Shown in pieces: positions 1 through 64,000 of a stretch of DNA of 64,000 nucleotides. How positions within the stretch are numbered: position 1 is the first letter of the stretch; each line of letters opens with the position of its first letter. Below the pieces are notes generated by a model that did not search any database, was not told the DNA's origin, and saw nothing but the letters and a program-made list of their open reading frames with translations. This stretch comes from an uncultured Marinicella sp. (lineage in GTDB: Bacteria; Pseudomonadota; Gammaproteobacteria; Xanthomonadales; Marinicellaceae). Location of the stretch: the NCBI GenBank assembly GCA_947502595.1, contig CANNAM010000005.1, positions 1-64,000 on the forward strand. The letters are read 5' to 3'. The position numbers and the translations under genes are program-made.

Positions 1-123
1 TATCCAAAGAGAACGCGAATTATAGCCGCAGTTTTTATTCTGTAAACCCCTTTGTGACAATTTAATGAAATTAATTTTAACGCCCAATCTGCACACACCC
101 ACAAGAGCCAACTATAGCGTGCT
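1..123. other. Left-edge intergenic stretch
   Basis: Non-coding stretch between the window edge and the stop codon of the Lhr-like helicase. The only clear signal is an outward-facing minus-strand promoter, listed separately. I see no gene or terminator hairpin. Confidence 0.5.
19..46 (-). promoter_or_regulatory. Sigma-70-type promoter reading out of the window to the left
   Basis: Read on the minus strand there is TTTACA, a 16-nt spacer and a perfect TATAAT, followed by a GC-rich TCGCG discriminator. GC-rich discriminators are typical of growth-rate-controlled stable RNA or translation genes, so the unseen gene to the left may be of that kind. That last step is inference. Confidence 0.6.
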
Positions 124-3100
124 TTAGCCAGATTTCACCACACCCATGGCTTGGATTCTTTTTGCAGCTGTATGCCGGGCGTATTGCATGCCTGACATGT
201 TATCAATAAACCTTCCGGCCAACACCTCCCCTCTGGCTTCCATAGTTTGTAAAGCCATAGACACAGCTCGCCACTTAAATGGCATGTCTTCTTTGTTCCA
301 AATGTCATAACTGAGCACACCATAGCGGTTCAACATCATGTTGATATAGGGTTTAATGTCCGCTGGCTTTTGTGCGATTAAACTCCAGCGCCCCATCATC
401 TCTAAATAACCTAAATTATTGGCATACTTTTTGGCTTTCAGCAATTGGCGTCGGCGTTCTGCTGGCGATTGCGAAAACACCCGCAACGCTTGAAAACCAT
501 CGGCCACTATCAATCCTTGTTTGATCAAATGAATCAACACCTGTTCTAACTCAACCGGCATCAGCTCAGTGAAAGTCAACAACTCACGAAAAAACAACGC
601 ACCATGTGTTTCGAACACCCTCACTACGCTGCGTGATTTGAAGTTCAACTGGTCAATATTGATAACTGCTGGGAACAGGTGTCGCCAATCACGCTGTAAA
701 AAAGTGAATTGGGTTTTCTGGATGGTCATTTGATTCAAATCGTCAGCAACTAATTTAGCTTTGGCACGCTTCCATATGAACTGCCCGCTTTGACACAACA
801 TATCTAACATCATGCCATGGTAATCCCGCACCCGCGGTTTCAGCACTTCTGCCTCCCAAGCCATGGCATGTGCAGCATAGCCCTGCCATTGTTGCAGCAC
901 TTGCGACAGCCCCTCCACCCCAACTGCTGGCGTTGTGAGGAATTGCCACTCAGATAAGAAGTCTGTATAAGATTCAGTCGATAAAGTGTTCACCGATCGC
1001 CTGGCCCGCTGTAACTGTGATCGGCGCAATTGAGCCAGGTGGTTACGTTCAATCCATTGTTCTGCTGAGAACCTAAAGGCCACACCTTGCACCTCTAACT
1101 GTAACAATGCCTGCAACAACAAACTTGCAGCCACTGGAATGCGCTGATGCAAGGCCTTAAAAGTTACCAAGCCACTGAGTGCCAATCGATTGCTGACCCA
1201 AGTCAACAAATCATCTGGACTCAACTGCTCTGGTTGCTCGATTAAGCGTTGCAACAAGCTTGCATATTTGGGACTGAATAACACTGTTTGGTCTTTATAA
1301 GTGGCAGCGTGCAAACGCTCAGCAGTGAGCAACTGTTGCAGGCTCTCATTATAAGGTGCCGCTTCATCTGGCCAGACCACTCCATGAAAGAACACCCACT
1401 CATGCAACTCATCTGAATCACGCACTTTGGGTTTAAGCTGCAGATTGAAGGTCTCAATGTCTGAAGTGGACAAGTTAAAAGCAGCAAATGATTCATCCAA
1501 TGACTGTGAATGTACAGCCAAAGTACGGCGCTCTTCTGCCGGCGCTTCATCTAAGAAAGCGTAATTTCTGGCGTTGATGATGGCCAATGAAGTTGGTGAT
1601 GGGGTGTGGCTGTCTATATAATGTATGTTTACCTTATTATTGGCAATGTCCCGCAAAATTTCAGCCAAGTGATTCACATCCATAATACCTTCGGTACAAT
1701 CAATGATGGTTTGCGTTACCAAAGGATGATCTGGCACCGTGCGATTACCGGCAATGTTCTCGGCACAAGCAATTTGATCCGGGAAAATTTCAGCCACCAA
1801 ATCCTCGGCTTCATTGCGTTGAAACTGAGGAATTACTTTCTTACCACCTCGACGTCTTTTCACTGCCAATGCCACGGAAGCATTCCAACGCCATTGGGTA
1901 ACAAAAAATGGGGTATCCAGTAATGCTTGTATCAACACCTCTTTGACAGTATCTGCCGATAAGTAACTGGCGATGATTGACAACTCAAAGCTGTGGGTTG
2001 AACTCAATGAAAGAATCAGTGCGTCTTCCAAAGCCGCAGCTTGTAGTTCAAAATTAAACTGCCGACAAAACTTTTTACGCAAAGCCAAGCCCCAAGCCCG
2101 GTTAACCCGTGAACCAAACACCGAGTGAATCACCAAATGCATGTCGTTGTTGCCATCGAAGAACCGCTCCACCACAATGTCTTTTTGTGAAGGCACTACG
2201 CCAAGTACATCTTTGGTTTTGCTGACATAGTTAATCAATTGCTCAACACCGGGCTGCTCCACTGGCAACTCGAGGGCTGACTTGCTGTCTTGCAAATACA
2301 CCTCAAAGTCATGCCGCAATTGTGAAACTGCGGTGCTGAGCTCATCTGATCGCCACATTTGCACCCCAAACCAGAAAGGGATGTTTGGTGGCTGTCCGGC
2401 CGCATCCTCCACAAATACCGTGCCCGTTTGGACCTTTAGTATGCGGTAGGAATGATTACCCAACTGAAATACATCACCAGGCACGCTGTCAAAAGAAAAG
2501 TCTTCGTTCAAAGTGCCAATCTGCAAGTCTTCGGGCAGCAAGCGAACGTCGTAATCAAAATGCTCTGGAATCGTACCACCATTCAACAATGCAGTTAAGG
2601 CTGCGGCTTTGCGCGGCCTGATCTCATCAGTGGTCTCATCATAAAACACCAGCGCTTTTTGTAAACTTGAACGGCCCGAATAACCTTCGGCCAGCATGTT
2701 AACCACTTGATAGAATGCCTGCTCAGTTAAGTCGGCATACACAGAAGCTTGTTTAAATAAGTGATAGAGGCGCTTGGCTGGCCAGTTTTGTTGCGCCACC
2801 TCGGCGACAATCTGCTGTGCCAGCACATCCAAGGGTTGCTGTGGAAACTCAATTAACTCAAGCCGATCATCCTCTATCGCTCGAAACAAAGCCGTGGCTT
2901 CTAACAAATCATCAATAGTCAAAGGATAAATCATGCCTTTGGGGGTGCGGTTCACTCCATGACCTGAACGCCCGACTCGTTGTAAAAATGCTTGTATGCT
3001 GCCAGGTGAACCCAACTGACATACCAAATCCACCTCACCAATGTCGATACCCAGTTCTAGCGAAGCCGTGGCCACGATGGCTTTGAGTTTACCCGCTTTT

Positions 3101-4035
3101 AAATCCTGCTCGGCTTTAAGCCGATGCGCTTTGGCCAAAGAACCATGGTGTGCTGTAACACTTACAGTATCTGCTTCAGTTGTTGACCCATCAGTTACCT
3201 TTTCAGCCAAGTGTTTGGCCACACGTTCTGCCAAACGCCGGTTATTGACGAACACCACTGTGGTCTTGTGCTGTTTAATGGCCCTCGCAAGCAAGCTGTA
3301 AACCTCAGCCCATTGCTCATTTGAGATGACCGCTGCCAAGGGGCTGGCTGGTAATTGAATAGACAAATCCATCAACCGCTTATGCCCTTTATCAACCACC
3401 ACAGAAAACTCAGGATGCAACAAATAGTGCTGCATGCGCTCTATCGGTCGCTGCGTGGCTGAAACCCCAATCCTTTGTGGCCGTTTATAAGTCAGTGCCT
3501 CTAAGCGCATTAAGGTCAACAACAGATGAGCCCCGCGTTTATTAGATGCCAAAGCATGCACCTCATCAACAATTACGGTTTCCACCCCAGACATAATAGC
3601 CCGACCCGCTTTTGAAGTTAATATGTTATACAAAGACTCTGGTGTCGTAACCAAAATATGTGGCGGTTGTCGCTTGATTTTTTCGCGATTGTAACTGGGT
3701 GTATCGCCGGTCCATACTGCCGAAGTGATGTGCGCATCCATCGCTTGCAATTGATTGATTCCAGCCAAGGGTTGTTGCAAATTGATGTTGATGTCATTGG
3801 ACAAAGCTTTTAAAGGCGAGATGTAGATGACCTTGAGACCGGTAGTAGAATCTGCATGGGATTCATACAATTGATTGATCGCACTTAAAAAGGCTGCCAA
3901 TGTTTTACCTGAACCCGTTGGCGCCGCCAACAACACATCTTTGCCAGTGGCAATTTTTTGCCAAGCGTCAACCTGAACCGGAGTGGGATTCTGGAACTGA
4001 GCTGCAAACCATTGACTGATGATTGGATTAAACAT
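124..4035 (-). CDS. lhr: Lhr-family ATP-dependent DNA/RNA helicase
   Basis: A superfamily 2 helicase of 1303 residues. Walker A is APTGSGKT (about 38-45), the Walker B box is DEVH (157-160), motif III is SAT (192-194) and motif VI is QRVGRSGH (353-360). The long region after the two RecA folds fits the winged-helix and C-terminal part of Lhr proteins. It is somewhat shorter than E. coli Lhr (about 1,540 residues) and far longer than the roughly 830-residue ligase-associated Lhr-Core helicases. Lhr proteins translocate 3'-5' and are linked to DNA repair. The gene stands alone, divergent from a cytochrome c gene 68 bases away. I see no strong ribosome binding site. No frameshift is visible. Confidence 0.87.
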   Translation of the reverse strand: MFNPIISQWFAAQFQNPTPVQVDAWQKIATGKDVLLAAPTGSGKTLAAFLSAINQLYESHADSTTGLKVIYISPLKALSNDININLQQPLAGINQLQAMDAHITSAVWTGDTPSYNREKIKRQPPHILVTTPESLYNILTSKAGRAIMSGVETVIVDEVHALASNKRGAHLLLTLMRLEALTYKRPQRIGVSATQRPIERMQHYLLHPEFSVVVDKGHKRLMDLSIQLPASPLAAVISNEQWAEVYSLLARAIKQHKTTVVFVNNRRLAERVAKHLAEKVTDGSTTEADTVSVTAHHGSLAKAHRLKAEQDLKAGKLKAIVATASLELGIDIGEVDLVCQLGSPGSIQAFLQRVGRSGHGVNRTPKGMIYPLTIDDLLEATALFRAIEDDRLELIEFPQQPLDVLAQQIVAEVAQQNWPAKRLYHLFKQASVYADLTEQAFYQVVNMLAEGYSGRSSLQKALVFYDETTDEIRPRKAAALTALLNGGTIPEHFDYDVRLLPEDLQIGTLNEDFSFDSVPGDVFQLGNHSYRILKVQTGTVFVEDAAGQPPNIPFWFGVQMWRSDELSTAVSQLRHDFEVYLQDSKSALELPVEQPGVEQLINYVSKTKDVLGVVPSQKDIVVERFFDGNNDMHLVIHSVFGSRVNRAWGLALRKKFCRQFNFELQAAALEDALILSLSSTHSFELSIIASYLSADTVKEVLIQALLDTPFFVTQWRWNASVALAVKRRRGGKKVIPQFQRNEAEDLVAEIFPDQIACAENIAGNRTVPDHPLVTQTIIDCTEGIMDVNHLAEILRDIANNKVNIHYIDSHTPSPTSLAIINARNYAFLDEAPAEERRTLAVHSQSLDESFAAFNLSTSDIETFNLQLKPKVRDSDELHEWVFFHGVVWPDEAAPYNESLQQLLTAERLHAATYKDQTVLFSPKYASLLQRLIEQPEQLSPDDLLTWVSNRLALSGLVTFKALHQRIPVAASLLLQALLQLEVQGVAFRFSAEQWIERNHLAQLRRSQLQRARRSVNTLSTESYTDFLSEWQFLTTPAVGVEGLSQVLQQWQGYAAHAMAWEAEVLKPRVRDYHGMMLDMLCQSGQFIWKRAKAKLVADDLNQMTIQKTQFTFLQRDWRHLFPAVINIDQLNFKSRSVVRVFETHGALFFRELLTFTELMPVELEQVLIHLIKQGLIVADGFQALRVFSQSPAERRRQLLKAKKYANNLGYLEMMGRWSLIAQKPADIKPYINMMLNRYGVLSYDIWNKEDMPFKWRAVSMALQTMEARGEVLAGRFIDNMSGMQYARHTAAKRIQAMGVVKSG

Positions 4036-4064
4036 TTGGCAAAGCGTGTGTTAACAATTATAAT
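4036..4064 (+). promoter_or_regulatory. Promoter for the cytochrome c5 gene
   Basis: TTGGCA at 4036-4041, a 17-nt spacer and TATAAT at 4059-4064. The cytochrome start codon lies 40 bases downstream. The octamer ATTATAAT (4057-4064) is its own reverse complement, so it also gives a TATAAT hexamer on the minus strand facing the helicase gene. The minus-strand -35 element is not convincing. Confidence 0.7.
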
Positions 4065-4103
4065 GCGGCGGTTAAATCTAAATTACATAGCACAGGATAA
4101 TTC

Positions 4104-4598
4104 ATGAGTGATCAAGATTCGATATTTTTCAAAAACTTTTCTATCTTATTAGGCGCATTGGTGGTGCTAACCATTTCTGTGGCGCTGATTGGGGTAACAT
4201 TACAAAATCAATTGGTCGCCAATGTTCAAGGTGAGGCCGACCGCACCGCTATTCAAGAGTTGATTCGACCAGTTGCTGAAGTCAATACAGACCCTAATGC
4301 CATCATTGAAGCCGCACCTGTTGCCATGGCAGCCGCTTTTGATGGCTCATTGGATGCTGAAATGATTTATAACAACGTCTGCATGGCTTGTCACACCACT
4401 GGTGCTGGCGGCGCGCCAAAATTGATAACCGCTGAGTGGGAAGTTCGCCTTGCCCAAGGTGAAGAAACCATTCTGAAACATGCCATTGAAGGCTTTATGG
4501 GTGAACAAGGCTTAATGCCTGCCAAAGGCGGTCGTGCTGACTTAACCGATGAGCAGGTTAAAGTTACCGTTGATTACATGTTAGATAACTTGGAATAA
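4104..4598 (+). CDS. Membrane-anchored cytochrome c5-type protein
   Basis: A 164-residue monoheme c-type cytochrome. An uncleaved-looking N-terminal membrane helix (about residues 10-33) is followed by a linker and a C-terminal heme domain. That domain has CMACH (Cys93, Cys96, His97) and a likely axial methionine in GLMPAKGG (Met138). The arrangement fits cytochrome c5/class I electron carriers facing the periplasm. A ribosome binding site (AGGA) lies about 7 bases before the ATG, and a good promoter lies upstream. A strong terminator follows, so it is probably monocistronic. The redox partner cannot be read from the neighbours, which are a helicase and a mechanosensitive channel. Confidence 0.88.
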   Translation: MSDQDSIFFKNFSILLGALVVLTISVALIGVTLQNQLVANVQGEADRTAIQELIRPVAEVNTDPNAIIEAAPVAMAAAFDGSLDAEMIYNNVCMACHTTGAGGAPKLITAEWEVRLAQGEETILKHAIEGFMGEQGLMPAKGGRADLTDEQVKVTVDYMLDNLE

Positions 4599-4620
4599 CC
4601 GCATATCATAATAAGCCAGA

Positions 4621-4647
4621 AAAGCGGCACTGGTTGCCGCTTTTTTT
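4621..4647 (+). terminator. Rho-independent terminator after the cytochrome c5 gene
   Basis: A 7-bp GC-rich stem (AGCGGCA / TGCCGCT, 4623-4629 and 4635-4641) with a 5-nt loop, followed by a run of seven T. The A-run on its left side could let it also act for the converging mechanosensitive channel gene. Confidence 0.9.
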
Positions 4648-4672
4648 ATGCCTTTAAAGAATCAATCAACCC

Positions 4673-6862
4673 TTAATTCTCCTTGCCTTTAGCTGCTTCA
4701 CCCCTCATTGCCTCGTCAGCATAATGCACCACACGCTGTGGGAATGGCACTTCTATCGCGTACTTATTGAAAGCGGAATCCAACTCCCACAAATAAGAAG
4801 CTTTGATCCTTCCAGGTCTACGGACACCATATTTCGACACCCAAACCAACAAGATAAAGTCTAATGAATTGTCCCCAAAGCCAGTCATTCTCACCTCAGG
4901 CTCGCGACCTTTCATATTTATCAATGTATAAGTCACATTTTCAGCCGCCTCAATAGCTGCTGTTTTAACCAGCTCCTTATCAGTTCCATAAGCGACACCA
5001 AACGGTATTTTGACCCTTTTTATAGAATCACGCAGGGTCCAATTGATGATTTTATTGGTGACTAAGTCTGAATTTGGAATCACCACGTCGATGTTGTCAT
5101 TGGTATTTATTCGCGTACTGCGGGCGTTGATCTCCATTACTGTGCCAGTGTAACCATCTTCCATTTCTATGTAATCGCCTACTTTTAAGCTGCGCTCGAA
5201 CATGATGGTCAAACCCGAAACGAAGTTACTCACTATATTTTGCAAACCAAAACCAATACCAACTGACAAAGCACCTGCAATCAAGGTCAAATTGGTGAGG
5301 TTAATCCCCAGCGTGGTGAAACCCGCTATGGTAGCCACAAAAATAATCAAATAATGAATCAGCTTATCTAGGATAAAAAACACTGAAGATTTTTCCACAT
5401 TGCGTCGCGCTTCAACCCGACGAATGATGAACCGCACCAGCTTAGAAACTAAATAGCCAATCAATACAATGATGATTAAACGCAACAATGGCATCAAAGT
5501 GATGGGGGTTTCATTGATATTAAATAAAGTCTTATTGGCCATCCGCTCAAATCCAGACCAACCAGTGGTACCGTAAGACTTAATTTGTGCCCAGATTCGG
5601 TTTAAGCCACTTTTGCTGTCAATGACTTGCTTGGTTAACAAGCCCTCAATAAAAGTAACCTGCTCTAATTGCCAGTCCAAATCATTTACACCCAGCAACA
5701 ACTCTTGCGCCAACCGGGTCCGTTTGGAGGCTGCATCTTTGACTTTTTTTATTTTTTCAAATTCTGGACTTAGTGCCGGGGAAATTAAGATGTCTTGAGC
5801 CAATGCTTGCCACTTGCTTTGATTGGCTTCGGTTCTGGCCTTGATTTGATTGGCATTATTCACATGATCTAACAGCAGGCTGTCCTTTATTTTTTTATCC
5901 GGCTGGGTGTTGTAAATCCAGTCTAGCTCTGCCTTAACCTGAATCTGCTGTAATTCCAATTCATTCAATTCCAACATGTAGTTGGCCAACTCCAGTTTTT
6001 TTATGTCAGTCAAAAAACCACCAATAACGGTATCTGCTTCTGTGCTGGTGATTTTCAAGTTAGCGGCTTGAACTTTGGCGCTGGTGCTGTTTATTGCTTG
6101 TTCAATTTTAGCCAAGCTTTTATTTAACTCATCAACCTTTTCAACATCAGGTTCAATCAACTCAATAGCACGGGCCAAATGGTTCTGTAAGTTCAACAAC
6201 CGCTGACTCACCAATGACTGTTTAGCCACCAGCTTGTCGGCTTGTTTTTCAAACAATTCCATCCAAGAACGAGCCTCAATCCATAACAACCCAGTCTCTA
6301 GGCGCTCCAAAGAGTCTTGTGGTAAATTACGGTGTTTGACGATTAAATCATTGATGGACTCATACTGGAGTTTGGCGTCATTACGCAGCTGATTGATGTC
6401 TTCCTGCCTCTGGGCTTGTGACATTTGGATGTCGCGAATTTGTTGTTTGTACGCATAAATTTCAGCCAAACTATAAGATTCTTCTTGCGTATAGCTTACT
6501 GGCTCTATCAAGACTTCTGTGGCAGCTGTTTGGACCAGCTGAGATATGTTGTATTTAAATTGAGAAATCGCTTGTATAGCAGCCTTACTTAATTGGTAGT
6601 TTTCAATGTCAGTGTATATTTGCAACTCAACTGCCAATTGATTGAGCGCAGCATAAGGTGTTTCAGGAGGCGAGTTTTTAATCGCTTCCTGCCACCATTT
6701 AACTGTCAAAGTGCTGGGGTCAGGGGGCTGATAAACGACTGGTTTATTAGAACCAGTCAACATATCAAGTGGGCTTTGCGCAGCAGCAACACTGAACACT
6801 ATCCACCACAATAAGATCAGCATAGATCCTGACAATTTTAAGTTATTCATGCATTTAATCAT
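4673..6862 (-). CDS. MscS-family mechanosensitive channel with large periplasmic coiled-coil domain
   Basis: 729 residues. A signal peptide (cut near ...SVAAA) leads into about 400 residues of Gln/Glu/Lys-rich helical, coiled-coil-like sequence. Several membrane helices follow (about 450-540), then the conserved MscS core. The pore-lining helix and GLQNIVSNFVSG lie near residue 540, followed by the beta domain (VGDYIEMEDGYTGTV). MscS channels release solutes on hypo-osmotic shock. The long exported N-terminal part resembles the MscK/MscM class, but this protein is shorter than those (about 1,100 residues). A second Met at residue 5 is an alternative start; neither has a clear Shine-Dalgarno site. 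It converges on the cytochrome c5 gene. Confidence 0.88.
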   Translation of the reverse strand: MIKCMNNLKLSGSMLILLWWIVFSVAAAQSPLDMLTGSNKPVVYQPPDPSTLTVKWWQEAIKNSPPETPYAALNQLAVELQIYTDIENYQLSKAAIQAISQFKYNISQLVQTAATEVLIEPVSYTQEESYSLAEIYAYKQQIRDIQMSQAQRQEDINQLRNDAKLQYESINDLIVKHRNLPQDSLERLETGLLWIEARSWMELFEKQADKLVAKQSLVSQRLLNLQNHLARAIELIEPDVEKVDELNKSLAKIEQAINSTSAKVQAANLKITSTEADTVIGGFLTDIKKLELANYMLELNELELQQIQVKAELDWIYNTQPDKKIKDSLLLDHVNNANQIKARTEANQSKWQALAQDILISPALSPEFEKIKKVKDAASKRTRLAQELLLGVNDLDWQLEQVTFIEGLLTKQVIDSKSGLNRIWAQIKSYGTTGWSGFERMANKTLFNINETPITLMPLLRLIIIVLIGYLVSKLVRFIIRRVEARRNVEKSSVFFILDKLIHYLIIFVATIAGFTTLGINLTNLTLIAGALSVGIGFGLQNIVSNFVSGLTIMFERSLKVGDYIEMEDGYTGTVMEINARSTRINTNDNIDVVIPNSDLVTNKIINWTLRDSIKRVKIPFGVAYGTDKELVKTAAIEAAENVTYTLINMKGREPEVRMTGFGDNSLDFILLVWVSKYGVRRPGRIKASYLWELDSAFNKYAIEVPFPQRVVHYADEAMRGEAAKGKEN

Positions 6863-7159
6863 GGGTAAATGGTTTCATTTGAGGTTACAGCCATTGGTCT
6901 ATTTACTTTGCCGGCTTGGATTGATGGTCATATTTACCCCGCTATATAATTGTCTACCAAAAAATTATATCACCAGTTGATGTAAACTGTGTAACTCACT
7001 GCTAATCTCCACTTAAGGCACACTGTTAAAGTTCTTTATTTCACACCCGACTATGGTAACATGATTAGGATTAGGGGCGTGTGAGAGAGTGGCTTACTAT
7101 TACCAAATTAACCACCCACATTCACATGAATAACTTTTGCTTCACTTTTTTACATACCT

Positions 7160-9475
7160 ATGGATTTATCTGGTCAGCAGAACTCACAGGTTCTCAAGTC
7201 TTCGTTGCACACAAGGTCATGCCATGGCGTTAAATCAGCGCTAAACCTTAACATTACTTTTGAGCACAAAATAACCAGACTGCTGCCCTTGCTGTTGGTC
7301 CTATTTATCCTGAACGGTTGCAACCTCAATTACCAAGCTGACTACGAAGCCAATACAGCGGTTGAGCAAGTCTTTGTGGCAGAGAACAATGTCAACGACT
7401 TAATACAATCAAATTCAGCTGAGCTCAATGAACTGACTTTCACAGCTTTTGATTCAGCTTCAAGTATAGATTTCAAACAACAGAAGACAGAGCTGCTACT
7501 TAAAATCAAAGTACTTGATGCGCCTACGAACATCACTGAGTTCACCCTCAGCATATTCCCAAAATACCTTGACAAGGTAAGTTATTTTAACTATTCAAAC
7601 CATCATGGATACAGTAATCCTGTTGATATTTACAGAACTGACTCGAATAACAACAGGCTGTTTTCCAGTCAACGATTTGCTTTCAATATAGACCAACAAG
7701 CTATCCACAACACCCACTACCTGCTGATTAAATCTGAACGCAACCGCTATGCCGAAGTGTCTGTCGTGGACACTGACTCATACATCAAAGCAGACCGCAG
7801 TATCAGTTACTTTTTCAGCATAATTTACAGCATAATTTTGTCTTTGATTTTATTCAATGCAGTTTTCTATCTGTACACCCGAGACAAAATATATTTACTG
7901 TATTCTCTGTACATGATCACCACTTTATATTCAATTTTATGGCAAGAAGGAATAATCAATGACCTGCCTTGGCTGGCTTGGAATTCACTGGGTAATTTGG
8001 GTTACACCTGCTTTTTTATTATTTCAGATGCAACTGCTATTTGGTTTTTTTATCACTTTATGCGTCTGGATTTTCGCCACAGTTGGTTGGTAAAAATTGT
8101 CCTGTTGTGCGTGCTGTTTCGACTTTTATTGATGTCGACAGCATTCATTCAACATTACTTGCTTGGCGGCTATCAAGACAACTTAATCAGTTACTTGTTT
8201 AACCTCAGCATGGCCATTTCCAGTTTATTGGTTTGGGTGATTTTACTGGTAAAAACCAAGCGCGGCTCTCCACAAGCTAAATTTTTATTCATCGCATGGT
8301 CGATTATGATTTTCACCATTGGCCTGCGGTTAATCTTTGCTTTTAACCCGCACCCTGACCTGATTTGGATGGCACACAGTTATGAATTGGGGGTCATGAT
8401 TGAAGGCTTGATTCTGGCCTTTGCGATGGCAGACAGAACCATGGAGTTCAAAACACAACGTGATGTGGCTGTGCATAAGTACACCGCTGCTGAGCGCGCC
8501 ATTCGTGAGCATCAATTGATAGCTGATTTTCAACAAGAAATGCAGGAACTGGTCAAAAACCCGACATTCAGCGTTGATGAAGTCAATGAAAAAACCAACA
8601 TCAAGTTTCATTTACTGATTAACAGGGCATTCCCAATTCAAAACTCAATGATATATCACAACAACGAATTGACGGGTGTATGTACCACCGGACTAGAAAC
8701 CATTGACCTTGAGTTACTTAATTTCAAATTGAACAAACTCATTGACACAAACAAACAACAGCAAATTGAGCGACATAATATAACCACCGCTAAAAACCTC
8801 ACCATGGCATTTTTATTTATTCCATTGAACCCCGAGGAATTTGATAACACCCAACTTATTTTCGGCTTGAAACAATCTAAACCCATCAGTACAGATATTG
8901 CAGTTGAATTTAAAACCTACTGTGAAGCAGCCTATGCTGTACTACAACAAATTCGTGATGTACACCAAGTGGCTTTGGCTGCCAATCTTGACAGCATGAC
9001 TGGCTGTCATAATCGTGCCAGCATTGAAAAAATCATCAACGCCTCATTGGCAACAGCCAGCCGCACCACTTTAGCTTACATTGATTTAGACTACCTTAAA
9101 AACATCAACGACCAATACGGCCATGATGTGGGCGACCAATGCATCATTGGCTTTGTTCAGCTTTTAACCAAACACCTACTTAACCAGGCCAAGCTGGGTC
9201 GAATAGGCGGTGACGAGTTCATCGCTGTGTTTTCAGATGTTGATTTTGAAGCTTGTGAAGCACTGCTGGAAACATTCATTGAATCATTGGCTGAGCAAAG
9301 GTTTTCAGCCGCGCAAATCACCATTTCCACCAGCATCGGCTTAGCAGAATCACGAATCGATGAGACCATGAAAAGACTGCTGAACAAGGCCGATGCGGCA
9401 CTTTATCAAGCCAAAGCTCAAGGCAGGAACCAATTAACCGTTTATGAACCAGGCATGTCAACATCAGCACCTTGA
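7160..9475 (+). CDS. 7TM-DISM diguanylate cyclase (GGDEF)
   Basis: 771 residues. A possible lipoprotein signal (FILNGC, Cys near residue 54) precedes an extracytoplasmic DISMED2-like domain (about 75-200). Seven membrane helices follow (about 215-425), then a helical/GAF-like linker and a C-terminal GGDEF domain. The intact GGDEF motif is at about 683-687, with the metal-binding segment DLDYLKNIND upstream, so it should make cyclic di-GMP. I do not see the RxxD inhibitory site five residues before GGDEF, so product inhibition may be absent. There is no EAL domain. The predicted start lacks a clear ribosome binding site, so translation may begin further in. It lies alone between convergent genes. 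Confidence 0.85.
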   Translation: MDLSGQQNSQVLKSSLHTRSCHGVKSALNLNITFEHKITRLLPLLLVLFILNGCNLNYQADYEANTAVEQVFVAENNVNDLIQSNSAELNELTFTAFDSASSIDFKQQKTELLLKIKVLDAPTNITEFTLSIFPKYLDKVSYFNYSNHHGYSNPVDIYRTDSNNNRLFSSQRFAFNIDQQAIHNTHYLLIKSERNRYAEVSVVDTDSYIKADRSISYFFSIIYSIILSLILFNAVFYLYTRDKIYLLYSLYMITTLYSILWQEGIINDLPWLAWNSLGNLGYTCFFIISDATAIWFFYHFMRLDFRHSWLVKIVLLCVLFRLLLMSTAFIQHYLLGGYQDNLISYLFNLSMAISSLLVWVILLVKTKRGSPQAKFLFIAWSIMIFTIGLRLIFAFNPHPDLIWMAHSYELGVMIEGLILAFAMADRTMEFKTQRDVAVHKYTAAERAIREHQLIADFQQEMQELVKNPTFSVDEVNEKTNIKFHLLINRAFPIQNSMIYHNNELTGVCTTGLETIDLELLNFKLNKLIDTNKQQQIERHNITTAKNLTMAFLFIPLNPEEFDNTQLIFGLKQSKPISTDIAVEFKTYCEAAYAVLQQIRDVHQVALAANLDSMTGCHNRASIEKIINASLATASRTTLAYIDLDYLKNINDQYGHDVGDQCIIGFVQLLTKHLLNQAKLGRIGGDEFIAVFSDVDFEACEALLETFIESLAEQRFSAAQITISTSIGLAESRIDETMKRLLNKADAALYQAKAQGRNQLTVYEPGMSTSAP

Positions 9476-9508
9476 GCAAAAGTTATGCGGTGGTTCCAAT
9501 TAACTGGA

Positions 9509-10090
9509 TTAATGTGATTTTTTAACGTATTCGGTCAAAATAACAATGCGCTGGCTTTCAACTTTACCTTCAATTTGACCCGGGTTGTCCGGCACCAATG
9601 AAATGTTTCTCACTGCAGTACCTTGTTTGGCCGTGAATCCCCCACCTTTGACTTTCAAATCCTTTACCAAAGTGACGGTGTCACCGGCACTTAATTTAGC
9701 ACCATGACAATCGGTATGTTGTTCATGGTCTTGGCCTTCTCCGGTTGCTTTCGCCCATGTTAACTGGTCATCTTCTAGGTACATCATGTCCAGCAATGCC
9801 TGCGGCCACCCTTCGGCTGATAAGCGAGTCAACATGCGCCATGCCAAGACTTTGACGGCAGCCACCTCACTCCACATACTGTCATTTAAACAGCGCCAGT
9901 GATTGGCTTCGGTTAAATCAGGATCATCAATTTGCGTTCGACATGTACCACACAAATAAGCACAGGACTCAACATCCAGCTGATCGACTGGTTGCACCTG
10001 ATAAACTTGTAAATCTTCGGTTGCTTGACACAACTCACATTGCTCTGCTGAGCGTTGTTTTAAAAAAACTTCAATTTTCATGCTGCGCAT
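9509..10090 (-). CDS. PhnA-family zinc-ribbon protein (YjdM-like)
   Basis: 193 residues. The N-terminal zinc ribbon has two Cys pairs (CELC near residue 17 and CGTC near 47), and the C-terminal PhnA domain has an SH3-like core (KLSAGDTVTLVKDLKVKG). This is the long form of the E. coli YjdM (formerly PhnA) family. The family name comes from proximity to phosphonate genes in E. coli. A phosphonate role is not supported here, as no phn genes are nearby, and the biochemical function is unknown. It is distinct from the Pseudomonas phosphonoacetate hydrolase also called PhnA. It lies 126 bases downstream of msrA on the same strand. Confidence 0.83.
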   Translation of the reverse strand: MRSMKIEVFLKQRSAEQCELCQATEDLQVYQVQPVDQLDVESCAYLCGTCRTQIDDPDLTEANHWRCLNDSMWSEVAAVKVLAWRMLTRLSAEGWPQALLDMMYLEDDQLTWAKATGEGQDHEQHTDCHGAKLSAGDTVTLVKDLKVKGGGFTAKQGTAVRNISLVPDNPGQIEGKVESQRIVILTEYVKKSH

Positions 10091-10216
10091 TATACCCGAA
10101 ACAGCTTAACTGTTTAACCGCAACTTCAAGCCAAAAGCAAAAGTGAAGCTGGGTCATCAACACCCTAAAGTCTTATAAACTGCTTGCTGTTTCACATTGG
10201 GTACTGGCACACAGGT

Positions 10217-10714
10217 TTATGACTCTGGCAACACCCAATCCGGTCTGGCAAAGTGACAGGTGTAGCCATCTGGAATTCGCTCTAAATAATCCTGATGTTC
10301 TGGCTCTGCTTCCCAGAAATCACTGGCAGGGCTGACCTTAGTCACCGCTTTTCCGGGCCATAAACCGGATGCATCCACATCTTTAATGGTTTTTTCAGCC
10401 ATTTTTTGTTGCGCTTCACTGGTATAAAAAATTTCAGAACGGTACGATTCACCAAGGTCATTACCCTGACGGTTGACTGTGGTTGGGTCATGTATTTGAA
10501 AAAAGTAGGCCAATATATCGCGGTAACTGATGACCTCATTATCAAAAATTATTTCAATGGCCTCAGCATGAGAACCATGGTTACGGTAAGTGGCGTTGGA
10601 CACATCGCCCCCCGTATAACCAACTCGGGTTTCCAAGACACCGTTCATTTGTCGAATCAGGTCCTGCATACCCCAAAAACATCCGCCGGCCAAAATTGCT
10701 TTTTCTTTGCTCAT
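10217..10714 (-). CDS. msrA: Peptide-methionine (S)-S-oxide reductase MsrA
   Basis: 165 residues, the compact single-domain MsrA form. The catalytic motif GGCFWG contains Cys12, and the conserved GYTGG and YRNHGSHAE segments follow. It reduces the S-epimer of methionine sulfoxide in proteins at the expense of thioredoxin, repairing oxidative damage in the cytoplasm. A ribosome binding site (GAGG) sits about 8 bases before the ATG. An 8-bp hairpin lies just upstream in the presumed leader and is listed separately. No fused MsrB domain is present and no msrB is seen in the window. Confidence 0.95.
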
Positions 10715-11041
10715 GGTGTTTCCTCAGTTAACCCAGCAAGAGCTGTTTGCTGGGATTATATGTCAATGGATTGAGGGTTATTATGGGGCATTGATTGACT
10801 GATTTAAAGTGACATATGAAGGGCAATGTAAAGAAAACATAACCACCATCAGCAAACAGAAGTACAGCGCAACAAATGCTTTCAACACAATAAAGATAAT
10901 ATTTGTTTACACTAAGCTTGATTAGCGTGATAATGATAAGATTTTCAAACATTATACATAACACACTATTGACTGTAATGTAAATATTGATTATCATAAA
11001 ACATATAAAAATAAGCTAAAGCTAACTATACTTATCATTGT
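10715..11041. other. Divergent intergenic region msrA-hipB (327 bases)
   Basis: An AT-rich control region between divergent msrA and hipB. It contains the msrA leader hairpin and two inverted copies of a 9-nt element, AATGATAAG at 10932-10940 and CTTATCATT at 11031-11039. A related TTATCATAA sits at 10991-10999. These could be operator half-sites for the HipB-like repressor. A TATACT hexamer (11027-11032) ends only 9 bases before the hipB ATG, so hipB mRNA may be nearly leaderless. An open frame on the minus strand here is AT-rich and has no family features. Confidence 0.4.
10732..10754 (-). promoter_or_regulatory. Hairpin in the msrA leader
   Basis: A perfect 8-bp inverted repeat (CCCAGCAA / TTGCTGGG) with a 7-nt loop, ending about 18 bases before the msrA start codon on the minus strand. 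There is no T-run after it, so it is not a standard terminator. It could affect ribosome access, mRNA stability or repressor binding; which one is unknown. Confidence 0.45.
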
Positions 11042-11392
11042 ATGAAATTTATTAACCTATCAAATCAAGCTGTATGTACTGAACTGGGTAGACGCATTGA
11101 ACAACTGCGGCTGGAACAAAATTTAACCCAACAGGCGGTGGCCGATGAAGTTGGCATTTCAAGGGTCAGCTATGGCCGCCTAGAAGCAGGTGAAGCTAAA
11201 TTAATCAATGTAGTGGCCGTACTGCGCGTTTTGGGTCAATTGGACGCCCTTGAACTCGCCTTACCTGATGTGGTTTTCAGCCCAATGCAGCTGCTAAAAT
11301 TACAAGGCAAACAACGCAAAAGGGCTTCAGGAGCACGTTCAGCAACGGACCAAAGCAATGACAAGCAAAACAACCCTGACGAGGATTGGTGA
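11042..11392 (+). CDS. HipB-like antitoxin / XRE-family transcriptional regulator
   Basis: 116 residues. An XRE/Cro-CI helix-turn-helix spans about residues 12-65, with LTQQAVADEVGIS as the first two helices and RVSYGRLEAGE as the recognition part. The C-terminal tail is basic, then acidic and probably disordered. HipB-type proteins bind their own operator and neutralise the HipA kinase. The next gene is a HipA kinase whose ATG overlaps this stop codon (TGATG), the usual coupled antitoxin-toxin order. There is no visible ribosome binding site, and a -10-like TATACT lies just upstream, so a leaderless transcript is possible. Confidence 0.82.
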   Translation: MKFINLSNQAVCTELGRRIEQLRLEQNLTQQAVADEVGISRVSYGRLEAGEAKLINVVAVLRVLGQLDALELALPDVVFSPMQLLKLQGKQRKRASGARSATDQSNDKQNNPDEDW

Positions 11393-12696
11393 TGAACCAC
11401 CTGGCAGAAATCAGCATGTGGGACCAATTGGTTGGCGCCCTTGCCTACGACCAAGCCTCTGGCCTCAGCACCTTTGAATATGCACCCAGTTGGCGCAAAA
11501 CAGGCATTGAAATGGCGCCTATCACCATGCCATTGAGTGCACAAAAATTTCGCTTTCCCGGCTTGAACTATGACACATTCAAGGGCTTAGCTGGGGTCTT
11601 TGCTGATGCCTTGCCTGATGACTTTGGTCACGCAGTGATCAATGCGTGGCTGGCAAGACAGGGACGTGATGCCGATTCATTCACAGCCGTTGAACGCTTG
11701 TTGTACCAAGGCAGCAGAGGCATGGGGGCCCTGGAGTTTAAACCCATGCTGGATCGCGAATATGCCAGCAGTGAACGGTTAGAAATGAGCGCCATGATAA
11801 GCATGGCACAACACATCCTGGACCAACGAGCAGGCCTCAAGCAACAACTGCATCAGCATGACCAAGCCGGTGCCATGCAAGCGATCCTACAAGTAGGCAC
11901 TTCAGCCGGTGGCGCCCGAGCCAAAGCGGTGATCGCCATCAACCAAGCACGTGATGAAATCCGTTCTGGCCAAGTACCTGCCCCACCCGGTTTTGAGCAT
12001 TACCTACTGAAATTTGATGGTGTCCAAGAACACCGAACAGACCAAGAAACCTTTGGCGACCCTCAAGGCTATGGTCGCATGGAATACGCTTATTATTTAA
12101 TGGCCCTTGATGCAGGCATTGATATGGCGCCTTGTGAGTTGTTGCTTGAACAGCAACGCGCGCATTTTATGACCCAACGTTTTGATCGCATTGGCAACCA
12201 CAAATGCCATTACTTATCACTGTGTGGTATGGCCCATGCCGACTTCAAAATGCCTGGTTCATTCAGTTATGAAGAACTGTTAACAGTGGCCAGAAAATTG
12301 CGTTTACCCAGAGCAGATGCGATTGAAATTTTTCGACGCATGGTCTTCAATGTGGTGGCACGAAATCATGACGACCACAGCAAAAATTTCGGTTTTTTAA
12401 AACCCTATGCCGAATCGCCCTGGCGCTTATCACCCGCCTTTGATGTGGCCTACAGTTATAAGCCCGGCTCGCCCTGGGTTGATTCACACCAGTTATCCAT
12501 CAATGGTAAAAGATCAGGCTTTAATCGCGCTGATTTATTGGTCGTAGGACAGGCCATTGGTAATTTCAAGGAGGCCGAGGACATCATTGATAAAGTGTTA
12601 AATACAGTTAAACAGTGGCCAGAATACGCGTATCAGGCAAGCGTTGAGCCTGGTTTTTCGAAAACCATTGAATCCAACTTAAGACTGAATATTTAA
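11392..12696 (+). CDS. HipA-family serine/threonine kinase toxin
   Basis: 434 residues from the ATG that overlaps the hipB stop. GAGGA lies 6 bases before it. An in-frame TTG two codons earlier is less likely. HipA toxins phosphorylate translation factors such as GltX in E. coli and induce growth arrest or persistence. The kinase features are complete: a Gly-rich loop with the candidate autophosphorylation serine (GTSAGGARAK, Ser171), the catalytic segment RNHDDHSKN (Asp327) and the metal-binding SPAFD (Asp351). It is the single-chain form, about the size of E. coli HipA, not the split HipST form. The target here is not known. Confidence 0.87.
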   Translation: MNHLAEISMWDQLVGALAYDQASGLSTFEYAPSWRKTGIEMAPITMPLSAQKFRFPGLNYDTFKGLAGVFADALPDDFGHAVINAWLARQGRDADSFTAVERLLYQGSRGMGALEFKPMLDREYASSERLEMSAMISMAQHILDQRAGLKQQLHQHDQAGAMQAILQVGTSAGGARAKAVIAINQARDEIRSGQVPAPPGFEHYLLKFDGVQEHRTDQETFGDPQGYGRMEYAYYLMALDAGIDMAPCELLLEQQRAHFMTQRFDRIGNHKCHYLSLCGMAHADFKMPGSFSYEELLTVARKLRLPRADAIEIFRRMVFNVVARNHDDHSKNFGFLKPYAESPWRLSPAFDVAYSYKPGSPWVDSHQLSINGKRSGFNRADLLVVGQAIGNFKEAEDIIDKVLNTVKQWPEYAYQASVEPGFSKTIESNLRLNI

Positions 12697-12714
12697 CCTT
12701 AAAAACCACCGAAT

Positions 12715-12778
12715 GAGCAAAGCCGAAGTGCCAAACCAGATAAGAATTTATCGTTCACTGAGCGAGGCCGAAGTGCCA
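12715..12778 (+). repeat. Two 19-nt direct repeats downstream of hipA
   Basis: The motif GAGC(A/G)A(A/G)GCCGAAGTGCCA occurs at 12715-12733 and again at 12760-12778, a 45-nt period, with two mismatches. The copies lie between the hipA stop and the end of the opposing gene. They are outside any recognised coding region and are not palindromic. Confidence 0.6.
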
Positions 12779-12795
12779 CTAATTTTTTAACCAAC

Positions 12796-13416
12796 CTACT
12801 TACTGACTGAACGGCATTGAATCGCAGCACCTAGCACCAACAATACAACCAGTAATAATATGAAAATAATACTCAAGGTCGGAACTGCTGTGACTTGACC
12901 AAAAAAGTCCATGGTCACTGAATTATTAGATTCATCAGGATCAGTATCAAGAACATTGAGCACAGTCCACTCAACTGACTCAAAACCTCGTTCAAAATTG
13001 GTTAGATAAAGACCGTGACAAGTGATGGATGAATGAGCCGGAATTACTGGAGTAAAAAAAGAATAAATAACTCCAGGAAGATTGCCTGGTCTTGGATCAA
13101 GAAATGTTTGAAAAAAAACACAATTTTGCTCAACTCCGAAATCAATAGTAAAATCAACTGCCAAGCCTTCACTATCAATTACAAAAATACCTGTATCAAT
13201 CGAAATTGGAAAATTAGTAACTCCATTGACACCTGCGTCCTCAAAACTATTATTAGTTACGGTGACACTGAACACACCTATTTCACCAGCCTGAATATCG
13301 TTTATGGCAGCAGGCGTTATTTCAAGACTTAAATCAACTTCAGCTGCTTGCGACAAGCCGGGTGATACTAAAACCAATATCAGAAATTTAATATATCTGA
13401 CATATTTATGCATCAT
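12796..13416 (-). CDS. Secreted DUF11/CARDB-like protein with IPTL-CTERM-type tail
   Basis: 206 residues. A signal peptide (cut near ...GLSQA) is followed by one beta-rich domain of the DUF11/CARDB sort (VDLSLEIT...GVFSVTVTNNS...DESNNSVTM). The tail is VPTLS, a hydrophobic helix and a short basic end. This matches the layout of the IPTL-CTERM sorting signal, which is paired in other genomes with exosortase H; no exosortase is present in this window. Its ATG overlaps the stop of the upstream metalloprotease by 4 bases (ATGA), so the two are translated together. Function unknown; likely a surface or secreted partner of the protease. Confidence 0.7.
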   Translation of the reverse strand: MMHKYVRYIKFLILVLVSPGLSQAAEVDLSLEITPAAINDIQAGEIGVFSVTVTNNSFEDAGVNGVTNFPISIDTGIFVIDSEGLAVDFTIDFGVEQNCVFFQTFLDPRPGNLPGVIYSFFTPVIPAHSSITCHGLYLTNFERGFESVEWTVLNVLDTDPDESNNSVTMDFFGQVTAVPTLSIIFILLLVVLLVLGAAIQCRSVSK

Positions 13417-14849
13417 TCAAATCCATTTATAAATATGAGATCGGGACGGTCTCTGTAAATTGACATTGCGGGGGATAGGTCGTCAATGATTTTAGCATTG
13501 AACATAGTTGCGATGTCTCCTGTCGGCACTCCATTTACTATTACATTGGGATTGGAAAAATACAATCGCCTTGACGTATTGAAATCAATCGACATTATCG
13601 ATGCAAACACCGAAGGATCTAATTTCCCAAAGGCTTCAGGAAAGCCATTATTAGATATTAATTGGACATATGATGGCGAGGTTTGAATGTCCACATGATT
13701 GCCACCAAAAAGATGCCCTAATTCGTGTGTAAAAGTATCATCAAAAATAGCACAGCTTTGATCAACTAATGCAACTGAGAACTCATTAAAATCAGCACCA
13801 ACATCACATCCTGGCGATAAATTACCGCCACAATTAGGTCTGGTTTGAACATAGGCAATACCGCACTGGGTAAAACTGTCACCAACTATCAAAATCGCCA
13901 TGTCAGCACCGACACTATTCCTGAAATTTTCCATAGTTGTATTTACTTTAAAATTGTTTCTATCGATAGTTACATTACCTGTATTAACAAACCCATTAAG
14001 CTTAGCTGTAAAAATTTTGGTGACTCGGGTGTTGGTTAAACTGTTGGTGAGGGCTAGGTTGGTGTGATCGACTGAGGCCACCATCAGCGCTTCAATATCT
14101 TGGGTATCATTGGCATTATTAGAGTCACCTCCTGCATCAACCCGAGCTTCTTCAGTCCATAAAACCATTAAATCAACGAATGTAGTGCTGCCGCGATTTA
14201 CAACAGGACTGTTGTTAGCATTTATGGCGAAACTTTTAACATGACTGATGTGAGTCTCTGCGGGTTCAGAAGTAACGTTAATTAAACCATCATCCCCTTC
14301 CTCGGGTTCATCTTGTGAAGGATATCCTTCGAGTCTTATCTCAATATAATTATAGTCACCACCAAATATTCTTTCTATGCCATATCTGCCCTCATTGCCT
14401 GTAATAAGCCCAGTTAACTGGCCATTGGTTACGCTCAGTAGAACATCATAGTCATCATTAACACCAGTCCACAGGTAACTGAATTCATCATCTGGCAAAC
14501 CGGGAATTGGGTAAACTTCTGGCCCTGGTGGATCATCCTCTGACCGAAAATAAAAACCGGCTCTTGGATCAAAACTTTGGAGTGGCACAACAGTTGAACC
14601 ACCATCAGGAAACTCAATCAAAAGTTGCTCTGGAATCTCTTTCAAAACATCAAAGTTTATTGAAATTTGATTGATTTGAAAAGCGGTGGGTGGTGGAGAT
14701 ACAGATGGATCTACTTCTTCAATGTTGGAAATCAAGCTGACTTGACTGTGTGATGCAAAACTAAGACAACATAATATATATATATACAATACTTTTTCAT
14801 AAGACTCCCAATTACTTAAATACCTATAGGAACACCGGCTCCTTAACAT
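13413..14849 (-). CDS. Secreted M12-like zinc metalloprotease with a disturbed start region
   Basis: 478 residues. The zinc site HELGHLFGGNH begins at His375 and the Met-turn SIMSID has Met419, as in reprolysin-like metzincins. The C-terminus is LIFINGFE, a tail also seen in altered form on the protein ending at 51673. The N-terminus is odd. The ATG at 14849 has no ribosome binding site. A well-placed ATG at 14800 (GGGAG four bases upstream) is out of frame because of a (TA)6 tract at 14775-14786. Removing one TA would give a typical signal peptide starting MKKYCIYILCC. This suggests slipped-strand phase variation or a recent or technical indel. It is the first gene of a two-gene operon. Confidence 0.75.
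   Translation of the reverse strand: MLRSRCSYRYLSNWESYEKVLYIYILCCLSFASHSQVSLISNIEEVDPSVSPPPTAFQINQISINFDVLKEIPEQLLIEFPDGGSTVVPLQSFDPRAGFYFRSEDDPPGPEVYPIPGLPDDEFSYLWTGVNDDYDVLLSVTNGQLTGLITGNEGRYGIERIFGGDYNYIEIRLEGYPSQDEPEEGDDGLINVTSEPAETHISHVKSFAINANNSPVVNRGSTTFVDLMVLWTEEARVDAGGDSNNANDTQDIEALMVASVDHTNLALTNSLTNTRVTKIFTAKLNGFVNTGNVTIDRNNFKVNTTMENFRNSVGADMAILIVGDSFTQCGIAYVQTRPNCGGNLSPGCDVGADFNEFSVALVDQSCAIFDDTFTHELGHLFGGNHVDIQTSPSYVQLISNNGFPEAFGKLDPSVFASIMSIDFNTSRRLYFSNPNVIVNGVPTGDIATMFNAKIIDDLSPAMSIYRDRPDLIFINGFE
14775..14786 (-). repeat. (TA)6 dinucleotide tract in the metalloprotease signal-peptide region
   Basis: Six TA units directly after the best start codon (ATG at 14800-14798). With six units that ATG runs into a stop after 13 codons. 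With five units it reads in frame into the whole metalloprotease. Short dinucleotide tracts at the start of surface-protein genes are classic slipped-strand switches, although six units is short for high switching rates. Confidence 0.6.
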
Positions 14850-15232
14850 ATTAGCACAAATATCAACAGTTACTTTATAACTTTTCGGAAAAATGATGAA
14901 TTAGTATTGGCGTTTATAATGAAATTTAAAATTCAATCCTACTCAGTCCATGAACTGGGCCTCTAACTCAAATCGAAATGTATATTAAACAACAGTGATT
15001 GTTTACACAGTTGAACATTGAGCGCTTAGGCGCCGAAATCATAACTGTCATCATCAACGGTAAAACCTGAGTTTAGAGGGCTGGCTTTAAGCGAGAAGTG
15101 GCCCAAAACTTAAGACTGAAGCTCTGAAAACAAACCATCGAGGCATGGAATTAAACCCACCACGCCACTTGATTTTAATTGGCAAAGCTATAAAATCATG
15201 GCCTTTATTGACCAACCGAGACAGCACATACA
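14850..15232. other. Divergent intergenic region (383 bases) with an imperfect inverted repeat
   Basis: Non-coding region between the metalloprotease and a divergent cation transporter-like gene. It holds an imperfect inverted repeat, GGGCCTCTAACTCA at 14957-14970 and TGAGTTTAGAGGGC at 15069-15082, bounding 126 bases. This could be a small non-autonomous element or a long hairpin. A TATAAT-like hexamer occurs near 14914. No gene is supported. Confidence 0.35.
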
Positions 15233-15850
15233 ATGAGTGGATGTTGTGAAAAAGATGATGCCGCACTAACGCACTTACAACAGCAGCAGCGAGGCACCTT
15301 ACAATCCGTACTTGTCATCAATGCCGTGATGTTTTTGGTGGTGGTCGTAGCGGCTTTCTACGCGCACTCATCGGCACTGATGGCTGACAGCTTAGATAAC
15401 CTTGGCGATGCGCTGACTTACGCGCTCAGTCTGTACGCGGTCAGTCGCAGCAATGCAGTCAAAGCACGGGTGGCACTATTCAAAGGTGGCTTGATTTTAT
15501 TGGCTGCATTGGTGGTGTTGGGTCAAATCATCTATAAGCTGTATGTACCCAGCTTACCCGTATTTGAATTAATGGGTCTTTTCAGTTTGTTGGCATTGGT
15601 TGGCAACTCGATCTGCTTGTACCTGCTGTGGCGCCACCGAAGTGATGACGTGAATATGAGCTCAGTGTGGGAGTGTTCTCGCAATGACATCGCCAGTAAC
15701 TTATCGGTATTTATCGCCGCTGGCGCCGTGTGGCTGACCGGTGCCGGCTGGCCCGACATGGTGGTGGCTTTGGGCTTGGTTTGTTTGCTGCTGCGTTCAG
15801 CCTACCGGGTCATTACCAGCGCGTTGGCAGAACTTCGCGCTGCAAACTGA
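15233..15850 (+). CDS. Short cation diffusion facilitator-like membrane protein
   Basis: 205 residues, essentially only the transmembrane half of a CDF transporter, with no cytoplasmic metal-binding domain at the end. The TM2 metal site region reads ADSLDNLGD (Asp52, Asp55, Asp59). The TM5 region reads ECSRNDIASN (Asn151, Asp152). So Asp/Asn replace the usual His-xxx-Asp pairs, and the substrate may not be zinc. The N-terminus has a Cys-Cys pair (SGCCEKDD) that could bind metal. Transport of a divalent cation is inferred from the fold. No obvious operon partner. Confidence 0.7.
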   Translation: MSGCCEKDDAALTHLQQQQRGTLQSVLVINAVMFLVVVVAAFYAHSSALMADSLDNLGDALTYALSLYAVSRSNAVKARVALFKGGLILLAALVVLGQIIYKLYVPSLPVFELMGLFSLLALVGNSICLYLLWRHRSDDVNMSSVWECSRNDIASNLSVFIAAGAVWLTGAGWPDMVVALGLVCLLLRSAYRVITSALAELRAAN

Positions 15851-16016
15851 CATTTAAGGTGATTACTTATTGATTCCACATGCAAAAATACAGCCACTGA
15901 AACCTGATTTGTATTAATCACACCGGCTGCTTTGATGCTGCTTCATTAAAATGCGGTTACACACGCCTGAACCAGCCTTTATTTTTTGCTAAAATACCCT
16001 GAACCTGGAGCAAAAA

Positions 16017-16634
16017 ATGAACAATAAACTGTACTTTGCGATGGCCTTGATGCTGCTGATTCCAACCACATATGGTAAGCAGCTGGTAGACCTCAAACCT
16101 GTCCCACTGATAGATTTCATGCAAAATGATTTACTTGAACCCTATCCAGTTAATATACTGGTACCCAAAGCATACCAAGGGTTTGAATTTGTTGCCGATG
16201 AACCAGGAAAGTATTTCTGGATGCGCCCAAAAGATGCCAAAAAAGCCGAAAAACACCATGACCTGCCAACCAATAAAGGTTTTATGTATGGCAAAATTAC
16301 CATGAACGTGGCTTATGATGCCGGCGTCGATCAGTTTGTTGGCATAGAAGATGAGGTCGCTCAAACACAGGTCACAAATTATTTTGAAGATTTTTCCATG
16401 GACCGTGTGTTGGTGAATGGCCACCCAATACTGATGGCCAAGATGGTACACAAAGAGTCAAAACAACCCACTTACCTCATGTACATTGCCACCAAAGTTT
16501 CTAGCAATGTTGTGGTAATTGCCTACATTCCACCCAAATACAGCATTGCAAAAGGCGACTTTGTTTGGGCACAACAGCTGACCCTATTCAATGGGTCAAG
16601 CGCTGAGACTGATGGCCAAGATGATAAGCATTAA
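16017..16634 (+). CDS. Exported protein of unknown function
   Basis: 205 residues with a clear signal peptide (MNNKLYFAMALMLL..., cut near TTYG). The mature part is soluble, with no cysteine pair or catalytic motif that I recognise. A good ribosome binding site (TGGAG) lies 6-7 bases before the ATG, and a TAAAAT hexamer about 30 bases upstream could be its -10. Its 3' end overlaps the start of the next gene, a membrane protein, so the two probably work together. Function unknown. Confidence 0.75.
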   Translation: MNNKLYFAMALMLLIPTTYGKQLVDLKPVPLIDFMQNDLLEPYPVNILVPKAYQGFEFVADEPGKYFWMRPKDAKKAEKHHDLPTNKGFMYGKITMNVAYDAGVDQFVGIEDEVAQTQVTNYFEDFSMDRVLVNGHPILMAKMVHKESKQPTYLMYIATKVSSNVVVIAYIPPKYSIAKGDFVWAQQLTLFNGSSAETDGQDDKH

Positions 16635-17604
16635 AAAACAACACTGGCCACTGACCTTGCTGCTGGCCTTGTCGGTGGTGTGGAGCTGTTATTACTTGGT
16701 AGACGGTGCTTGGAATGATTATGGACGCACCAAACCGGAATGGCTGTTATTGATAGATGGTTTATTGGTGCTGCCATTGCTGTGTTTTTACTGCATTGAT
16801 GACAAACGACAAGCTGCGCTCAAAGCACTGATTTACGCCAGCTTAATGGTGCTTCTTGGCAGTTACCTGATTCCCGATGCCAATAAACAACTGTGGCATT
16901 ACCTAGAAGCTGGACGCTATGTGGTGCTGGCTTTGTTTGTTGTTTTTGAACTGACCACCTTACTGACGGTGTTGTTTGCCATCAAGTCATCATTGGACCA
17001 CAGCAGCGATCCTGATTTGGCCATCAGCCAACCTATAGATAAACTTTTAGGCGCAGGTAAGTTATCAGCTTTGATGACTTTCGAAGCACGGGCCTGGGTG
17101 TACGCCCTGTTCTACCGCCGAATTGAGGTGTCGCGCTTCAGGGGCACACAACATTTTTATGGCCACTTGAAAGACGGTACCCAAAGCAACTTGTCAGGCT
17201 TCATTCTGTTGATTGTATTTGAAATTCCTTTGGCTCACTTGTTGTTACATTTCATCTGGTCACCTTTTGCTGCCAATGTAATCACGGCATTGACGGTGTT
17301 TGGGCTGTTGTTCATGGTGGCTGAATACCGCGCCATCAGCCGTCGACCAGTGTCGTTGGACCTGCACAATCAACAACTGATTATCCGCTATGGGCTGTAT
17401 GCGCCGTTGATCCTACCCTTGGAACATATCCAAACCATAGGTGCTCATCATGAGGCGGTTTACCGAGCGAAAAACACCCGACGTTACAACCTGTTTGGCA
17501 CACCCAATGTGGCCATCAGTACCACCACTGGAACACAAATTTATTTAGGCCTGAATCAGCCCACTGCTTTGATAGATGCGGTGAATGAACACATCAATGC
17601 ATAA
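16621..17604 (+). CDS. Membrane protein of unknown function with C-terminal PH-like region
   Basis: 327 residues from the ATG at 16621. In-frame ATGs at 16612 and 16591 are possible, and none has a clear ribosome binding site. The chosen start overlaps the previous gene by 14 bases, suggesting translational coupling. Membrane helices appear near residues 7-25, 45-62, 75-95, 105-130, and a pair around 190-235. The last 90 residues are soluble and beta-rich (PVSLDLHNQQLIIRYG...), like bacterial PH domains. No enzyme motif is visible. It ends 11 bases inside the convergent CDF transporter gene. Function unknown. Confidence 0.7.
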   Translation: MISIKKQHWPLTLLLALSVVWSCYYLVDGAWNDYGRTKPEWLLLIDGLLVLPLLCFYCIDDKRQAALKALIYASLMVLLGSYLIPDANKQLWHYLEAGRYVVLALFVVFELTTLLTVLFAIKSSLDHSSDPDLAISQPIDKLLGAGKLSALMTFEARAWVYALFYRRIEVSRFRGTQHFYGHLKDGTQSNLSGFILLIVFEIPLAHLLLHFIWSPFAANVITALTVFGLLFMVAEYRAISRRPVSLDLHNQQLIIRYGLYAPLILPLEHIQTIGAHHEAVYRAKNTRRYNLFGTPNVAISTTTGTQIYLGLNQPTALIDAVNEHINA

Positions 17605-18568
17605 TACAATCATCATCTGGGCAGGGCAGGTGCTCAACCTGGATGGTGGTATGCTGAATATCAAAATGCGACAACAACGTTGATTTAATCGCTTTGAGCA
17701 CATCTGTTTCGGTTTGAATTTCATCGACTGTCACATGTAAAGTCATCAAATTAATGTCATTGGTCAGCGACCACACATGCATGTGGTGAACATCCACTAC
17801 CGATGGAATGTCTTGAATCAACTGTTGTTTAACCGCTTGTTCATCCACCCCAGCAGGCGAACCTTCAATCAATATATGTGCAGATTTCTTCACCACCTGC
17901 CAGCCGGATTTAAGTATCAATACAGCCACCAGTACAGACAACACTGGATCGGCCCAAAACCAACCAAAGTTCATGATTAAAACTGCTGCCACAATGGCTG
18001 CCACCGAACCCAACAAATCACCCAACACATGAATCATGGCTGATTTAAGGTTCAAGTTTTCTTGGTCACCGCCGCTGATGATTTTAAACACAATGAGGTT
18101 GATTATCAGGCCCAACACCGCAATCACCAACATTGGCGTGGCCATGACTGCAACCGGTTGCATAAAACGCTGTGCTGCTTCAATCACAATCCACACTGCA
18201 ATCAGCAACAAGCTTAAGCCATTGACAAAGGCCACCAGAATTTGAAACCGATGCCAACCAAAACTACGGGCCTCATCGGCGCCCTTGTCACTGAATTTGA
18301 AAGCCAGCCATGACAACAACAAGGCCAAACCATCACTGAACATATGGCCCGCATCTGCCAGCAACGCCAAGGAGCCGGATATCAAGCCACCAATCACTTC
18401 AGCAAACATGAAGCCAAAGGTCAGGAACATGGCCCACAGCACCCGTTTTTTATTGTCTTGATTGACCGCTATGCTGTGGTCATGATGACTGTGATCATGG
18501 TCATGATTGTTGTGGTCGTGGTCATGCGACTTGCTGTGTGGTTTTTGTGCTGTATTCATTGCATTCAT
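17594..18568 (-). CDS. CzcD/ZitB-type cation diffusion facilitator (zinc efflux)
   Basis: 324 residues. A His/Asp-rich N-terminal segment (about 11-33) precedes six membrane helices and a cytoplasmic C-terminal domain. TM2 carries DAGHMFSD (Asp72, His75, Asp79) and TM5 carries HVLGD (His180, Asp184), the usual zinc-site spacing. The C-terminal domain has HMHVWSL. CzcD/ZitB proteins exchange Zn2+ (sometimes Cd2+ or Co2+) for protons across the inner membrane. The gene follows an AhpD-like gene by 8 bases on the same strand, so they are likely cotranscribed. A Cys/His-containing C-terminal tail (CPDDDCIMH) may add metal sensing. Confidence 0.92.
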   Translation of the reverse strand: MNAMNTAQKPHSKSHDHDHNNHDHDHSHHDHSIAVNQDNKKRVLWAMFLTFGFMFAEVIGGLISGSLALLADAGHMFSDGLALLLSWLAFKFSDKGADEARSFGWHRFQILVAFVNGLSLLLIAVWIVIEAAQRFMQPVAVMATPMLVIAVLGLIINLIVFKIISGGDQENLNLKSAMIHVLGDLLGSVAAIVAAVLIMNFGWFWADPVLSVLVAVLILKSGWQVVKKSAHILIEGSPAGVDEQAVKQQLIQDIPSVVDVHHMHVWSLTNDINLMTLHVTVDEIQTETDVLKAIKSTLLSHFDIQHTTIQVEHLPCPDDDCIMH

Positions 18569-18576
18569 CCAATCAG

Positions 18577-19167
18577 TTACTGGTGTTTACCTTTATCCCA
18601 ACCTTGGGCACCCAAGTATTGTTTGCCAGCTGCTTCGGCCCCAGGCTCCAAGCGAGTACCCATTGAATCATTCCATCGATTCAAGTAGCCAAATAACGAC
18701 ACCACAGCCAAAATTTCAACCACCTCACCCTCATCCCAATACTGCTTCAAATTGCGCTCAATGTTGTCATCCACGGCATTGGGCACACTGGCCGCAGCCA
18801 AAGCAAATTCAAACATGGCTTTTTCAGCGGCGGTGAACAAATCGCTGCTGCGAAATGCCCAAATTTGATCTAAGCGCTGTTGGGAACCGCCGTATCGTTC
18901 AGCAGCAAGGATGGTGTGTGCTTGACAATAACGACAACCTGCTTGGGCACTGGTTAAATAACCCACCAGCCGTTTTTGTTCAGCCGTGACGCGACCTTCA
19001 TTGGCCATCACAGCCATATTTAACTGCACAAATGCCTCAGCAATGGCAGGGCGAATCTGCATCGTCAATACACTGTTGGGACAAAACCCCAAGGTTTCAT
19101 TAAAAAACTTAACCAGTTTTTCAACTTCTGGATTGGCAAACTGGTTCAGCGGTTCAATCAATGGCAT
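18577..19167 (-). CDS. AhpD-like carboxymuconolactone decarboxylase-family protein
   Basis: 196 residues, all-helical, of the 'uncharacterised peroxidase-related' branch of the AhpD family. The catalytic segment CRYCQAHT gives the redox pair Cys78/Cys81 and the nearby His84. AhpD proteins act as thiol-disulfide peroxidases or adaptors for peroxiredoxins in the cytoplasm. It is the first gene of an apparent two-gene operon with the CDF transporter, which hints at a metal or oxidative stress role; that is inference. The start Met agrees with the usual family N-terminus. Confidence 0.85.
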   Translation of the reverse strand: MPLIEPLNQFANPEVEKLVKFFNETLGFCPNSVLTMQIRPAIAEAFVQLNMAVMANEGRVTAEQKRLVGYLTSAQAGCRYCQAHTILAAERYGGSQQRLDQIWAFRSSDLFTAAEKAMFEFALAAASVPNAVDDNIERNLKQYWDEGEVVEILAVVSLFGYLNRWNDSMGTRLEPGAEAAGKQYLGAQGWDKGKHQ

Positions 19168-19452
19168 CAGTTGTTCTCAAGTGTCAAAGAACGAACAGGC
19201 TAATGTTTTGTCTGGAAAAACTCAACTGAATTCATGCAATTCAATAGAATATTTTTAATATTGTGGGCATACCTCGACAAACAGCTGACAGTTCATGTCA
19301 ATCAAATGTTCTAGAACACCACCTATTATTATACTGAATGAATTCTTGTAAAACATTGTGTCTTTCACCAATCAAACCGCTGCATTGATACACATTCATA
19401 GCATCATCCCGTATACTTTAATGACAATCAATTTAAATGCACCGTGAATAGT

Positions 19453-22400
19453 ATGAAAACCAAAATTTTGCTGGCATTGTCAGTCCTTTCCTTCCATGCT
19501 TTTGGACAAGTCCCCAGTGTCGCGCCCATCGCTGACCAGAGTGATTTTCCAGGTAACACCGTATGTACCTCTGCCACTTTAACCAATACCGGCGACCCAG
19601 GTTTTGGTCCCTATTTACGGGTCATCGTTCCAACAGGCTTGAGCATCAGCTCATCTAATTTGTTTGGCCAAGCCATAAACTTCAATAACGTTGGCGTGTT
19701 TGGCCCACCACCGCCTCCAAGCAATGAATTGATTGACCCGATTACTGGTGATGTCATCACTGGCAACGAAAACGACACTTTCTATGTGTTACAGCCACCG
19801 ATTGGTTCAGTCGTTAGTGGCGGAGTTCCATTAGATCTTGAGGTTTGTTTCGACATCGATCCCACCGCACCAGTAAATACTGCTGTACCTGTTGAAATCA
19901 CCCCAGTGTATGAATTTGGTGACACTGCCACTGGCGACAACGGTCCGGTGATTGGCGCACCAATCAGTTTCAATGTAACACCAATTCTAGTGGTGTTTAA
20001 CAAACAGCAAAATGCCCCTGAAAGCGAACGTCCACCAGGTCCTGATTGGCCTGTGACTTATACTTTAACCACCCAAGTGGCGTCTAACAACACAGTTGAC
20101 GCTGTGGTTATCAATGATGTATTGCCTGCAGGGTTTGTCCTGGATGTGTCCAGTATCAATGTTGTAGGCGGGAACAATTGTACCTTACAAACCAGCAACC
20201 CATTGAATGTGACTTGTGATTCAATTGATGGTACTGGTGGAACTGATTTAACCATTACTTACACCGGCTATTTTGGTGACATCCTGAATGCCAATACTTG
20301 CGCAGTGTCGCTACAGACCAACAACGCCACCTTCAATGCTGATTTTTCTGGGGTGGCCATCCCACAAGAAACTGGTACTCAATCCATCAGTGTTGAACAT
20401 TTAACCATTCAAAAAAGTGTGGACGACAGCACGCTTATTCCTAGTCAAACTGTGACATTTACTTTAAATATCCAACTCAATGAGTATGCAACCGCAAACA
20501 ACCTGCAGTTGACCGATGTGTTACCCGATGGCTACACCTTTCAAGCAGGCAGCGAAACCAGTTCTTTGGGCGCCATCAGCGCAGCTGTGGCGAACAACGT
20601 TCCCAGCAACGGACAAACCACCCTGGATTTTGACTTAACCGGCATTGCTGGTAACATCAATGGCGGCAGCCCTGCCATAACTGTGACTTACCAAGCACAA
20701 GTCGACCAAACTTACTTCAATGCAATCGACCCTATTTTAGCCAGTGATGAATTGACCAATACTGTCAATGCCACATATGGTTTAACTGGCGGTGCCAGTA
20801 GCTGTGACAATGCATCAGCAGTCACCACCATCATTGATCCCGTTCTAGTCAGCAAAGAAGTGCTTAATCCCCAGCCCTTTTATATGCCTGGGGACACGGT
20901 CACCTATCGTTTGTCCTTGGCTGTACCTTCTGGCGACACCAATGGTGTGGTGTTTGCAGACTTTCTGCCCTTACCTGTATTCGATGCCACCACAGTTAAC
21001 ACCACTTACGGTGTCGATGTAACGGTTGCGCCTACCGACACACTGGGCTTGGTACCCATCAGTATTGTCACTGATGGGACCACCAACAGTGTGACCATAA
21101 ATTGGCCTGATATCGACACCAATTCGCCACAGGTACTGGCAGTTGATTTGGCTGTTACCATAGTAGACTCGCCTTTTGCTGACAATTTAAGTTTATCTAA
21201 TTTATTACAGGTCAGAACCGAGAACAGTGGTCTCATCGAGGCCACAGCAGTGGCTCCGGTATTGATCTTAGTTAGGGCCCCAGATTTAACCATCACCAAA
21301 GGCGTGTTGGCTGCTGACCAAGGCACCATCGCACCTTTGCCTGCCGTTTTGCCAGTTGCTGGTAACTTGATTGGGGCTGATGCCAATGACAGCATCACCT
21401 ATCAAATCACTGTAGAAAATACCGGCGGTGCTGATGCACACAACGTACTTATAAGCGACCCAGTGGTACCAGGTTTAACTGCTTGCAGCATTGATGCGGT
21501 AACCGATGGCACGGGCGCTCCACTGACCTACACTGGTGATTTAGCCACTGGTATCAGCTTAACCAACCCATTGCCAGCCAATGATGACAACCCAATCGGC
21601 GGTGGCGCACCATTCAGTACGGACACAGCACTGGTGAACATCACATGTGCAGTGGCCGCTGATGCCGTATTCAACAGCACTTATACCAACACCGCCACTG
21701 TAACTTATGCAGCAGTTGATACCGGGCCCTCGTTTCCAACACAACAAGATTCCGCCACTTTTACCACCACATCCCCAGTTATTGATAAAACCATCTTACA
21801 AGTACTGCCTGATGTAGACGGTGTGCCTGGAACCATCACCGTTGGTGAAACCATACAATATCAAGTGGTAATTACATTACCAGAAGGTCAAGGTAACAAC
21901 GCCCAATTAGTTGATCTTTTAGACAATGGCTTGGTGTTTCAAAATTTTAATTCACTGACACCATCAACAGGTTTGGTTTCATCCGTTGGTTTTCCAACAG
22001 CTTTGGCCAATGCAAGCCTTTTAGGTACTCGCAATGGCTTGATTGATTTTGGAACAGTTAATAACAATAACAACAACAATGGAACACCTGAAACCATCAC
22101 TGTTGTTTATACTGTGCTGGTTGAAGACAGTGGTGCTATTTCCAATGGTGTTCAACGAAACAATCGAGCTGACTTTATTACAGACACATCGAATGACAGG
22201 GACAGGGCGCCTAACAGAACCGTAACTGAACCCAGTATTACCATGAATAAGTCTGCAGCTCCGAGCAATGCCGACGCAGGTGATGTGATCACCTATACGA
22301 TCACCGTAACCAACAACGGCAACTCTCCTGCTTTTGATGTGGCGCTGGAAGATTTATTGGCAGATCCGGACTTGAGTTTAGTTGCAACCTCTGTTGTGAC

Positions 22401-25400
22401 CTCTCAAGGGATTGTTACTACCGGCAACACGGCAGGAGATACCACCGTTTTAGTTGATATTGGCACGCTTGGTATTGGTGCTTCGGCTTCGATTACATTC
22501 AGTGCCACTTTGAGCAATACCGTAATTTCTGGTGATTCAGTCTCCAATACTGCCACAGTCACCAACTATAACTCAATACCAGGTGGTGGCCGAATTTATC
22601 CTGATGTCGATGACACAGCAGTGGTAAGTATCGCAGCTGCAACCACGGCAAAAACTGTTTTGGGGGCCACATCAACAGAACAGTCTGATGGCATCAGTAC
22701 TCGAGGTGACGTTAATTTAGTGGATTTGACCATTGGTGAAGAAGTGACTTTTGAAATCACCACCACTTTGGCAGAAGGCGTATCACCAAGCGTTATCATC
22801 ACTGACAACTTACCCAATGATGGTACAGGTCAAATGGAATATGTTTCTGCATCTGTATTTTCAGTTGGCTCGAATTTAACTCCCACCATTGCTGCACCAC
22901 CCCCAGTACCTTCAGGTACCAGTTCAGTGAGTTTTGATTTTGGTTCTGTGACTAATGCAGAAGATGGCTCCGTAGGCCCAGAAGATGAAATCGTTATACT
23001 GGTTACTGGTCGTGTCACTGACATAGCTAATAATGTGGGCATAGAAGAATTGATTAACCGGGTACAAGTGCAGTTCAACACCGGTTTGAACGCCACGGCC
23101 GAAGCCAGCATCGAAGTGGTTGAACCAGTCTTGACTATCGACAAAACCAGCACCACGACCACTGCCGATGCTGGAGACACCATCACTTTTGTAATGACTG
23201 TGGATAATTTACTGACCAATAACACCAGTGCCAATGCTTTTGATGTGACTTTAACTGATAACATCCCAGCTGGTTTAACCTTCGCTGGAAATTTAACCAC
23301 AGATTCAGGTTTAGCGCCTACCACCTTGTCCCAAGCTGCTGGTATTATCACCGCGACTTGGACCAATTACCCAATCGGGTCTGTGACGGTCATCAGTTTT
23401 GATGTCACTGTCGATAACTCAGTCGCCCCTGATCAAATGATTCAAAACACCGCTGAAATAGAGTGGACCAGTTTGCCTGGTGTCAGCGTGCATGAGCGCA
23501 CCAGAACCGATGACGATGCACACAGCATCACCATTGGTGAAACGGGTTTAGATAAAGCGGTTATCGGCACTTCCGAACCTTCCACTGGCACCAGTGTAAA
23601 TGGTGGGGAAGATGATTTAACCATTGGGGAAGAAGTGACTTACCAATTCATCGTGACTTTACCTGAAGGCACCACGCCTAATGCGGTGGTCACTGATCAA
23701 TTACCCACCGTTTCAAATATCCTGTCAGTTGTGAGCTCAAGAATCGTTTCAATTGGTGGCCGTTTAACACCAACATCCGGCACTCCAGGCGATGCTGGTA
23801 TTGCCACTGATTCCGACTTAGACTCTTACGATGACCGCGTTCAGTGGTTTTTGGGTGATGTTTTCAACAACCCTGACGGCCTTGACAACAGTGATGACCA
23901 ACTGCTCTTTGAAGTGGTGGCATTGGTAGTCGATGAAGCAATTAACCAAGGTGGAGCCAACGACGTTGTTAACACCGCCACTTTAAGCTACACCGGCGGC
24001 AGCATTGCTGGTACTGCATTAGTTGATCTGGTTGAGCCTCGACTGAACGTCAGTAAAGCGACCGTGCCGGTTACGGTACTGGCCGATGCTGGGGATACCA
24101 TCGACTTTCGCATCACCATTGATCACATACCTACTTCAACTGCCGATGCATTTTCATTGGTATTAACTGATATGTTACCCAGTCCTGGCGTCAGCTGGAT
24201 TGATGACAGCGCAGTAAACTTTTCATCCACTTGTGGTGCAGTGGTTAACTCCACTGGCGACCCCAACATTGTTTTCACCATCAACCAACTGGCACTGTCT
24301 ACTGGCAGCTGTACCATTGACTACAAAGTTACAGTGGATTTAGAGGTGAAACCAGGCACCAGTTATTCTAATAATGTTGAACTACAGTACGATTCCACAC
24401 CCGTTTATGTGGCCGGCGCAACCCGCAGAACCTTAGATGCTGCATCGGCCTCGTTCAATATTGGTGTACCCTCCATTGAAAAAACAGTGACCTCCACTTC
24501 TTTGAATGACACTGGCACTGGCATCGGTGATATGGCCACCGAAGACCTGGCCATTGGTGAATTGGTGGATTACACCATCACCATCACGGTACCTGAAGGC
24601 ACATCTAACAACGCCACCTTACAAGACAATGTACCAGTGACTAGTTCAGGTGGGGCCATGGAAATCGTCTCAGCAGCAGTTACCTTCATTGGCAACAACA
24701 TCTCCACCACCTTACCAGGAACGCCGGGGTTATCTAATACCGATGGTGACGGCTTGAACGACCAGGTACTGTTTGATTTTGGCAACATCATCAACACTCC
24801 TGACATGGTAGTTAACCAAAATGACCAAATCAGAGTCACAGTGACCGCCAGGATCACCGACAATCCGGTTAATTCAGCGGTAGAAACTTTAATCAATGAC
24901 GCTTTATTTACCTATGGATTGAATGGCTTCACCATCAGCGATTCAGCTGATGTCGAGTTGGTCGAGCCCAACTTAGGCCTGAGTAAATCAATGGGTGCCC
25001 CAGTTGGTTTAGTGGTACCGATTCAATTGATCTTGAACAACACAGGTGGCACAGCTTCAGCCTATGATTTGACCTTAGTTGATGTTCTCAGCGACAGTAT
25101 GTGGGACTTATCCACCATCACCGCAACCAGCATCCCTAGTGGTTTTAACTTTGCCGTTACTCCTGGACCTGGCGCTGGCGAATCGACTGTTACAATTACC
25201 TCAACTGGCGCACTTCCAGATTCATCCATTGAACCCAACGAAGTGTTGATTTTTGGCTTTACAGCTGAAATTCGCAGCGACATTCCTTTCCCAACCTCAA
25301 TAGTCAACACAGTAACCTTAACTGAAGCTTCCAGCTTGCCTGGAGTTGACCCCGGTGAAAGGGACTATTCTGACCTCGTGGCAACAGATACCTTACAGTT

Positions 25401-28400
25401 GGCTGCCTTGAATTCAACCAAGACAGACGCGCTGCTTATTGACAACGGTACTGCTGGTCAAGCCAACCCTGGCGACACTTTACGCTACACGGTGGTGATT
25501 GAAAACTCAGGGAATGGTGATGCCACTTCGGTGGTGTTCAGTGATGCACCGGATGCCAACACCACCTTGGTGGTTGGCAGTGTGACCACCACCCTAGGTA
25601 CTGTAACCACTGGTAACAGTGGCACCGATGGTGCTGTGGTGGTGGACATTGGAACCCTTGTTGGCAACTCAACTGTAACCATTACTTTTGATGTGACCAT
25701 CGACAACCCATTTCCGCAAGCTGTCACTGAAATCAGCAACCAAGGCTTGATAGAATCAAACGAATTCCCACCTTTTGATACCGATGATCCAGACACCGTT
25801 GCTGATGATGACCCAACCATCACACCGATCGATGCAGGGCATGATTTAACCGTCAGTAAAGATGATGGCGGCGTGACTGCGATGGCAGGTGACACAGTTA
25901 TTTACCTCATCAGCTACGCCAATATTGGCGATCAAAACAGCACCGGCGTGGTGCTCACTGAAACCGTGCCTAACAACAGTACTTTCAACGCAAGCAGCAG
26001 TACAGCCGGGTGGACTTGTCCCAATGGCGCACCTTCGAGCACTGTATGTACACTTGCAGTGGGTAACTTGGCAGGTGGCAGCAGTGGCACTGCCAACTTC
26101 GCGATTGATGTGTTCGATCCCAAACCTTCTGGGGTGACACAAATTCTGAACACAGTAACAATCGCTGATGATGGCAACAATGGTCCTGAAGATGACACCA
26201 GCAACAACAGTGGCCAAGACACCACACCAATTGATGCAGCACCTGATTTGAGCATCATAAAAACCAGCAGTGGCGCCAATGTGTCACCTGGTGATGTGCT
26301 GGTTTACACTTTGAGCTACCAAAACATCGGTACTCAGGATGCCACTGGCGTGGTGATCACTGATGCAGTGCCCAACAACACCAGCTTTAATGCCGCTGGC
26401 TCTACAGCTGGCTGGTCATGCGCCAACAATGACCCTGCACCCACGGCTTGTAGTTTCAACCTGGGTTCAGTCGCTGCTGGTGCCCCTGCCACAGCAATTC
26501 AATTCGCAGTCAACATCTTGAATCCCTTACCATCAGGGGTGACGCAAATCTCCAATACCGCCAGTATTGCTGACGATGGCAACAATGGTGCTGATACCGA
26601 CCCCAGCAACAACAGCGATGATGAAAGCAACACTGTGGTGGCGGTACCTGATTTAATTGTCAGTAAAGACGACGGTGGTATCACAGTCGGTGCCGGTGAC
26701 ACCATTCCGTATACCATCAGCTACCAAAACATCGGCAATCAAGAAGCCACTGGTGTGGTACTGACCGAAACCGTACCTGCCAACACCGCATTCAATGCCG
26801 GTTCATCCGATGCTTGGGTTTGTACCCCGAACATCAATGCTGGCTCAAGCTGTACCTTGGCAGTAGGTGCGGTATTGGGTGGTGGCGCAGGTGGCACGGC
26901 CACGTTTGCAGTAGATGTGGTGGCACCCAAACCATCGGGTGTGACCATGATCAACAACACCGTCAGCATCGCCGATGATGGCAACAATGGCGCAGAGGAC
27001 ACCTCCAACAACAGCGGTTCTGACAACACGCCAGTCGAGGCTGCACCTGATTTAACCATCACCAAGACCGCTCAAATGAGCGTCATCGATGCCGGTCAAG
27101 TACTGATTTATGACCTGGTCTATGCCAACATTGGCACCCAAGATGCCACCGGTGTAGTCATCACTGAGACCGTGCCAGTGCACAGCACCTTCAACTTAGC
27201 TGGCAGCACAGCGGGTTGGTCATGTGCAGATAATTCAGCGGCCAACACCACCTGCACCTTGAATGTGGGTTCATTGGCGGCTGGCGCACCGGCATTAACG
27301 GTACAGTTTGCAGTTAATGTCATCGATCCTTTGCCTTCTGGAGCCGATCAAATCATCAACTCTGCCAACATAGCCGATGATGGCAACAACGGCGCAGACA
27401 CCGACCCCAACAACAACAGCGATGGTGACAGCACCACAATTGGTGCGGCTCCTGATTTGTTGATCACCAAAACTGATGTGGCCGACCCTGTGACAGCCGG
27501 TAATGTAATCGTTTACCAGCTCGGCTACCAAAACATTGGCAACCAAGATGCCACTGGCGTGGTGATCACCGAAACTGTGCCGGTCTATACCACCTTTGAT
27601 GCGGCTGGCTCTACAGCTGGTTGGTCATGTGCCAATGGCGCGCCTGCTGCAACAGTATGTACCTTTAATGTGGGTGCTGTGGCCGCCGGCGACCCTGCAC
27701 AAGTGGTGCTGTTTGCTGCAGCTATTGATGACCCATTAACTGATGGTGTTGAGCTGGTGAATAATTCAGCCAGCATAGCCGATGATGGCAACAATGGTGC
27801 TGATGCAGATCCTAGTAACAACAGCGATGATGAAAGCAACACTGTGGTGGCGGTACCTGATTTAATTGTCAGTAAAGACGACGGTGGTATCACAGTCGGT
27901 GCCGGTGACACCATTCCGTATACCATCAGCTACCAAAACATCGGCAATCAAGAAGCCACTGGTGTGGTACTGACCGAAACCGTACCTGCCAACACCGCAT
28001 TCAATGCCGGTTCATCCGATGCTTGGGTTTGTACCCCGAACATCAATGCTGGCTCAAGCTGTACCTTGGCAGTAGGTGCGGTATTGGGTGGTGGCGCAGG
28101 TGGCACGGCCACGTTTGCAGTAGATGTGGTGGCACCCAAACCATCGGGTGTGGCCATGATCAACAACACCGTCAGCATCGCCGATGATGGCAACAATGGC
28201 GCAGAGGACACCTCCAACAACAGCGGTTCTGACAACACGCCAGTCGAGGCTGCACCTGATTTAACCATCACCAAGACCGCTCAAATGAGCGTCATCGATG
28301 CCGGTCAAGTACTGATTTATGACCTGGTCTATGCCAACATTGGCACCCAAGATGCCACCGGTGTAGTCATCACTGAGACCGTGCCAGTGCACAGCACCTT

Positions 28401-30054
28401 CAACTTAGCTGGCAGCACAGCGGGTTGGTCATGTGCAGATAATTCAGCGGCCAACACCACCTGCACCTTGAATGTGGGTTCATTGGCGGCTGGCGCACCG
28501 GCATTAACGGTACAGTTTGCAGTTAATGTCATCGATCCTTTGCCTTCTGGAGCCGATCAAATCATCAACACTGCCAGCATAGCCGATGATGGCAACAACG
28601 GCGCAGACACCGACCCCAACAACAACAGCGATGGTGACAGCACCACAATTGGTGCGGCTCCTGATTTGTTGATCACCAAAACTGATGTTTCTAATTTGGT
28701 TGATGCAGGTGGCGTCATTGTTTACCAACTCAGCTATCAAAACATTGGTAACCAAGATGCCACTGGTGTGGTGATCACCGAAACTGTGCCTAACAACACA
28801 ACCTTTAACCTGGCTGCCAGTACCAATGGTTGGAGTTGTGCAGACAATGCCCCTGCTGCCAGTACCTGTACTTTAGCAGTCGGTGCTGTAGCTGCTGGTG
28901 ATGCGGCAGTGGTTGTTCAGTTTGCAGTGAATGTACCTAACCCAATACCAGCTGGTGTCGATACTGTAACTAACTATGTGAGTATTGGCGACGATGGCAA
29001 CAATGGTGATGATGCAGACCCGACCAACAACGATGACGATGAGGACACCACAATTGGTGCCTTTCCAGACTTAAGCATCAGCAAGACCGACAACGATGTC
29101 ACCGCAGGACCTGGCGATGTAGCCGTTTATCTTTTGACTTACGCCAACAATGGCACCCAGGACGCCACTGGTGTAATCATTACGGAAACGGTGCCTGTTG
29201 ACACCACATACAATGCCGCTGGCAGTACAGCTGGTTGGTCCTGTTTGCCATCCAATGCAGCCGGTAGTATATGTACATTCACTGTTGGCAATTTAAATGT
29301 TGGCGTCTCTGGTTCCCTTAACTTTGCTGTACAAGTGGATGATCCGTTACCTACTGGCGTTAATGCAATCTTCAATACAGTATCCATCGAAGATGATGGC
29401 AGCAATGGAGATGACAGCAACCCAGATGACAACAGTGATGACGAACAAACCAGTGTCTTACTGAACCCACCCGTTGGCATCAAAGTAGGCAGCTTAAGTG
29501 CCCATGACCCCTATTTGATTGAATGGACTTTCTATTGGTTCAACCCATACAACAACCGTGATTTACCGGTGTTTATTTTTGACCCAATACCAGCTTCAAC
29601 CCAGTACGTTGCCGGCAGTGGTAGTTGTACAGCCACTGGCAGCAGCACCTGTTCGGTACCAACGTACAACTCAAGTCTGAATCAACTGGAATTAACCGCC
29701 ACGATTGCTCCGGACATGGGTGCTCCAATCAATGCGACAGTTGATCAATTGAATAATGAGGTTGTCATCACCTTCGAAACCAGGGTTGTTGGTTCAGTGA
29801 ACGGTATCGTGATTGCCAACCAAGCACTGGCTAATTGGGATGAAGACAACGACGGCGACCCCAACAATGATGCCAATGATGGCCAACCTCCTGTAGTTAC
29901 TGATGCCCCAGAAACGCCAGAGGTGGGCGACCCTACTTTGGTCAGGTCTGCAGCCCGTGTGCCAACATTAGACTGGTGGTCTTTACTGACTTTAATAGGT
30001 TTATTTGGGGCAACATTCTGGTACCGCAATCGACGTCGTGGACTGGCTGTGTAA
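19453..30054 (+). CDS. Giant exported DUF11-repeat protein with IPTL-CTERM-type tail
   Basis: About 3,533 residues from the ATG at 19453; a GTG three codons earlier is possible. A signal peptide (cut near FHAFG) is followed by roughly 22 beta-sandwich domains of the DUF11/'conserved repeat' type. Each opens like PDLTITKT...AGDxIxYxI and ends near NNSDDExT. In the middle, two domain variants alternate, one with ADAGDTI and one with LTIGEEVTY...LPEG. The C-terminus is VPTLDWWSLL, a hydrophobic helix and RNRRRG, the IPTL-CTERM layout that directs anchoring or release by an exosortase. An internal stretch is duplicated almost exactly. Likely a surface fibre or adhesin; no enzyme domain seen. A terminator follows. 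Confidence 0.88.
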   Translation: MKTKILLALSVLSFHAFGQVPSVAPIADQSDFPGNTVCTSATLTNTGDPGFGPYLRVIVPTGLSISSSNLFGQAINFNNVGVFGPPPPPSNELIDPITGDVITGNENDTFYVLQPPIGSVVSGGVPLDLEVCFDIDPTAPVNTAVPVEITPVYEFGDTATGDNGPVIGAPISFNVTPILVVFNKQQNAPESERPPGPDWPVTYTLTTQVASNNTVDAVVINDVLPAGFVLDVSSINVVGGNNCTLQTSNPLNVTCDSIDGTGGTDLTITYTGYFGDILNANTCAVSLQTNNATFNADFSGVAIPQETGTQSISVEHLTIQKSVDDSTLIPSQTVTFTLNIQLNEYATANNLQLTDVLPDGYTFQAGSETSSLGAISAAVANNVPSNGQTTLDFDLTGIAGNINGGSPAITVTYQAQVDQTYFNAIDPILASDELTNTVNATYGLTGGASSCDNASAVTTIIDPVLVSKEVLNPQPFYMPGDTVTYRLSLAVPSGDTNGVVFADFLPLPVFDATTVNTTYGVDVTVAPTDTLGLVPISIVTDGTTNSVTINWPDIDTNSPQVLAVDLAVTIVDSPFADNLSLSNLLQVRTENSGLIEATAVAPVLILVRAPDLTITKGVLAADQGTIAPLPAVLPVAGNLIGADANDSITYQITVENTGGADAHNVLISDPVVPGLTACSIDAVTDGTGAPLTYTGDLATGISLTNPLPANDDNPIGGGAPFSTDTALVNITCAVAADAVFNSTYTNTATVTYAAVDTGPSFPTQQDSATFTTTSPVIDKTILQVLPDVDGVPGTITVGETIQYQVVITLPEGQGNNAQLVDLLDNGLVFQNFNSLTPSTGLVSSVGFPTALANASLLGTRNGLIDFGTVNNNNNNNGTPETITVVYTVLVEDSGAISNGVQRNNRADFITDTSNDRDRAPNRTVTEPSITMNKSAAPSNADAGDVITYTITVTNNGNSPAFDVALEDLLADPDLSLVATSVVTSQGIVTTGNTAGDTTVLVDIGTLGIGASASITFSATLSNTVISGDSVSNTATVTNYNSIPGGGRIYPDVDDTAVVSIAAATTAKTVLGATSTEQSDGISTRGDVNLVDLTIGEEVTFEITTTLAEGVSPSVIITDNLPNDGTGQMEYVSASVFSVGSNLTPTIAAPPPVPSGTSSVSFDFGSVTNAEDGSVGPEDEIVILVTGRVTDIANNVGIEELINRVQVQFNTGLNATAEASIEVVEPVLTIDKTSTTTTADAGDTITFVMTVDNLLTNNTSANAFDVTLTDNIPAGLTFAGNLTTDSGLAPTTLSQAAGIITATWTNYPIGSVTVISFDVTVDNSVAPDQMIQNTAEIEWTSLPGVSVHERTRTDDDAHSITIGETGLDKAVIGTSEPSTGTSVNGGEDDLTIGEEVTYQFIVTLPEGTTPNAVVTDQLPTVSNILSVVSSRIVSIGGRLTPTSGTPGDAGIATDSDLDSYDDRVQWFLGDVFNNPDGLDNSDDQLLFEVVALVVDEAINQGGANDVVNTATLSYTGGSIAGTALVDLVEPRLNVSKATVPVTVLADAGDTIDFRITIDHIPTSTADAFSLVLTDMLPSPGVSWIDDSAVNFSSTCGAVVNSTGDPNIVFTINQLALSTGSCTIDYKVTVDLEVKPGTSYSNNVELQYDSTPVYVAGATRRTLDAASASFNIGVPSIEKTVTSTSLNDTGTGIGDMATEDLAIGELVDYTITITVPEGTSNNATLQDNVPVTSSGGAMEIVSAAVTFIGNNISTTLPGTPGLSNTDGDGLNDQVLFDFGNIINTPDMVVNQNDQIRVTVTARITDNPVNSAVETLINDALFTYGLNGFTISDSADVELVEPNLGLSKSMGAPVGLVVPIQLILNNTGGTASAYDLTLVDVLSDSMWDLSTITATSIPSGFNFAVTPGPGAGESTVTITSTGALPDSSIEPNEVLIFGFTAEIRSDIPFPTSIVNTVTLTEASSLPGVDPGERDYSDLVATDTLQLAALNSTKTDALLIDNGTAGQANPGDTLRYTVVIENSGNGDATSVVFSDAPDANTTLVVGSVTTTLGTVTTGNSGTDGAVVVDIGTLVGNSTVTITFDVTIDNPFPQAVTEISNQGLIESNEFPPFDTDDPDTVADDDPTITPIDAGHDLTVSKDDGGVTAMAGDTVIYLISYANIGDQNSTGVVLTETVPNNSTFNASSSTAGWTCPNGAPSSTVCTLAVGNLAGGSSGTANFAIDVFDPKPSGVTQILNTVTIADDGNNGPEDDTSNNSGQDTTPIDAAPDLSIIKTSSGANVSPGDVLVYTLSYQNIGTQDATGVVITDAVPNNTSFNAAGSTAGWSCANNDPAPTACSFNLGSVAAGAPATAIQFAVNILNPLPSGVTQISNTASIADDGNNGADTDPSNNSDDESNTVVAVPDLIVSKDDGGITVGAGDTIPYTISYQNIGNQEATGVVLTETVPANTAFNAGSSDAWVCTPNINAGSSCTLAVGAVLGGGAGGTATFAVDVVAPKPSGVTMINNTVSIADDGNNGAEDTSNNSGSDNTPVEAAPDLTITKTAQMSVIDAGQVLIYDLVYANIGTQDATGVVITETVPVHSTFNLAGSTAGWSCADNSAANTTCTLNVGSLAAGAPALTVQFAVNVIDPLPSGADQIINSANIADDGNNGADTDPNNNSDGDSTTIGAAPDLLITKTDVADPVTAGNVIVYQLGYQNIGNQDATGVVITETVPVYTTFDAAGSTAGWSCANGAPAATVCTFNVGAVAAGDPAQVVLFAAAIDDPLTDGVELVNNSASIADDGNNGADADPSNNSDDESNTVVAVPDLIVSKDDGGITVGAGDTIPYTISYQNIGNQEATGVVLTETVPANTAFNAGSSDAWVCTPNINAGSSCTLAVGAVLGGGAGGTATFAVDVVAPKPSGVAMINNTVSIADDGNNGAEDTSNNSGSDNTPVEAAPDLTITKTAQMSVIDAGQVLIYDLVYANIGTQDATGVVITETVPVHSTFNLAGSTAGWSCADNSAANTTCTLNVGSLAAGAPALTVQFAVNVIDPLPSGADQIINTASIADDGNNGADTDPNNNSDGDSTTIGAAPDLLITKTDVSNLVDAGGVIVYQLSYQNIGNQDATGVVITETVPNNTTFNLAASTNGWSCADNAPAASTCTLAVGAVAAGDAAVVVQFAVNVPNPIPAGVDTVTNYVSIGDDGNNGDDADPTNNDDDEDTTIGAFPDLSISKTDNDVTAGPGDVAVYLLTYANNGTQDATGVIITETVPVDTTYNAAGSTAGWSCLPSNAAGSICTFTVGNLNVGVSGSLNFAVQVDDPLPTGVNAIFNTVSIEDDGSNGDDSNPDDNSDDEQTSVLLNPPVGIKVGSLSAHDPYLIEWTFYWFNPYNNRDLPVFIFDPIPASTQYVAGSGSCTATGSSTCSVPTYNSSLNQLELTATIAPDMGAPINATVDQLNNEVVITFETRVVGSVNGIVIANQALANWDEDNDGDPNNDANDGQPPVVTDAPETPEVGDPTLVRSAARVPTLDWWSLLTLIGLFGATFWYRNRRRGLAV
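26608..27479 (+). repeat. Internal duplication in the giant DUF11 gene, copy 1 (872 bp)
   Basis: This stretch recurs at an offset of 1,209 bases with only three base differences that I can find (ACC/GCC near 26944; two near 27363-27373). Identity extends through synonymous positions, so the duplication or a gene-conversion event is very recent. It covers two DUF11 domains and the start of a third. Confidence 0.9.
27817..28688 (+). repeat. Internal duplication in the giant DUF11 gene, copy 2 (872 bp)
   Basis: Second copy of the 872-bp block. The 337 bases between the copies (27480-27816) correspond to a third domain, whose counterpart after copy 2 has diverged. The full period is therefore three domains (403 codons), of which only two are near-identical. 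Confidence 0.9.
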
Positions 30055-30082
30055 TACCCACAGCCAACAATAAAAGGTGAGT

Positions 30083-30108
30083 AAAAACCCAGCTTTTGCT
30101 GGGTTTTT
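30083..30108 (+). terminator. Rho-independent terminator after the giant DUF11 gene
   Basis: A perfect stem (AAAAACCCAGC / GCTGGGTTTTT) around a TTTT loop, ending in a T-run. It lies 29 bases after the stop codon and is nearly symmetric. Confidence 0.9.
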
Positions 30109-30208
30109 ATTTGCTTGTTAAAAATACAATAATGAGTGAACTGCACTGTACTTTAATTTTTAAACATCATCACCATATTAACTACTCACAATCACTTGAG
30201 AGCAGCAC

Positions 30209-30691
30209 ATGACAACATTTTATGATTTATCCGCAACCACATTGACCGGACAGGAACAATCGCTAGAAGCTTATAAGGGCAAAGTTGTATTGGTGGTGAA
30301 TACCGCCAGTAAATGTGGCTTGACGCCGCAGTATGAAGGTTTACAAGAACTGTATGAAGAATACCAAGCACAAGGTTTGGAAATTTTGGGCTTTCCTTGT
30401 AACCAATTTGGTCAACAAGAACCTGGTGATGGCGACCAAATCAGTGAATTTTGTGAAATCAATTACGGAGTTAATTTCCCGATGTTTGGCAAAATTGATG
30501 TCAATGGTAAAAACACCCACCCAGTATTTGAACACCTGAAAGAAGAATTGCCAGGCACTTTGGGCAAAAACATCAAATGGAACTTCACCAAGTTCCTGAT
30601 TGGTAAGGATGGTCAAGCCATCAAGCGTTTTGCACCAACCACCAAGCCAGCCGACCTTAAAAAACACATCGAAAAAGCCTTGGCAGCTTAA
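30209..30691 (+). CDS. Glutathione peroxidase family protein (BtuE-like)
   Basis: 160 residues. The peroxidatic residue is Cys36 (ASKCGLTPQYE), not selenocysteine. It is followed by the conserved FPCNQFGQQEPG segment, whose Gln belongs to the catalytic tetrad, and by KWNFTKFL supplying the Trp. There is no signal peptide, so it is cytoplasmic. Bacterial Cys-type members usually use thioredoxin and sometimes glutathione to reduce hydroperoxides. It stands alone after a terminator. Confidence 0.93.
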   Translation: MTTFYDLSATTLTGQEQSLEAYKGKVVLVVNTASKCGLTPQYEGLQELYEEYQAQGLEILGFPCNQFGQQEPGDGDQISEFCEINYGVNFPMFGKIDVNGKNTHPVFEHLKEELPGTLGKNIKWNFTKFLIGKDGQAIKRFAPTTKPADLKKHIEKALAA

Positions 30692-30813
30692 TAATTAATG
30701 ACTACAAATAAGCCTTGATTCAGTTTCCTAATCAGTTCCTGGATTAAGGCCAGCTCAAGCTCACCTATTTTTAGAACGTCCGACAGTTTTCATGTAAGCA
30801 GTTCTGCTGTAAA

Positions 30814-31305
30814 TCAATGTGCATGAACATCAGCCTTTGGTTGAGCTTTGAAATGCGGAAACCTATGTTGTGCGTGCACTTGATGACAGTTGCCACAAGA
30901 CTCAAGCAGTTGACTGTAATAAAAAGCCACCAGCTCAGGCTTTTTATTGGCAGCCACATGCTGCAACATACCCGCATAATAATGAAACTGTTGATCTTGT
31001 TGCAAAAAATCAGCAGGTAGCAAGGTGTGTAATTGGTGCATTTGCTGATCAGTCAACTTTTGCTTGAGGATGAAACTGTTTTCAATTTGGCGGGCCAAAT
31101 TTTCAACTTGCTTAAAGTCACCAGCAGCACTGAAGGTAAGCATGTCCTTCATACCTGCTTCAATGGCACGCATTTCCTGCTGTAATAACGCCCTCAACTC
31201 AGGGTCTAATTTTTCAACAGCACTTATGGAATCATCAGTCCTTGCCCCGGAAAAAACCACCAACAAACACAATATAATCACAACTTTTATCCACATATTA
31301 ATCAC
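30814..31305 (-). CDS. Cytochrome c'-like monoheme protein
   Basis: 163 residues. A signal peptide or anchor (about residues 5-20) is followed by a helical region with alternating charged residues. A single heme site CGNCH (Cys137, Cys140, His141) sits close to the C-terminus. A helical bundle with a C-terminal CxxCH is the layout of cytochrome c'/c-556. A His-rich end (HAQHRFPHFK...HAH) is unusual and could bind metal. An internal Met at residue 4 is an alternative start. Function beyond electron transfer or gas binding cannot be judged. It is convergent with the glutathione peroxidase gene. Confidence 0.7.
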   Translation of the reverse strand: MINMWIKVVIILCLLVVFSGARTDDSISAVEKLDPELRALLQQEMRAIEAGMKDMLTFSAAGDFKQVENLARQIENSFILKQKLTDQQMHQLHTLLPADFLQQDQQFHYYAGMLQHVAANKKPELVAFYYSQLLESCGNCHQVHAQHRFPHFKAQPKADVHAH

Positions 31306-31967
31306 CCTATTCTAATTAGTAACCAATCGCCACAAGCAAAACCTATTCAGCACTGTTTGAGCCGTGAACGAAAGTTTAATTTATTTTACCTCTTTGGCTA
31401 CAAACCGCCATGCCTTTCTTGTATTTTCAGGCTTAAATAGAAGCAAATTGCATGCGGTTATTAATTGAATGAGCGGAAAATTACCATTGAAAAGCAAAAA
31501 TACAGTATTTAAATAATCTGCACTGAGCACCGCAATCTTATGTTTTATCTGGCAACCAACAGAAACCTGTTCGAACCGGTGCATTGATGTCAAAGCAACT
31601 TTTGGGTAATGACTTACTTGCAATCAATCGTGGCACAGTGGGGATGGGTTCTTTGTAAGTCAGCGACATTATTTTCAAAGATGATTTAGAAACCACTGTT
31701 AAGATGAAAAGAAAACCGCTGAAGCAATATTGCCAGCACATTGTTTCAGTACTTGATTATATTCAACAGCAACTGCGTGAACCAGCAATGTGCGTGCAGT
31801 TGCGGTTTACTATAACCGCTCCAATAGGTACATCATATTTAGGGTACTGGGTTAGTTGTGAAGCTAACTAGGTACATTGACAGAAAGCCGGAGGAACATA
31901 GCAAAACTGGAGCTGTGAACAGCTGTACATCAGCAGTAACTACAACAAAGTTTAAATAAATCAATAA
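31306..31967. other. Long non-coding stretch (662 bases)
   Basis: No intact gene is supported here. Two short minus-strand frames (about 80 and 67 codons) overlap each other and look like nothing known. A 55-codon plus-strand frame resembles the start of an AraC-family DNA-binding domain and is listed as a possible remnant. Short palindromes (for example AGCTGTGAACAGCT near 31912) occur towards the right end. The stretch may be a decayed gene. Confidence 0.45.
31704..31871 (+). pseudogene. Possible remnant of an AraC-family regulator
   Basis: A 55-codon frame whose first part, HIVSVLDYIQQQLREP, resembles the opening helix of AraC-family DNA-binding domains (VLDYIxxHLxEPLSLExLA). The similarity stops after that point, and no helix-turn-helix continuation is seen in this frame. 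The neighbouring frame reads AVAVYYN a little further on, loosely like an effector-binding domain. A decayed gene is a reasonable but weak reading. Confidence 0.25.
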
Positions 31968-32234
31968 TCAGCGCAGCTGGCTGTCTTTACTGGCACGTCG
32001 ATTGATGGCACTGTTGGCACCGGCTGTTGCTTCAAGCTCGGCCTGACAGCTGATACAATGCTGAACACCTGGCACTGCGGTTCGTCGGACTTCAGGAATG
32101 GGCAAATCACACTCAACACAAAACTCGGCTGACTCACCTTTATTTAAACGGTTCCTGACCTGTTCCAACGCTTCCTCTACGCTGGCATCAATTTGATCTT
32201 GTACCGCGCCATCACGCGCCCAACCGCTTGCCAT
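31968..32234 (-). CDS. ybiI: DksA/TraR-family zinc finger protein YbiI
   Basis: 88 residues from the ATG at 32234, preceded by AGAGG at 8 bases. A GTG three codons upstream is less likely, since the family starts MASGWA. The C4 zinc finger is formed by CVEC and CISC, and the family C-terminus NRRxSKDSQLR is intact. It closely follows the layout of E. coli YbiI, a short TraR/DksA homologue lacking the long coiled coil of DksA. The exact role is unknown; binding near the RNA polymerase secondary channel is inferred from the family. Confidence 0.88.
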   Translation of the reverse strand: MASGWARDGAVQDQIDASVEEALEQVRNRLNKGESAEFCVECDLPIPEVRRTAVPGVQHCISCQAELEATAGANSAINRRASKDSQLR

Positions 32235-32342
32235 ACCATACACCTCTCATCTGTCAATATAATCAGCCCCCCAAGACATGGTAAGGCTGCGCCGTATGCT
32301 AAATTTTACCACAATCTAATTTTCTTCAAGTTTGACAGCAAC

Positions 32343-32786
32343 TCAGGCGTAAGGATTGGCTATACCCAAACCAGCCAACAACTCAATTTCCAGCGCTTCC
32401 ATGAGTTCCGCTTCGGCTTCATCAATGTGATCATAACCTAGCAAATGCAATACCCCATGTATGCTCATATGGGCCCAGTGATGATCGGGTATTTTATTTT
32501 GTGCTGTGGCTTCATGTGCGACCACAGCAGCACAAATCGCCAAATCTCCGAGGTGATTAGATGCAACAAATTCGGGTACATCTGCTGGGAATGACAAGAC
32601 ATTGGTCGGTTGCTCTTTACCACGGTAAGTGTGATTCAGTTGTTGGCTTTCAACGGCATCAACCACTTTGATACAAACTTCGCCAGTGACCTTGAGCTTT
32701 TCTGCAAGCCGATTCAGCCAGCTTTGAAACTGGGCGGCATCCGGTGCGCTGAGGTTTTCATTATTGATGAGTTCGAGCTGTATCAT
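32343..32786 (-). CDS. ybeY: Endoribonuclease YbeY (rRNA maturation)
   Basis: 147 residues. The zinc-binding signature HGVLHLLGYDH provides His110, His114 and His120. YbeY is a single-strand-specific endoribonuclease involved in 16S rRNA 3' end maturation and ribosome quality control. Its ATG overlaps the end of the PhoH-like gene by 4 bases. The order miaB-ybeZ-ybeY is conserved across gammaproteobacteria. The downstream corE/ybeX-type transporter often found next is not present; the next gene is ybiI on the same strand. Confidence 0.95.
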   Translation of the reverse strand: MIQLELINNENLSAPDAAQFQSWLNRLAEKLKVTGEVCIKVVDAVESQQLNHTYRGKEQPTNVLSFPADVPEFVASNHLGDLAICAAVVAHEATAQNKIPDHHWAHMSIHGVLHLLGYDHIDEAEAELMEALEIELLAGLGIANPYA

Positions 32787-33769
32787 TCACCGTGTTTGGC
32801 AGGTTTTTGGTTGTCGTAGGCATCAACGATTTTTTGCACCAATGAGTGCCTGACCACATCTTTTGATTTGAACCAGCTGAAACTGATGCCTTTGATGTCC
32901 TGTAAAATTTCCATGGCATGTTTTAACCCAGATTTCTCCCCTGGTCTTAAATCCACTTGAGTGATGTCACCAGTGACGACCACTGTGGTATTGAAACCTG
33001 TACGGGTCAAAAACATTTTCATTTGCTCAACTGTGGTGTTTTGCGCTTCATCCAAAATCACATAAGCATCGTTCAGTGTACGGCCTCGCATGAATGCCAA
33101 CGGCGCGACTTCAATTTCATTTTTTTCGAGCATTTTTTCGACCTTATTGTGACCCAACATGTCGTACAAAGCGTCGTACAGTGGGCGTAAATACGGGTCA
33201 ACTTTTTCGCTCAAATCACCAGGCAAAAATCCTAAACGCTCACCAGCTTCAACAGCAGGTCGCACCAACACCAAACGGCGCACTCGGTCAGTAACGAAAG
33301 CCTCCACTGCACAGGCCACGGCCAAATAGGTTTTTCCGGTGCCCGCTGGACCTATGCCAAAATTAATGTCATGGGTCACGATGTTATGCAGGTATTCTTT
33401 TTGATTGTCTGAACGGCCTGTAATCACCCCTGCTTTGGTTTTAATTGCCACTTCTTGGGGTTCGTAATCAGGCTTGCTGGCATTGCCAGCTAAAATCACG
33501 TGCACAATCTCTGGACTCAAAGCCTCTTTGCGGGCTTCCTGGACCAATAAATTAAGCATTTTAGCGGCATGTTTAACGTTTTTTTCTTCACCTTGCACTT
33601 GAAATTGATTGCCACGGGCATGAATTTCGGTGGTGGTGTGTTCAGCCAGTTGCTTGAGGTGGGCGTCATGTCGGCCATATAAGTTAACTAAGCTACCTGC
33701 ATTCAAGTCCTTGAATTCCATGTTACGGACGGTGGCTTGTTTTTCCTGCCTATTTATTTCATTCATCAT
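32783..33769 (-). CDS. ybeZ: PhoH-like ATPase YbeZ
   Basis: 328 residues. Walker A is GPAGTGKT (140-147) and Walker B is VILDEAQN (DEAQ about 240-243), typical of PhoH-family P-loop ATPases. An N-terminal KH-like segment precedes the ATPase ([19 protein letters not shown], about 45-63). YbeZ is a partner of YbeY in RNA processing. The gene overlaps miaB by 11 bases upstream and ybeY by 4 bases downstream, so the three are one operon. Confidence 0.94.
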
Positions 33770-35105
33770 CTATCAATACACGGCCTCTTAAAGAGTTTCT
33801 CAAAGCTTCTGTGATAACCACATCCACCATTTGGCCTACCATCCGCTGTGGACCTGCGAAGTTAACCACACGGTTGTTTTCGGTTTTACCCGACAGTTCA
33901 TCATCTGACCATTTTGAAGTACCTTCAACCAAAATCCTTTGGGTGCTGCCCACCATGGTTTGACTGATTTCAGCAGCCATGTCATTGATGGTACTTTGTA
34001 AACGCTGCAAACGGGCTTTCTTTTCATCCAACGACACCAAGTCAGGCATTGATGAGGCTGGTGTACCAGGACGTGCAGAATAGATAAAACTGAAACATTG
34101 GTCAAAACCAATGTCAGTGATCAGTTTCATGGTGGCCTCAAAATCACTGGCAGTCTCACCTGGGAAACCGACGATGAAATCTGAAGAAAGACTGATGTCC
34201 GGTCTGACTTCACGCAATTTACGGATTGTTTGCTTGTATTCTAAAGCGGTATGCCCGCGTTTCATCATTGATAAAATGCGGTCCGAACCACTTTGCACTG
34301 GTAAATGTAGATAATTTGCCAATTCAGGCACATCACGATACGCTTCAATCAAGCCATCAGTGAATTCAACTGGATGAGATGTGGTGAAGCGAATGCGTTC
34401 AATGCCTTCAATGGCTGCCACGTAATGAATCAACAAGGCCAAATCAACCACTTCACCATCATGCGATAAGCCGCGGTAGGCATTGACGTTTTGACCCAAT
34501 AGGTTAACTTCTTTAACGCCCTGCTCTGCCAACTTCATGATTTCAGCCAACACCCCATCCAAAGGACGTGACATTTCTTCACCACGGGTATAGGGCACCA
34601 CGCAAAAAGAACAGTATTTACTGCAACCTTCCATGATTGAAACAAAAGCCGATGGCCCGTCTTTACGCGGCTCAGGTAAATTATCGAACTTTTCTATTTC
34701 GGGGAATGAAATATCCACCTGAGGTTTTTGTTCGGTATTCCTTTGATTCAACAGTTCTGGTAACCGGTGAATGGTTTGAGGTCCAAACACCAAATCCACA
34801 TAAGGTGCACGTTTAATGATGGCTTCACCTTCTTGAGAAGCCACACAACCGCCAACACCAATGATGACATCAGGATTTTTTTCTTTGATTTTTCGCCAAC
34901 GGCCTAATTGAGAAAAAACCTTTTCTTGGGCTTTCTCCCTGATTGAGCAAGTGTTGATTAAGATCACATCGGCCTCTTCTTCAACATCTGTGATGCTTAA
35001 GCCATGTGACTTTAATAACACATCTTGCATTTTGTCAGAATCGTACTCATTCATCTGACAACCGTGGGTTCTGATAAAAACTTTACCGCTCATAAGCTTG
35101 TTCAT
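33759..35105 (-). CDS. miaB: tRNA-2-methylthio-N6-dimethylallyladenosine synthase MiaB
   Basis: 448 residues. The N-terminal UPF0004 domain holds Cys16, Cys53 and Cys87, which bind the auxiliary iron-sulfur cluster. The radical SAM motif CSKYCSFC supplies Cys161, Cys165 and Cys168. A C-terminal TRAM domain ends the protein. MiaB adds the methylthio group to i6A37 of tRNAs reading UNN codons. It overlaps the Nudix gene upstream by 23 bases and ybeZ downstream by 11. A Met at residue 5 is an alternative start. Confidence 0.96.
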
Positions 35106-35676
35106 TTATTCTATCAACTAATTGTACAATGATTTGTGCAGTAAGACCCCAAATCACATCATTTTTATATTCAAAAACATAGTAGTGCCTGTTACCAAAC
35201 GGCGTTTTCACTTTGTTTTTGACTCTGTTATTCCGATCTTGAAAAAACCTGAAAGGTACACCAAAGGCACGATCAACTTCATTAGGCTCAATAACCAATT
35301 GAGACAAATCTTTAATCTCACCCACAAAAGGCGTTACATGAAAACCACTGATGGACGGCAAACCATCCAAAAAACCCCACAAATCAATGTGCATTCGAGG
35401 CACCCCGATCTCTTCTCGCGTTTCGCGCAGGGCTGTGTGCCTGATGTTCTTATCCTGTTGTTCATAGGCACCGCCAGGGAAACTGACTTGTCCAGAGTGG
35501 TGTTTTAAATTGGCAGTGCGTTGAGTTAAAAGCACCCAAGGTTCATCGTCTTTCCAATAGAAAGGGAATAGTACAGCAGCGGCTCGCTCCATGTCACCTG
35601 GAGAACCTAACCACAATGATTCATCAATCAAATCCTGATTGAGATGTGGTTTAACCAAACGACTGAATTTATCCAT
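35083..35676 (-). CDS. Nudix hydrolase, NudL/CoA pyrophosphatase type
   Basis: 197 residues with a complete Nudix box ([24 protein letters not shown], about 68-91 with catalytic Glu85, Glu88 and Glu89). It is preceded by [19 protein letters not shown], the NudL/CoAse signature region. NudL-type enzymes cleave CoA and related nucleotide diphosphates into 3',5'-ADP and 4'-phosphopantetheine. Substrate assignment is from family resemblance. It is the first gene of the operon leading into miaB, and a terminator lies directly upstream at 35687-35712. Confidence 0.88.
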
Positions 35677-35686
35677 CTACCTAACT

Positions 35687-35712
35687 AAAAAAGGCAAGTT
35701 TAACAACTTGCC
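35687..35712 (-). terminator. Rho-independent terminator after the FKBP isomerase gene
   Basis: On the minus strand, GGCAAGTT / AACTTGCC form an 8-bp stem with a 4-nt loop, followed by TTTTTT. It separates the FKBP gene from the Nudix-miaB-ybeZ-ybeY operon. Confidence 0.88.
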
Positions 35713-35737
35713 CCTTGATCGTGCTTTTGGGATAGGG

Positions 35738-36466
35738 TTATTTGATTTCAAGTAAATGAACATCAAAAACCAACACCTCATTTGGACCAATTGGACCTTG
35801 ACCTTTCACACCATAAGCCATTTCAGGTGGTAAGAACACTTGCCATTTATCACCTTTTTTCATCATTGGTATAACTTCTCTCCAACCAGCCATGCCAATT
35901 TTAGTCATGTCCATTTCTAATGGTTGACCGGTTTTATAGGTGCTGTCAAATTCTTGGTAGTTATCAAACACATCTGCACCTATTAATTTACCACTGTAGT
36001 GAACAGTCACGGTATTTTCCAAGCTGGCATTTTTACCTGACCCAGCTTCAATCACTCGGTACTGAATGCCAGATGCCAATTCTTTGATGCCTGTTTTGCT
36101 GCGGTTTTGATTTAAAAACTGATCACTTCTTTGTTGGTTTTTTTCCGCCAACTGCAGGTATTCTTCACGTTGGAATAATTGCAGTTTTTGCTGGTATTTA
36201 CCATACTCTTCTGCCATTTGTTCTTTAGTAATAGATGGCTCTTTTTTACCAGCTGCTTCTTTCAAACCTTTGACAGCTTGATCAATGTCCAATTCAAATT
36301 CAGTGCCTTCACGACCTGCCACTTGCAAGCCCATGCGATAACCAATGGCATAAGATGCTGCAGTTTTATCAAAGTTAATATCCGCACTGTTTGGAATTGC
36401 TTGTTCAGTTTGAGCCATGGCAGTCATTGTGGCCGCCAAAAACACCCAAGTTAATAATTTTTTCAT
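35738..36466 (-). CDS. FkpA-like periplasmic peptidyl-prolyl isomerase
   Basis: 242 residues from the ATG at 36466, preceded by GAGGT at 8 bases. A longer frame starting 15 codons upstream would spoil the signal peptide. The order is a signal peptide (MKKLLTWVFLAATMTAMA), an FKBP N-terminal dimerisation domain (about 25-130) and an FKBP domain (about 145-242; VTVHYSGKLIG, FLPPEMAYG, LVFDVHLLEI). A small insertion follows GKLIGA before the usual EFDST. Such proteins catalyse proline isomerisation and act as chaperones in the periplasm. A terminator follows, so it is monocistronic. Confidence 0.92.
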   Translation of the reverse strand: MKKLLTWVFLAATMTAMAQTEQAIPNSADINFDKTAASYAIGYRMGLQVAGREGTEFELDIDQAVKGLKEAAGKKEPSITKEQMAEEYGKYQQKLQLFQREEYLQLAEKNQQRSDQFLNQNRSKTGIKELASGIQYRVIEAGSGKNASLENTVTVHYSGKLIGADVFDNYQEFDSTYKTGQPLEMDMTKIGMAGWREVIPMMKKGDKWQVFLPPEMAYGVKGQGPIGPNEVLVFDVHLLEIK

Positions 36467-36605
36467 TCGTAACCTCGTTAACAAAATCAGCCGCGTATTG
36501 TACGTCAGCATTGAGAGTTAAACAAGACAAGCAAGTAACTAATAAGTTCATATTTAGATAAAAATTTGCCTGATGTTGGTGCGTTTTAACAAAAATTGAA
36601 TGCTT

Positions 36606-36634
36606 TTGGCTATGTGCGGAATTATTGTTATAAT
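36606..36634 (+). promoter_or_regulatory. Promoter for the enoyl-CoA hydratase gene
   Basis: TTGGCT at 36606-36611, a 17-nt spacer and TATAAT at 36629-36634. The start codon is 30 bases downstream. Confidence 0.75.
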
Positions 36635-36664
36635 TTCGAATCCTTAAAAATTTAAGATGCTATC

Positions 36665-37441
36665 ATGCCAAACGTTTTATCCAACCTTGAAAATAATGTC
36701 CTGACCATAACCATCAACCGACCCGATAAACTCAATGCACTCAACCAGGCTACATTGCGTGAACTCAATGACATCATCGAGCAAGCCAAAACTGATTCCA
36801 GTACAGCAGCCATTGTCATCACCGGCGCTGGTGACAAAGCATTTGTTGCTGGTGCTGACATCTCTGAACTGGCCACCACAGATGCCATGACTGGGATGCA
36901 GTTTGCCCGTTACGGCCAATCAGTTTTTAACAACATTGAAAACTGTGGCAAACCAGTGATTGCCGCAGTCAACGGCTTTGCTTTGGGCGGTGGTTGTGAA
37001 TTGGCCATGGCTTGTCACCTGCGCATTGCTTCGGATAACGCTAAATTTGGCCAACCTGAGATTAAACTTGGGGTGATTCCTGGCTTTGGTGGTACCCAAC
37101 GCTTAACTCGTCTGGTAGGCAAAGGCAAATCGATGGAAATGAATCTGTTGGGAGACATGGTTTCAGCCGATAAAGCCGAGCAAATTGGATTGGCCAACTG
37201 GGTGGTGCCACAAGGTGAGTTATTGCCAACTGTCAACAAAGTTGCTAAACAGTTGGCACAGTCTGCCCCAATTGCCATCAGTATGACCATCGATGCCATC
37301 AACAAAGGTTTAGAATGTGCCTTGCCCGACGCCTTGGACTATGAAGTCAAAGCCTTCGGTATTTGCTGCGCATCTGAAGACAAAAATGAAGGCACCAGTG
37401 CCTTTTTAGAAAAGAGAAAGGCAGTTTTTAAAGGCAAATAA
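36665..37441 (+). CDS. Enoyl-CoA hydratase/isomerase family protein
   Basis: 258 residues of the crotonase fold. The oxyanion-hole segments are AFVAGADI and GFALGGGCE. The two acid/base residues expected of a true hydratase are present, Glu112 (GGGCELAMA) and Glu132 (FGQPEIKLGVIPGFGGTQRL). It should hydrate 2-enoyl-CoA, probably short chain such as crotonyl-CoA, in fatty acid or amino acid breakdown. It stands alone between a clear promoter and a terminator, so pathway partners are elsewhere. Substrate length cannot be judged. Confidence 0.92.
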   Translation: MPNVLSNLENNVLTITINRPDKLNALNQATLRELNDIIEQAKTDSSTAAIVITGAGDKAFVAGADISELATTDAMTGMQFARYGQSVFNNIENCGKPVIAAVNGFALGGGCELAMACHLRIASDNAKFGQPEIKLGVIPGFGGTQRLTRLVGKGKSMEMNLLGDMVSADKAEQIGLANWVVPQGELLPTVNKVAKQLAQSAPIAISMTIDAINKGLECALPDALDYEVKAFGICCASEDKNEGTSAFLEKRKAVFKGK

Positions 37442-37456
37442 ATCTACCCAAAAGCA

Positions 37457-37486
37457 AAAAAAGGACGCCTACTTGCGTCCTTTTTT
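37457..37486. terminator. Bidirectional terminator between the enoyl-CoA hydratase and OPT transporter genes
   Basis: AAAAAAGGACGC / GCGTCCTTTTTT pair around a 6-nt loop. A and T runs flank both sides, so it can serve both converging genes. Confidence 0.9.
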
Positions 37487-37512
37487 ATTTCACATTAAGA
37501 AAACTTACCCTA

Positions 37513-39549
37513 TCAACTGCGTTGCACTTTGCTGTACACGTAGTAAATCACAGCAATGAAAGCAGCCACACCGCACCACCAAGCACCACTGAACGAAGCA
37601 TAAGGCACCATGCCTTGGAAGCTAACAGCAGCCACTGCCACCAACACACCCATCAAGGCTTCACCAGTAATTAAACCAGAAGCTAACAGCAAACCACTTG
37701 ACTCTTTAACTTGTTGTTTCTCAACCGATTCTTTGGCCGCCTTCTGCTTTAAATAATGCGCTAATAAACCACCAATAAAGATGGGAACAGATAAACCCAA
37801 GGGTAAATACACACCCACTGCCACAGCCAACACAGGAAAACGGAATTCAGAACCACGTTTTTCTTGAATTTTATCCAGAATAATCAGTACAACCGCCAAA
37901 GCAAAGCCCATATATATGAAGTTCCATTCGATGCCTGCTCCAAAAATACCACTGGCCAAAGCCTGCATCAAACCAGCTTGCGGTGCAGCCAACATGGTGG
38001 CCTCTGGGTTCAATGGTGAAACACGTCCAATGCCATAACCCTGATCTAAAATATTCAACACAAATGGAATCACCAATGCCGCGGCCACCACCCCCACCAC
38101 TTGAAAAATTTGTTGTTTCCAAGGCGTCGCACCAACAATGTGTCCACATTTCAGGTCTTGCATGTTATCACCAGCAATGGCAGCTGCCGAACAAATCAAA
38201 CCAGCCAAAAATATCACCGCTATCGGCCCCAGAGTCGCGGCCATGCCTTCATTGCCCATCAGTTGTAATAAAATCAATGCCGAAACAATGACAGTCGCTA
38301 TGGTCACCCCAGAAATGGGGTTGTTAGAAGAGCCGACCAAACCGGCCATATAGCCTGCCACTGAGGCAAATATAAAACCAAACACCAACATCAATATTGT
38401 CATAACCACAGCAATCATGTTGGCATCAGCGTAACCACCCAAGGCATTTTTAAAGATCAAAAAAACCGGAACAATGGCTAGTAACACGACAAGACCAACA
38501 AAATGAATCGGCGTGTCAAACTCTGTTCTGGGTAAACCACCACCATCACCCTTACTGTCCTGGTAAGCTTTGACGCTGGATTTGACCCCTTGCCACAAGG
38601 GTTTGGCCAAACTGATCAAAGACCAAAGACCACCAATCATCATTGCCCCAACACCGATGCGCCGACAGTTCTGCCATGATTGATTGGCTATTTGACCCCA
38701 TTCAGCAGTCGTCAATGCAGTCATTGGCTTGGCCGCATCAATGCCGGTAGCCAGCATAATGGCTTCAGAATTGAACGCCCAATTCAATGGCACACCCACC
38801 AGCGTACCTAAAGTACCACCAAGAAACACCAAGAAAGCGATGTTTAAACCAACGATATAACCCACACCAATCAGTGCGGGGCTCAGGGTGATGTCACCCA
38901 TAAAAAGGTATTTACCTGAAAACAATGCTTTGGTGGCAGCCACGCCGGATGCCAACCAACCCAAGCCTGACTCGAGCAACTTGATCACTGAACCAATTAA
39001 CGCGCCTTTTAGCAAGGTTGCAAACCCAGCATCTGCTACATGATTGGTTATTTTTTGACTGCGGTCATTTTCAATGCCACCTGTTTGCAGCACCGCAGCA
39101 GTGGCTACACCTTCTGGAAACTTTAGTTTTGCTTCAACAATCAAAGCGCGACGCAATGGAATGGTGAAAGCCACACCTAAAATACCACCAACAATCGCAA
39201 TGGCAACCATAGGGCCATAATCATAACCCGCCCAAGCTTTCATCATCACCAATGCTGGTATGGTGAAAATAATACCAGCCACCAATGATTCACCAGCCGA
39301 AGCAGCTGTTTGCACCATGTTATTTTCTAAAATAGTGGAACGTCGAAACATCCGCAATAAGCCCATAGAAACTGCAGCTGCAGGAATTGAGGCGGAAACT
39401 GTTAAGCCCACCAATAAACCAATGTAAGCGTTTGCCGCAGCCAACACCATCGACAGCAAAGCGCCTAAGACCAATGCCTTAATGGTTAACTCGGCTATGT
39501 TACGCTCAGGACCAACAACAGGTATATCTGCCAGTTGTGTTTTTTTCAT
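37513..39549 (-). CDS. OPT-family oligopeptide transporter
   Basis: 678 residues, almost entirely membrane helices (about 14-16), with the OPT-family N-terminal pattern (ELTIKALVLGALLSMVLAAANAYIGLLVG...SIPAA). OPT proteins take up small peptides, glutathione or metal-chelate complexes using the proton gradient. The bacterial subgroup is poorly characterised, so the substrate is open. It is monocistronic as far as can be seen, sharing a bidirectional terminator with the enoyl-CoA hydratase gene. Confidence 0.92.
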   Translation of the reverse strand: MKKTQLADIPVVGPERNIAELTIKALVLGALLSMVLAAANAYIGLLVGLTVSASIPAAAVSMGLLRMFRRSTILENNMVQTAASAGESLVAGIIFTIPALVMMKAWAGYDYGPMVAIAIVGGILGVAFTIPLRRALIVEAKLKFPEGVATAAVLQTGGIENDRSQKITNHVADAGFATLLKGALIGSVIKLLESGLGWLASGVAATKALFSGKYLFMGDITLSPALIGVGYIVGLNIAFLVFLGGTLGTLVGVPLNWAFNSEAIMLATGIDAAKPMTALTTAEWGQIANQSWQNCRRIGVGAMMIGGLWSLISLAKPLWQGVKSSVKAYQDSKGDGGGLPRTEFDTPIHFVGLVVLLAIVPVFLIFKNALGGYADANMIAVVMTILMLVFGFIFASVAGYMAGLVGSSNNPISGVTIATVIVSALILLQLMGNEGMAATLGPIAVIFLAGLICSAAAIAGDNMQDLKCGHIVGATPWKQQIFQVVGVVAAALVIPFVLNILDQGYGIGRVSPLNPEATMLAAPQAGLMQALASGIFGAGIEWNFIYMGFALAVVLIILDKIQEKRGSEFRFPVLAVAVGVYLPLGLSVPIFIGGLLAHYLKQKAAKESVEKQQVKESSGLLLASGLITGEALMGVLVAVAAVSFQGMVPYASFSGAWWCGVAAFIAVIYYVYSKVQRS

Positions 39550-39661
39550 TGTTCACATCCTTTAATAAATTTATTGGGAAAATCAAGGCTTATCAGCCAA
39601 CTTACAAAAAAATTCAGCTCATGGCTCAACAGTGGCTGCAATAAGTGACACTGGCGAGAGA

Positions 39662-40426
39662 TTAACCAACTGGATTATTGAGCACCAACACCACCAATAT
39701 AACCAATCCAAGCACCAAAGTCAGCCACCACAGGTTGTCTTTGAACAGTCCCGTTTTGGGTGCAGGCAGGTTGGCAACTTTATCTTGGGTAAATGATTCA
39801 CTTAACAGCACATTGCGCGGATGCGAAGGACTGAACTTAGAAAACCCTGAGGTACCTGGCAATTCAACTTTGAACTTGTAATTTTGATGGGTGATGACAT
39901 CACCATTACTCAACACGGCTTGTGCAATGCTTAAGCCGTTCAATCGCGTGATGTTTTTGTTGTCTATGAAATGCAGTTCATTGTCTTTTCGCAATACATG
40001 CCAACCGTCTTGGTGGTGAAAGTCATCAATGATGAATTCACCTGCATGACTTGCAGAAAAATTTCTTAAGCCAAATACCGAAGACATGTTTTTTTCTTTT
40101 TGCAGTTCGAAATTGGTGTGATTGATACTGGAATCTTTGGGAATGTACTGCTCATCAGTCAAATAAAAGCGTAAATCCTCAACCGCTATGACGTCCCCTG
40201 TATCCAATAAGGTTTGCTCATAAATAAGCTGTTTATTCACCCAAATCGGCTGGTCATAAACTTCTAAAATACAGCCATAACTGTGCTGTAAGATGGCAAA
40301 ATGTTTGCCCCAAATTTTAGGGTGGTTGATTTGCACTGTGCAGTCGGCACTGTTGCCCACAACTAAAAGCCCGTTATCGGGAAACTTAAATGATTTGTGT
40401 GTGTTTTCGACTACTAAATGCATCAA
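39662..40426 (-). CDS. Membrane-anchored protein with two FHA-like domains
   Basis: 254 residues. Two FHA-like beta sandwiches can be traced: about 3-90 (GLLVVGNSADCTVQINHPKI, then GDVIAVEDLRFYL) and about 115-190 (NFSASHAGEFIIDDFHHQ, then NGDVITHQNYKF). A C-terminal membrane helix (about 232-249) has only a few residues after it. FHA domains bind phosphothreonine. Here the canonical GR...S..H..I pattern is weak, so phosphopeptide binding is doubtful. A tail anchor with the domains in the cytoplasm is the simplest topology. No kinase or secretion-system genes are adjacent. Function unknown. Confidence 0.65.
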   Translation of the reverse strand: MMHLVVENTHKSFKFPDNGLLVVGNSADCTVQINHPKIWGKHFAILQHSYGCILEVYDQPIWVNKQLIYEQTLLDTGDVIAVEDLRFYLTDEQYIPKDSSINHTNFELQKEKNMSSVFGLRNFSASHAGEFIIDDFHHQDGWHVLRKDNELHFIDNKNITRLNGLSIAQAVLSNGDVITHQNYKFKVELPGTSGFSKFSPSHPRNVLLSESFTQDKVANLPAPKTGLFKDNLWWLTLVLGLVILVVLVLNNPVG

Positions 40427-40666
40427 CTTAAACTTTAATTTTCAAAGATTGTAGCTGTAACCAAGACCAATATTCAATCCCAAAATGCATATTTATGAAA
40501 CACTTCTCGTTTTTGTATGAGAATATCTATTATAAAGGGTTGTTTCAATTCTCAGCGCGCTGTGGCAGTGGCGTAAAGATTGTCAGCTTTATTACTCAAA
40601 ATATTGTTTCATCGATTAAATCAACTACAATAGCAGCTGAATCAACAAATATGGATTTTTTTGCAC

Positions 40667-41800
40667 GTGTCATATAAACCTTTATATTTTTGGATTGCAG
40701 CTGGATTGCTGTTGTTTATATGCCTGTTCTATTCTCCATTCAAACAGAAAGTCGAACAGGAGCATGCCATTAAGCTGACCTCTTTACTTGATACTGAGCC
40801 CAACCGACTGTACTTTTTAGACAGCAAGTTTCACCTGGATTTATCTGGGATTAAACGACTTCGCCTAGAGGTTAACCTAACCGAAGTAGACATCACTCAA
40901 GTGCATGATTTGATCATTGAAAATTTCACCCAGCCTTTGCAGGTCGCTACCACATTGCACTGGCAACAAGGCGGTAAAACGCTACATAAAACCATCAACA
41001 ACAATCACACGTCCATCACCCCATTGAATCTAGACCAGCCCACTGATGACGCTATAAACAGCGGCATAGAAGTCATGTATTTATTGGTTGAAGTCAACCC
41101 TGAGCTTGGCACCAGTGTCGGTGATGTTGCTGACTACAGCTTCACCAACATGTACTTAGGCAATCAACAAGCGTTCAAACATCAAATAAATACAGTTGCA
41201 CAATGGTTCAGTTTTCAGCCGCTAAAATTTGCTTCAATTAACAGCTATACATCACTGGACCAAAGCAACAGCAACTCATTGATTTTGCGTTTAGGTTGTT
41301 GGTTATTGCTCAGTGGCTTGTTGTTTTTATTGATAAAACCTGCCCGAACACATGTGCTCATTGTATTCTTTTTGGCTTGGGTAATTGCCTTATTGCCTTA
41401 CGCATACAACCACAGCAAGCAACACCAACAATTAATCAACTCGATTGACCCAGACACTGTGTTGATCAATCAGATTGATCAACAAGCATGGACAGTGGCC
41501 AACACCATTGAGTCAACCCTGCCATTATTAAACCATGACCTGTCACAACAGAAACTGATTTTGGTTGGTGACCATGATTTTTATCGGCTGCGGATCTACA
41601 AACACTTGCTTAAATACAACACCGCTTTAATTAATATTCATGCCATTGCGCCTGAAAACCTTACTGCTAATAACACATTCCTATTGACTGGTTCATTGCT
41701 TTCAATATGTCAGGAGTCCAATTCATTTGCCAGTCTCTTTGACATAAAGTATGTCGCTTATTTAGACCCCACCCTGTGCATCATCAATCACCATGACTGA
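40667..41800 (+). CDS. Membrane protein of unknown function, paired with a GT-C-like protein
   Basis: About 377 residues from a GTG at 40667; a TTG two codons earlier is an alternative, and neither has a strong ribosome binding site. One N-terminal helix (about 8-24) is followed by a roughly 180-residue exported domain (beta-rich, LRLEVNLTEVDI...). Two further helices lie about 205-250, and a final soluble domain follows (LILVGDHDFYRLRIYKHLL...). The layout resembles accessory parts of membrane glycosyltransferases, but no motif settles it. It overlaps the next gene by 8 bases, so the two proteins probably act together. Confidence 0.6.
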   Translation: MSYKPLYFWIAAGLLLFICLFYSPFKQKVEQEHAIKLTSLLDTEPNRLYFLDSKFHLDLSGIKRLRLEVNLTEVDITQVHDLIIENFTQPLQVATTLHWQQGGKTLHKTINNNHTSITPLNLDQPTDDAINSGIEVMYLLVEVNPELGTSVGDVADYSFTNMYLGNQQAFKHQINTVAQWFSFQPLKFASINSYTSLDQSNSNSLILRLGCWLLLSGLLFLLIKPARTHVLIVFFLAWVIALLPYAYNHSKQHQQLINSIDPDTVLINQIDQQAWTVANTIESTLPLLNHDLSQQKLILVGDHDFYRLRIYKHLLKYNTALINIHAIAPENLTANNTFLLTGSLLSICQESNSFASLFDIKYVAYLDPTLCIINHHD

Positions 41801-43181
41801 GCTTTACGGAATATTATATGGTTGTTATTTTATTCTTCTGGGCGGCGCCCTGAGAGTCACTTTGTCGCAACTGTTCTCCGGCACAGCCATCGCAGATAAA
41901 AATATCAACAGCATCACGCATGCCTTCTTCATTGGTATTGTTTGTCATGTCATAGTTTTCAATGGCTTACAATTCTTCTCACTCAGCCACCAACAACTCC
42001 GTTGGCTCACTGTCAGTTTATTCTGCCTGTGCCTGTTGAGGCTCACTTGGCACCATTGGAAAACACCACAGGTTGGACTCAAGCAACAGTTTAATAAAGC
42101 CCAGCCATTGCCCATCTTTTTGGTTGTTTGTGGCTCTTTATTCATTTATTGGAACAGTTCGCTGTTACCTAACATTGCCTGGGACTCCTGGGCTGTTTGG
42201 GAAGGACGGGCTGAACAGTGGTTGTATCACGGACTTTCAAGCCACATAGAAACTTGGCCTGAGTGGATTAACAGCGAAAATACCTTATTCAACTATTCAG
42301 CCCACTACCCAGATGGCTTGTCATTGGTGTATTTTTTACCCAAGCTGTTTACTGCTGATAACTTAATCGTCACAGAAGTTTTGATATTGTTGGCCTATGC
42401 ATTGGCGGTACTCTCTATGGCGCAAAAAATAGCCCAGTCTGGCGCGCCGGTGTATTTACAACTGATGTTAATAATCGTGATGTACTCGACCCCTTTAATC
42501 AACAACCATTTGATGCTACAAGGGTATGCTGATATTTGGGTTGGTATGTATATTTTGCTGATTATTATGACCTTGTTTGAAAATCACTACAAACCCAACC
42601 TGTTATCCAAGCTCACACTGCTGATGTACCTCGCATTGCTGCCCATGCTGAAGCTAGAAGGTTGGGTGTGGATGATATTATTGGCGGCAGCTTACTTTAT
42701 TGTGGTGCACACCAAAACCAAGGCAAGGCTTTACATGTTGGCATTATTTACTTTGACTGCCATAGTGCTTTGGTTGAATGGTGGTATACATTTGAGCTTC
42801 AGTTTTGGTGAGATAATCATTAACAAACATAATTTAGTGGTGTTTAATTTAATCAACAGCCCATTTGAATTTGTCAACATAACCCCAGCCTTGTTGTCCG
42901 GGTTTTTCCTACAAAATAATTGGTCAATTCTGTGGTTTGGCTTACCTTTGTTGCTGTTGCATGGTATCCGCTCAGCCGACTGCAAAGCCACACAAGTCAC
43001 ACAACTGTTCTTTATACTGTCTATCTTGTGTTTTTTGTTTTTGTTTTACTTCACCGAAGCCAGCCGTTGGGCCATAGACATGACCGCCATGAATAGGATT
43101 GTGTTGCAGCTAACTCCTTGTTATATAATTTTGTTGTTCAGGGCGATGACTGAATTCATCAACCACCCCCAGCCTAATTGA
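41793..43181 (+). CDS. Polytopic membrane protein, GT-C glycosyltransferase-like
   Basis: 462 residues with about 11 membrane helices. The first large exported loop contains NIAWDSWAVWEGRAEQWLYHG, the kind of Asp-containing loop found in GT-C enzymes that use polyprenyl-phosphate sugars. An exosortase was considered and dismissed, since the Cys/Arg/His pattern of that family is absent. The predicted role is transfer of a sugar from a lipid carrier on the periplasmic side; donor and acceptor are unknown. The GT2/DUF2304 operon 3.3 kb away could make such a carrier-linked sugar. Confidence 0.6.
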   Translation: MTELYGILYGCYFILLGGALRVTLSQLFSGTAIADKNINSITHAFFIGIVCHVIVFNGLQFFSLSHQQLRWLTVSLFCLCLLRLTWHHWKTPQVGLKQQFNKAQPLPIFLVVCGSLFIYWNSSLLPNIAWDSWAVWEGRAEQWLYHGLSSHIETWPEWINSENTLFNYSAHYPDGLSLVYFLPKLFTADNLIVTEVLILLAYALAVLSMAQKIAQSGAPVYLQLMLIIVMYSTPLINNHLMLQGYADIWVGMYILLIIMTLFENHYKPNLLSKLTLLMYLALLPMLKLEGWVWMILLAAAYFIVVHTKTKARLYMLALFTLTAIVLWLNGGIHLSFSFGEIIINKHNLVVFNLINSPFEFVNITPALLSGFFLQNNWSILWFGLPLLLLHGIRSADCKATQVTQLFFILSILCFLFLFYFTEASRWAIDMTAMNRIVLQLTPCYIILLFRAMTEFINHPQPN

Positions 43182-43190
43182 AACAACCAG

Positions 43191-43223
43191 TAGCCACTCA
43201 AACAATTGCATGTAGAGTGGCTA
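43191..43223. terminator. Inverted repeat between converging genes, possible weak terminator
   Basis: TAGCCACTC / GAGTGGCTA form a 9-bp stem with a 15-nt loop between two convergent stop codons. There is no T-run on either side, so termination efficiency is doubtful. Confidence 0.35.
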
Positions 43224-43231
43224 TATCTGGC

Positions 43232-44974
43232 TTACAAATTAAGGTATTTGATGCCTTGTTCAAAATCCACATCCACAGGAATACCAGCATCGTTGATGCG
43301 TTGTAAAGAACGGGCCAACTGCGTGTTGATTTGACCTTTTTCTTCAAACCATTGTTTAACGCCCGCATAATCACCATCACCTTGGTGTTTTAAAATTTTC
43401 TCAGACAATGCAGCAATCGACGCTGACATTTTTCCAGCATCCACCGAATAATGACCGCTTTCCTCATCAAAACTGAAAGCACCTTGTTCAGCAAAATAAT
43501 TGAACCGCAACAAATTCGCTACCCCATGAGCCGAACTGGAACCAAACCTAACTGAACGAAAAATACCTGCCATAAAAGTGGTGTAATAATCCATCATTTC
43601 ACCTTCTTCCAATTCACCTAAATGATGTAGCTTTTCTACCATATACAAGCCTAAGATGTCTGCCTTACCCTCTTCCATTGGCGAAGCCAGCTCTTTCAAA
43701 GCAGTTCTGACCATGCCTTTGTTATTGATGGTGTTTTTAATCCCCAAACCATGCGCCACTTCATGGAACATGGTGTTGGCAAAGAAGGCATCAAAGGTAA
43801 CGTGTTGCCGTTGCTCAGGGGCAACCAATTCATCAGCAATTGGCACCAATATTTTCTCAAATTTTGCTCGCATAACATTTTTAAGTTGTAGGCGCCGAGT
43901 GCCTTTCTCTAGTTGCACACTTTCATCATTTGGCAAGTTGATGGCGATGGTTTTGCCACCAGCATTGGAATGGCCAGCATAATAAATCGCATCATAGGCA
44001 TTCAAATCAGATTCTGTGCCTGCTGTTTCTGCTTTGTAAGCCGCATCTACCGGTAATTCCGCCTGTAACTGAGGTAAAAATGCCGCGTATTTAGCTAATT
44101 TTTCACTCCACACCTGGTCTTTGATCAACACATAAGCTTCATATGCTGCTTTGTAGCCAAACAACTGGTCTTCATAAGTTTCAATGGGCCCTATCACCAG
44201 TTCAATTTTATTGTTTTTCATGGCCATCCAGGCCAAGTCAGAGGCTCTGAACTCATCGTCTAACAAAGCTTTGGCACGCAATTGTAAATAGTGTTTAAAA
44301 CCTTCGTCTTCTGCCAAATCAGCAGCTTGAACCAATAAGTCAGCAGCCTGCTTTAAGTGTTTGGCATAAACCACGTGGTAGGGCACTGCGGTTAACTCAC
44401 CACTTTCATTGCGCACCACGTTGGTGTACAAACCTTTCATGGCTGCTGTTGCAGAAGCTTCAAAGTCGGCCTTGTCTAAATCCAACGGATAGAAGTTTGC
44501 CCCTAAGTTTTTTGCTCCATAGCCAGGGATAAAAGGCTTATCACCATCCAATCGGTCCCATGGCCCATAGTTGATTGCAGCAAATTTTCTGAGTTGCTGG
44601 CTCTCAATACTGTCCAGAAATGGCCCTTTAGGTCCATAGCTTTGTAACCAAAATAATTCATCCATAACTTCAGCTGCTGCGATCAATAAAGGCAGCATTT
44701 TAATTTGCTGTGGCGATAAATGTGACACATCACTGGTGAGCCTGAAAGTGGCATACTTATTGAGCAGTGCCTGATGGGGCTTTTGTACCTTAGGTTTAAG
44801 CGGATCATGCTGATAGGCCACTGGTCGCTCTTGGTCACCAGTAGCTTCATCAGCAGACATTGGCTGTTCAGTCACGGTCTTGCTGACACTGGCTGGTTCT
44901 GATTGCTCATTTTTACAGGCCATCAACAACATGACTAATAAGATACTTAAGCTTTGTTTTAGGTATGGTTTCAC
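43232..44974 (-). CDS. Lipoprotein zinc peptidase, M49 (dipeptidyl-peptidase III)-like
   Basis: 580 residues. A lipobox (LMAC, Cys20) marks it as a lipoprotein. The zinc site is HEVAH (His404, His408), with the third ligand in EEGKAD (Glu434/Glu435). The short HExxH plus downstream EExxAD spacing matches the bacterial M49-like 'Zn-dependent hydrolase' group, not the HExxxH of classical dipeptidyl-peptidase III. These are thought to trim short peptides. It overlaps the upstream GT4 gene by 4 bases, an unexpected partner for a peptidase. The lipobox implies a membrane-bound periplasmic or outer-membrane location. Confidence 0.78.
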   Translation of the reverse strand: MKPYLKQSLSILLVMLLMACKNEQSEPASVSKTVTEQPMSADEATGDQERPVAYQHDPLKPKVQKPHQALLNKYATFRLTSDVSHLSPQQIKMLPLLIAAAEVMDELFWLQSYGPKGPFLDSIESQQLRKFAAINYGPWDRLDGDKPFIPGYGAKNLGANFYPLDLDKADFEASATAAMKGLYTNVVRNESGELTAVPYHVVYAKHLKQAADLLVQAADLAEDEGFKHYLQLRAKALLDDEFRASDLAWMAMKNNKIELVIGPIETYEDQLFGYKAAYEAYVLIKDQVWSEKLAKYAAFLPQLQAELPVDAAYKAETAGTESDLNAYDAIYYAGHSNAGGKTIAINLPNDESVQLEKGTRRLQLKNVMRAKFEKILVPIADELVAPEQRQHVTFDAFFANTMFHEVAHGLGIKNTINNKGMVRTALKELASPMEEGKADILGLYMVEKLHHLGELEEGEMMDYYTTFMAGIFRSVRFGSSSAHGVANLLRFNYFAEQGAFSFDEESGHYSVDAGKMSASIAALSEKILKHQGDGDYAGVKQWFEEKGQINTQLARSLQRINDAGIPVDVDFEQGIKYLNL

Positions 44975-46119
44975 GATAATCTCCCGGATAAAATGTTTTG
45001 ATAGTGCTGCTCTATGCTGGCAGCAATGTTGCTGATATGGTAATTAAACTGCACAGGCCTGGCATTAATTTCAGCGTAGTTTTGTCGGATTTCTTTGACC
45101 TTGGCGACAAAATCAACTTCATCATTGGCTTTGAACACAAAACCTTTGCTGTAATTCATCGCCAACCACTGCATGCCTGAGCCCACTGTGTCTGGCACCA
45201 GAATGATTTTGTTGTGGTACATGGCTTCAAGCAGCACCATACCAAATGATTCCGCACGGTCATGGGATGCCAAACAAAACAAATCACAGCTGCTGAACAA
45301 ACCATGCACTTGCAGCCAGCTTTGGTCGGTTAACAATTTGGCTTGCTGATTCAGTTGCAACTGCTTGATGCGATTTTGTAGTTGCTTGTGTAATTGACCA
45401 TTGCCTGCAATCAACAATTGACAACCGCTTAACTGCGGCATGGCATTGATTAACATTTGTTGGTTTTTATAGAAGGTAAAGCGGCCTAAACTGAACATTC
45501 TGAATTGCTCATCTTGCCATTCTGCACTGTTCAATTGGTTTGCCACTGCTTGCAATGCAGCGGTTTGCATGCCCAAAGGTATGACCGCCGTCTTGTTGGC
45601 AAATTTTTTCAGTTGCGGTGAATAATCAGCATAGTTTTGCGATGAAACCAGCACACTGTCAGCTTGTTCAATCAAACGCGTTTCCAAGGGTTTAATCATG
45701 CGGTATATCAGTTTCATCAACCAAGAACTGTGTTCAGTGACCATATCCGAATGCCAGCTGATAACCCAAGGAATGGGTTTGGCGGATTGCTTGAGCAGCA
45801 AAAAAAACAAACTTGGATTGGGCCAGTGCAAATGAATCAGGTCAAATTCATGGGCATTAATTAGGCGTTTCAACTGTTTGCCAAAGCCCAGCATAATCGG
45901 AGTGAACAACAACGGTCTGATTGATTTTTGCCTTATGACTTGAACACCGTCGATTGAGGCTTCAGCGGTCGATGAACACAGCATTCGCCATGTATGATTA
46001 TGCACCCAAACGGTTACTTGATGTCCTTGCTGAGCTTGCGCATGGGCCAAATCACTGAGGTAATTTTCCATACCACCATGGTAAGGCGGGTAGTATTTAC
46101 CTATGTGCAAGATCTTCAT
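44971..46119 (-). CDS. Glycosyltransferase family 4 protein
   Basis: 382 residues with the GT-B fold. The N-terminal segment has the GT4 start KILHIGKYYPPYHGGMEN. The C-terminal half carries the retaining-GT4 nucleotide-sugar motif ESFGMVLLEAM (about 285-297). It transfers a sugar from a nucleotide donor to a lipid-linked or glycan acceptor on the cytoplasmic face. Third gene in the chain GT2, DUF2304, GT4, M49 peptidase, with overlaps of 1-4 bases at every junction. Confidence 0.9.
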   Translation of the reverse strand: MKILHIGKYYPPYHGGMENYLSDLAHAQAQQGHQVTVWVHNHTWRMLCSSTAEASIDGVQVIRQKSIRPLLFTPIMLGFGKQLKRLINAHEFDLIHLHWPNPSLFFLLLKQSAKPIPWVISWHSDMVTEHSSWLMKLIYRMIKPLETRLIEQADSVLVSSQNYADYSPQLKKFANKTAVIPLGMQTAALQAVANQLNSAEWQDEQFRMFSLGRFTFYKNQQMLINAMPQLSGCQLLIAGNGQLHKQLQNRIKQLQLNQQAKLLTDQSWLQVHGLFSSCDLFCLASHDRAESFGMVLLEAMYHNKIILVPDTVGSGMQWLAMNYSKGFVFKANDEVDFVAKVKEIRQNYAEINARPVQFNYHISNIAASIEQHYQNILSGRLS

Positions 46120-46478
46120 TAACTGTGATCTTTGTTGACGGCCTTTGAATTTTGTTGAATGGCATCTTCCAAGATGGCCATTTTTTGGGTTAATCGTCTG
46201 ATTTTACGCTCTTTCTGAGTCAATGCCATATCCATGGTAAGCATCCTGACCAATATCATGCTGACCGCCAACACCAACAACAAGGTCGGCGGGTAAGTGA
46301 TGCCTACTTGGGCAGCCACCCAATCAATGATTTGCGGAAAAATCGATAACACAATGGCAGAGACAGCCACCAACAACCACCAAGTGGCATAAGGGCCATG
46401 CATTTTGCCCTTGCGCACCAAGTATAAGATGCTGATCGAAAGTACAGCTCCGATTATGAAGATTGTTAGGTTAGTCAT
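46119..46478 (-). CDS. DUF2304 membrane protein
   Basis: 119 residues. Three membrane helices (about 5-22, 33-50, 62-82) are followed by a charged coiled-coil tail (QKERKIRRLTQKMAILEDAIQ). DUF2304 proteins are commonly found directly after a polyprenyl-phosphate glycosyltransferase of the DPM1 type, as here, and are presumed to help it at the membrane. It overlaps GT2 by 4 bases and GT4 by 1 base. Confidence 0.85.
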   Translation of the reverse strand: MTNLTIFIIGAVLSISILYLVRKGKMHGPYATWWLLVAVSAIVLSIFPQIIDWVAAQVGITYPPTLLLVLAVSMILVRMLTMDMALTQKERKIRRLTQKMAILEDAIQQNSKAVNKDHS

Positions 46479-47155
46479 TTAATTGGTCTTTTTCCCATAT
46501 TGGCAATGCACAAAGTGGTGGTTTGCACCATGTACTTCAACACCACCATCCAGGAGCTGAAAACACGGGACTTACCATCATTGCGATTGAGCATTTTAAC
46601 AGGAACTTCCTGAATAGTTAATCCCGAACTCAAAAGTAACAACAATACACCGACATCTTGATAGTCCAATAGACTGGCTTGCCGACAAGACAACACTTGA
46701 ATGGCTTGTTTATCATACAACCTGAAGCCAGAAGTCAGGTCTTCAATTTTAATGTGCGTTAACAATTTGAAAAACCGCCATGCCAACTTTTTCAACTGAC
46801 TTAAGCGCGAAGGAAAAGTCCCAATCACCACATTGGCATTGGATTGCTGGTACAGGTTCATCAGCGCCTGAACCTCGTTGGGCAAATGCTGGCCATCTGC
46901 ATCCATGGTAATCACATGATCGTAATGGTTCTTCAACGCGTAACGAATGCCCGTTTGAGTCGCCCCCCAAGCACCAAGTTGCAATGGCAGGGTCAAACAT
47001 TTCAACCCAAACCCTTTGACCACTTCAGTGGTTTTATCCGTACTTGAATCATTCACCACGATGACATCACAGTCCACCGTTTTAATTAACTCAGGCAATA
47101 ATTCCATGAGATTGTCTGCTTCATTGAAAGCAGGAATCACAATAAGTGTCTTCAT
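46475..47155 (-). CDS. GT2 glycosyltransferase, polyprenyl-phosphate mannosyltransferase-like
   Basis: 226 residues with the GT-A fold. It opens LIVIPAFNEADNL, with VVNDSSTDKT and the metal-binding DADGQH (near residue 84) following. It lacks C-terminal membrane helices, which fits the short DPM1 class that works with a separate membrane partner, here DUF2304. It likely attaches a hexose to undecaprenyl phosphate. First gene of the four-gene minus-strand operon, divergent from another GT4. Confidence 0.9.
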   Translation of the reverse strand: MKTLIVIPAFNEADNLMELLPELIKTVDCDVIVVNDSSTDKTTEVVKGFGLKCLTLPLQLGAWGATQTGIRYALKNHYDHVITMDADGQHLPNEVQALMNLYQQSNANVVIGTFPSRLSQLKKLAWRFFKLLTHIKIEDLTSGFRLYDKQAIQVLSCRQASLLDYQDVGVLLLLLSSGLTIQEVPVKMLNRNDGKSRVFSSWMVVLKYMVQTTTLCIANMGKRPIK

Positions 47156-47255
47156 GACCTAAATAATGAATTAAAATAAAGCCAATGTTATATATCAACT
47201 GCACCCCTATGTGGTGCTTTATTTCAACTTTTTAAGCGCACCCAACTACGCAAGC

Positions 47256-48332
47256 ATGCACAACACAACACAAATTATTCACGATTTATTTCAGATCAAA
47301 GGCGGTGGTGAACGGTTGATAAAAACCTTGTGCGAAGGCCTTGACGCGGATTTATTGACTGCCCATATAGGTGAAAACACCTTTGATTTAACGCAGTTAA
47401 CTGGTGCAGTTGAAAATTTAAATGCACTGAGTTCGATACATGGCATAAAAACCTGGTCATTATCGCGGGCTTTCATCCACCACAAGCCTCGACATGATGA
47501 TTATAAAAATGTCATTTACAGTGGCGTGGCCAGTCCCTTGGCAGTGGCTAAATACCCCAACGCCAACAATATTTTTTATTGCCACACACCACCCCGATTT
47601 GTGTATGACAAGCGCGCACATTATGCGGCTGAATTGAATGCCTTTAAAAAAATCCCATTCAAATTACTGCTGCAATGGTTCCAGCCAAAATATGCAGCAG
47701 CTGTGGCACAAATGGACACCGTATTAACCAACTCTAATTACGTCAAACAGCGCATCAAAGACAGCCTGGGGATTGAAGCCACAGTGGTATACCCACCCTG
47801 TGACACCCAACACTTTAAATGGCAAGGCAGTGGTGATTACTTTTTATCCTTGGCACGGCATGATGAGCTGAAAAGGGTTGGCTCAATCATTGAAGCATTT
47901 AAACAGCTACCAACTAAAAAACTGGTGATTGCCTCCGGTGGCAGCACCACTGCCGCATTGCAAAAAGCCGCTGCTGGACACCCAAACATCCAATTCACCG
48001 GCTGGTTATCAGAAAGTGAATTACTGCATTTACTCGGTCACTGTTTGGCCACCATATACATCCCGTTGGATGAAGACTTTGGCATGACACCCGTAGAGTC
48101 CATGTCTGCAGGCAAGCCTGTGATTTGTTCTGACCACGGCGGTCTTTTAGAGTCGGTGCTGGCTGATGAAACCGGTTTTTTTGTTGGCAATGGTAATTTG
48201 GTCAATGACTTAATCACTCAGGTCAATGCCTTAGACCAGCCCAAGGCTGCTGCCATGCGCTCGGCTTGTGAAGCCCGTGCCCAGGCTTTCGACAGCCGTT
48301 TATTTTTACAAAAATTCAAACAATATTTATAA
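47256..48332 (+). CDS. Glycosyltransferase family 4 protein
   Basis: 358 residues from the ATG at 47256 (MHNTTQIIHDLFQIKGGGERL). A GTG 15 codons upstream would add an atypical N-terminus. The GGGER donor loop and the C-terminal DEDFGMTPVESMSAGKPVI are typical of retaining GT4 enzymes. It is divergent from the GT2-DUF2304-GT4 operon, probably belonging to the same glycan pathway. Donor and acceptor cannot be read from the sequence. Confidence 0.88.
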   Translation: MHNTTQIIHDLFQIKGGGERLIKTLCEGLDADLLTAHIGENTFDLTQLTGAVENLNALSSIHGIKTWSLSRAFIHHKPRHDDYKNVIYSGVASPLAVAKYPNANNIFYCHTPPRFVYDKRAHYAAELNAFKKIPFKLLLQWFQPKYAAAVAQMDTVLTNSNYVKQRIKDSLGIEATVVYPPCDTQHFKWQGSGDYFLSLARHDELKRVGSIIEAFKQLPTKKLVIASGGSTTAALQKAAAGHPNIQFTGWLSESELLHLLGHCLATIYIPLDEDFGMTPVESMSAGKPVICSDHGGLLESVLADETGFFVGNGNLVNDLITQVNALDQPKAAAMRSACEARAQAFDSRLFLQKFKQYL

Positions 48333-48402
48333 ACTTGCGACCCTTTGGCACTGCAAGACGTCTTATTAGGTACAGCCATTAAAAACCTTATGACATTAAA
48401 TT

Positions 48403-48954
48403 TTGAGCCACTTCAACCAAAATATAGACGAACTGACTAAAAAGCGCGTACTCAAGGGTCAGCAACAAGCCTGTTGCCAGGTTTATGACAGCTACGCTAG
48501 CCCAGTTTATAATTTGGCCTATCGGATGTTACAAAATCCCGATGACGCCCAAGATGTCATGCAAAACAGTTTCATCACGGCCTTCCAAAAAATCAACCAA
48601 TGGTCTGGTCAGGTGGCGTTTGGTTATTGGCTGCGCAAGATAGTCATCAACCAATGCCTGGACCTGATCAAAAAAAACCACCAACACACTGCCATAGAAA
48701 GCCAACCCCAGTTAAGCAGTACTGTAAGCATCCAGTATGACCACCAACATGATTTGAACCTGTTGTTGAGTCAGCTGCCACCACTGTCTCGATCGGTGTT
48801 GTGGCTGTATGAAGTCGAAGGCATGACCCACAGTGAGATTGCCGATTTGTATCAAATGTCTACCAGCTTTTCTAAGTCGCAATTAGCCAGAAGCAAACAA
48901 CTACTAACCCAATGGCTGCAAAGCCAACAGCAACATCATGAACATAAATACTGA
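48403..48954 (+). CDS. RNA polymerase sigma factor, ECF/sigma-70 family
   Basis: 183 residues from a TTG start; no in-frame ATG lies near, and no ribosome binding site is visible. Region 2 (about 22-90) includes YNLAYRMLQNPDDAQDVMQ and FGYWLRKIVINQCLD. Region 4 (about 128-172) includes LPPLSRSVLWLYEVEGMTHSEIADLY and then STSFSKSQLARSKQLL. There is no region 3, as in ECF factors. The next gene overlaps it by 17 bases and encodes a membrane protein, presumably its anti-sigma factor. The signal it answers is probably envelope-related; that is inference. Confidence 0.87.
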   Translation: MSHFNQNIDELTKKRVLKGQQQACCQVYDSYASPVYNLAYRMLQNPDDAQDVMQNSFITAFQKINQWSGQVAFGYWLRKIVINQCLDLIKKNHQHTAIESQPQLSSTVSIQYDHQHDLNLLLSQLPPLSRSVLWLYEVEGMTHSEIADLYQMSTSFSKSQLARSKQLLTQWLQSQQQHHEHKY

Positions 48955-49435
48955 ACAAGACATCCAAACATGGTTGCACCAACAACCTCAAATGACACCA
49001 AAAGCAGATGGCTTTGGCGCCATTATGGAACACATAAACCAACAGCAAAATCAGCGCAGCTTCAGGCTACCGGCCATTGCTGCCATTGCGCTGGCAGCCC
49101 TGTTGTGGTGGCAATTGCCACAGTTAAGCAAGACCCAAAACAGTGAACAACAGCTGGCACAACAAACGCAGCAACTGGCCTTGCTGACGGCAAAGATAGC
49201 CCGCTTAGAACAAGTGGTGCGCAACGAAATGGTTAATCATTCGGCACCAGGCTCGCATATATTAGAAACCATGGTTGCCATGGAAAACTGGCTGGATCAA
49301 TTGGATCTCAACATTGCCCAAGTCAATGAAACCGGCCACAAGCTTGAATTATTACATGCCAAACTCAAAATACTCGGTGACTTGATGGCTTTGCATACAA
49401 AGCAGCCCACACCCCCTGATACACACATCATTTAA
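48938..49435 (+). CDS. Putative membrane anti-sigma factor
   Basis: 165 residues. A short cytoplasmic segment (about 1-40) is followed by one membrane helix (about 43-62). The periplasmic part is Gln-rich and coiled-coil-like (QQLAQQTQQLALLTAKIARLE). There is no zinc-binding ZAS motif. The assignment rests on topology and on coupling to the sigma factor gene (17-base overlap) and the PDZ protein gene (12 bases downstream). The cytoplasmic part is shorter than in RseA-type proteins, so binding needs proof. Confidence 0.6.
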   Translation: MNINTEQDIQTWLHQQPQMTPKADGFGAIMEHINQQQNQRSFRLPAIAAIALAALLWWQLPQLSKTQNSEQQLAQQTQQLALLTAKIARLEQVVRNEMVNHSAPGSHILETMVAMENWLDQLDLNIAQVNETGHKLELLHAKLKILGDLMALHTKQPTPPDTHII

Positions 49436-49447
49436 ATAGGTGAAATT

Positions 49448-50752
49448 ATGCAACTTCCAAATAAATTAAAATCAATTGTACTGACCAGTCTGTTGGTCTT
49501 GAGCAGTGCCTCGGCCGACAACAAATCACAGGCAACAGATGTGATGATAGACCTGGCTGATCATCAAGGTACCGTCACTGTTGTGAGAACCATCAACGGC
49601 AAAGCCGAAACCTTTACCGAGTCTTTTAAAATTGAAGCAAACACCGATGTGGATGCATTGGTGGATCAAATACTTAAAAATCACGGACTAGACAACAGCC
49701 CAACCCCAGCGATAAATAGTTCCAACAAGGGCTATGAAAGCCAGGGTAAAGGCATGGCATATGTGCAAAAAAGTCAGCATGTAGATGTCAGTGTAGATGA
49801 CGGTTTGGCTACAGTGGTCATCAAAAAAGTAACCGATGGGGAAGTTGAAACCATTGAACAAAATTATGCACTGGATGACAACACCAATATCGAACAATTG
49901 GTTGACGACTTGATGGCAGAACATGGCATCGAAATCGATGACACAGCTACGCACAAAAAAATCATCAAGCTAGACAAGCACATTGCCCAGGTCGATCCTG
50001 ACAAGCCCCGCATGGGCTTTATGGCCAAAGCACAAGACAACGGCTGGCAGATTATTTCGGTGCTCTCAGGCAGTGGTGCTGAAGATGCAGGCATAAAAAA
50101 AGGAGACCTCATCACCAGCATCAACGGCCAAAGCACAGCCAATAGAGGTTTGGCGCTGACCGAGTTCATTGCCATGGATCATCAAGCTGGCGATGTCATT
50201 CAAGTCACAGCCCTGCGCAATGATGAAGAACTGAACTTTGCCGTCAGCGCAAAAGTATTGGATTCACCAGATATTCTGATGCAGTTAAGTGGTGAAAACA
50301 GCACTTGGTTCTCTTCATCTGATCAAGACTTTAAGTTCAACAGCGGTGATTTAGATGGTATGTTTAAGGGCCTTAATGTGGATGTTGAACACTTAGATAA
50401 AATGATTGAAGGCTTTGATCAAAGAGAAATTCATGTGGTCACTACCGGTGATGCCGACGCCTATTTTTTTGCTGGCAGTCAAATGGATCAATGGCTGGGT
50501 AAAAGCCATCATTTCTCCACCCTTTCTGCAGCATTGGGCGCATACTTTGGCACCACCGAAGGTGTGTTACTGCTGGGTGTAGATCAAAACAATAAACTGG
50601 GCTTGAAAGATGGTGATGTGATTCAAGCCATCAATGGTCAAGCGGTCAACTCGCCCAAAGAAGTGGTGAAAATCATCTCTGGCTTCAAAACTGGCCAAGC
50701 CGTTGAAATCAAAATCATGCGCCACCAAGAAACTATTTATTTAGAGTCATAA
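49448..50752 (+). CDS. Exported double-PDZ protein of the sigma factor operon
   Basis: 434 residues. A signal peptide (cut near SSASA) is followed by two tandem repeats of a roughly 60-residue unit. One runs about 28-80 (DLADHQGTVTVVRTINGKAE), the other about 103-160 (SVDDGLATVVIKKVTDGEVE), and each closes with DxDALVDQIL/NIEQLVDDLM and HG. Two PDZ domains come next, about 188-265 (GSGAEDAGIKKGDLITSINGQ) and about 360-434 (LGLKDGDVIQAINGQ). No protease domain or catalytic Ser/His is seen, so it is not DegS. AGGTGA precedes the ATG. It may sense misfolded envelope proteins and signal to the membrane partner. Confidence 0.8.
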   Translation: MQLPNKLKSIVLTSLLVLSSASADNKSQATDVMIDLADHQGTVTVVRTINGKAETFTESFKIEANTDVDALVDQILKNHGLDNSPTPAINSSNKGYESQGKGMAYVQKSQHVDVSVDDGLATVVIKKVTDGEVETIEQNYALDDNTNIEQLVDDLMAEHGIEIDDTATHKKIIKLDKHIAQVDPDKPRMGFMAKAQDNGWQIISVLSGSGAEDAGIKKGDLITSINGQSTANRGLALTEFIAMDHQAGDVIQVTALRNDEELNFAVSAKVLDSPDILMQLSGENSTWFSSSDQDFKFNSGDLDGMFKGLNVDVEHLDKMIEGFDQREIHVVTTGDADAYFFAGSQMDQWLGKSHHFSTLSAALGAYFGTTEGVLLLGVDQNNKLGLKDGDVIQAINGQAVNSPKEVVKIISGFKTGQAVEIKIMRHQETIYLES

Positions 50753-50755
50753 ACA

Positions 50756-50785
50756 TTGCCATTGTATTCTGACTTTTGATAGAAT
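50756..50785 (+). promoter_or_regulatory. Probable promoter for tRNA-Val
   Basis: TTGCCA at 50756-50761, an 18-nt spacer and TAGAAT at 50780-50785, then the GC-rich ACGCGC discriminator typical of tRNA and rRNA promoters. It begins only four bases after the stop of the PDZ gene. Confidence 0.65.
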
Positions 50786-50814
50786 ACGCGCACTTTGTCG
50801 CTTCAGGCAAATAT

Positions 50815-50842
50815 AACCAAGCCCATGATCACGGGCTTGGTT
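50815..50842 (+). promoter_or_regulatory. 10-bp hairpin in the tRNA-Val leader
   Basis: A perfect inverted repeat AACCAAGCCC / GGGCTTGGTT with an 8-nt loop, between the promoter and the tRNA. No T-run follows. It could be a processing site for the precursor tRNA or a leaky terminator for the PDZ operon. Confidence 0.5.
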
Positions 50843-50870
50843 ACTTGAATTGATACCAATCATTGCAAGT

Positions 50871-50945
50871 GGACGCGTAGCTCAGCGGGAGAGCACCTCG
50901 TTGACATCGAGGGGGTCACTGGTTCAATCCCAGTCGTGTCCACCA
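50871..50945 (+). tRNA. tRNA-Val (anticodon GAC)
   Basis: A 75-nt cloverleaf. The acceptor stem GGACGCG pairs with CGTGTCC (one G-U). The D-arm is GCTC...GAGC. The anticodon arm CCTCG-TTGACAT-CGAGG places GAC in the loop, and the T-arm contains GGTTCAATCC. The 3' CCA is encoded. The anticodon reads GUC and GUU valine codons. Confidence 0.96.
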
Positions 50946-50961
50946 ATTCAAATACAACTTC

Positions 50962-51492
50962 TCAAACTGACTTTTCATACGCCTCTTTTATCCACGCCAC
51001 AACCGCTTCATCCACTTCAGAGACATCTGTCAATTGCACACGGTGGGTACACATGGTTCCAAATGGTCCTGAATCACCCAATCGCTCTGTAATGGGCACG
51101 CCTGTTAACTTCAATCCTAAGTCAATCCTTGTTTTAGTGGCTGGTTTAATCAATGCAAACTGATGTTTTCTGATTAAACTCACCGCAGCTTTTTTCGGAA
51201 CTGTGCTGATGTCATCACCAAATTTCAATACCTCTGCAAGTATTTTTTCATATACAGGTTGTAAACTTTCCTTGCCTTTGTATTGATTATGTAGCAAATC
51301 ATCACCACTCTGAGACGCTGCATCAGACGCCCTGGTTTTATGCGCCACAAAATTGGCATACCCATAAGTTAGGCCGTGTTCTGTTTTCAGAAATTCAATC
51401 ATTGCCCTGTGTTTTTCAAGCTTACTTGCCTTGACCAATTTGACCCAATGAGCCAGTGGTTTCCCAGTTTTCTCTAACAACCCTTGTTCCAT
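50962..51492 (-). CDS. DUF4287/DUF5655 domain protein
   Basis: 176 residues. The N-terminal half (about 1-65; KTGKPLAHWVKLV...LKTEHGLTYGYANFVAH) is DUF4287. The C-terminal half (about 75-176; YKGKESLQPVYEKIL...FGTMCTHRVQL) is DUF5655, a small alpha/beta domain. Both are families of unknown function, often fused like this. It is cytoplasmic, with no signal or membrane segment, and convergent with tRNA-Val. Confidence 0.82.
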   Translation of the reverse strand: MEQGLLEKTGKPLAHWVKLVKASKLEKHRAMIEFLKTEHGLTYGYANFVAHKTRASDAASQSGDDLLHNQYKGKESLQPVYEKILAEVLKFGDDISTVPKKAAVSLIRKHQFALIKPATKTRIDLGLKLTGVPITERLGDSGPFGTMCTHRVQLTDVSEVDEAVVAWIKEAYEKSV

Positions 51493-51619
51493 GCTTCACC
51501 CCATAAAGTTATATAAATAGTGACTTCCAGACAGTCACGGTACTGACCGCAGTGTGATACATCACATTGACATGCAGGAACACTTAAAATCCGCAAACTG
51601 TATAGCTATAACTGAAAAA

Positions 51620-51645
51620 AAAACGGCTCAATGAAGAGCCGTTTT
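51620..51645 (-). terminator. Rho-independent terminator of the amine-oxidase-like operon
   Basis: AAAACGGCTC / GAGCCGTTTT form a 10-bp stem with a 6-nt loop. On the minus strand it is followed by a run of T. It lies about 28 bases after the stop of the last gene of the operon. Confidence 0.88.
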
Positions 51646-51672
51646 GTTCACTTGCTGCATGTATGTAATCAA

Positions 51673-53166
51673 TTATTCAAAATCAGTGACGAAAATGATG
51701 TCGTTCAAGCCCAGACAGTTGACCACCACAGCCACTGTGGCCGTAGACCCACCATTCAAGCTGTAGGTGAAGTCATCGGTAACCACGGCATTGTTACAGT
51801 AATTCGTAACTGGGGTGTACTCAACATGCATGCCATCTAAACCCACCACCACCGAGCCATCGTTGGGTTGTGTTACCGATTCAACATACTGGTCACCCAA
51901 GCCATCATCGGTGTCATTAACCATCACATCCAAAACATTATCAACACTGTTTTCGTCAACACTGACGGCATCTGCCACCGCCAATGGAGCCTGGTCTATA
52001 CCCCAGTTACCCACTGGGTAAAAAGTAGGACCACCGGTTTTACACAGCATACCTTGATTGGCTTTGTCCCACACCGCGGTACGGTACCAAAACACCACAT
52101 TTTCATCGACCAATGACTCAGGCACGCCTGGGTTGGCACTGCTGCCAACCAACTTTCCTTCGTCCATAGAACAATTACCAAGGCTATTTTGCCCAGGTGT
52201 ATCAGAGTATTCGGTCAAAGTACCGTTGACTAATTTATATTTGGTGGCCATCACATCCACCATATGAAAACCTCTGCCACTGGGATCAGCGGTTAAAGCA
52301 TACTCATCAACCAAACCCAATTGAGAATCGCCTTCGGAATCAGGCACCACACGATAACCTCGACCTGTGACACTGTCTTTCACCACCCATGAACGATTCC
52401 TCAATGGCACTGGTGTGCCTTGAACGGGTTGTTCATGACGCCAGTCGGAAAACTCATCCACTTGCAGTGTTGAGGCTTGGCCATCATCAATGTAAATTTC
52501 ATCGTTATTAGGGCCGTCTATATCAAAGTTGACGCGCCAGTATCCAGTGTGCCAATGATTGATGCCGTTAGAATTGCCTGAACTGTTACCAAATCCAAAT
52601 CTGGGTTGGATGCGTCCATCGGCATGAAATATATACCGTGCAGTGTACTTATACCATGCAGCAGAATGGTTGGTGGTTAACACCATATGATCGTCGTATT
52701 TTTCTACTTGCACACCCGTGATGCAATCGGCGCTGTTGCCCACTTGACCCGAACCATTGGGGTCATTGAATGGACAATTGTTAACAACTTCATTGGGTTC
52801 GGTCGAGGCATCACAAGTGGTGATGGCTGCGCGAGAGGGGTTTTCTACTTGGTCGGCCTGTAAAAATTCAGAATTGGTGTTTTTCCAATCCCGGTAACAG
52901 GTGCTGGTTTCATAAGAAGCAAATAACATCGGTACATGGATGCGCTCTAAAGCCAGAAAGCCATTAAAATGTATGTTCCTTATTTCCAGACTAGAACCGT
53001 CTTCAGCAGAACTGTCCGCCACATTGAGGTAACACATTTCCCAAACAGGGTCAACAGTGGGCCATCCCACGTAATTTTCACCGGCTTGGCTACAGCTTGG
53101 GGATGCCGCCCAAGCAGGATTGATTCCTATAGACAGCATAAGTACTGTTGTGATTATTATTTTCAT
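51673..53166 (-). CDS. Exported copper amine oxidase-like catalytic domain with altered active site
   Basis: 497 residues. A signal peptide (cut near PAWA) precedes a domain of about 370 residues that follows the copper amine oxidase catalytic fold by motif order. The order is LEIRNIHFNGFLALERIHVPM (about 60-80), WYKYTARYIFHADG (171-184), HWH (204-206) with a following NFDIDGPNN, and VVFWYRTAVW (357-366). Tyr172 aligns with the cofactor tyrosine, but the consensus Asn-Tyr-Asp/Glu reads Trp-Tyr-Lys. The HxH copper pair is kept, while the third ligand position, 161 residues on, is Asp367. A cadherin-like domain (about 395-485) follows, and the C-terminus is DIIFVTDFE. It overlaps the previous gene by 4 bases. 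Homology is my motif-level reading. Confidence 0.6.
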   Translation of the reverse strand: MKIIITTVLMLSIGINPAWAASPSCSQAGENYVGWPTVDPVWEMCYLNVADSSAEDGSSLEIRNIHFNGFLALERIHVPMLFASYETSTCYRDWKNTNSEFLQADQVENPSRAAITTCDASTEPNEVVNNCPFNDPNGSGQVGNSADCITGVQVEKYDDHMVLTTNHSAAWYKYTARYIFHADGRIQPRFGFGNSSGNSNGINHWHTGYWRVNFDIDGPNNDEIYIDDGQASTLQVDEFSDWRHEQPVQGTPVPLRNRSWVVKDSVTGRGYRVVPDSEGDSQLGLVDEYALTADPSGRGFHMVDVMATKYKLVNGTLTEYSDTPGQNSLGNCSMDEGKLVGSSANPGVPESLVDENVVFWYRTAVWDKANQGMLCKTGGPTFYPVGNWGIDQAPLAVADAVSVDENSVDNVLDVMVNDTDDGLGDQYVESVTQPNDGSVVVGLDGMHVEYTPVTNYCNNAVVTDDFTYSLNGGSTATVAVVVNCLGLNDIIFVTDFE

Positions 53167-53756
53167 TGTTTTACCTCTTTTTTTGTATAGATGCCATCGA
53201 AATCCGGGTAAGGGATGGTTCGGTCGCTCAATTTAACGATGGCATGTGCCACCATACTTTTGCTGTCGGTATGCGCGAACACATGCACACAACGCCGGTT
53301 TTTATTGCCCTGATAACACACACCATCGGCATGCTGATCTGCATAACCAAAACCACCGTATAAATGTATAAGGGCTTGCTCACTGGCCAACACTTGATTG
53401 ATCTCAGGGTGGGCTTTGAACAATTCAAAAGCCAACAACAGCTCTTCCCTGGACACCATGCCACCACTTTGGGCATTGTAAACCTCACTGACCAATTGCA
53501 TGTCAGGGGTGTAAGTGCGCAGAAACCCTTGTTGTTTTTGGTAGTTATAACCCATCTGGTACACATATGAGGCTTGCCCCTCATCGGTATACACCACATC
53601 ACGCCATTCGCTGGCAGTGATTTCTAACCAATTACCTTGGTCATCTTCAGTGACGTTAAGTGCAGGGGCGGATAAATCCTGGTTACGGATTGGCGCATAC
53701 TCCACTGCCTGGGCTGTAGTGCCAATCAGTAACATGATTAAAGCTGTTATTTTCAT
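53163..53756 (-). CDS. Small exported protein resembling the N-terminal domains of copper amine oxidases
   Basis: 197 residues with a signal peptide (MKITALIMLLIGTTAQA). The second half (SREELLLAFELFKAHPEINQVL, then GGFGY and RRCVHVFAHTDSKSMVAHAIVKLSDRTI) recalls the N2/N3 segment of copper amine oxidases. In that segment a helix with 'ADPRVQ'-like spacing leads to RRLxxxLxFVR and a strand naming the substrate channel. The size, about 180 mature residues, equals those two domains. Its 4-base overlap with the catalytic-domain-like gene suggests a split enzyme whose two parts are exported separately. The similarity is weak and unverified; otherwise the function is unknown. Confidence 0.5.
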   Translation of the reverse strand: MKITALIMLLIGTTAQAVEYAPIRNQDLSAPALNVTEDDQGNWLEITASEWRDVVYTDEGQASYVYQMGYNYQKQQGFLRTYTPDMQLVSEVYNAQSGGMVSREELLLAFELFKAHPEINQVLASEQALIHLYGGFGYADQHADGVCYQGNKNRRCVHVFAHTDSKSMVAHAIVKLSDRTIPYPDFDGIYTKKEVKQ

Positions 53757-55615
53757 CGATTAATATTAAATTGATTGTAACTCATGACCATGTCCACCGG
53801 CTCTGACTTGCCGTTGTCCTGCCACAGTTGTTGCATGAATGCCCCTCTGGACTGATTGGCTGGACCAACTGTCCAGTTGCGGTCACACATCAGATTTTCA
53901 GTGGGTATGTTGTTTGCCGTCGATTCAGCATCGAGGAATTCAATGTACTCTTTACTGGCTGTCTGGTATTTCAATTTGGCTTGTACGGTCACTGGCATCA
54001 TGGCACCAGTGATGGGTATGGTGTAACGAGTGACATCGTAGTTGACCAGTTGCTCAGGGTTTTGTGGACTGGCAGGGTAGCTGATACCGCGGGGCATGAT
54101 TTCGATGTCATCACCACCACGAAAACCCAATGGTGGAATGCGGTTGTCTTTCAGGATGCAGTTATTCAACACAAAGTGGAACATTTTTTTATCGGCGCCG
54201 TCTTTGATTTCACAGGTCGAAGTATTGCTGTTCCAAATCCCTTGTTGTGATTCGTAGATTTTAACCTGAGCATCTTCTGTCAACACGGCCGTTTGGCTGT
54301 CATAAGCGCCGGACTCAAATATTTGATTCATTGGACTGACACCATCAAAAGCCACCACATTCAACCACATGCGTCGACCTTCAGGGTAGCCAGTAGGTAA
54401 TTTATGACCGGTTAGGTTGGTCACTTTCACATCCACCACCAGTTCATTACCATCATTGGACACCAGTTCCACATCAATGCTGGCGCTGTTAAGCTGCAGC
54501 ATATTTTCAGCATAGCCAGTGGTCAAGTCCAACAACTCTTTGATGCCCTCATCCACCGACTCTAAATCATCACCATATACGGCTTTAATTACTTGCGGAA
54601 TCCACGTGTTGCCACCAGCAAACTGATGTGTAGATAACTGCTCTTGTCTTGAACCTGGAGGATTGAACACACAGGCTCTGGCAGCCATGCTGTCACTCTT
54701 TGGCATATGACAGCCTTGACAAGTTTCACCTTGGCTTAAGTATGGAACCTCGCCATTACCGCTCATATCCATACCATCACGGTAAATCAAATCTGCAAAC
54801 AGGGAATTTTTCCACTCCGAATATGTGCGCTCAATGGGCATCGCAATGTTTGTCTCTTGGCCATTGTGCCAAAACTTTCTGGCGATACTCAAGACCCCAT
54901 TTTGTTCAATTTCAGGTGAAGATACATCATGGCAACTGCCACAAAATTCACCTTTTTGGATGAACGATGAATACGCCCACTCATGTGGTGGCGGGCCCAC
55001 ATCACCACCGGTTGGATACTGGTAGGGACCTTTGCGGCATGGGCCAAAGCCACCACCCTCACAAACTTCATCATCCAACCAAATATTGGTGTTACCGATC
55101 ATATGTGGTTCATTGTTAGGCCCCAATTCATCCACCCGATGACAAAAATGACAGGTTACCCCAGTGTAGTCATTGTTTTCAGTGCTGCGTTGGATGGGAT
55201 CACCAAACAGCTCACAACCATTGGCGCCATCCACTGGAGGCAACTGTGGATCTATTGGTTTAACCACGTGTCCATTGAACCAGCCTTGGGGGGTGTGGCA
55301 TTTCAAACAAAATTCGCCCACCCCAGGGATGTCATTATTGGCCACATCCAACGCCGCCCAAAACAGCGGGTCTCGCGTGGCTTGGGCTTTCATTGATCCA
55401 GCCCACGTGGTATATGGCATAAAATGCTTGTCTTCTTCGTAATCAGTGGTGCCGTAATACCCAGCGTGACAGCTGTGACATTTAGCGCCGCCTTCCAACG
55501 AAAAAGTCAAACCTGGCTGTGAACCATGTGGGGTGAAATCGATGTTGCTACCAGCAACACCATTAAAAGCAAGTATTAGGAATGGGATTATAAAAATTAG
55601 ATTGAATCGACTCAT
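53753..55615 (-). CDS. Exported pentaheme cytochrome c
   Basis: 620 residues with a signal peptide (cut near GVAGS). Five CxxCH heme sites begin at Cys46, Cys103, Cys155, Cys225 and Cys299. They are followed by a beta-rich C-terminal part of about 300 residues, starting near GHKLPTGYPEGRRMW, a segment common in multiheme cytochromes. All hemes lie in the N-terminal half. It probably moves electrons in the periplasm or at the cell surface. It is the first gene of a three-gene operon (4-base overlaps) with the two amine-oxidase-like proteins, so it may be the electron acceptor for them; that is inference. Confidence 0.85.
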   Translation of the reverse strand: MSRFNLIFIIPFLILAFNGVAGSNIDFTPHGSQPGLTFSLEGGAKCHSCHAGYYGTTDYEEDKHFMPYTTWAGSMKAQATRDPLFWAALDVANNDIPGVGEFCLKCHTPQGWFNGHVVKPIDPQLPPVDGANGCELFGDPIQRSTENNDYTGVTCHFCHRVDELGPNNEPHMIGNTNIWLDDEVCEGGGFGPCRKGPYQYPTGGDVGPPPHEWAYSSFIQKGEFCGSCHDVSSPEIEQNGVLSIARKFWHNGQETNIAMPIERTYSEWKNSLFADLIYRDGMDMSGNGEVPYLSQGETCQGCHMPKSDSMAARACVFNPPGSRQEQLSTHQFAGGNTWIPQVIKAVYGDDLESVDEGIKELLDLTTGYAENMLQLNSASIDVELVSNDGNELVVDVKVTNLTGHKLPTGYPEGRRMWLNVVAFDGVSPMNQIFESGAYDSQTAVLTEDAQVKIYESQQGIWNSNTSTCEIKDGADKKMFHFVLNNCILKDNRIPPLGFRGGDDIEIMPRGISYPASPQNPEQLVNYDVTRYTIPITGAMMPVTVQAKLKYQTASKEYIEFLDAESTANNIPTENLMCDRNWTVGPANQSRGAFMQQLWQDNGKSEPVDMVMSYNQFNINR

Positions 55616-55860
55616 AGGCTGGTCAAAGGTGCGCCTGTGTTGTTTAATTCAATAGATTATAAGTAGTTTTTCTATAAATTCCTACAAAGCCAAGCAAAAA
55701 CTGACACTCAAATCGCAAAAAAAGACACGTTTTTAAGAAACTGACGCTATTGCTGTCCACTACCAGTTTCTAAAATAGGACAAATGAAGCAAGCAAAGAC
55801 ATCAGCTGCTTACTTTCATAACTAACACTTAAACTTAATTTTTAAAACCAGGAGAACATC

Positions 55861-56115
55861 ATGAATTTTTTTAAAACACTGTTAATCACAACCGCTTTAT
55901 TGGCTCAATCTGCTTTTGCTGCGGTAAACATCAACCAAGCAGATGCTGCACAGATTGCTGAAGAGCTGAAGGGCATTGGTTTATCGAAAGCAACTGCCAT
56001 TGTGGCTTACAGAACCCAAAACGGACCATTTAAAACGGTCGAACAACTGACTGAAGTCAAAGGCATAGGCCTCAAAACAGTGGAAAAAAACCGTGCTGAA
56101 ATTCTACTCAAATAA
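55861..56115 (+). CDS. ComEA-like helix-hairpin-helix protein
   Basis: 84 residues. A signal peptide (MNFFKTLLITTALLAQSAFA) is followed by a double helix-hairpin-helix domain: VNINQADAAQIAEELKGIGLSKATAIVAYR and VEQLTEVKGIGLKTVEKN describe the two halves (about 22-51 and 60-78). ComEA proteins bind DNA in the periplasm during natural transformation. The short exported form is widespread in gammaproteobacteria, and some may have other roles. AGGAG precedes the ATG at 8 bases. It stands alone; no other competence gene is nearby. Confidence 0.9.
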   Translation: MNFFKTLLITTALLAQSAFAAVNINQADAAQIAEELKGIGLSKATAIVAYRTQNGPFKTVEQLTEVKGIGLKTVEKNRAEILLK

Positions 56116-56125
56116 AGTATTATTT

Positions 56126-56145
56126 AGGCGCTGAATACAGCGCCT
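56126..56145. terminator. Hairpin between the convergent comEA-like and yhcB genes
   Basis: AGGCGCTG / CAGCGCCT form a perfect 8-bp stem with a 4-nt loop. Only short T/A stretches flank it, so it is a moderate terminator candidate for either strand. Confidence 0.5.
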
Positions 56146-56160
56146 TCAGACTCAACTGTT

Positions 56161-56520
56161 TCAGTTTGACTCAGTTGAGTCAATGCTTTTATCATCTGCT
56201 GCGCTCTTTAGGTATTTAATGGTCACTTCTCTGGATCGACGATTAATCAATTGGTTCTTAATCTGTTCCTCAGTCAACAAGTTTTCAGCTGACTCAGATA
56301 AATGCTCAAAAACCTGTTTGTAACTGTCGGTTAAATTATCTATTAAATCTGCTGTTTTAGTGAAATGTCTTTCCACATCTTGTTGGTAACTGGCTAATTT
56401 CTTTTCTACGGCTTGCACTGATTCACTTGAATTTTTTCTTTGATTAGCAAAATACATAAACACCCCGCCAATCACCAAACCAACGACACCAGCCATCACC
56501 ATATTCAATACACTGTCCAT
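56161..56520 (-). CDS. zapG: YhcB/ZapG (DUF1043) inner-membrane protein
   Basis: 119 residues. An N-terminal membrane helix (about 7-25) is followed by a cytoplasmic coiled coil (VEKKLASYQQDVERHFTKTADLIDNLT...) and a disordered tail. This is the DUF1043 layout of E. coli YhcB, renamed ZapG for its link to cell division and envelope synthesis. Length and order match. It is convergent with the ComEA-like gene and downstream of the DUF2288 gene on the same strand. Confidence 0.85.
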   Translation of the reverse strand: MDSVLNMVMAGVVGLVIGGVFMYFANQRKNSSESVQAVEKKLASYQQDVERHFTKTADLIDNLTDSYKQVFEHLSESAENLLTEEQIKNQLINRRSREVTIKYLKSAADDKSIDSTESN

Positions 56521-56577
56521 AACTCACCTGTTTAATTGAAAGACATTGCTGCACATAAAACCCATGCTAAAAGTCCC

Positions 56578-56901
56578 TCAGTTTATATTTATATCCTGCA
56601 CCAACACCCAAGGTGCCACTGTTACCGCCAATAACTCACTGCGGTTTTTTACCCATACTTTGGCATGTTCGTCATGCGCACGTTCTAGTTCTTGGTTGTC
56701 CATCCACTGCTGTACCTTTTCGGCATTGTCTGCATGTATTTCCAAAGCCACTTCAACCATGTCTAAATGCTGGGCGACTTTAATTATCATGCCTTTGGCA
56801 AAAAATTTCTGTAACTCTTGAAAACTGATTGGGGCCAGTTCTTTTTCGAACAGTTCTTTTGGCGACAGGTTACTTTCGCAGGGTTCAGTTGGTTGGTTCA
56901 T
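56578..56901 (-). CDS. DUF2288 family protein
   Basis: 107 residues from the ATG at 56901, chosen because it starts just after the stop of the upstream Sel1 gene. A longer frame would run 37 codons into that gene. The core ELQKFFAKGMIIKVAQHLDMVEVALEIHADNAEKVQQW and the end VTVAPWVLVQ are typical of DUF2288, given here as positions about 28-65 and 92-101. Small cytoplasmic protein; function unknown. Confidence 0.82.
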   Translation of the reverse strand: MNQPTEPCESNLSPKELFEKELAPISFQELQKFFAKGMIIKVAQHLDMVEVALEIHADNAEKVQQWMDNQELERAHDEHAKVWVKNRSELLAVTVAPWVLVQDININ

Positions 56902-56905
56902 AATT

Positions 56906-57757
56906 TTATCTGAATTCAGGTTTTTCGCGCCATGGTTGGCGGTTAACATAACTTTGTAATCTCTGGATTGCGCCAAAACACAAGCCATCATCCTCTTGAC
57001 TGTATTGGTCACTCATTTTTTTGACTGTTTGTTTAAATGCTTCGTCGCTGACCGAAAAGTCTACATCACAAAAATCCTCAACTATCCAAGTCTGTATTGC
57101 TATGGCCTCGTTGAAATCAGCAATTTCAGCCAATACCGCTGCTTTGGTGTCTAAATAAGCCCAGGGTATGGCTTCATTGGCGCTGTACAGTTGTTGTAGA
57201 TCGGCAAAAATTTTCCAGGCTTTTTGACCATTGCGACATGCTCTATCAGGCAACGTTGCCAACATCCAAGCGTGGTCATTAAAAGCCGCTTTGACATCCC
57301 GTAATTGAGCCTGATCCAACAGTTCATAGGCTTTATGGCAATCAAACAACTGTTCATCAATTCCATAGCTGTGGTAAATTGATAAGAAATAAAAGGCTTT
57401 GCCATGTCCAGCTGCAGTGGCCTTTTCAAACCACCCTCTGGCATCTGTGTACTGTTTATCTTGGTAAAACAACTTACCAATTTCAAACATGCCATGTACA
57501 TAGCCCATTTCTGCTGATTTTAAAAACCATTGTTTGGCTTGCTCAAGATTTTGCTCAATGCCCATTGAACCTTCAGCAAAAGCAGTGGCTATAAAAAAAG
57601 CACTTTCGGCATGACCCGCTGCAACTTTTTCCAATAAGGCTGGCGGAATCACCACCTCAGACACCTCACTGACCGCCTTGCTTTGGTCATCTACCATTTG
57701 TTCAGCCTGGGCTAAAAAGCTGAATAACAGCAGCCAGATTAAAATTAGCTTATCCAT
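56906..57757 (-). CDS. Exported Sel1/TPR-repeat protein
   Basis: 283 residues. A signal peptide (MDKLILIWLLLFSFLAQA) is followed by Sel1-like helical repeats from about 45 to 150 (AESAFFIATAFAEG, AKQWFLKSAEMGYVHGM, ARGWFEKATAAGHGKAF). A more diverged TPR-like part follows. Such repeats act as protein-binding scaffolds in the periplasm. The start overlaps the end of murD2 by 13 bases, so it is cotranscribed with the peptidoglycan genes; whether it acts with them is unknown. Confidence 0.8.
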   Translation of the reverse strand: MDKLILIWLLLFSFLAQAEQMVDDQSKAVSEVSEVVIPPALLEKVAAGHAESAFFIATAFAEGSMGIEQNLEQAKQWFLKSAEMGYVHGMFEIGKLFYQDKQYTDARGWFEKATAAGHGKAFYFLSIYHSYGIDEQLFDCHKAYELLDQAQLRDVKAAFNDHAWMLATLPDRACRNGQKAWKIFADLQQLYSANEAIPWAYLDTKAAVLAEIADFNEAIAIQTWIVEDFCDVDFSVSDEAFKQTVKKMSDQYSQEDDGLCFGAIQRLQSYVNRQPWREKPEFR

Positions 57758-59052
57758 TGTATGAATTTTTGGCCTCGTTGTTGGTAGTTATCAAATGCAT
57801 CAAAACTGGGCGCTCCAGGTGAAAGCATGACACAGTCACCAGCCGTTGCGAGCTCTAATGCGGCTTGCACAGCCTGGGCTAAATGCGTATGCCTTATACA
57901 TTGTGTTTTTATTTGCTGATTCAAGATGAGTTGCTGTATTTTTTCACCATTTTGCCCACTACAAATGATGGCTTTTGGTGGCGAGTCAGCAATTGCTTGC
58001 ACCCACCAACTCCAATCCACACCACGGTCATAGCCTCCCACCAACAAAATGGTGGTTGCCGTATTAACCGTAGACAGGGCGGCTAAAGTTGCATGCGGTG
58101 TTGATGCAATGCTGTCATTAATGAAACTGATGCCATTAATTACGCCCACAGTTTCTAAACGATGTGGTAAGCCTTTGAATTGCTTGATGGCATTAATTGC
58201 CACCTTAATATCCAGTCCCAAGGCCGAGACAACGGTACAAATAGCCGCTGCATTGTTTAAATTATGTACCCCTTTTAACTGCCATCCATACTGTGACAGC
58301 AAGGCTTTATCTTGGTACATCAACACCCCATCCAAAACATAAAACCCTTGTTGGCTTGCAAAATATGTCAGCTTCGCTGTCAATGGTTGGTCAGACAATA
58401 TGGCTGCTGTGTTGCTGTCAGCTTGGTTCAGCACCACCAACTTTTTGGCCTGTCGCAGCAGTTGCCATTTGTCTGCATGGTACTGTGACTCAGAGCCATG
58501 CCAGTCCAAGTGCTCGGTATATAGGTTCAATAACACCGCCACATCTGCCTTGATTGCCCCATCCTGAGCTTGGTAGCTTGAGGTTTCTAGTACCACATAA
58601 TCGTATTCATCCAAACATTGGATTAAGGGTAAACCAATATTGCCAGCCAACACCACCCGCTTGCCCAGAGCTTGTAATGCAGAAGCTAACATCGCAGCTG
58701 CGGTGCTTTTGCCTTTGGTACCAGTGATGGCTATCACCTCGGCAGATTTTTCATTGCTGAACCACAGCGCAGAACTGCTGATGATTTGACATCTGGTGTT
58801 TGTAACTGCTGCTTGGTATGGACTGATGCCTGGGGATTTAATCACCACATCAAACTGATCAAGCAATTCAGCATTCACTGCATCTGTAATACATTTATAT
58901 TCAGCGGGTACCGCAGTCGCTTCTGCAGCCGGACACAGAACAGTGACAGCCAACTCAGGACAGCGCAATTGCAAATACGCACAAGTGGCCTGCCCCTCGA
59001 GTCCGTAACCCCAAACCGCTACTTTCAGTTGGCGCAGTTGCTCAATCAACAT
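57745..59052 (-). CDS. murD2: MurD2, UDP-MurNAc-L-alanine--L-glutamate ligase
   Basis: 435 residues of the Mur ligase family. An N-terminal Rossmann part (VAVWGYGLEGQA) is followed by an ATP-binding loop GTKGKST (111-117) and a C-terminal Mur ligase domain ending SPGAPSFDAFDNYQQRG. Resemblance to MurD is clear. The assignment to MurD2, which adds L-glutamate and not D-glutamate, rests on the 11-base overlap with murL, the epimerase that inverts the product. The mur cluster proper is not in the window, as expected for this separate locus. Confidence 0.85.
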   Translation of the reverse strand: MLIEQLRQLKVAVWGYGLEGQATCAYLQLRCPELAVTVLCPAAEATAVPAEYKCITDAVNAELLDQFDVVIKSPGISPYQAAVTNTRCQIISSSALWFSNEKSAEVIAITGTKGKSTAAAMLASALQALGKRVVLAGNIGLPLIQCLDEYDYVVLETSSYQAQDGAIKADVAVLLNLYTEHLDWHGSESQYHADKWQLLRQAKKLVVLNQADSNTAAILSDQPLTAKLTYFASQQGFYVLDGVLMYQDKALLSQYGWQLKGVHNLNNAAAICTVVSALGLDIKVAINAIKQFKGLPHRLETVGVINGISFINDSIASTPHATLAALSTVNTATTILLVGGYDRGVDWSWWVQAIADSPPKAIICSGQNGEKIQQLILNQQIKTQCIRHTHLAQAVQAALELATAGDCVMLSPGAPSFDAFDNYQQRGQKFIQWIS

Positions 59053-60412
59053 GTTGTAACACTTGTTGGAAGTTTCTGAGCTCTGGAATCATGTGCTGTT
59101 CACTGGCAGTCATGATTTGTTTGGCTTGCTGATCACTTAATCGTGGCATGCGTGACAACCAGTGCTTGATTTGTGGGTGGTCCTGCCAATCTGGGTGTAC
59201 TGATAATAATTGTAAAGCCAAACGACATTCATCGGCTTCACCCACACATTCAAAAGGTTTTTGCCCTTGAATCCCCAGCAAAGATTCAAATAAATCATAC
59301 AAAGTGGTTTGTTGCAGCAGGTCTTGTTGAAAAATTTCAAGTAAAGCTGCTTTACTGATGAACGGTGCCAAACAAAGAAACACAAAAGCACATTTTGGAC
59401 AGGCACCACACCAATGGTGTTGCAGGTTTTGTGAGCCAGCCAAATGAAAGTTACGATTACAGCTGGAAAAAACTGCAAAATACTGGTCCAGCTGCGCAAA
59501 TTTTTGCACGATGGCCAGTTCTGAAAAAGGCCTGAGCAATGAAAAACAGTGTAAATCTGGGGCAATGTACTGCTGAATGATGGCTTGCCATACCTGTTCA
59601 TATGCCAGTGATTTTGAATACTGATGGTTGATCCATTGGCCGTTGTCTGCGGTTAAATTACCCACATCTGCAGAACGTTCGTTGGAAAAAACCACGCTGT
59701 CATAATCAGCCAACAAGGCCGCTGTGGTGGCCACGGCAGCATTGATGGCTGTGATGGGCACATGCCCATTGAACGCACCTGCGGCATTGGCTTGTTGTAG
59801 TCGACTGTCTACCTGACGAGACACTTGCAACAATGGTAAATCAGTCGTTGCTGCCACACTTTGAATAAAAGCCGACTGACCCACCATGAATAAGCTGGCC
59901 TTTTCATCCATCGCTTTGATGGCCTCGATGCTGACCAAAGAATCTTTGCCACCTCCAATTGCTACCAATGATCTGGCTGATAAGTTGAGCTTGCTGGGGC
60001 TTGACTCAGGACCCTCTCCCTGGCCTTTGAACTGAATGTGGCTCAACCAATTAAGACCTGATTCAAATGCCAGCTCTGCCAGCCCCGCTTGGTAAGTTTG
60101 AGTCAGCCACTGTGCTTGCTCCTTACTGGGTATGGTGCGCTGAAATTTAAGCTGTTGTGCCAACGATGTTTTGTAGTAACTCACGCCTGCCAACCAATGC
60201 AAACAGTCGAAAGCCCGCGCTATTGGCTCTTGCAGTGCTTGGTAATGTTGCGCGTTGACTTCAGGGAAATGATAGACCTCTGTGAATTCACCGTATTTGG
60301 CATCATGGTAACCCAGTTCCAGTCGACCAGTGCTGACATCAAATTGCCAGGTCTTGAACGTGAATTCAGTGCCGAACACCGCCGTTGATTGAAGATTTTT
60401 AGCTGCCGCCAT
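59042..60412 (-). CDS. murL: MurL, UDP-MurNAc-L-Ala-L-Glu epimerase
   Basis: 456 residues. A central P-loop-like segment AIGGGKDSLVS (about 151-161) resembles the ATP pyrophosphatase fold. HWCGACPKCAFVF lies near residue 340 and RPFSELAIVQ before it. This is the layout of MurL from Xanthomonas, which uses ATP to epimerise the terminal L-glutamate of UDP-MurNAc-L-Ala-L-Glu. With MurD2 it replaces glutamate racemase. It overlaps murD2 by 11 bases and pmbA by 1. Its presence is a lineage marker for Xanthomonadales-related bacteria. Confidence 0.88.
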   Translation of the reverse strand: MAAAKNLQSTAVFGTEFTFKTWQFDVSTGRLELGYHDAKYGEFTEVYHFPEVNAQHYQALQEPIARAFDCLHWLAGVSYYKTSLAQQLKFQRTIPSKEQAQWLTQTYQAGLAELAFESGLNWLSHIQFKGQGEGPESSPSKLNLSARSLVAIGGGKDSLVSIEAIKAMDEKASLFMVGQSAFIQSVAATTDLPLLQVSRQVDSRLQQANAAGAFNGHVPITAINAAVATTAALLADYDSVVFSNERSADVGNLTADNGQWINHQYSKSLAYEQVWQAIIQQYIAPDLHCFSLLRPFSELAIVQKFAQLDQYFAVFSSCNRNFHLAGSQNLQHHWCGACPKCAFVFLCLAPFISKAALLEIFQQDLLQQTTLYDLFESLLGIQGQKPFECVGEADECRLALQLLSVHPDWQDHPQIKHWLSRMPRLSDQQAKQIMTASEQHMIPELRNFQQVLQHVD

Positions 60413-61728
60413 CAGTCACCTGCGATGGTCATTTCTTCCAACAACCATGAACCGGTGTGCGTTTTACTGCGTAAATCAACATCATTGCCCACAGCAACCA
60501 AAGACTTGAACATGTTTTTCAAGTGCCCAGCAATGGTTAATTCGCTGACCGGAAACTGAATTTTGCCATTTTCCACCCAGAAGCCAGAAGCACCGCGTGA
60601 ATAGTCACCGGTTACAGGGTTAACCCCTTGACCCATCAAGGAAGTCACATACAAACCAGTGCCCATCATTTCAAGCAGCGGCGTTTGTGTGTCAAGCTTG
60701 GATTGCACCATTAGGTTATGTGCACCACCTGCATTGCCGGTGGTTTGTAGACCCAATCGCCTGGCCGAGTAGACCGACAGCAAAAACCCTTTGAGCACAC
60801 CCTCATCAATGATGTGGCGCTGTTTGGTTTGCACCCCATTGCTGTCAAAGTTGCGACTGGCAAAACCACTGGGCAAGAAGGGATCTTCGTACAAACTGAA
60901 CCATTCTGGGAAGATTGACTGGTTTAAATCATCTTTTAAAAAACTGGATTCCTGGTACAAGGCACTGCCACTGATGGCTGACAACATATGTCCAATCAGC
61001 GATTTAGCTGTTGCAGGGTCAAACAACACCGGTGCTTTGGTGGATTTAATTTTCCTAGAACCCAAGCGTTCAAGCGTTCTGCTGGCAGCCAGTTGGCCAA
61101 TCTGCTCTAAGGAAGGAAACAATTCAACATTTCGCTCCGCATCCCACCAATATTCGCGTTCCATCAAACCCCCTTGTTCGGCAATAGTCACCACACTGGC
61201 AGATGCATTGCTGCCTCTCTTTTCCCCAAAAAAGCCTTGGCTGTTGGCATAAATACTGTAACCTTCGCCCAGCTGTACATTGGCTTCATCAACCGTGATA
61301 GCTTTGCCCACCGACTGCGCATAGTCAGTGGCGCCTTGTGAGGCTGCCAAAGCCATTTCAACCAATTGTTCCGCTGTTTTGTGGTTATCGTAATAGGTGT
61401 GTAAGTCTTTGAACTCAGTGGCCAACAAAGCTTTGTCTGCCAGCCCTGCTGCTTCATCGGCTTCTGTCAGCTCAGCAATGGCCAAGGCTTTATCTAAAGT
61501 TAATTCAATACTGGCCTTATCTATCACAGCGGTTGAAGCGGCGCCTTTGGCTTGGTTTTTATAAGCCGTCACAATCAATGATTTATCTGCATTGTTCTCA
61601 ATCGTATCCACTTCACCTTGTCGGCAACTGACAGACACACCGGAACCTTCAGAGTAAACCACTTCTGCTGCTGTGGCGCCACGTTTGGATAATTCAGACA
61701 GGACTTGTTCAATGATTGTTGTTGGCAT
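60412..61728 (-). CDS. pmbA: Metalloprotease subunit PmbA/TldE
   Basis: 438 residues spanning the whole TldE fold. Typical pieces are VSCRQGEVDTIENNADKS near residue 31, RHIIDEGVLKGFLLS near 303 and GVNPVTGDYSRGASGFWVENG near 370. PmbA/TldE pairs with TldD, which carries the zinc site, to process peptides such as microcin B17 and CcdA. As expected for TldE, there is no HExxH. It is divergent from darP, the same neighbour as in E. coli, and leads into murL with a 1-base overlap. Confidence 0.95.
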   Translation of the reverse strand: MPTTIIEQVLSELSKRGATAAEVVYSEGSGVSVSCRQGEVDTIENNADKSLIVTAYKNQAKGAASTAVIDKASIELTLDKALAIAELTEADEAAGLADKALLATEFKDLHTYYDNHKTAEQLVEMALAASQGATDYAQSVGKAITVDEANVQLGEGYSIYANSQGFFGEKRGSNASASVVTIAEQGGLMEREYWWDAERNVELFPSLEQIGQLAASRTLERLGSRKIKSTKAPVLFDPATAKSLIGHMLSAISGSALYQESSFLKDDLNQSIFPEWFSLYEDPFLPSGFASRNFDSNGVQTKQRHIIDEGVLKGFLLSVYSARRLGLQTTGNAGGAHNLMVQSKLDTQTPLLEMMGTGLYVTSLMGQGVNPVTGDYSRGASGFWVENGKIQFPVSELTIAGHLKNMFKSLVAVGNDVDLRSKTHTGSWLLEEMTIAGD

Positions 61729-61862
61729 AATTCAGGTTCAAAAACAGTTGGTTGATAACAGCTCACAGTTTACAAGATTTGCGGTTGATTTTGTCAAAAT
61801 CATCAAGCGCATTTTTAGTCGCTTTTTGCTAAAATGAGTGCATTAGACTTAAAAACCCACAC

Positions 61863-62411
61863 ATGAAACATAAAAACCAAGGTCCACACCCTTATGATGT
61901 AACAACTGAAGATGAAAGCATCAGCAAGACCCAAAAAAAACAAATGGTGCATGAGCTTCAGGAACTGGCTAAAACCATCACCGACCTACCTAAGAAAAAA
62001 GTACAGCAGCTTGAGTTGCCAGCAACATTCTTAAGCGCCATGGAAGAGTCTAAGCGCATCACCAGCCACATTGCCAGAAAGCGACATTTTCAGTACATGG
62101 GTAAAATCTTATTGAAAAATGACCACCAAGCCATCCAAGCCAAATTGGCACAAATCAATAACATGGACGGTCATTTTCAAATCAGGGATGCGGTGATTAA
62201 CTTATGGATTGAACAGCTACCTGAACATGAAACCGCATTATTTGACTACCTTTACCAACACCAAGATCACGAGGTGTTAAGTAGTCTCAGACAGACTTTA
62301 CGTAACCACCGCAAAAAACCTGAAGATGCCAACTCACGAAAAAAACTGTTTCAAGCGCTGCGCAGTATCGATCAACAACACGAGTTACCCAATCCACTGA
62401 CACTGGTTTAA
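61863..62411 (+). CDS. darP: Ribosome biogenesis factor DarP (YjgA)
   Basis: 182 residues of the DUF615 family, rich in Lys/Gln helices (KTQKKQMVHELQELAKTI, LPATFLSAMEESKRITSHIARKRHFQYMGK, given about 21-38 and 52-81). DarP associates with late 50S precursors and helps 23S rRNA folding. The divergent pmbA-darP arrangement matches E. coli. Full length, with a plausible start. Confidence 0.94.
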   Translation: MKHKNQGPHPYDVTTEDESISKTQKKQMVHELQELAKTITDLPKKKVQQLELPATFLSAMEESKRITSHIARKRHFQYMGKILLKNDHQAIQAKLAQINNMDGHFQIRDAVINLWIEQLPEHETALFDYLYQHQDHEVLSSLRQTLRNHRKKPEDANSRKKLFQALRSIDQQHELPNPLTLV

Positions 62412-62441
62412 ACACACTCTGCCAGTGACAACAGCTTGCTA

Positions 62442-63080
62442 TCAGGGTGCTAAACGGTCTATCTGCCAATCTCCTGACTGCGTTTTTTGGTATTTGAAAC
62501 GGTCATGTAAGCGATTGGCACGGCCTTGCCAGAATTCATAACTGCTTGGGATGATGCGATACCCGCCCCAAGCATCTGGCAACGGCACTTCGCCGTCTTT
62601 GAATTTTTCCTTGATTTGTTGCAACAATGTCTTGAGCACTGTTCGATTCGATATCACTTGGCTTTGCTCTGATATCCAAGCGCCCAGTTGCGAACCGCGT
62701 GGTCGCGAAGTGAAGTATTTGAAAGACTCCATTTGAGAAATTTTTTCAACCGTTCCACTGATTCTGACTTGACGCTCGAGTGCCAACCAAGGAAACAAAA
62801 TTGAAGCTTGGGGGTTGGCGTTTATTTCTCGTGCTTTGGCGCTGTTGTAATTAGTGAAAAACACAAAGCCTCGGGCATCAAATAGTTTCAACAACACAGT
62901 CCTCACTTGTGGCATGCCATCGGGCGTGACAGTGGCTATACTCATGGCATTAACCTCTGGTAACTCAGCCGCCCTGGCTTGTTCAAACCACAGTTCAAAT
63001 TGTTGCAATGGATCAGCCTGCAAATCTGACCGACTCAACCCAGCTTGGGTGTATTCTTGTCTTATATCACCTATATTCAA
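62442..63080 (-). CDS. pdxH: Pyridoxine/pyridoxamine 5'-phosphate oxidase PdxH
   Basis: 212 residues, full length. The FMN-binding segment is RTVLLKLFDARGFVFFTNYNSAKA (about 60-83). The substrate region includes SRPRGSQLGAW (about 124-134). The family C-terminus WQGRANRLHDR...WQIDRLAP is intact. It oxidises pyridoxine or pyridoxamine phosphate to pyridoxal phosphate with FMN and oxygen. It follows the GldG-like gene by 32 bases on the same strand. Confidence 0.96.
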   Translation of the reverse strand: MNIGDIRQEYTQAGLSRSDLQADPLQQFELWFEQARAAELPEVNAMSIATVTPDGMPQVRTVLLKLFDARGFVFFTNYNSAKAREINANPQASILFPWLALERQVRISGTVEKISQMESFKYFTSRPRGSQLGAWISEQSQVISNRTVLKTLLQQIKEKFKDGEVPLPDAWGGYRIIPSSYEFWQGRANRLHDRFKYQKTQSGDWQIDRLAP

Positions 63081-63112
63081 TGGCTACTCTCACAAAATTG
63101 ATTAAACACTGT

Positions 63113-64000
63113 TTACCTTGCTCGACGCGATTTATACCAAAAGTAAGCGCCCAGCAACAACATCAACAAAGGCACTATAATCAACATGACTCCGGCAAAC
63201 AATAAAATATGCTGCTGACTGAAGTGTAACTGCGATTGATGCAAACCAATACTGGGTAAATCTATCCTGTTGTCATGCTGTAACAACCAATCCAGTACGC
63301 GGAATGACATTTCTAAATTACCGCCGCTGCGCAAGTAACTGTTATTCAGAAAATCACTGTCACCAATGACCAACAATCGACTGAGTCCATTGGCACCACT
63401 TATTTCTTGACTGGCTGCCAACACCTGTTGTTTGTCATTAAGCCACAAAGGCTGATTGGCTGTGACAAAAGGCATCACATCATACAAGTCCAATGGGCGA
63501 TCAAAATCTTTATTAATGGCATGTTCGTTGTACTGTTTAATCACCAAGCGACCAGCATGATAAGCATCGGTACGCATCACATCAAACAACAAAGACAGCG
63601 CAGGTTGCTGCACAGCCGTTTGCGGATCTGCCAACCAAAACAGGCTCAGGCCCTGTTCTATTTGTGCTTCCAGCCAGGCCATTTGTGCATCGGTTAAACT
63701 GCTGGCTGGTGAGGGCAAAACAACCAAGCGAGCCATCTTGGGCAGCTGTAATTGTGGTTGCCAATTCAGCACCACTGAACGGTAGTTGGCTGCTTTGAGC
63801 GCACCCAACCAATCGCTGTAGCTGTTGGCCTGTCCGGCATCAAAGGTTTTACCTTGCAACCCATCCAAAAAAACAATCCAGCGATCTGATGGCTGGCTCA
63901 TGCGTTTTAAGCCATTAAAAAAAGCTTCATACGACAAACTAGACAACTGAAAATACTGTTCCCCACTGTGAACCACCATTTCGCCTTGTTTTTGAATGCC
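63113..64000 (-). CDS. GldG-like ABC-type auxiliary membrane protein (partial, start beyond window)
   Basis: About 296 residues are visible. The frame stays open to the right edge, so the N-terminus is missing. It shows an IFT52/GldG-like alpha/beta domain (RLVVLPSPASSLTDAQMAWLEAQIEQG, about 85-110 of the visible part; RLLVIGDSDFLNN near 215). A C-terminal membrane helix (about 263-285) ends in a basic tail. The family usually sits beside an ABC transporter ATPase and permease of the GldA/GldF type, which would lie to the right. Substrate unknown. Confidence 0.78.
   Translation of the reverse strand, partial: GIQKQGEMVVHSGEQYFQLSSLSYEAFFNGLKRMSQPSDRWIVFLDGLQGKTFDAGQANSYSDWLGALKAANYRSVVLNWQPQLQLPKMARLVVLPSPASSLTDAQMAWLEAQIEQGLSLFWLADPQTAVQQPALSLLFDVMRTDAYHAGRLVIKQYNEHAINKDFDRPLDLYDVMPFVTANQPLWLNDKQQVLAASQEISGANGLSRLLVIGDSDFLNNSYLRSGGNLEMSFRVLDWLLQHDNRIDLPSIGLHQSQLHFSQQHILLFAGVMLIIVPLLMLLLGAYFWYKSRRAR

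Follow-up and report, generated by a model that had tools for sequence, protein, structure and literature searches.

The 64,000-nucleotide stretch of DNA analyzed here (the window), from an uncultured Marinicella sp., carries three consecutive genes on its minus strand. Gene C (53753..55615) encodes an exported pentaheme c-type cytochrome of 620 residues, B (53163..53756) an exported protein of 197 residues with the predicted fold of domains D2-D3 (N2/N3) of the copper amine oxidases (CuAO), and A (51673..53166) an exported protein of 497 residues consisting of a CuAO-like catalytic domain, a Big_9 domain and a C-terminal tail. All three products begin with what by eye appears to be a Sec signal peptide. 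Re-derived open reading frame coordinates gave the three frames and the 4-base overlap at both the C/B and B/A junctions that the first-pass annotation had described. No NCBIfam model matches A of the window, and the source genome has no match to PF01179, the Pfam Cu_amine_oxid model, at E ≤ 0.001.

The antiparallel beta-sandwich catalytic fold of CuAO domain D4 is present in residues 24-390 of A (51997..53097, minus strand) according to AlphaFold2, Foldseek and hhalign. The model (pLDDT 78, pTM 0.85) has 94 Foldseek matches in the PDB at E ≤ 1e-3, the best 50 of these 94 all being CuAO with a best E of 2.1e-12, and hhalign aligns the domain with four canonical CuAO (95.6%, E 1.1e-8) and A with seven short CuAO-like proteins (98.7% over 173 columns). 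A profile search of the PDB returned CuAO in 12/12 matches, but each at only E 1.3-2.2, and PF01179 matches residues 197-223 with E 0.0034 and 16.8 bits, under its gathering cut-off of 27. Relatives are 45-78% identical to A of the window in an 18-row alignment. The resemblance to the CuAO catalytic domain, proposed at first reading, is borne out by Foldseek and hhalign, and we consider the fold of A secure. An Ig-like Big_9 domain follows at residues 392-483 (51718..51993, minus strand; Pfam 2.9e-8); it was absent from the first-pass annotation and lies beyond the C-terminal end of the shorter A relatives. The protein closes with an 'IFVTDFE' tail (51676..51696, minus strand), and similar 'IFxxGFE' tails occur in A relatives and in some products of a gene, D, considered below.

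The active site of A combines retained and altered CuAO features, read mainly from an alignment of 32 rows, two of which (L023 and L030) apparently represent one genome. His204-Trp-His206 (52549..52557, minus strand) aligns with the HxH copper ligands, and the column of the third copper His holds Asp367 (52066..52068, minus strand) in 32/32 rows; the ten-residue block around Asp367 has a mean pLDDT of 69 in the AlphaFold2 model. Tyr172 (52651..52653, minus strand), in the sequence Trp-Tyr-Lys-Tyr, occupies the column of the topaquinone (TPQ) precursor. Of the consensus Asn-Tyr-Asp/Glu the Tyr is retained, Asn is replaced by Trp171 in 32/32 rows, and Asp/Glu gives way to K, Y, F, Q, M or L. The HxH pair, the change of the third ligand to Asp and the placing of the cofactor Tyr in Trp-Tyr-Lys had all been proposed from the window, and each holds for A; the HxH pair, the Asp and the Trp-Tyr are constant throughout the alignment. 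From Tyr to the first His there are 32 residues in A versus 55 in the canonical CuAO of locus L059 (Y442, H497). Tyr85 (52912..52914, minus strand) aligns with the conserved Tyr of the CuAO VPY motif, which we take to be Tyr284 in AGAO numbering. Asp93 (52888..52890, minus strand) is a candidate catalytic base as a motif-level guess; MAFFT instead places the base column three residues away, at residue 96 (13 D and 5 N in 18 rows). Y85, D93, W171, Y172, Y174, H204, H206 and D367 are invariant in 32/32 rows, among 57 invariant positions in total. Canonical CuAO, as a passage of PMC3382800 describes them, bind copper through three strictly conserved His residues and have an invariant catalytic-base Asp; the three-His site is not kept in A.

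The small domains of CuAO appear to reside in B. The AlphaFold2 model of B (pLDDT 88, pTM 0.81) matches CuAO in the top 17 rows of a Foldseek search of the PDB and in 24 among the 50 matches listed, with probability 1.00 for rows 1-16, a best E of 2.4e-3 and none below 1e-3. Of 15 E. coli CuAO rows, 11 superpose at 3.8-4.3 Å over 135-139 columns and 4 at 7.3-7.9 Å. Sequence comparison adds little: a Pfam search of B gave no match, a search of the PDB gave three chance matches with the single protein and none with the profile, and hhalign gave a weak 8% (E 0.0042) against CuAO and 0.5% against a degenerate one-chain CuAO relative. PMC3382800 describes D2 and D3 as small domains of the alpha/beta type, each with roughly 100 residues. 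The probable homology of B to them rests on predicted structure and gene position. In this form the suggested likeness to N2/N3 stands, and structure prediction, with which an unrelated fold was sought for both A and B, found CuAO matches instead.

The pairing of A with B is secure. In the locus survey B lies directly upstream of A for 40/40 A genes (39 distinct genes in 35 genomes, L021 and L070 being one genome), and the two co-occur in the same 24 of 61 related genomes, an agreement of presence and absence of 61/61 when a remnant of A in G056 (query residues 317-390) is counted as absent. A was scored as present where a row started near the N-terminus and extended to residue 379 or beyond, as 25 rows did in 24 genomes; that remnant and many Big_9-only matches were dropped. 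Among the loci, L024 likewise matches in Big_9 only. Of the open reading frames, 46 match A (40 of them full-length and 6 short CuAO-like) and 40 match B, and none carries both domains. As many genomes also have B and A as separate genes, a frameshift or assembly break can be rejected as the cause of the split, and the earlier claim that a CuAO-like enzyme is divided between two proteins is upheld.

The tie to the cytochrome holds, though more loosely than first suggested. C has CXXCH motifs at residues 46, 103, 155, 225 and 299, and five motifs occur in 42/43 relatives in its tree, the remaining one being clipped by the locus edge. It does not belong to the CCP_MauG family (PF03150 only at E 3, five hemes versus two), its best Pfam match being Cytochrome_C7. 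The stretch TGHKLPTGYPEGRR weakly matches the cytochromes ExtKL (NF040886) and MccSep (PDB 9wt8), with which C has that stretch, of the pattern vTNltGHklPtGyPegRR, alone in common: C scores 24.9 bits against NF040886, for which the cut-off is 250, and the C profile matches MccSep at E 0.031, with Tyr where MccSep has Sec. Elsewhere, one relative of C has a GSDH-type dehydrogenase domain fused to it (L126) and another adjoins a multicopper oxidase (L125). The C gene immediately precedes B-A, on the upstream side, in 34/40 cases, and this order is preserved across families. Homologues whose three genes are never adjacent would have spoken against the first reading, but the adjacency seen in the window recurs among relatives. 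The proposed coupling is nevertheless loosened by 15/61 genomes having C without B-A, three of them still with the genes that flank the window's site on either side; some of these C-only genomes are fragmented drafts, and in G014 the C gene is at a contig end. C as an obligate partner of B-A is thereby ruled out. Long branches in the C tree hinted at acceleration where B-A is missing, which was ruled out within the genus (13 genomes) by taking three neighbor genes as the reference. The median C/neighbor distance ratio was 1.10 for the 15 pairs in which both genomes carry B-A, 0.96 for the 42 mixed pairs and 0.86 for the 21 pairs in which neither does, the pairs being non-independent and one neighbor gene cut short in three genomes. 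Since C persists without B-A and does not evolve faster there, it is not merely a partner of A-B and would also serve something else; this suggests that B-A is an accessory module next to a cytochrome that has a role of its own.

A further gene, D, encodes a protein of about 600 residues with no Pfam family in three members, no PDB match and, among NCBIfam models, one chance-level match in 1/14 members. It lies in the stretch around the locus, sometimes about 2 kb away, at 18/23 loci outside the window's family and at 0/12 distinct loci within it, and its relatives occur in 52/61 genomes; D is not counted as part of the A-B system.

Short CuAO-like arrays in another gammaproteobacterial order (L093-L094, L152-L167) resemble A-B in having a short catalytic domain (about 390 residues), a separate upstream protein (218-239 residues) and a gene for a heme protein. 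That protein is a MauG-like diheme cytochrome in 17/18 loci, whereas the neighbor of A-B is pentaheme, and the arrays keep all three His ligands where A has Asp, with Asn of the TPQ consensus changed to Ala/Ser. They also include an extra, degenerate catalytic subunit. The upstream protein is tentatively assigned to D2-D3 by hhalign against CuAO (51%, E 1.5e-4; 3.7% against B); its profile search of the PDB found no CuAO, and we take the 43 matches of ADP-ribosylation-factor type (best E 0.0018) as chance.

Quinohemoprotein and TTQ amine dehydrogenases also use a protein-derived cofactor and pass electrons to a c-type cytochrome; their folds are, to our knowledge, unrelated to A-B, and the likeness is in the idea of working only. 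A-B shares with CuAO (PF01179; the E. coli, Arthrobacter globiformis and Hansenula enzymes) the D4 fold, the predicted D2-D3 fold, HxH, the TPQ-position Tyr and the VPY Tyr, but is built from two polypeptides rather than one, falls under the Pfam cut-off in A and, unlike CuAO, has a cytochrome gene in its cluster. In the passage of PMC3382800 cited above, CuAO are O2-linked homodimers of a single chain of about 70-80 kDa with D2-D4 and a fixed Tyr context. Searches of the open-licence PMC literature listed no paper on a split or cytochrome-linked CuAO, judged by title and the start of the abstract.

We favor, at a probability of about 0.45, the reading that A and B form an exported heteromeric metal/tyrosine redox enzyme, perhaps with a quinone, that may deliver electrons to heme. 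The two subunits would associate to rebuild the D2-D3-D4 body, and alignment and invariance suggest that His204, His206 and Asp367 of A together bind a single metal ion, so that the CuAO site takes a 2-His-1-carboxylate form. Tyr172, next to the metal, would be the redox-active residue, as a quinone or a tyrosyl group. The heteromer would oxidize a substrate in the periplasm or outside the cell, an amine being the likeliest, and electrons might then pass to heme, with C the nearest candidate acceptor by gene adjacency; this is the weakest step. The position of C, its relatives L126 and L125 and the MauG-like cytochrome of the other arrays speak for a cytochrome link; the persistence of C where B-A is missing, the altered TPQ consensus and third ligand, the ambiguous base and the weak sequence homology of B speak against the reading. 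A-B could instead be an ordinary O2-dependent amine oxidase in which topaquinone still forms despite Asp as the third ligand, the cytochrome being merely co-transcribed. Retention of Tyr172, Tyr85 and HxH would fit, as would the independent life of C, but Trp for the TPQ Asn and Asp for the third His, both in 32/32 rows, and the preserved gene order with C make this unlikely.

A-B might also use the CuAO scaffold for binding or adhesion outside the cytoplasm, without catalysis and with a purely structural or metal-sequestering site. The signal peptides and the Big_9 domain and tail of A would suit this, and degenerate CuAO domains do exist in the other order. Those domains, however, have lost Tyr (16/19), HxH (19/19, by the definition used) and the base (19/19) together, the third His often surviving, whereas A retains its active-site residues as a set with Tyr and HxH invariant; we regard this reading as rather doubtful. 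MauG matures TTQ, and heme proteins, one of them MauG-like, stand beside both arrays, so A-B might mature or modify C, or C a tyrosine-derived cofactor in A, in place of carrying electrons. With C conserved where A-B is missing and outside the MauG family, this is quite improbable. The redox enzyme may further represent a new class, a cytochrome-linked oxidoreductase in which the CuAO fold is cut into D2-D3 and D4, a 2-His-1-Asp site lies by a Trp-Tyr pair and electrons go to a multiheme cytochrome, not O2. The fold may even have been divided on two occasions in gammaproteobacteria, with c-type heme proteins as its neighbors both times. We consider this bolder proposal speculative and hold it with low confidence.

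With A below the Pfam cut-off and matched by no NCBIfam model, routine annotation would miss it. A family with a conserved 2-His-1-Asp site and Trp-Tyr pair would test which features CuAO chemistry needs, and related species with C but without B-A offer a ready natural comparison. A-B could in turn test whether the CuAO fold can run as a dehydrogenase.

In the window, three adjoining minus-strand genes encode a pentaheme cytochrome c (C, 53753-55615, 620 aa, five CXXCH motifs), a protein like domains D2-D3 of copper amine oxidase (CuAO) (B, 53163-53756, 197 aa) and one like its catalytic domain D4 (A, 51673-53166, 497 aa), and the ORF positions bear out the 4-base overlap at both the C/B and B/A junctions described in the first-pass annotation. 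Among the named relatives found, Marinicella meishanensis is the closest, its A being 70% identical in the best segment. Pfam matched cytochrome families in C, a Big_9 domain (2.9e-8) and a below-threshold Cu_amine_oxid match (0.0034) in A, and no family in B. Residue 410 of C is the Tyr of 'GHKLPTGYP', a position at which the multiheme selenoprotein MccSep has selenocysteine. A gene-order scan of the fetched regions covered 40 full-length A genes from 35 genomes, 39 of them distinct since loci L021 and L070 are one genome. B lies directly upstream of A in every case and C next upstream of B-A in 34 of the 40; four further A genes (L079, L085, L101, L105) belong to a second B-A pair behind the first one, and for the last two no C is visible upstream, one lying at a contig end (L107) and the other having a five-heme ORF downstream instead (L104). 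None of the ORFs scanned in these regions holds both A and B. The protein is split into an obligate B-A pair, C is its frequent neighbor, and the three-gene order proposed earlier is conserved across genomes.

Structure prediction likewise upheld the CuAO fold proposed for both proteins. The AlphaFold2 model of A (18 homologues, alignment A1, residues 24-390; pLDDT 78, pTM 0.85) gave 94 Foldseek matches in the PDB at E<=1e-3, and all 50 of the best displayed were CuAO. Profile comparison of A gave 95.6% (E 1.1e-8) against four canonical CuAO and 98.7% (E 4.3e-16, 173 columns) against seven short CuAO-like proteins. A has the fold of D4, which is large in CuAO, D2 and D3 having about 100 residues each according to a portion of PMC3382800. 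The model of B (16 homologues, alignment A2; pLDDT 88, pTM 0.81) matched CuAO in rows 1-17 and in 24 of the 50 among the matches listed, with a best E of 2.4e-3 and none below 1e-3. Because B compares weakly with CuAO by sequence (8%, E 0.0042 in profile comparison), its predicted assignment to D2-D3 rests on modeled structure and gene position.

When the A family was aligned in MAFFT with canonical CuAO and the short CuAO-like proteins, Tyr172 of A fell in the topaquinone (TPQ) tyrosine column, Trp171 in the consensus Asn column, His204 and His206 in the HxH ligand columns, Asp367 in the third-ligand column and Tyr85 in the column of the VPY Tyr, in agreement with the residue calls made previously for Tyr172, the retained histidine pair and Asp367. 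All are among the 57 positions invariant in 32 rows (two of which, L023 and L030, are apparently the same genome), a set that includes Y85, D93, W171, Y172, Y174, H204, H206, H301, E319 and D367. The column aligned with the CuAO catalytic base holds D in 13/18 and N in 5/18, and the invariant Asp93 is three residues off. Mean pLDDT over ten-residue blocks is 82 at Tyr172, 85 at HxH and 69 at Asp367. As read from aligned residues, the site is both altered and conserved.

The A gene has a narrow distribution: within the order it is found in 40/398 genomes, counting G056 with its remnant, and in a sample across the phylum in 3/398, the own genome among them, each of which belongs to this same order. 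A peptide-pattern scan of the genome collection returned four loci, three of them A genes. Relatives of C occur in 13/143 genomes over the class, own included, and 10 regions around them contain no A, B or D, the last a protein of about 600 aa near C-B-A in some loci. D has no family in Pfam or NCBIfam and carries invariant histidines in 'DQHP' and 'KHA'; its own-genome copy lies at C1:73532-75217 (L092 7467-9254), others are in L079, L080, L082-L088 and elsewhere, and it falls within the fetched stretch with C-B-A in 18/23 loci outside the window's family. 'IFxxGFE'-like C-terminal tails are common to different exported proteins, A (window 51676-51696) and D (L079, L080, L088, L092), and are perhaps a sorting or secretion tag.

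The step from B-A to C is the weakest part of the proposed chain, because C is conserved without the B-A enzyme. Among 61 genomes (own plus 60 relatives), A and B occur in the same 24, all of which are among the 39 with C at E<=1e-190; the other 15 have C and no B-A. In G005, G012 and G017 the genes that flank C-B-A in the window enclose C but no B-A, and in G056 only a short A remnant remains behind C. G031 also has C without B-A, near the equivalent of the G021 cluster, and is no clean deletion, C standing on the opposite side of one flanking gene. In a tree built from 43 C proteins, which does not distinguish gain from loss and to which second C copies in B-A genomes, mostly labeled 'plus', add noise, B-A presence by genome requires at least seven changes, six forced by starred branches, against a mean near 12.7 for shuffled labels. 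Faster evolution of C without B-A, relative to three neighbor genes, was not found. A role for C as acceptor is supported by gene order, by the fact that two related cytochromes have a dehydrogenase or an oxidase as partner, and by a heme protein in a second array of CuAO-like genes. The partners emerged from the neighborhoods of C relatives L124-L128, nine proteins from four of which were run through Pfam: in L126 (5329-8793) one ORF of 1154 aa combines a glucose/sorbosone dehydrogenase (GSDH-type) domain, an F5/8 domain and a C-family pentaheme cytochrome, and in L125 a multicopper oxidase adjoins the C relative; no redox partner was identified in the rest of these loci.

The second array came from a PF01179 survey of the class, in which 4/143 genomes matched and one had tandem short CuAO-like genes, a family matched in 27/63 genomes of that other gammaproteobacterial order. 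The scan covered 18 loci from 17 genomes, namely the first genome, which contributed two loci, and 16 of the remaining 26. In 17 of these (L094, L152-L167) one strand encodes a 218-239 aa protein, tentatively D2-D3, a degenerate catalytic domain, a C-terminally extended catalytic domain (two in each of L162 and L163) and a MauG-like diheme cytochrome; L093 is without the MauG-like gene. The L094 cytochrome matches PF03150 (Pfam, 1.9e-42), and the others were recognized by their resemblance to this protein. Among the 40 catalytic domains, the 21 called intact by HxH all keep the Tyr, third His, base Asp and VPY Tyr, with Ala (19) or Ser (2) for the consensus Asn; the 19 without HxH have lost the Tyr in 16 and the base Asp in 19, and keep the third His in 13. 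The intact and degenerate subunits look like an active/inactive pair. Separately, L095 6334-8118 (L069) encodes a one-chain CuAO relative of 594 aa whose HxH pair, read by eye, is apparently lost.

B-A shares the CuAO-like fold with CuAO but departs from it in single chain, three His ligands and TPQ consensus, and because it lacks these three tested defining features we do not file it as CuAO. No such system was found by title and abstract start in the open-licence literature; the sequences used in PMC12058724 are of plant and animal origin. The reading we favor is that B-A is an exported heteromeric metal/tyrosine redox enzyme in which two His and one Asp of A would bind the metal, Tyr172 would serve in redox, B-A would oxidize a substrate and electrons would pass to heme, a chain to which, taken whole, we assign a probability of roughly 45%.
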